Virus record (IMG/VR): IMGVR_UViG_3300017725_000083
Coordinates: 1 to 22,519 of that record
DNA from: a virus
Length of the DNA stretch: 22,519 bases
Strand: one strand, 5' to 3'
Shown here piece by piece: positions 1-22,519 of the stretch (position 1 is the first letter of the stretch; each line of letters opens with the position of its first letter). The notes below the pieces were generated by a model that worked only from the letters and a program-made list of their open reading frames with translations, searched no databases and had not been told where the DNA came from. Both the position numbers and the translations under genes were made by a program.

Positions 1-1903
1 CGCTTTGACTTGAGCCACTACCACCTGGTATTGTAATTGTTTTTGTTGCACCAGTACCTGATGCTGTAACTCCACCACCGACAAAGTTTAATGTTGAACC
101 TGCTGTTGATAAAGCTGAACCTTCATCTTGAATTGTAAGTGCACCACCAGATATAGTAATCGTTTTTGTAGAACCAGTACCAGATGCTGTGACACCTGAA
201 CCTACAAAGTTTAAAGTTGTTCCAGCAGTAGATAATGATGATCCTTCTTCTTGGACGGTAACGCCTGAAGTACCACTGGAAACTGTAGCAAAACTTAATG
301 TACCACTTCCATTAGTTTGTAATACTTGTCCGGCTGATCCATCACTTGTCGGGTAAGTTAAACCTGATAGAACGTTAGTGCCTGAAGCTGTAACTCCACC
401 TGATACTGTAATACCATTTGCAGTTGTTTCTAATTTTTTAGTATTATCATGATAGAAATCTTGTGAACTACCTGAATTAAATACTGCAGATGTTTTACTT
501 AATGCAGCATTTCCAATTGTAAATGTTCCAGATAATACTTGAACATGTCCGTCTCCATTATCTTTAATAATACTATTACTACCATCATGATAAATTTGTA
601 AATCTTGTGAATTACCAAATCTAATAGCATTATTATCTGGAATGTTTACATCTGCAAATTGCGAAACACCGGTACCAACAATTCTACCAGTTACATTTAT
701 TGGATGTGAAAAATCAAATTCATCATTTGTTCCATCCCATAAAATAGTAGCATTTGTAGAACTATTAACAGCATCTTGTATTGTAATACCAGCACCGTCT
801 GCAGTAGAAGAAGTATCTCCAGAACCAAAGTTAAGAGTTATATTTTTATCTTCAACATCTAGAGTGGCAGTATTAATTGTAGTACTTGTTCCACTTACTG
901 TTAGATTACCAGTAACTGTTAAATTACCAGCTGCAGATATATTAGTAGAAGTAATATCATCCGAAGTTAGTGTACCACTAACAGTAGCATTATTAAATGT
1001 AACATTGTCTGAAGTTCCAACTGCTTGGCCAATACTTATTTGACCATTGGATATTGCTACACCAGTACCAGCAGATATATGAGCTCTTACTTCAGCAGCA
1101 CTTGGACCAGTATATGTAATTACACCAGTTGAATTATTATATGCTAATGAACCATCACCACCAGCATCTGTGACTGATATTAATGCACGAGTTGTTGCTG
1201 CCGTTGTTTCTGTAAAAGATATAACACCAGTTGAACTGTTATAAGATAAATCTCCACTTACACTGATGGCCGCTCTTGCTCTTGCAGTTGTATGGTATAG
1301 ATTAGTTGAACCTTCTGTTAAATCATCTGTATCAAATCCAGTTAAGTTTCTAGTGTGAAAGCTAGCAACATTACCCATATATCCATGAGCTGAACATTGG
1401 TAATATAATGCAACTGGAGTAGTACCAGTAGGAATGATTGTAGTATGAGCACCTGAACTACCAGGAGTTCCATTTGTAGTAACCCCAGTAGTATATGCAG
1501 TAGTTTTGTCTGCTTCGTAATAAAATCTTAAAGGATGGCCGGAGTTAGAAGAATCTGATTGATCAAACTTATATGTGTTTCCGGGAACTAATATTAAATG
1601 TGGCGATTCTATGCCATTAATAACATACCCTGAACTAGAACCAGTTCCAGTATAAGCGTGATCAGATGTTTTAGAAGCTACTGTAACTGTTAAAGTTTGA
1701 GTGACACTCTTACGAATTTTAAAATAAGAATCTGTTGCAGTACCGACTTGTATGACACTATCTAAACTACCTTCAGTAGTTTTCATGTAGAGTTTACCGT
1801 CGTTTGTATTTAACGCTAACTCACCTAAGTCTAAATTACTAGTTGTCGGAATGGCACCGGCTGTAGCCGAACGCCTTAATTTAATGTTCGTTTGTCGTGC
1901 CAA
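1..1903 (-). CDS. Tail fibre/adhesin protein with cupredoxin-like domain (partial, runs off left edge)
   Basis: The frame is open for 634 codons from a TTG at 1901-1903 to the window edge, so the C-terminus is missing. The TTG start is chosen because an in-frame stop (TAG, 1913-1915) lies just upstream, no ATG intervenes, a strong AGGAG sits 6 bases before it, and the resulting MARQT-IK start resembles the MANLT-IK start of the neighbouring 506-residue protein. Residues 20-52 hold the LDLGELALNT...GKLYMK motif typical of marine phage fibre N-termini. Residues about 66-182 look like a cupredoxin domain (separate entry). Residues 320-355 carry the GNLTV...TINTATLDVED module shared with the other fibres; 425-500 carry the LQIYHDG/KKLETTANG module. 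Residues 548-628 are two 41-residue tandem repeats. The protein is Thr/Ser/Gly/Asn-rich beta structure throughout. It is inferred to be a receptor-binding or accessory fibre; the missing end could hold a chaperone or tip domain. Confidence 0.85.
   Translation of the reverse strand, partial: MARQTNIKLRRSATAGAIPTTSNLDLGELALNTNDGKLYMKTTEGSLDSVIQVGTATDSYFKIRKSVTQTLTVTVASKTSDHAYTGTGSSSGYVINGIESPHLILVPGNTYKFDQSDSSNSGHPLRFYYEADKTTAYTTGVTTNGTPGSSGAHTTIIPTGTTPVALYYQCSAHGYMGNVASFHTRNLTGFDTDDLTEGSTNLYHTTARARAAISVSGDLSYNSSTGVISFTETTAATTRALISVTDAGGDGSLAYNNSTGVITYTGPSAAEVRAHISAGTGVAISNGQISIGQAVGTSDNVTFNNATVSGTLTSDDITSTNISAAGNLTVTGNLTVSGTSTTINTATLDVEDKNITLNFGSGDTSSTADGAGITIQDAVNSSTNATILWDGTNDEFDFSHPINVTGRIVGTGVSQFADVNIPDNNAIRFGNSQDLQIYHDGSNSIIKDNGDGHVQVLSGTFTIGNAALSKTSAVFNSGSSQDFYHDNTKKLETTANGITVSGGVTASGTNVLSGLTYPTSDGSAGQVLQTNGSGTLSFATVSSGTSGVTVQEEGSSLSTAGTTLNFVGSGVTASGTGSTKTITISGGALTIQDEGSALSTAGSTLNFVGGGVTASGTGATKTITIPGGSGSSQS
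17..262 (-). repeat. Two tandem 123-bp repeats (41 residues each) in the fibre gene
   Basis: Residues about 548-587 and 589-628 repeat the pattern (V/I)Q(E/D)EGS-LSTAG-TLNFVG-GVTASGTG-TKTITI-GG, with Gln551 matching Gln592. At DNA level the copies sit 123 bases apart, with many third-position differences, so the duplication is not very recent. A further copy may continue beyond the left edge. Such repeats typically form the elongated beta shaft of a fibre. Confidence 0.85.
1358..1708 (-). other. Cupredoxin-like (type-1 copper) domain inside the fibre protein
   Basis: This covers residues about 66-182 of the TTG-started fibre protein. The visible ligand set is His123 (SGHPLRF, codon 1535-1537), Cys170, His173 and Met176 (YYQCSAHGYMG, codons 1394-1396, 1385-1387 and 1376-1378). 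The order His...Cys-x2-His-x-x-Met is that of blue-copper proteins, and the 47-residue distance from first His to Cys equals that of plastocyanin (His37-Cys84). The Met is two residues closer to the second His than in plastocyanin. The preceding PHLILVPGNTYKFDQ resembles the strand-turn-strand before the first ligand. I recognise the module as a recurrent, largely uncharacterised one in marine phage structural proteins. Copper binding is inferred; a structural domain that has kept the motif without metal is the alternative. Confidence 0.65.
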
Positions 1904-1909
1904 TTTTGG

Positions 1910-1914
1910 CTCCT
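1910..1914 (-). promoter_or_regulatory. Shine-Dalgarno site that sets a TTG start
   Basis: On the minus strand AGGAG lies six bases before the TTG at 1901-1903. The in-frame TAG overlaps this site, so translation of the long frame cannot begin further upstream. Confidence 0.8.
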
Positions 1915-1948
1915 ATGTTCAATCCCTATGTAGGGCTATTAATTTTAA

Positions 1949-1966
1949 AATCGTTATATAACGATT
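1949..1966 (-). other. Perfect palindrome, likely 5'-UTR hairpin (or weak terminator)
   Basis: AATCGTTATATAACGATT is a perfect 18-base inverted repeat. It could form a 7-bp stem with an AUAU loop, followed on the minus strand by TTAAAATT. If the late promoter at 1974-1981 is used, the stem begins about two bases from the RNA 5' end, where it could protect the message. Its low GC content and short T run make it a poor intrinsic terminator. A second short inverted repeat, CCCTACATAGGG (1924-1935), lies between it and the ribosome site. Confidence 0.5.
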
Positions 1967-1973
1967 ACACTAA

Positions 1974-1981
1974 TATTTATA
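1974..1981 (-). promoter_or_regulatory. T4-type late promoter (TATAAATA) before the left-edge fibre gene
   Basis: This is an exact match to the T4 late -10 consensus, in the only substantial intergenic gap, within a larger palindrome ACTAATAT-AA-ATATTAGT (1969-1986) that also contains the stop codon of the 506-residue gene. The predicted start is near 1968, giving a leader of about 65 bases. Confidence 0.65.
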
Positions 1982-3502
1982 TTAGTAAGTACCACCATCT
2001 ATAATAGTAGAAGCAACAGGAACACCCGAAGAATTATATTGCATAATAGCATGTGAAGCACCAGTGACTTGAGTCATTGCGGTACCTCCAGGATTTGATA
2101 TCATGATACCATCACCAGTAAAACTTCTTTGACCTGTACCACCTTGAGCAACAGTAAGTCCTGATACAGCTGAAAGTGTAACAGCGCCAGTAATTGTAGC
2201 AGCACCAGTAACACTTAGTATATCATCAATAGTAGTTGTACCACCAGCTGAATCAATTGTTAAGTTACCAGATGTGGTATCAATTTCATTATCACCAGTA
2301 ATACCAACTTGGATATTACCTAAATCAGCACCAGTACCATAAACATTTCCAAACTCTGCATCACTCCATGGTGAAGAAGCGTTATCACCACCACTTAGAT
2401 CTTCATCTTTTGTAAATACAAATCTTTGTGTTTGTATATCAAGACCAAAGAAACCATCTTTAACTGCAGATCCATTGTGCCATTTAAATCTAATACCACG
2501 ATCAAGACCATCAGCAGAAGAAGTATCTTTTGCCAATTCGATCATTGGATCTGTTAAAGTAGTTTGAGTTGAGTTAACAGAAGTTGTAGTACCCTGTACC
2601 GTTAAGTTACCACCAACGGTTAAATTACCACCAGTTTGTACTGTATTACTTGTAGATGCACCTAATACAACATTACCATCAACGTTTAATGTACCATCAA
2701 TTTGAGTATTACCAGAAGCGGCAACAACATCAAATTTACTTGAACCAACTGTAAAGTTAGTACCATCAAAGGTTAAATTGGCATCATCTTCCAGTTCACC
2801 ATCAGCACCAGCAAGTACAATTCTATTATTTGTTAGATCTTCAACATTAAGAGATGCAAGTTCAGTTTGACCTGTTACATCTAATGTGCCACCAACAGAT
2901 AAGTTAGTAGTAATTGATACACTATTAGGTAATCCAATAGTAACTGTGTTTCCAGTTGCTGATGTTTCAATTTCATTTGAAGTACCAGCAATTGTAAATA
3001 CTTCGTCATCTAAATCAATTGCAATTGTACCTGAATCAGTAGTTACATCTAAATCTTGAGCATCAACTAAGGTATCAACATAAGTTTTAATTGCTAGAGC
3101 TGTTGCTAATTGAGAATTAGCCGCACTTGCAAGAGATGTACTTGTTGAAATACTTGTTACTACTTGGCCAGATCCACCTGAAGATTCAAGTGCAAGTGAT
3201 CCAATATTAATTTGATCAATGTGTTTATTACCATCTACAATAACAGCACTATTATTAGTAACTGTACCATGAACATGATCCAACAACTGAGTGAAATATT
3301 TACCACCAATAACATCCACTGAGCTTGCAAAAGCATTTCCTGGTCCAGAGTTTTCTGCACCTGTACCCATGTACAACCTATCGCCATTATTGGCTTGTGT
3401 ACCGGCAACATATGAGTATGCAAACTCACCTGTTTTCAAATTAGCAGGCGCGGTGGTGGTTGACGCCGTTGTTAATATTTTAATTCTTGTTAAGTTTGCC
3501 AT
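1982..3502 (-). CDS. Fibre-like virion structural protein, 506 residues
   Basis: The N-terminus has features common in marine T4-like phage structural proteins: LKTGEFAYSY...NNGDRLYMGTG (residues about 22-48), followed by IGGKYFTQLLDHVHG and an IDQINIGSLALES stretch. The middle carries the module GGNLTV-GNLTVQGTTTSVNSTQTTLTDPMIEL that resembles parts of the other two fibres, and the C-terminal part has LTVAQGGTGQRSFTGDGI, another motif frequent in phage fibres. The protein ends in GGTY, as does the product of the gene just upstream. No S74 or other enzyme motif is visible. It overlaps the upstream gene by TAATG, with the Shine-Dalgarno GGAGGA (3511-3516) lying inside that gene's last codons, so the two are likely translationally coupled. 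It is probably an accessory fibre or a subunit attached to the baseplate fibres; the exact role is not known. Confidence 0.85.
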   Translation of the reverse strand: MANLTRIKILTTASTTTAPANLKTGEFAYSYVAGTQANNGDRLYMGTGAENSGPGNAFASSVDVIGGKYFTQLLDHVHGTVTNNSAVIVDGNKHIDQINIGSLALESSGGSGQVVTSISTSTSLASAANSQLATALAIKTYVDTLVDAQDLDVTTDSGTIAIDLDDEVFTIAGTSNEIETSATGNTVTIGLPNSVSITTNLSVGGTLDVTGQTELASLNVEDLTNNRIVLAGADGELEDDANLTFDGTNFTVGSSKFDVVAASGNTQIDGTLNVDGNVVLGASTSNTVQTGGNLTVGGNLTVQGTTTSVNSTQTTLTDPMIELAKDTSSADGLDRGIRFKWHNGSAVKDGFFGLDIQTQRFVFTKDEDLSGGDNASSPWSDAEFGNVYGTGADLGNIQVGITGDNEIDTTSGNLTIDSAGGTTTIDDILSVTGAATITGAVTLSAVSGLTVAQGGTGQRSFTGDGIMISNPGGTAMTQVTGASHAIMQYNSSGVPVASTIIDGGTY

Positions 3503-3723
3503 TAATATGTTCCTCCACTAAGGCTTAAATTTTCATTGTCTATTTGTGTAGACATCTTATACTTACCAGTAGTACCGTCAAAAATCATCATAGCACCATC
3601 TGTTTGTCCTGATGTATCAACGTCTGCAATGTCTGACATTGAAATACTAAACTGACCAATTGCAAGCTTTTTGGCTACAACTTGGTTTTGATTAGATTGC
3701 ACTTTAGCTTTAATAGTCGGCAT
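3502..3723 (-). CDS. Small virion protein, 73 residues, ends in GGTY
   Basis: This short protein has an N-terminal basic stretch (MPTIKAKVQSNQNQVVAKK), then LAIGQFSISMSDIADVD and DGAMMIFDGTTGKYKMST, a pattern (a displayable datum, then a -DGTTGKYK- turn) often seen in small marine phage structural proteins. It ends in GGTY, like the 506-residue protein that follows. Its stop overlaps the next ATG (TAATG), and its Gly-Gly codons are the next gene's Shine-Dalgarno sequence. It starts one base after the stop of the 110-residue gene. A fibre-attachment or fibre-capping role is inferred only from context; no enzymatic motif is present. Confidence 0.75.
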   Translation of the reverse strand: MPTIKAKVQSNQNQVVAKKLAIGQFSISMSDIADVDTSGQTDGAMMIFDGTTGKYKMSTQIDNENLSLSGGTY

Positions 3724-3724
3724 G

Positions 3725-4057
3725 TTATCTTGTAACTCCCGGTGTTATCTCCACTTGTCCTTCCACTACTCTCGTTATAATTCCAGTTTGATCTGTAATT
3801 TCTACGTCATATACATATCTACCCGCAGCTAAAGCTCCAGTCTGAACTGGTGTTAAAGATATTTGCAATCTTCCAGTTAAGGCATTAGCAATAATTGCTG
3901 TAAAAGCCGTGCTCGTAGTAGAATCATATGTTTTTCTGAGTTGACCTGCTACAGTATACCCAGTTAGGTTTAATGCTGAATCATCAGCCGCAGTACAATC
4001 TATATTTGCTGTAAAGGTTGTACCTTGGTCAATTGTCAGGTTCGATATAATCGCCAC
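3725..4057 (-). CDS. Small beta-rich virion protein, GTG start, 110 residues
   Basis: The start is GTG (4055-4057) with AGGAAG seven bases upstream. The protein begins ISNLTIDQGTTFTANID and continues with LNLTGYTVAGQLRKTYD, then ISLTPVQTGALAAGRYVYDVEITD. This arrangement (DQG-ttf, D-sg---nLtGy-v--qiRk, ydv-itd) resembles the Ig-like beta-sandwich family found in phage baseplate and upper-baseplate N-terminal domains (BppU type). It would fit an adaptor that docks fibres. It follows the S74 fibre gene by 15 bases, and a late promoter match (4078-4085) lies just in front, so it could head its own transcript with the following two genes. Confidence 0.75.
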   Translation of the reverse strand: MAIISNLTIDQGTTFTANIDCTAADDSALNLTGYTVAGQLRKTYDSTTSTAFTAIIANALTGRLQISLTPVQTGALAAGRYVYDVEITDQTGIITRVVEGQVEITPGVTR

Positions 4058-4072
4058 TACTTCACTTCCTTA

Positions 4073-4405
4073 TTAACTATTTATACTTTTGAGACTTTCA
4101 ATCTCAGCTTTTAATTCTTTATTTTGTTCTGTTAATTCTTTAACAGCTTCAACTAAAAGAGCAGTTACTTTATCATACCTTACAGTATCATACCCTTCTA
4201 CAGAAGATTCAGTTACTAATTCAGGTGCTACTTTTTGTACGTCTTGAGCACTTAAACCAATATGTTCTTCTTCTTTTTGCTCTTCAGTTTTAAATCCAAG
4301 TTCAACTGCTTTATCATTCCAGTTATAATGGAATCCATTTAGAGCATTTACTTTGTCTAAGGCATTTTCTATATTACCTTTTTTATCTTTTAATCTATCA
4401 TCTGA
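4073..4405 (-). other. S74 peptidase / intramolecular chaperone domain
   Basis: This covers residues 1706-1815 of the long fibre. SDDRLK matches the S-D-x-R-x-K motif in which Ser and the Lys five residues later carry out self-cleavage (endosialidase Ser911/Lys916). The conserved IGLSAQDV and a final helix (LVEAVKELTEQNKELKAEI) are present. The predicted mature fibre ends at Ala1705. Confidence 0.9.
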
Positions 4406-7400
4406 TGCTGCAGCAATAATATCACCAGTAGCATATATAGTATTAGTAGATGGATTTACATAAACACCCGCTGTTCCATAAACACTATTACCTGAACCCC
4501 ATAACATTTGATATGTAGAAGCTGAATTATTGTTATAATTAATAGTAACAGTACTTGCGACTGATGCACTAGATGCTGTTGAAGCACTTGTTGCTGTTGA
4601 AGCATTACCATTAAGGCTTCCTTTAAAATTAAAGTTAACATCACCTAGTGTATTTGTACCAGGATTATAATAAAGCCCAGCATCAAAGTAGACTTGTTTA
4701 TTTTGAGTTCCCGATAGATGATAATCTGTAAAGAGAATATTATACGCTGTTGAATTAGTTTGGTTTTGTGACGCTGCAATGGTGCTGGCTGATGATGCAT
4801 TACCAGAAAGAGTTGCTGTAATTATACGAGCACTGAAGTCTCCATTTCCATCTCTTTGTACTATTCGACTACCAGTGTTTGCACTAGTACATGTAATAGT
4901 AGCTGAGTTAGCTTGGCTGGTGATTGATCCCGCGCTCGTTGCTGTTGAAGCATTACCAGCTAAGTTTGGTACTGTTAATGTGTTCGTATGTGGGTTATAA
5001 TAAAAATGAGCAGCGGTATCTTTATATAAACTCTCGGGAGCATTATAACCATCATTGGTTTCACCAAATACCATTCTATAACTAGTATTGAGACTTGTTC
5101 CAGTTACATATACTGAAGATGCTGATGAAGCATTACCAGATAAACTCCCAGAGAATGTTCCAGCGGTAAGAGTATTTGTGTGTGGATTATAAGTAAAATT
5201 TGCATCATATCTAACAGCTTTATTAGCATTAGCATTTGTTCCAATAAATGTTGGAAATCTACTAGCATTGTCTGAATCCGCGCTAACATATACTTGACTA
5301 GCCGATGAAGCATTACCAGCTAAGTTTGGTGCATTCAATGTATTTGTGTGTGGATTATATGTTAAATTATCATCTTCATATGCTGATCTATAAGCATTTC
5401 CACCAGCATTAAACCAAGCAAGAGGATAATTATTACTCCATGCACCATTACCACCATTTTCTGCGGTTATATATAATCCATTAGCATATGATGCGGTTGT
5501 CGCAGTTGTTGCATTACCAGCTAAAGCCCCAGAAAATGTTCCAGTGGTAAGAGTATTTGTATTTGGGTTATAATAAAAATGAGCACCAGTGTCTTTAAAT
5601 AAACTTTCATAATCATTAACACCATCATTGGCTTCACCAAATACCATTCTATAAGATGTATCATTACTTGCTCCAGTTACATAAACCCGTGATGATGTTC
5701 CAGCATTACCATCTAATGCACCAAGGAATCGGCTTGTAGACAATGTATTATCACTAGATCTATATGTTAAACCATCATCATGGTGAAGCGATTTATTACC
5801 AGAACCATCACCAGTATGCCATACTACTCTTCTAAAAGTATTATCATCATTATCTTCAGTTACATAAACCTGAGTAGCAGATCCAGCGTTACCAGTTGCA
5901 CTTCCAGCAGAACCCGTTATATTACCAGTCACATTACCAACCACATTACCAGATAATGGGCCGGAGAATCCAGTAGCAGTTATGGTTCCATCATTATTTG
6001 TTCTTACAACTTTATTTGTAGTAACAGCACCCTGCGCAGTTTCATCTTCTTGAACATACCTATCATCAAAGTCATCTGTAGTAACTGATGTTACGTGACC
6101 TTGAGCATTAACATTAATTCTTCTTATATAACCACCATCTTCTGATGCTGGCCCGTAATGAGCAGCTCCTACTCCTACTGCAGAGTGATTAATAGTTATA
6201 GTATCACCACTTCTAGCAGAAGCTAAAGCAGTTCCACCTGATATAGTAAGTGTATCATTATTACTATTTGCTACTGCTGTTCCACCAGAATTAGCAGCGA
6301 TATTTTTAAATATATATTGTGATGAACCTCTATCAGTATTTGCAAAAGTAAAGTTAATATTAGTACCGCTTAATCCACCAGAGATATCAATGCCTGTGCC
6401 TTCAATTAAATTTAAATCTCTTGCAGCAGTCATGTCAATAGCTGTTCCACTATTTATTTTTACTTGTGGTATGATAATACTATTGACAGTGTCTAATATC
6501 ATATTACCATCAGCTTCCCAACGATCTTGAGCAAAATTATATACAAATGAGTGTGTACCAGTTACATTAGATGCTGCATTTGCATGAACACTAGTGCCAG
6601 AAAATAATCTTGTTTCAATACCAAAACCACCAGTTGATGGCTCACTACCCGAAGTACTAGTAAGTATTAATGTATCTTCAACTTCTAGTGTTGCTGTATT
6701 TAATATTGTATTTGTACCATTAACAGTTAAGTCACCAGTAATTGTTAAATTACCTGGAACTGAAACTGTATCGCTTGAAGCGTTACCTAATGTAGTATTA
6801 CCATTAACACTTAAACTTCCACCAATTGTAGTATTACCAGATATATCTGCAGCACCATTTACATCAAGTGTAGAAGATTCCAGTTCTCCTTGAACTAATA
6901 CACCGCCTGCTGTTGTTTCTATTTTTTTAGCGTTATTGTAGAATAAATTAACTGCACCATTCTCAGCTGCAGAAATCATAGTTTCATTATTAGCTGCGTT
7001 ATTTACAAAGAAACTTGGATTAACTATCTTAAGAGGATCGGTACTTGATATAACACTATTAGTATTATCATTATATAATTGGAATTCGTCTGAATTACCT
7101 AGTAGTATTTTTTCGCTATATCCTAAATCTAGTTTATCGGCTGTTAAAGCAAATGTAGTATTACCTAAATTAGTAATAGTTGCTGAACCTAAATTACCAC
7201 TTGATCTAAATGTTGATGAGGTAAATGTAAGTGTGGGATCAGCTACGTTAAAGTCAAAGTTTTGATTTGTTGAATCCCATGTAACTGCAATACCAGATTC
7301 TGAATTATTTTGTATTAAATCTTCAGCATTATAGAATGTAACGATATCAGCAGTATTATCTGATTTATCATTTGCCATACCTCTAAGTTGCCAAGCTCTT

Positions 7401-9520
7401 GCTGGCTTAGATCCTACTAGAGTTTCATTCCATATTAATCTTACATCATGCTTTGGATTACTACCACTTAAAGCAGTTCTATCAACCTGTAATCCTTGTA
7501 TGTTTACATTTGAACCCGAAGCTGCAGTAGCATTTAAGTTAACAAAGGCTGATCCAAAGTTTGCTACTCCACCTGCAGATGAAAATAATGCAGTAGTGTT
7601 TGAGAAGTCTACTGAATCACCAGTAAATGTTATACTGCCAGTAATGTTTTGATTAACACCACCTGCCAAATTTTTATTTAAATGATTTGTATCAAGAGTA
7701 TTAATTTGTGTTTCATGCTCATTAATAGCACCAACCAAATTATTAGCAGAAGTAGTAAGTGTATAGTTACTTAGTGTACCTCTTACTGCAGCTTCCAATT
7801 CATTAATAGCATCTCTAAAGTTTTGAGCTCCAGTACCTAAAGTATAATTTGCTTGAGTTCCTCTTGCTGCAGTTTCTAATTCATTAATAGCTCCGGACAA
7901 TGTTGTTGCATCTGTTCCAAGAGTAGCAGCACCTTGCTTTAGATCCAATTCATTAATTGCTAAAGTTAAATTTGTTGCTGCTGTAGTTAAATTATTATAA
8001 TTACCTAATGCACCTTGTATTTCAACAATACCAGCTGATGCGCTTGTTGCGGAATAGCCACTAGCATTATCAATAGTAGAATGATCGCCAAGTTCTGTTC
8101 TTAATTCTCGAATTGCTGCTGAAATATCTGTAGCAGACAATCCAGTAAATGTCATATTACCTATATCGGTTTCATGTTCTCTAATGGCGTCTCTTACATT
8201 CTGCGCAGAAGTAGTTAATGTATAATCAGAATTACCAGCTCTTAAAACCGTTTCAATTTCGTTAATAGCAGCAACTAAATCATTTGCATTTGTACCAATT
8301 GCGTAATTACCAGCACTTCCTCTTATTGCAGTTTCTAATTCATTAATAGCACCAACTGCGTCAGCAGTATGCGTAGTACCCAATGAAGCATGATTACCAA
8401 GTTCAGTTCTAAGTTCTCTTAATGCTGTAGATATATCTGTGGCAGATAAACCAGTAAAGACCATATTGCCGATATCGGTTTCATGTTCTCGAATTGCATC
8501 TCTAAAGTTTTGAGCAGTTGTTGTTAGTGTATAGTTTGAATTGGTTCCACGAGCGGCGGTTTCAATTTCATTAATAGAAGATACAATATCTGATTTATTA
8601 GTAGTACCTAATGAAGTAATTTCACCAATATCATCTTGAATTTCTATAATAGCATCAATAGTATTTGTAGAAGTTATTACTACATCATCACTTGTTGGAA
8701 TTGTATGTAATTCAATAATGTTTCCAAGAGTGAGATCAGGACCAGCTTGAGAGCTTATATTTGCTGCGGCAATTCTATTTGACGCGTCGGTGTGTGGAAC
8801 TCCAGCATTTGCACTAACACTAAAATTTCCACTGTGTGATTTAAATAAAAGTTCAGATGTAGTTGCTTTATATAATACACCTGAGAAACCATTTGATTGA
8901 GTAACAGTAGCACCTTCAGTAAATGAAGCTGGTATAGAAGGTGAACCACTTAAAACAACTCTTAACGATAAATTAGGTACATGAAAACCAGATTGAGTTA
9001 AACTTTGTGATAGTGTTGTTCCATCTTGAACTGCTTTTACATAACCAACTTTATATGATTCAGTTACAAGTCTTACTAATTTAGTGTTAGCAATAGAATC
9101 AGTTGAAAATTTAATTGGTAATGAAGCGTTAAAAGTACCAGTAGTATTTTTTAGTGATATTTTATTTTTATTAATATAATTAATAATACCAGTAAATGTT
9201 TCTGAACCAGAATTACCTTGGAATAAAACTACATCTGAAACAAAACTAGATGGTATCGTTGGATTACCAGTCATAATAATAGTTGCAGGAGCATCTATTA
9301 CTTCTTCTTGTTTAATTTCGAATCTTAAGTTTTTACTTGATGCATCGGCATCATATACAGAAAATACTGACTCACTAGTACTTGAATAAGTATATACTTT
9401 ATCAGTTAATCTATTATCTAATTGATCAACATCTCCTAAATGGTATGAGACTTCATTAGTTTTCTGTCTCCACTGTTCAAGAGTATTATTCTTTAAAACC
9501 TTTGTTTCGTTATTTGCCAT
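4073..9520 (-). CDS. Long tail fibre with C-terminal S74 intramolecular chaperone, 1815 residues
   Basis: The N-terminus NNTLEQWRQKTNEV-YHLGDVDQL is typical of baseplate-bound marine phage fibres. Residues about 80-250 hold two related IMTGNP-IPSSF / VLSGSP-IPASF segments. Residues about 290-610 contain about a dozen copies of a 25-26 residue AINELET/RG repeat, likely a trimeric helical shaft. The middle carries the GDLTVNGTNTILNTATLEVED module shared with the other fibres. Residues about 1245-1700 have about seven YNPxTNTL...GNAstAt repeats. The last 110 residues are an S74 endosialidase-type chaperone: SDDRLK gives the Ser1706/Lys1711 pair, followed by HIGLSAQDVQKVAPELV and a terminal coiled coil. 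In this family the chaperone folds the trimer and then cleaves itself off before the Ser. The start overlaps the upstream stop (TAATG). It is probably a main receptor-binding fibre. Confidence 0.9.
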   Translation of the reverse strand: MANNETKVLKNNTLEQWRQKTNEVSYHLGDVDQLDNRLTDKVYTYSSTSESVFSVYDADASSKNLRFEIKQEEVIDAPATIIMTGNPTIPSSFVSDVVLFQGNSGSETFTGIINYINKNKISLKNTTGTFNASLPIKFSTDSIANTKLVRLVTESYKVGYVKAVQDGTTLSQSLTQSGFHVPNLSLRVVLSGSPSIPASFTEGATVTQSNGFSGVLYKATTSELLFKSHSGNFSVSANAGVPHTDASNRIAAANISSQAGPDLTLGNIIELHTIPTSDDVVITSTNTIDAIIEIQDDIGEITSLGTTNKSDIVSSINEIETAARGTNSNYTLTTTAQNFRDAIREHETDIGNMVFTGLSATDISTALRELRTELGNHASLGTTHTADAVGAINELETAIRGSAGNYAIGTNANDLVAAINEIETVLRAGNSDYTLTTSAQNVRDAIREHETDIGNMTFTGLSATDISAAIRELRTELGDHSTIDNASGYSATSASAGIVEIQGALGNYNNLTTAATNLTLAINELDLKQGAATLGTDATTLSGAINELETAARGTQANYTLGTGAQNFRDAINELEAAVRGTLSNYTLTTSANNLVGAINEHETQINTLDTNHLNKNLAGGVNQNITGSITFTGDSVDFSNTTALFSSAGGVANFGSAFVNLNATAASGSNVNIQGLQVDRTALSGSNPKHDVRLIWNETLVGSKPARAWQLRGMANDKSDNTADIVTFYNAEDLIQNNSESGIAVTWDSTNQNFDFNVADPTLTFTSSTFRSSGNLGSATITNLGNTTFALTADKLDLGYSEKILLGNSDEFQLYNDNTNSVISSTDPLKIVNPSFFVNNAANNETMISAAENGAVNLFYNNAKKIETTAGGVLVQGELESSTLDVNGAADISGNTTIGGSLSVNGNTTLGNASSDTVSVPGNLTITGDLTVNGTNTILNTATLEVEDTLILTSTSGSEPSTGGFGIETRLFSGTSVHANAASNVTGTHSFVYNFAQDRWEADGNMILDTVNSIIIPQVKINSGTAIDMTAARDLNLIEGTGIDISGGLSGTNINFTFANTDRGSSQYIFKNIAANSGGTAVANSNNDTLTISGGTALASARSGDTITINHSAVGVGAAHYGPASEDGGYIRRINVNAQGHVTSVTTDDFDDRYVQEDETAQGAVTTNKVVRTNNDGTITATGFSGPLSGNVVGNVTGNITGSAGSATGNAGSATQVYVTEDNDDNTFRRVVWHTGDGSGNKSLHHDDGLTYRSSDNTLSTSRFLGALDGNAGTSSRVYVTGASNDTSYRMVFGEANDGVNDYESLFKDTGAHFYYNPNTNTLTTGTFSGALAGNATTATTASYANGLYITAENGGNGAWSNNYPLAWFNAGGNAYRSAYEDDNLTYNPHTNTLNAPNLAGNASSASQVYVSADSDNASRFPTFIGTNANANKAVRYDANFTYNPHTNTLTAGTFSGSLSGNASSASSVYVTGTSLNTSYRMVFGETNDGYNAPESLYKDTAAHFYYNPHTNTLTVPNLAGNASTATSAGSITSQANSATITCTSANTGSRIVQRDGNGDFSARIITATLSGNASSASTIAASQNQTNSTAYNILFTDYHLSGTQNKQVYFDAGLYYNPGTNTLGDVNFNFKGSLNGNASTATSASTASSASVASTVTINYNNNSASTYQMLWGSGNSVYGTAGVYVNPSTNTIYATGDIIAAASDDRLKDKKGNIENALDKVNALNGFHYNWNDKAVELGFKTEEQKEEEHIGLSAQDVQKVAPELVTESSVEGYDTVRYDKVTALLVEAVKELTEQNKELKAEIESLKSINS
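4078..4085 (-). promoter_or_regulatory. T4-type late promoter (TATAAATAG) before the 110-residue gene
   Basis: This exact TATAAATA followed by G lies in the last codons of the long fibre gene (Ser-Ile-Asn-Ser). The predicted transcript start would be near 4072, leaving a leader of about 15 bases that still includes AGGAAG before the GTG start. Confidence 0.55.
4430..5780 (-). repeat. YNPxTNTL repeats of the fibre
   Basis: About seven imperfect copies of a unit of 55-75 residues begin with (Y)YNPxTNTL and contain GTFSGSLSGNAssAs or a shorter PNLAGNA form. Two versions (long and short) tend to alternate. They precede the S74 domain and presumably build the distal beta-rich part of the fibre. 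Confidence 0.8.
7690..8640 (-). repeat. AINELET-type repeats forming a fibre shaft
   Basis: About twelve copies of a 25-26 residue unit with the core (A)IxEhEt-xG, as in AINELETAIRG, AIREHETDIGN and ALRELRTELGN. A larger two-unit block (YTLTT-AQN-RDAIREHETDIG through ELRTELG) occurs twice, at about 8380-8543 and 8066-8233, roughly 310 bases apart. Confidence 0.85.
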
Positions 9521-9738
9521 TATTTATCTACCATCTTTTTAACTAATTTAGTAAGATCTGCAATTTGCTTTTTCATATCTTCGATATCAGCAGATTGCTT
9601 TTCGTCTAGTTTCCTTTTTTCTACTTGAGCTAACCTTGCTTCGTATGCACTGTTATTAGTATTTATAACCGCTCCACTCGTAAAATCCTTCATTAAATCA
9701 GGATTATCTTTTATTTTTGCTGTTTTTCTAGTTGCCAT
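9520..9738 (-). CDS. Small coiled-coil protein, 72 residues
   Basis: A charged N-terminus (MATRKTAKIKDNPDLMKDF) is followed by a heptad-like helix over residues about 33-72 (EARLAQVEKRKLDEKQ, DIEDMKKQIADLTKLVKKM). It starts one base after the stop of the giant DUF4815 gene and its stop overlaps the start of the long fibre (TAATG). Position between a baseplate-type protein and the fibre suggests a bridging or fibre-assembly role, similar in concept to small coiled-coil connectors, but no family is recognised with confidence. An internal TATAAATA (9660-9667) could supply a promoter for the fibre gene. Confidence 0.75.
   Translation of the reverse strand: MATRKTAKIKDNPDLMKDFTSGAVINTNNSAYEARLAQVEKRKLDEKQSADIEDMKKQIADLTKLVKKMVDK
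9660..9667 (-). promoter_or_regulatory. Possible T4-type late promoter for the long fibre gene
   Basis: An exact TATAAATA lies inside the 72-residue gene, 140 bases before the long fibre start. The match is exact but the sequence is AT-rich, so a chance occurrence is plausible. Confidence 0.3.
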
Positions 9739-9739
9739 A

Positions 9740-12700
9740 TTATGTTGCCGCCACTGCTCTAAAGTCTTTTACTGTTGGAACATTAGAACTATTAGAAGAT
9801 CTTAAAACAATTTTAAATGCGAAAGATCCAAACTTACCAATTGTAGGATCAATTGAATAATGAACTTCGCCATATGAACCCGCATCATTAGTTACTATTA
9901 TTGAATCAGGAGATGCTTCAATCCAAGGTAAAGTATCGAAGTCAGTATCTGATCCAGCTTCCAACACTTTAAAGTATAAATCTATATTAGAACCAGATGG
10001 TTTATTTGCATTAATATATACATCTAAAATATCTGCTTCATTATTTAGATCTACTCTCTTTGTTACATATCTTGTAGCATTTGATGTACCACTTGAAGAT
10101 GTATCAGCTACGTATGTTCGTCCATTTGCTGCACTATTATATGCCGATGAATTTGTAGTAGCATCATTTAATCTATTTGCTACAGTAGTTACTGAACATC
10201 TATTTAAATCGATTACTGGTGATAATGTAGAACTACCATTTAAAGTAGCTGTTACTACAAGAGATTTATTACCAGCACTTGAATCAGTTGTATAACTTGC
10301 TTCATTTATTGTAGAAGCCACAGTCATAGGAGCATTAAATTCATTATTAGAATTAGCTAATATACCACCAACTGTTTGTTTAACATAAGCACTTTCTGTT
10401 CCATCAATAGTTTTACCTGATTGGCCTTCCATAGATAATCCAATATTAGTTCCCGGTACTTCTAATGTTTGTATTTGTGGAACCAATATATTATATTGAT
10501 TATTTTCTGTTGCTGTAATACCAGATCCACCACCATCAATAGAAACAGCAGAAGCAGTTCCTGTTACTTGAATTGCATAATGATCTAATTCAATTGAGGC
10601 TGAAATAATATCATGAGTTTTATTCATATTACCAGCTGTTATTCCATTTACAGTACCACTTTGTCCAGCAATTGTTACTTTATTGTTTGCTCCATACATT
10701 CCATGGTTTGGATGCGTTACTCTTATAATACTATTTCCACCTGAAGTAGAAATATATCTAAATGGATTTGATTTAAGAGCTTTAGCAGGTATACTATCAT
10801 TTGTTAATTTTAATGTAGCACTATTAGATGTAAAGTTTGCTCTATATAAAGTAAATTTAAGATCTTTAGTTTGTTCTGGAGTCCAGGTTGAAGCATTTTG
10901 TGATGTAAAGAATACACCATTATATGGTTGCTTAGTTACTCTGTTATCACTATCTATTAAATCAAAACCACCAGTTTCTGCAATATAAACCTTATATTCA
11001 TCTGATTGAGATATGAGAACAATACAATATTCTTGATCTTGTCCTAAATAAACTGGATAATCAAAAGTAACAGTACAAGCTTGTGAACCATCTGTTGATG
11101 TAGTTATTGAGTTAGGATATACATTAACATCTGTTCCTGGAACAATTTGTTGTGTAGGTATACCATTTTCTACTGAACGTATAGAAACGTTTAATGGAAT
11201 ATTGGCATCTTTAGCTTGTACAAATAAATCTAATTTAGTTACAAACAATCCACCAACCTGATCAACAATAAATGTTTGAGCTAGTGGATCTACCCAAGTT
11301 ACTGGTGTAGTAAATTTAGTAATTGAAGTTTCTGAAATAACTCGATCATCACTTAGTTCTGTAGTTACAAACTTAGGAACTTTAGTAGATTGTATAACAT
11401 TTTCTTTTACTTCTAATAAACCTTGAGCATGATATAATGCTTCTGCAAATGTTGTTTCTGAATCTTTATTGTTAGTAGAAGAATCTGTTAATCTAAATTC
11501 TCTGGTACCAGTTTTAAATTTAAGTAAATTATTTCTAGGTATAATGAATGATCCTTCCAATCTACCAGCAGCATCTGTAGTTAATAAACCTCTTTGTGAA
11601 TCTGGATGTTGAGTAGCACTTGCATAGCCAACTACATTAACTTGATCTGCGAATTCTTTATATCCGCCAGTTTCACTACAATAATTAGTTACATTAGAAC
11701 CATTAAAGAACGCATACACCTTAGTGCTTGGCTTCATAAGTTCTGCTTTAAAGAATATTTCTCTAGAACGTATGAATGGAACAAAGTTTGTTTCTACAAC
11801 TCTTGATCCTAATTCTTTTAATTGTGTATCTGGAACAACAGTAGTTCTTAAACCAGATCTAGCTTGATTTGAAGTAGTAGTTGTTGCAGTAGTAGTTGTG
11901 ACACCACCTACTTGAACTCCACCCTGACGGCCTCCTCTTCTTGGACCATCCCACCAGTTATTTCCACCAAATTCATTAACATCAATTCTTGGATTTACGT
12001 TTGCTCCACCACCCGATGTTGTAGTACTTACTTCAGTACCAGTCCAGTTAGTTTCCCATTCATTCCATACTGTTCCTAATATACCAGATTCTTCAGCCAT
12101 ATTTACTAATTGATCATATACACCTTCATCATCAATAATAACATCTGGTCTTATTTCAGTATCTTTCCACTCATCTGATTCTGGTGAAAGTTTAACTTGA
12201 CCACCCCAACTAAATACATTGTATGGATTAACAAATTCTGAAGTAGTTGCATAAGGTTGCTTTGCGAATACTGCATGACCAAATGGAAGCGTTACAATTG
12301 AACCATTTTTAACTGCAGTACCTGGTGAAGCCACATGTCTAATTAAATTTATATTGTCTTCAAAAAACTTAGGTCTTAATATACCATTAGCTTTGTCTAT
12401 CGATACAGCATAGTCTGGATGTGAAACATTAGCTATATTATGTCCATAAAAGCCATCTACTAAAAATCCATTTTTAAGTCTTTCATCTGATCCAGAAAAT
12501 ATTTGTGTATCTGCAGCTTCTTTTTCTAATAAAGAAAGTGAAGTATAATATTCTAGATTTTTTATTCTTTTATCTAGTGATCCGATATCTCTCATTGTAT
12601 ATCGTTTATTGTCTATCGGTTCAGGAATAAGATCTGATGGGTGGAATACATAAGGTCTAAATTTAAGAGTATATATTACCATTGCATCATTAGGATCATC

Positions 12701-15097
12701 TGGAGATTGAGGATTTCTATCTGCAACTCCGCTTGCGATTTTAAACTCACCTTCTCTTGTTAAAAAGAGTTTATCAATTCTAGGAAGATAGTGACTTACA
12801 TCGGCTAGTAGAATAGATCCCGGCTTAGGAGTATCTGCATTTTGAGATCCTGTGCCTGAAGTAAATACAGTATCAGTAGTAAAAGATCCAGCTGAAGCTT
12901 TAGTTGGTCTAAAGTCAATAGCATCTCTTAATTCTACATTACCCTTAATACCATTAAATGATGGAATGGTTTCATATTCTGCAGAGTCGTATGAATCAAC
13001 AGTAAAGTAGTCTCCATTACCATGTTGATAATGTTCAAAGGTTACACTTACTGTTGTGCCATCAGCTATATTGTCAATTGCAATTAATTTACCTTCGTCA
13101 TAGAAATTATCTCTTTGACCATTGTCTAATGTAAATGCATCTAATTTATCTACACCACCTATAGTAATTGCTGTGACTTTTTTAATATCAGCTTTATCTA
13201 AATTAATGACTCCACTATTTATTGTAAAGTTTGCAGGACCAACGCTTTGCTTTGTTTTTGTTTTAAGACCAGTACTTGTTTTTTGTACTGAGAAAATAAC
13301 TTGAGCATGAACTCCATTAGCAGCACCAGTAATACTAGATGAAATGTTTTGAATTGTTAATGTAGTTGAACCAACTGCAGTTGTAATATCTCCAGGTGCT
13401 ACCATTTCTGGTGCATTGTTTCCAACAGCAATCATGACATCTGATTTAGATTGAAGTGTACCACCAAAGTTATTAAATGAGATTGCAGCAGATGTTCCGC
13501 TTCCACTAAATGTACCTTGATTTCTTTGCCTTGTTACAAACCTAGGTGGATCTGATGGACTTGAATCTAATAGAGATTTAACAGCAGAAAATGGAAGCTT
13601 AAATACTAATCCATTATTACCAGTATCAAATCGAGTTCCGGTACTAGATAAAGTAGCAGTAAAGTCTTGGCCCGAAGCATTGGCTTGTGTTATAGTAGTA
13701 ACAGCACTAAATGAATTAGAACCTGACATTGTAATGTCAAATAAGAATACATGGAAGATAGTTGAATTAAATTCTTCAACACCTCTTATTCTACATGTAC
13801 CAATTGTAGCTCCACCACCATTTTTTAAACTAGCTGTTGCATAAGCTCCAGCAGTACCACCAATATCTGGCATTCCTCTTATAGATGATTTAGTAACCTT
13901 TACAAAGTTACCAAGTTGCATTGATACAGATTGTTGATTTTCGTTTACATGATCTCTTGGTTTATCTACTACTACATATTTAGTAGCAAGATTTTCTATT
14001 CTAAAGCCTTTTACATAAGCAACAGAAGGCTCAACACCTACTGCCAATTTAGTAGCTACTCCACCATTACCAGAAGTTAAATAACCTCCATTACCAGCTT
14101 CATCGTCTAAATGTTCTCTAATATCTAGTGTGTATGGTCTTACTGCATAATCACCAGATTCTTCGTGTGTTCTTCTTGCTAATCTTGAGCTTAATTCTGT
14201 TCCACCAGTTTTATCAGTTGTTTCTACCTGAATAATTCCATTTTCTATTTTCATTAATAGAATATAATTAGAGTATGTGGTATTAGGTGCAGTTAAAGAT
14301 TCCTTAATTAAAGAAGTAGCAATTTTATATCTGTGAGCACCAGGTGCTGCAAAATTTGGTGTACCTTGAGCATTATCATTTAATGAACTATCTGAAGCAC
14401 TATCTAAATCGAATGTTTCAATTACATTTAATCCAATAATATAACTTGGAGTATTTGTATATTTGTCTAAAAGAAGAGATTGACCTGCAACATAAACAAA
14501 AGTTCCTGCTATAAAATAAGCACCTTCTTCTATGTTTGCAATTGCGCCTTGTCCAATTGGACCTACTGATGTTGCTCCAACTTTACCAAATATAGCTGAA
14601 CCGGCATCATTAGAAAATACTTCATCTGCAGCAAATTTTTGAACTGTTTTATTTGAACCACCAGCATTAATATATCTAACATATAATGTATTGGGATCAG
14701 ATCCTGTAGCAGCAATAGCATTAAGTACTAAGGCTGTAACCTGATTACCACTATTAGCAGTACCGGTAATTGTTGAACCAATAAGAGAACTTAAATTATT
14801 TGACTGATAAGTCGTATTATATGTGGTTGAGGAATGAGTAAAAGAAGCATTCGTTAATTTAATAAAGTCATATTCAGTATTAACTGTAACTTTACCACCA
14901 ACAACTCTTGAACCATCTTTAAAATTATATTGACCAAGCCTATCTAATTGAGATTGAAAAGCTGTCTGAAGCTGAGTTAATTCTCTTGCTTGTACAGCAT
15001 GTCCAGGCCTAAACTGGATTCTATGATAATTTTTAGTTTCATCATAGTCATCGTAGTATGGTGCTATATTATAATTTTTTACTCGTGTAATTCCCAT
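9740..15097 (-). CDS. Giant DUF4815-type virion structural protein, 1785 residues
   Basis: The N-terminus has YYDDYDETKNYHRIQFRPG followed by AVQARELTQLQTAFQSQLDRLG (residues about 14-54), the signature of the DUF4815 family in tailed phages of aquatic bacteria. Residues about 1010-1080 form a low-complexity linker (GGNNWWDGPRRGGRQGG, then TTTTATTTT). After it comes LGSRVVETNFVPFIRSREIFF...KPSTKVYAFFNG, another segment recurrent in large marine phage baseplate/fibre proteins. The C-terminal part is beta-rich and ends in an apparent jelly-roll-like domain (LDVYINANKPSGSNIDLYFKV to KDFRAVAAT). AGAGGA lies five bases before the ATG. It follows gp8, where T4 has gp9-gp12, so it probably forms the peripheral baseplate and fibre connection; sequence gives no direct homology to gp10 that I can see. 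Confidence 0.85.
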   Translation of the reverse strand: MGITRVKNYNIAPYYDDYDETKNYHRIQFRPGHAVQARELTQLQTAFQSQLDRLGQYNFKDGSRVVGGKVTVNTEYDFIKLTNASFTHSSTTYNTTYQSNNLSSLIGSTITGTANSGNQVTALVLNAIAATGSDPNTLYVRYINAGGSNKTVQKFAADEVFSNDAGSAIFGKVGATSVGPIGQGAIANIEEGAYFIAGTFVYVAGQSLLLDKYTNTPSYIIGLNVIETFDLDSASDSSLNDNAQGTPNFAAPGAHRYKIATSLIKESLTAPNTTYSNYILLMKIENGIIQVETTDKTGGTELSSRLARRTHEESGDYAVRPYTLDIREHLDDEAGNGGYLTSGNGGVATKLAVGVEPSVAYVKGFRIENLATKYVVVDKPRDHVNENQQSVSMQLGNFVKVTKSSIRGMPDIGGTAGAYATASLKNGGGATIGTCRIRGVEEFNSTIFHVFLFDITMSGSNSFSAVTTITQANASGQDFTATLSSTGTRFDTGNNGLVFKLPFSAVKSLLDSSPSDPPRFVTRQRNQGTFSGSGTSAAISFNNFGGTLQSKSDVMIAVGNNAPEMVAPGDITTAVGSTTLTIQNISSSITGAANGVHAQVIFSVQKTSTGLKTKTKQSVGPANFTINSGVINLDKADIKKVTAITIGGVDKLDAFTLDNGQRDNFYDEGKLIAIDNIADGTTVSVTFEHYQHGNGDYFTVDSYDSAEYETIPSFNGIKGNVELRDAIDFRPTKASAGSFTTDTVFTSGTGSQNADTPKPGSILLADVSHYLPRIDKLFLTREGEFKIASGVADRNPQSPDDPNDAMVIYTLKFRPYVFHPSDLIPEPIDNKRYTMRDIGSLDKRIKNLEYYTSLSLLEKEAADTQIFSGSDERLKNGFLVDGFYGHNIANVSHPDYAVSIDKANGILRPKFFEDNINLIRHVASPGTAVKNGSIVTLPFGHAVFAKQPYATTSEFVNPYNVFSWGGQVKLSPESDEWKDTEIRPDVIIDDEGVYDQLVNMAEESGILGTVWNEWETNWTGTEVSTTTSGGGANVNPRIDVNEFGGNNWWDGPRRGGRQGGVQVGGVTTTTATTTTSNQARSGLRTTVVPDTQLKELGSRVVETNFVPFIRSREIFFKAELMKPSTKVYAFFNGSNVTNYCSETGGYKEFADQVNVVGYASATQHPDSQRGLLTTDAAGRLEGSFIIPRNNLLKFKTGTREFRLTDSSTNNKDSETTFAEALYHAQGLLEVKENVIQSTKVPKFVTTELSDDRVISETSITKFTTPVTWVDPLAQTFIVDQVGGLFVTKLDLFVQAKDANIPLNVSIRSVENGIPTQQIVPGTDVNVYPNSITTSTDGSQACTVTFDYPVYLGQDQEYCIVLISQSDEYKVYIAETGGFDLIDSDNRVTKQPYNGVFFTSQNASTWTPEQTKDLKFTLYRANFTSNSATLKLTNDSIPAKALKSNPFRYISTSGGNSIIRVTHPNHGMYGANNKVTIAGQSGTVNGITAGNMNKTHDIISASIELDHYAIQVTGTASAVSIDGGGSGITATENNQYNILVPQIQTLEVPGTNIGLSMEGQSGKTIDGTESAYVKQTVGGILANSNNEFNAPMTVASTINEASYTTDSSAGNKSLVVTATLNGSSTLSPVIDLNRCSVTTVANRLNDATTNSSAYNSAANGRTYVADTSSSGTSNATRYVTKRVDLNNEADILDVYINANKPSGSNIDLYFKVLEAGSDTDFDTLPWIEASPDSIIVTNDAGSYGEVHYSIDPTIGKFGSFAFKIVLRSSNSSNVPTVKDFRAVAAT

Positions 15098-15122
15098 TTT
15101 ATTCCTCTTTAAATTCTAATTT

Positions 15123-16709
15123 CTAGAATTCGACAATTAATTTAATGTCTTCAATCTGTGATGATGATCTATTAATAGGATCTCTATTTTCTAAGAAGAT
15201 CAATTGACCACTATTTCTTTTAACTTCAGGACCATATCCATTTGCAATTGTACCAAAAGCATCGCCAGTATTTAATGTAGCACTACCACCATTTGGTAAT
15301 GTTCCAGTAATGGTATCACCAGATACAAAATTACCAAATCCAGTTTTTTCGTTTTGGTAATAATAGAGTACTTTATTGGATGTATCTATTTCTACTAAAT
15401 AAGCTTTTGCTCCACTGGTCGAACCACTGATAACTTGATCAACAGCAAATCCAGTAAGAGAAGCTCCAGAGTGTAAGCGCAAAGATCTTCTAGCTCTCAA
15501 TGTAGTTGCTGAAGCTACAACATCAGATCCAAAATTCTGTGGATTTTTAATTAATGCAATTTGTCTGAAATCTTGACCTACTGTTAAGTCACCACCTTCT
15601 GAACCAGAAAGCTGAGTATTAATAGCAACAAAGAAAGCTCCTAATTCGGAAATAGGATCTGTACCATGTCCATTAGGTGGAGATATAACTGCTCTTGCAG
15701 TTGCTAAAGATCCACCGCCGCCACTGATTACAATATCAGCAACGTTATAATCTGTTCCTTTATCAGTAACAGTAATAGAAGCTACTGTTTGGCTTGAGCC
15801 AGATCCGGCCATCACTGCAGTTGCAGTAGCACCAGTACCATCACCAGTAATTGTAACAGTAGGTGCTGAACTATAATCTTGTCCAGCTGATGTGACTTCT
15901 ATTCTTTCAATACCAGCAGCTTTACCATGACCTAATGAATTAATTTGAGCCGTTTGGTTAGCGTAGTTAACATCAGTCGTAGCAAACCTACCAAAGGTAA
16001 GTGTTCCACCATCAGTTAATGATTGAGCACTTGATAGCGTAAGTGTAGTACCACTAATGTTTGCAACCGTAACCGAACCAGAGATACCAGCACCTGTTAC
16101 TAATTGACCAACTTTAATGTTAGCATTTGCTGCAGACAAAGTAGCTGCAGTTGCAGAACTTGTAGCACCATTAACTGTAGCAGTTGTTGGATAACCAAGT
16201 GTATTAACTGGCATATATGAATTCGTTAAGAATTTTTCAGCATCTACTACTGTGACAGTGTACATGTATTTCCACTTATATCCATCTGATTCTGAAGTTG
16301 GTTCTGTATTAATATGTACAGGTTCTATTGTAGAAGCACCGGCTCCAGCTACGATACACTTATAAACTTTAAACTCGGATGTGATTATGTAAAAAGCTTT
16401 GTCGTATATTGTAGCATCATCTGAATCCCATGCAACATAAGATCTACCAGAAGTCCATGTATGTCTATTAACTACGTGTGCCACTTCTCCGGCGGTTACT
16501 TTTTTCATACCAATCATTTGCTGGTATGCTCCTGCTATATTGTCAATATTATCTAAAGGAGTGAATGGTGTAGTATCAGTAGTATCACTAGTTGAATTTG
16601 ACCAAACATCTGATTTACCGATAGCGACATAAACACTACTAGAGGCCACATCCTCTTTAAAGTTTTGAGCATTGACTACTCTAAATGGTGTTGTTACTAT
16701 TGCTGTCAT
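15123..16709 (-). CDS. 8: Baseplate wedge protein gp8-like, 528 residues
   Basis: The N-terminal half follows the T4 gp8 pattern: AIVTTPFR at residues 3-10, SVYVAIGKSDVWS at 25-37 (compare FITFGRSEPWS in T4), VVNRHTW at 79-85, YKCI at 116-119, TIEP at 127-130 and DGYKWKYMY at 142-150 (compare DGYVWEYLF). T4 gp8 has 334 residues; the extra length here is explained by inserted glycine-rich modules, including two GxxYxxAPxV-type repeats (codons at about 15690-15920) and an SGSTSGAKAYLVEIDTS segment. In T4, gp8 dimers join wedges by contacting gp7 and gp10. It starts three bases after the preceding gene's stop, with AGGA before the ATG and a late promoter match 38 bases upstream. Confidence 0.85.
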   Translation of the reverse strand: MTAIVTTPFRVVNAQNFKEDVASSSVYVAIGKSDVWSNSTSDTTDTTPFTPLDNIDNIAGAYQQMIGMKKVTAGEVAHVVNRHTWTSGRSYVAWDSDDATIYDKAFYIITSEFKVYKCIVAGAGASTIEPVHINTEPTSESDGYKWKYMYTVTVVDAEKFLTNSYMPVNTLGYPTTATVNGATSSATAATLSAANANIKVGQLVTGAGISGSVTVANISGTTLTLSSAQSLTDGGTLTFGRFATTDVNYANQTAQINSLGHGKAAGIERIEVTSAGQDYSSAPTVTITGDGTGATATAVMAGSGSSQTVASITVTDKGTDYNVADIVISGGGGSLATARAVISPPNGHGTDPISELGAFFVAINTQLSGSEGGDLTVGQDFRQIALIKNPQNFGSDVVASATTLRARRSLRLHSGASLTGFAVDQVISGSTSGAKAYLVEIDTSNKVLYYYQNEKTGFGNFVSGDTITGTLPNGGSATLNTGDAFGTIANGYGPEVKRNSGQLIFLENRDPINRSSSQIEDIKLIVEF

Positions 16710-16712
16710 TTT

Positions 16713-18803
16713 TTATTCCTGTGCTATAATAGCTTTGTTATTAAATCTATTTATAATAGTTCCAGGGAAGTTTTCAATAGTTTTGTCACTAAAAAAGCTG
16801 ATTGGATATCCATTATGAAACTTCCTAGCGCTATCAAAATTACTACCTTTTCTATTAAAGTAATTATTATTTATAAGGGTTCTAAAGTTGTCGTCTCCAA
16901 CTTCTGTTGCAACATGATTTAAAGAAAGTATAAGAATTTCTTTGACTTCTTTTGCTCTTTCTTCAATGTTAGTTGGTGAATTAAATCTAACTACTGGATC
17001 TCTTACATAACCTCTACCTTGATTTGTAATTGTAATACCAGTTATTTCTCCTTTATGTATTGGATTATCTTCATCTGATATATCGTCTGCTGCAGCAATT
17101 TGAACCGTAGCAGTTGCGTTCACATTTGTAGATAATAATACACCATCTGAATCTGTTGCAGTAGGTGGTCCAATTTCTATTCCGGGAGCCTGTGAATATG
17201 TTTTATCACCAAATGGACCAGAAGTTTTAATGCTTGTTACTTTACCAGCATTAGCATTTGCAGCAGGACTTGCATTAGCAGAAATATAATTACCTCCACC
17301 ACTTACAATAGTTGTTCTTGCAATTCTTCCATCAACATCTACTTGACAAGTAATAGTTGCATTTGATATTGATTGTCCTGGTATAGGATCTCCTGTTACT
17401 GTTACTGCTGGCCCAGTGAAAAAGTCTTGACCATTAATTGTTTGTTTTGTTGCTGGATTTACTGGATATCCAAATCCAGGATTGGCTATACTTACATTTG
17501 TAATTACTCCACTTGGATTAAGCGTAATAGATAACTGACCTGAATTGCTTACTTTAGATTCTAAATTTGGTAAGAAGAAAGATGTAAATGCTTCAACAAG
17601 TAATGCAACATCTTCTGCGCCAATAACACCAGGCTGTAATCCTGGCATTGAAGATAAAGTTTTTCTATTTAATCTTCCATATAGATCTCTATATGAATAA
17701 ATAAACCCAGGTTGATTTGGAACTGGTATAGATCCAGTATTACCCTCATTAATACCTGTATCTAATTCAACTGCTTCTTGTCTTATATTATCTCCAAGAG
17801 CAGCACGAGTTAATTCTGTTAAAATAAGAATTTCACCAAAGAATATAAATCCAGCTGGATGTACTAATTTATCAAAGGCTGTTTCCCAGTCACTTAAGTT
17901 TTTACCAGTTCTTACTACATAAGAAAACTTTTGATAAAATTTTGAATCTTGTAATTTAACATTATCAGATAAGAATCCTTTATGATCTAGGTATTGGTTT
18001 AACCCTTGATCCCATTTACCTGAAGAAGGTATTAAAGTTTTATCGTATGGAAATTCGGTTTCTACATTTTCATCAAATAATAATCTAAAGAATATTTCAA
18101 TCGAATCTGATGTACCCTTTAGTTTATAAAAGTCATTAATATTTTTGTATAGATTTCTTTTATTAACAGTCAAATCTCTTGGAATTGCTGCAGCAATTTC
18201 TTTCTGCATAAGCTCTAAATAATCAGTTGTATTTTCATCTATATTCAAAGCTTCTTCAATGGCATTAATAATATAAGAAGGACCAGGTCCAACCCAATAA
18301 GTAATAGGTGTTACTAATTTTGCAGTCTGGCCGTTAAGATTATTATCTAAATTAACAACAGAAAAGGTTTTACCAATTTCAGTTGTACGATCTTTAAGAG
18401 TACCTGGTAGTTCATTACCATTTGATATTTGTACATTTGTTCCTGTTAATGGTACTGTAGTTTCAACTCCATTAGAATCTGTAACCACTAAGCTTGAACT
18501 TGCTCCATCAAAGTCAGTAAAGAATTCGTTGTTATCGTTATTCGGATCTAAGATTCTAAAGACAGCTCTTCTTGACGCTACTAAATCTGTAAAAGTTTCT
18601 GTCTCAACATATATGAACTCTTTCATATTCATGAATTCATAATATTTTTCAAGAAGCTGTTTAATACCAGTGTCACCAGAATCTGTTAAGATTTCTTGAG
18701 GTATAACCTGATCGATTCGTAAATCTTCTTTTGTTTTCTTTTTAAGCGATCCAACCGATTCTACATAATTCGGATTGGTTGCGTCTGATCCATATCCACT
18801 CAT
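16713..18803 (-). CDS. Baseplate wedge protein, gp7 / tail-protein-I-like, 696 residues
   Basis: The N-terminus (residues 30-65) has IDQVIPQEILTDSG then IKQLLEKYYEFMNM, a helix pattern common in wedge proteins of this position. Residues 220-245 have NINDFYKLKGTSDSIEIFFRLL; the KGT followed by a helix is reminiscent of P2 gpI, the counterpart of T4 gp7. VHPAGFIFFGEI (about residues 322-333) is a further family-like motif. The C-terminal half contains three GFGY/GGNY/GRGY-type repeats, glycine-rich beta modules also present in gp8. Position between gp6 and gp8 matches T4 gene 7, which forms the wedge core with gp6. T4 gp7 is longer (1032 residues) and direct similarity is weak, so the symbol is withheld. 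It starts two bases after the gp6 stop. Confidence 0.75.
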   Translation of the reverse strand: MSGYGSDATNPNYVESVGSLKKKTKEDLRIDQVIPQEILTDSGDTGIKQLLEKYYEFMNMKEFIYVETETFTDLVASRRAVFRILDPNNDNNEFFTDFDGASSSLVVTDSNGVETTVPLTGTNVQISNGNELPGTLKDRTTEIGKTFSVVNLDNNLNGQTAKLVTPITYWVGPGPSYIINAIEEALNIDENTTDYLELMQKEIAAAIPRDLTVNKRNLYKNINDFYKLKGTSDSIEIFFRLLFDENVETEFPYDKTLIPSSGKWDQGLNQYLDHKGFLSDNVKLQDSKFYQKFSYVVRTGKNLSDWETAFDKLVHPAGFIFFGEILILTELTRAALGDNIRQEAVELDTGINEGNTGSIPVPNQPGFIYSYRDLYGRLNRKTLSSMPGLQPGVIGAEDVALLVEAFTSFFLPNLESKVSNSGQLSITLNPSGVITNVSIANPGFGYPVNPATKQTINGQDFFTGPAVTVTGDPIPGQSISNATITCQVDVDGRIARTTIVSGGGNYISANASPAANANAGKVTSIKTSGPFGDKTYSQAPGIEIGPPTATDSDGVLLSTNVNATATVQIAAADDISDEDNPIHKGEITGITITNQGRGYVRDPVVRFNSPTNIEERAKEVKEILILSLNHVATEVGDDNFRTLINNNYFNRKGSNFDSARKFHNGYPISFFSDKTIENFPGTIINRFNNKAIIAQE
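16748..16755 (-). promoter_or_regulatory. T4-type late promoter (TATAAATAG) before gp8
   Basis: An exact late consensus followed by G lies in the last codons of the gp7-like gene. The predicted start would be near 16742 and the leader about 33 bases, with an AGGA ribosome site. A second exact TATAAATA occurs further upstream at 16868-16875. Confidence 0.5.
16868..16875 (-). promoter_or_regulatory. Second TATAAATA match upstream of gp8
   Basis: This exact octamer lies inside the gp7-like gene, in Asn codons, about 160 bases before gp8. It may be a chance product of AT-rich coding sequence. Confidence 0.2.
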
Positions 18804-18805
18804 GT

Positions 18806-20659
18806 TTAAGTACTCGATCTAAATCTTGATGTTGTCTGATAATTAACACTTCCAGAAGAACCTGATGTTGCAATCGTATCTTTATTAGCAGTCATTGTTG
18901 TTCTTGTAGAATCAATAGAAAGTATTTCATCTCTCTTTGGAGCAATATCTAAAGAATCTGGAGTTGCTGTGATACGTATTGGAGTTGCATCGTCTGGTAT
19001 AAATGAATTTAAAGTAATTGTACCTTCTGTTGGATCAACTACTCCACAATCCGATATTGTAGTTACCTTATCTGCTCCAACTAAACGATAAGCAAATATT
19101 TTTCTATTTGAAGAACCGGGAATGGCTACATCATTAAAGAAGTTATCAACTCCATTTCTTTTAAAAGCCGTGGATTGAATGACTGATTCTGTAGCTCCAC
19201 CAGGAACATAGAAAGAACCCGGATATGTTAAACTAAAATTATTTGATATACTTGTTAAAGGTGTAATACTTTGAAACATAAAAGGACGTACTGACGAGTT
19301 AAGAATAGAAGGGTCAGAAGAATCGATCGCTCTTAATAAAGCAGAGTGTCTAAAGACTCCATCAAACTTATTGAGATCATTTAATGAATAATCATCGATT
19401 GTATCTGAAACCACAGCCTTCAGTTCAATATCCGTTCTATCAGTTAAGTTTGGATTATATTTAAATGCTACATCTAATTCTAAGAAAGAATAGTTTGGAT
19501 CTACGACAGTTGGCGTAATTGATACTACATTCTTTCCTTGTAAAACCGTACCAGTCACTGTTGCCTTTTCGTCATCGGTTAATTTATCAGCGGTCTTGGG
19601 TTTAATGGCAATAAATATTTTACCATAATCAGGAGTCGCCTGATCTTCTCCACCCCATGTAGAGATCGCATCGATATTAGAAAATTCTCTTTGAATAATC
19701 GCTCGATAATCATCAGCAGTTACCGCTCTGTTTTGAGAAGTATATGTTAATGGAGCATTATAACGAATAGATTCAAGAGTTTCTCCATCAGCACCACCGG
19801 CTGCTGATGTCACTGTGGTGACTGCGATATTAGAAAAGCCGCCAACATTATCTACCATTGTAAATACCGAAGCACCATTTGCTTCAGTACCATTTGAATA
19901 AACATAGTCCAGTGTTACGATATTATTATTTAAAGGTTTAGAACCGGTTACACCGTCACCGAAATAGACTTCATAAAAACCAGAAGTATTTTCTTGTAAA
20001 TGATAGATCTTACTCGAAGCGTCTACATTTAAAAGAGTCGTAAAGAGAGTAAAGATATCGAAGGAGGTTGATTCCTCATTTGCCTGTACACGAACTCGAA
20101 GAGTACTTGTATCTACGGTCTTATGAGGAAGCTGATGTTTCTGATTTTCGATATCGTTATCGACTCGATATTTAATTGAGTTATAACTTCCCTCTGCAAT
20201 GGCTACATCATTATATGTATAGGTATTACCGACAATTGTAGCAGACTGAGTATTTAATGTCACGAACTGATATGTCTCTCCATCCACTGAAGTACTCAGT
20301 TTCGTTCCACGTTGCAGAGTTAAATTCGTCGGCTTCGTACCGGCGACACCCGCCACATTCACGACCAGATTTACCACAGCTCGCGGCGCTAGCCGCGACG
20401 CCGGAACGTACCCTAGCATACGAGCTCTTGAGACTGCGTTACCTCTTATCTGAGCTGAGTCTAAAAAAGCTTCGTTTAAAGCAAGATGTCCTGCCATAGC
20501 GTTATAATGTGTATTATAAGCCAGAACGTCAAGAAGAACATTCAGACCCGCGCCCTCAAAATCATAGTCATTAAAAACCGTTTGTCTTTTTAAAAAGTTT
20601 TTAAGATTTCTTTTGATGTCGTCAAAGTCTAATTCTGTGGTTTTTAAATTTGATGCCAT
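18806..20659 (-). CDS. 6: Baseplate wedge protein gp6 (baseplate J-like), 617 residues
   Basis: The N-terminal region (residues 33-100) reads FEGAGLNVLLDVLAYNTHYNAMAG...NEAFLDSAQIRGNAVSRARMLGYVP...APRA, the typical opening of T4 gp6/baseplate J-like proteins. Later segments include FYEVYFGDGVTGSKPLNNN, AVTADDYRAIIQREFSNIDAISTWGGED and GKIFIAIKPK, the conserved core of this family. The length is close to T4 gp6 (660). gp6 dimers form the iris-like ring that ties wedges to the hub and opens on contraction. It lies between gp25 and the gp7-like gene, as expected of the gp25-gp6-gp7 wedge core. AAGG lies about ten bases before the ATG. Codons 60-130 contain an unusually GC-rich patch (about 20281-20460) with a strong hairpin. 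Confidence 0.92.
   Translation of the reverse strand: MASNLKTTELDFDDIKRNLKNFLKRQTVFNDYDFEGAGLNVLLDVLAYNTHYNAMAGHLALNEAFLDSAQIRGNAVSRARMLGYVPASRLAPRAVVNLVVNVAGVAGTKPTNLTLQRGTKLSTSVDGETYQFVTLNTQSATIVGNTYTYNDVAIAEGSYNSIKYRVDNDIENQKHQLPHKTVDTSTLRVRVQANEESTSFDIFTLFTTLLNVDASSKIYHLQENTSGFYEVYFGDGVTGSKPLNNNIVTLDYVYSNGTEANGASVFTMVDNVGGFSNIAVTTVTSAAGGADGETLESIRYNAPLTYTSQNRAVTADDYRAIIQREFSNIDAISTWGGEDQATPDYGKIFIAIKPKTADKLTDDEKATVTGTVLQGKNVVSITPTVVDPNYSFLELDVAFKYNPNLTDRTDIELKAVVSDTIDDYSLNDLNKFDGVFRHSALLRAIDSSDPSILNSSVRPFMFQSITPLTSISNNFSLTYPGSFYVPGGATESVIQSTAFKRNGVDNFFNDVAIPGSSNRKIFAYRLVGADKVTTISDCGVVDPTEGTITLNSFIPDDATPIRITATPDSLDIAPKRDEILSIDSTRTTMTANKDTIATSGSSGSVNYQTTSRFRSST
20381..20398 (-). other. GC-rich hairpin inside gp6
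   Basis: TCGCGGC and GCCGCGA (7-bp stem) flank a GCTA loop. It sits at gp6 residues 88-93 in a 60-base segment with 40 G/C (20341-20400), far above the AT-rich background. Confidence 0.7.
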
Positions 20660-20665
20660 GTTATA

Positions 20666-21106
20666 TTACCTTAATCTTTGTAGAACAATTTCTACTTCTG
20701 TATTTAAATCTATTTCTATTATTTGAAAAGAAACCGTGATACGATAAGCATTTCTATCTGATTGATCTTCAATAGCAACTCTACTTACTCTTATTCTTGG
20801 TTCATAATCTATTAATACTTGTTTAATACCATCAGATAATTCATATTTAGTGATAGCATCTGCTGGTTCAAATAGAAGTCCTCTGAGGTTAGCTCCTACT
20901 TTTGGTTGAAAAGGTCTCTCAAAGAAATTAGTTAATATCAAATTTTTAACTGAGTTCTTAATAGCCTCATCGTCTTTTAAAGGAATGACATCCTTTCTTA
21001 TAGGATGGCGAGTTAATTTAAGATTTAAATCAGCCCAGCCTTTCTTACGAGCAACAACGCTGATAGGGCCCGATGATGCTGATCTGTCTCCTGTATAATT
21101 TGCCAT
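20666..21106 (-). CDS. 25: Baseplate wedge protein gp25, 146 residues
   Basis: This is a GPW/gp25-family protein. Residues 64-81 (RPFQPKVGANLRGLLFEP) and the EPR of YEPRIRV (102-104) are the family hallmarks. Length is close to T4 gp25 (132). gp25 belongs to the sheath-initiating part of the wedge core with gp6 and gp7, and was once assigned lysozyme activity that the fold does not support. It is followed by gp6 after six bases. No convincing Shine-Dalgarno is visible within ten bases of the ATG, and TATAAATAG ends five bases before it, which would place the transcript start at the ATG itself. Confidence 0.93.
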   Translation of the reverse strand: MANYTGDRSASSGPISVVARKKGWADLNLKLTRHPIRKDVIPLKDDEAIKNSVKNLILTNFFERPFQPKVGANLRGLLFEPADAITKYELSDGIKQVLIDYEPRIRVSRVAIEDQSDRNAYRITVSFQIIEIDLNTEVEIVLQRLR

Positions 21107-21110
21107 ATAT

Positions 21111-21332
21111 CTATTTATACTCTTTTGTTATATAGTTTGGAAAAAGGTCTGGAAGCATTTTTTCTGGAGAATTTTTTTTTCTGCTGAAAATCTCTGAAAG
21201 AAATCTGAGGCCGAGATATGCTAGCCCACCGTATACCATGGCGGCCTTTTTCGAGCCAATATAACCGCCCATTTGTCTTGAATAATAACCCTTTACATTC
21301 TGATCAATATGTGTTATAATACTATAGTACAT
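21111..21332 (-). CDS. Unknown small protein with one hydrophobic segment, 73 residues
   Basis: I do not recognise this protein. It begins MYYSIITHIDQNVKGYYSRQ, has a Gly/Ala/Leu-rich stretch at about residues 30-49 (AAMVYGGLAYLGLRFLSEIF) that could be a membrane or packing helix, and then a basic, Lys-rich tail (SRKKNSPEKMLPDLFPNY). It overlaps the spike gene by one base (TAATG) with GAAGGG as ribosome site, and sits between spike and gp25 in a run of structural genes. Options are a small hub or spike accessory or an assembly factor; a membrane protein is less likely from context. Confidence 0.7.
   Translation of the reverse strand: MYYSIITHIDQNVKGYYSRQMGGYIGSKKAAMVYGGLAYLGLRFLSEIFSRKKNSPEKMLPDLFPNYITKEYK
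21112..21119 (-). promoter_or_regulatory. TATAAATAG late-promoter match just before gp25
   Basis: This exact late consensus is made from the last two codons and the stop of the 73-residue gene (Tyr-Lys-stop). With T4 geometry, +1 would fall at about 21106, the A of the gp25 ATG, so the message would be leaderless if the site is real. Confidence 0.35.
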
Positions 21333-22042
21333 TATGTTCCCTTCGTCGGTGACTTCGTTTCTTGTGTCGCTGGAGTAGGAGAACTTGATCCACCTGTACC
21401 TGGTACTTCAACGTGTGTATGGCCAGATAATGTTACAGACGCACTTGTTTCACCATCATCTCCTACGCTACCGGCCTTCGCTGTAACCTCTCCTGTGACA
21501 TCGAGCTTTCCTGTAATAGTAGTATTACCATCTATATTAACGATATCATTGATTGCATTGATTTGTATACCACCATCCTTATCTATTAATATTGTAGTAC
21601 CTTTTTTATGAGTGATACTGATGCGCTCTGATCCCTCTGTGTTATCTAATTCTATTAGGTGCCCAGCCTTACTACGATATACTTTGTTACTCGGTGGATT
21701 GAGCTGTGATTCAACAGGTATATCTCTGACACCGTTCTCTTGCGTGGCTACTGATCCCATTACCATAGGGTCTTGAGCAGAGGATCCATCACGAAAGAAA
21801 CCTACGACCCAGGAACCGACTTCTAAATGATGATTGGCTCCTATACCTTGATAAGAAGCTGCTGTATTGGGCATTATAACTGTAGCCCATGGTAGATCAT
21901 CTGTAGTTAAGACAGCTTTATCCATTGAATGGAACCCTATACAACGTACTTTCACGCGATTTAATATTAGAGGATCATCAATATCTTCTATTATACCGGT
22001 ATACCAAGTAAACTGTTGTCCTATAAAATCATCTTCTCTCAT
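21332..22042 (-). CDS. 5: Baseplate spike protein, gp5-like without lysozyme domain, 236 residues
   Basis: Residues about 8-110 are an OB-fold of the gp5 / baseplate V type: YTGIIEDIDDPLILNRVKVRCIG, LPWATVIMP, LEVGSWVVGFF and DPMVMGSV are characteristic. Residues about 120-205 (VYRSKAGHLIELDNTEGSERISI, then short strand repeats with DKDGGIQIN, DGNTTITGKLDVTGEV) are a trimeric beta-helix needle. At the tip SGHTH gives the HxH motif (His208, His210) that in P2 gpV and related spikes binds an iron ion. A Ser/Thr/Pro-rich 25-residue tail follows. The lysozyme domain of T4 gp5 (575 residues in T4) is absent. It starts in an ATGA overlap with the hub gene. It would pierce the outer membrane at the tail tip; the symbol is by homology of the OB-fold and gene order. 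Confidence 0.85.
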   Translation of the reverse strand: MREDDFIGQQFTWYTGIIEDIDDPLILNRVKVRCIGFHSMDKAVLTTDDLPWATVIMPNTAASYQGIGANHHLEVGSWVVGFFRDGSSAQDPMVMGSVATQENGVRDIPVESQLNPPSNKVYRSKAGHLIELDNTEGSERISITHKKGTTILIDKDGGIQINAINDIVNIDGNTTITGKLDVTGEVTAKAGSVGDDGETSASVTLSGHTHVEVPGTGGSSSPTPATQETKSPTKGT

Positions 22043-22519
22043 AGCTCTACCTCTTTATCATAATCTAAATTGCTCGTATCCTTCTTACACAATAGGTTCA
22101 TAGTATACTCTTGATCATAATTAAACTTATGCTCTATATCATATACGATATACACACCGCTTTTGTTCTGATCGATTGATTTATTGTTCTTATTTAACTC
22201 TGCGTCGAGACTCTTAGGTATCTTAAGCCGTATCTTAGCTCCAGCGGCTATACGAGGATCACCACACACATTTACGTTTATTTGAGACGCTTCCATAGAG
22301 GCAGTTTTTGATGATGCATTTTGAATATTCTCTGGCATTGCATCATGATAATTACTATAACCAGAAAAGGCTAAACTATTAAGTGATGCATTATAGTCTC
22401 TTGCACTGACGAACTCTTCTAATCCCTTTTCTAGGAACTTCTTTTCCTTTTTATATGATCGATACTTATTATCTCCTATAACAAACGTATCATCATACCT
22501 ATATTCCTTATCTATTACG
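22039..22519 (-). CDS. Baseplate hub protein, gp27/gpD-like, C-terminal part (partial)
   Basis: The frame is open from the right edge to the TGA at 22039-22041, giving 159 visible residues; the true start lies outside the window, so the Met at 22336-22338 is internal. The end has CGDPRIAAGAKIRLKIPKS then SGVYIVYDIEHKFNYDQEYTMNLLC, resembling the C-terminal half of hub proteins (T4 gp27, P2 gpD, VgrG N-terminal type) where a GDPRI-G-xI loop and YxVxxVxHxF strand pattern recur. The location directly before a gp5-like spike gene (ATGA overlap) fits the hub-spike pair. Upstream residues are Lys/Tyr/Ser-rich. A distinct hub accessory cannot be excluded since the N-terminus is missing. Confidence 0.7.
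   Translation of the reverse strand, partial: VIDKEYRYDDTFVIGDNKYRSYKKEKKFLEKGLEEFVSARDYNASLNSLAFSGYSNYHDAMPENIQNASSKTASMEASQINVNVCGDPRIAAGAKIRLKIPKSLDAELNKNNKSIDQNKSGVYIVYDIEHKFNYDQEYTMNLLCKKDTSNLDYDKEVEL

Follow-up and report, generated by a model that had tools for sequence, protein, structure and literature searches.

The fibre gene and its predicted copper site

The window analysed here, a stretch of 22,519 nt from the record of an uncultured virus, carries on its minus strand the tail module of a T4-like marine phage, with baseplate genes of the gp25, gp6 and gp8 types, a very large tail protein, several fibres and a fibre-assembly protein. The nearest relatives of its gp6 are found in Methylophilales phage Melnitz (40%) and Pelagibacter phage Mosig (39%). 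One of the fibres, encoded at 4073-9520 (-), is a protein of 1815 aa with many repeated segments and a C-terminal Peptidase_S74 (endosialidase-type) chaperone. The features of the last fibre of the window, which is the subject of this analysis, are as follows.

2..1903 (-): tail fibre gene fragment of 634 aa, with a TTG start and AGGAG upstream, open at the window edge; matched by PHROG tail fiber families
1724..1903 (-): N-terminal segment of the fibre, residues 1-60; matched by phrog_29752 over residues 6-45 and near-identical in L082
1364..1720 (-): cupredoxin domain, about residues 62-180 (HMM envelope 72-178), from AlphaFold2, Foldseek against the PDB, hhalign and HMM
1535..1537 (-): codon of His123, predicted first metal ligand, in SGHPLRFY; aligned by hhalign with the ligand His of plastocyanin and conserved in 63/63 copies
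1394..1396 (-): codon of Cys170, predicted thiolate ligand, from hhalign and conservation; sole Cys of the fragment
1385..1387 (-): codon of His173, predicted second His ligand, from hhalign and conservation
1376..1378 (-): codon of Met176, predicted axial ligand at Cys+6, from conservation and the loop in the title of PDB entry 2vmj

The segment formed by residues 1-60 is common to other marine phage fibres and is probably the end by which the fibre attaches to the particle. Residues 65-243 match the profile of PHROG 30742, a tail fiber protein family, with an E-value of 7.2e-48. Neither Pfam, in which the gathering cut-off of PF00127 is not reached, nor NCBIfam gives a match for this fibre.

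The initial annotation had proposed, for positions 1358-1708 (residues 66-182 of the fibre), a cupredoxin-like domain with a complete set of copper ligands. Translation of 2..1903 (-) bears out all four residues, with His123 followed by Cys170, His173 and Met176 in the motif YYQCSAHGYMG. The His-to-Cys spacing of 47, which equals that of plastocyanin, and the Cys-x2-His arrangement are as described there, and the Met does lie nearer to the Cys than in plastocyanin, at Cys+6 compared with Cys+8. The fibre thus presents the type-1 pattern, in which His, Cys, His and Met occur in this order with Cys-x(2-4)-His-x(2-4)-Met, and its Cys-x2-His-x2-Met loop has the spacing of amicyanin, not that of plastocyanin. 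The title of 2vmj, which is one of the fold matches of the domain, cites CTPHPFM as a loop that binds type 1 copper; we take this to be the loop of amicyanin, with which the fibre agrees in the position of its Met. The whole 634-aa fragment contains a single Cys (C170) and only two Met residues (M40 and M176), and with one Cys available the ligand motif is not a chance choice among many.

Fold and kinship with the cupredoxins

The AlphaFold2 model of the domain, calculated from an alignment of 56 relatives, is a nine-strand sandwich of the Greek-key cupredoxin type, with a pLDDT of 95.1 and a pTM of 0.88, and it upholds the fold that had been proposed from the ligand pattern. His123 is located just before a strand, and Cys170, His173 and Met176 are at the end of and after strand E104-109 (numbering of the model), as expected for type-1 ligands. 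The best 50 matches of a Foldseek comparison with the PDB are all cupredoxins; the eight with E-values below 0.001 are rusticyanins (2e-4 to 7e-4), and laccases, nitrite reductases and other cupredoxin proteins make up the rest. The TM-scores are only ∼0.5, which marks the domain as a divergent member of this group. A second model, of copies of the domain that follow a zinc ribbon, has a pLDDT of 82.9 and gives only weak PDB matches, with copper nitrite reductases first (E 0.057 or worse). Fold matches in BFVD, at TM-scores of 0.73-0.77, include giant-virus 'beta-sandwich proteins' of the Pithovirus and Marseillevirus LC types (A0A481Z7Q7, A0A481Z6J5 and A0A481YWX9).

Sequence comparisons place the domain beside the plastocyanin family, below the level at which Pfam recognises it. 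A single-sequence search of the PDB with the fibre domain found no match, and a profile search found a weak one to pseudoazurin (E 0.24). None of the 56 relatives is matched by PF00127; a copy in P-HM2 scores 16.5 bits, below the cut-off of 21.2, and weak Pfam matches among the relatives are to SpaA_3 and an At5g54830-like domain. For profile-profile comparison, PF00127 proteins were taken from marine genomes, and a check of their alignment against the PDB identified it as plastocyanin/pseudoazurin/amicyanin. Comparison of the family profile with these classical plastocyanin-type proteins by hhalign gives a P-value of 4.5e-5, or 2.7e-8 when two intermediates are added; reversed profiles give 0.52 and 0.26, and the best of 40 column shuffles each 0.15 and 0.087. 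A shallower profile, built from close relatives only, gives the weaker values of 0.0039 and 2.6e-5. In the alignment His123, Cys170 and His173 fall on the known copper ligands of plastocyanin. The family HMM, built without PF00127, also matches two intermediate cellular proteins, L138 (2e-9) and L141 (6e-8), in searches of a small database, and both of these score above the Pfam cut-off for PF00127.

It is very improbable that the domain is a fibre β-sandwich from outside the cupredoxins that resembles them by chance. The silence of Pfam and NCBIfam and the modest TM-scores could be read in that way, but the fold search, the profile-profile comparison with its shuffled controls, the intermediate sequences and the conservation of the ligands all agree. 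We conclude that the identity of the fibre domain as a cupredoxin is well supported.

Conservation, loss and spread of the site

Conservation was assessed with scans seeded by the N-terminal half of the domain only, so that the query held no ligand residue. Among fibre-type relatives the four ligands are complete in all 63 unique copies, many more than chance would give, and these close relatives, whose loss of Cys170 or His173 would have told against the copper-site proposal, never lose either. The scan for zinc-ribbon-type copies returned 62 unique entries, comprising 60 with the site intact, one with Asp-Cys-His-Leu and one truncated (60 of 61 complete copies intact). His82 was considered as an extra ligand, being invariant in the first alignment, and was rejected because only some 60% of the wider family retain it.

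Losses of the site do occur among distant copies, and most of them affect it as a whole. When the complete records of 24 cultured phage genomes were searched, each yielded between one and five copies of the domain, 57 in all; His123 and the Cys-His-Met loop are both present in 33 of these and both absent from 19, five have the His only, and none has the loop only. Fisher's test on this co-occurrence gives P 7e-11, or 2e-9 after clustering, values that count copies as independent and are inflated by shared ancestry. Many of the copies in cyanophage baseplate and structural proteins are ligand-free, and in each of two Bacteroidetes assemblies (L103 and L104) an intact and a ligand-free copy occur in the same protein. 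The existence of ligand-free copies, together with the near absence of the loop wherever the first His is missing, indicates that the fold can do without the site and that the site is one functional unit. The gp080 protein of cyanophage PSS2 (L116:3992-4330) is a stand-alone copy of the domain, of 112 aa, in which the site has been lost (Asp-Ala-Thr-Met).

Joint loss of the ligands fits any metal, and the same fold and four-residue site might hold zinc or another ion as a purely structural clamp, the part that metals play elsewhere in phage tails. Sites of the Cys-His2-Met kind are able to hold zinc or Cu(I), the cytosol in which virions are assembled is poor in copper, and the known metal sites of phages are structural, with iron in the tip of the T4 long fibre and in the P2 spike and zinc in some tail parts. 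We nevertheless consider this rather unlikely, given that the axial Met, a feature that sets copper sites apart from zinc sites, is strictly kept (63/63) and that profile and fold comparisons both place blue-copper proteins and copper enzymes nearest. Judged from its sequence, the predicted site is likely to bind copper.

The domain is present in the fibre, as the initial annotation held, but it is not peculiar to one adhesin, being found also in other virion proteins of many marine phages and in some bacterial surface-type proteins. Its carriers in marine phages include fibres, gp9, gp7, large structural proteins, a zinc-ribbon protein and a connector-like protein, and its position differs widely between them. 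Apart from one of unknown host, every phage record matched is identified as marine by its name or its host (Synechococcus, Prochlorococcus, Pelagibacter, Methylophilales and other marine phages), and the hosts comprise photosynthetic and heterotrophic marine bacteria. The domain was not found in any of many enterobacterial T4-like phages that share gp6, and a search of plasmids gave no match. In L279 the domain interrupts a head-tail connector-like protein (4329-5333 (+)) midway, at about residues 105-210, and the gene before this one encodes another copy, C-terminal and behind a zinc ribbon. A large group of marine phage proteins of ∼240 aa (L223-L302, for example L230:3605-4327) combines an N-terminal CxxC...CxxC zinc ribbon with an intact C-terminal cupredoxin domain.

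In marine bacterial assemblies the domain is located in very large surface-type proteins and alongside RTX, DUF5648 or DUF4214 domains. Some matches on short bacterial contigs are probably phage DNA. A Bacteroidetes protein of 4500 aa (L095:2694-16265) has an intact copy and is encoded on a 1-Mb contig, which shows that the module is also cellular. Capture of the host plastocyanin gene (petE) was considered and judged unlikely, since PF00127 has no match and the domain is found also in phages of non-photosynthetic hosts.

The shuffling of the domain among unrelated virion proteins invites a different reading, in which it decorates virions as a general binder of sugars or surfaces, much as Ig-like domains do in other phages, and its metal site is incidental or an aid to folding. 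Its presence in large surface-type proteins of marine bacteria and the many cyanophage baseplate and structural copies without ligands are consistent with such a use. An incidental site, however, would not stay in 63 of 63 fibre-type copies, nor is the loop expected to be absent wherever the first His is absent, and we regard this reading as unlikely.

Proposed role and comparison with known systems

The interpretation we favour, and hold to be moderately probable as a whole, is that the fibre domain is a genuine cupredoxin whose type-1-like site is intact, and that it serves as a mobile decoration module of virions, receives copper after lysis and acts as a stabilising or adhesive knob. Marine phages would append the module to virion proteins, or insert it in them, and the domain would fold metal-free in the host cytoplasm. 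Copper could then be taken up after lysis, in oxic seawater, where the bound metal would lock the ligand loop. The fibre would then bear a stable knob on its outside, close to its base, which might stiffen the fibre or support attachment.

A redox role, by electron exchange with host envelope proteins or by Cu(II)/Cu(I) cycling at the cell surface, could instead trigger or aid infection. In those members that have been studied well, type-1 sites transfer electrons, the ligand set here is intact, and the hosts include both photosynthetic and heterotrophic marine bacteria. Neither a partner nor an adjoining enzyme domain is apparent, however, the domain of the window fibre comes after the N-terminal segment and not at the distal tip, and its position in other carriers varies widely. 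We consider redox activity on the virion quite unlikely, and less probable than a stabilising or adhesive function. A broader proposal, that marine phage particles bear working blue-copper sites on their outside, that the copper functions in infection (for example if attachment to proteins of the host envelope depends on redox chemistry or on copper) and that the copper chemistry of seawater modulates adsorption, seems to us doubtful.

Metal ions in phage tails are known; we know of no blue-copper-type site there. A literature search, with most subscription journals and preprints outside its reach, turned up no account of cupredoxins as parts of phage particles, and a paper on viral nirK concerns a separate metabolic gene (PMC8115048). 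The cupredoxin is itself a known kind of domain, and what appears to be new, on the evidence of sequence, is that it serves widely as a module of virions with its predicted site intact. Should copper be bound, cyanophages, pelagiphages and methylophages, all abundant in the ocean, would expose copper sites, with a possible link between copper chemistry, particle stability and host attachment. The analysis also gives a name to a domain for which current annotation libraries offer no more than 'tail fiber' or 'hypothetical protein', and it cautions that a match of this kind in a virome is not necessarily a metabolic plastocyanin gene.

Close counterparts are in the fibres of phages Melnitz (Methylophilales), Bellamy (Synechococcus) and Mosig (Pelagibacter), of PHROG 30742, in which the domain is 69-71% identical and none of the four ligands is missing; these are annotated only as tail fiber, and the position of the domain differs (about residue 69, 279 and 398). 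More distant copies, on a baseplate protein rather than a fibre, are found at the C-terminus of gp9, the cyanophage baseplate-fibre connector (PHROG 677; intact copies in L117:2071-3294 and L118:2014-3240), with His-Cys-His-Met complete in P-SSM7 and S-RIM8.

Among cellular proteins, the plastocyanin/pseudoazurin/amicyanin family (PF00127, Copper-bind) shares the ligand order His...Cys-x2-His...Met and the aligned His and Cys/His columns, whereas the fibre domain falls below Pfam recognition and is part of a virion fibre, not a soluble electron carrier. The fibre domain also has Pro after the first His, where plastocyanin has Asn, a difference which indicates that its outer shell is unlike that of the classical single-domain blue proteins; multicopper oxidases, too, have Pro after the type-1 His. 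Rusticyanin, the two-domain laccases and the copper nitrite reductases, which are the top Foldseek matches in the PDB, share the Greek-key cupredoxin sandwich at ∼10-19% identity and a TM-score of ∼0.5, but neither a second (type 2/3) copper site nor an enzyme context is seen in the fibre. The Ig-like domains of tailed phages form a β-sandwich module that shuffling has spread over proteins of the capsid, tail and baseplate, and the fibre domain is likewise a shuffled β-sandwich; it differs from them in its fold family and in having a predicted metal site.
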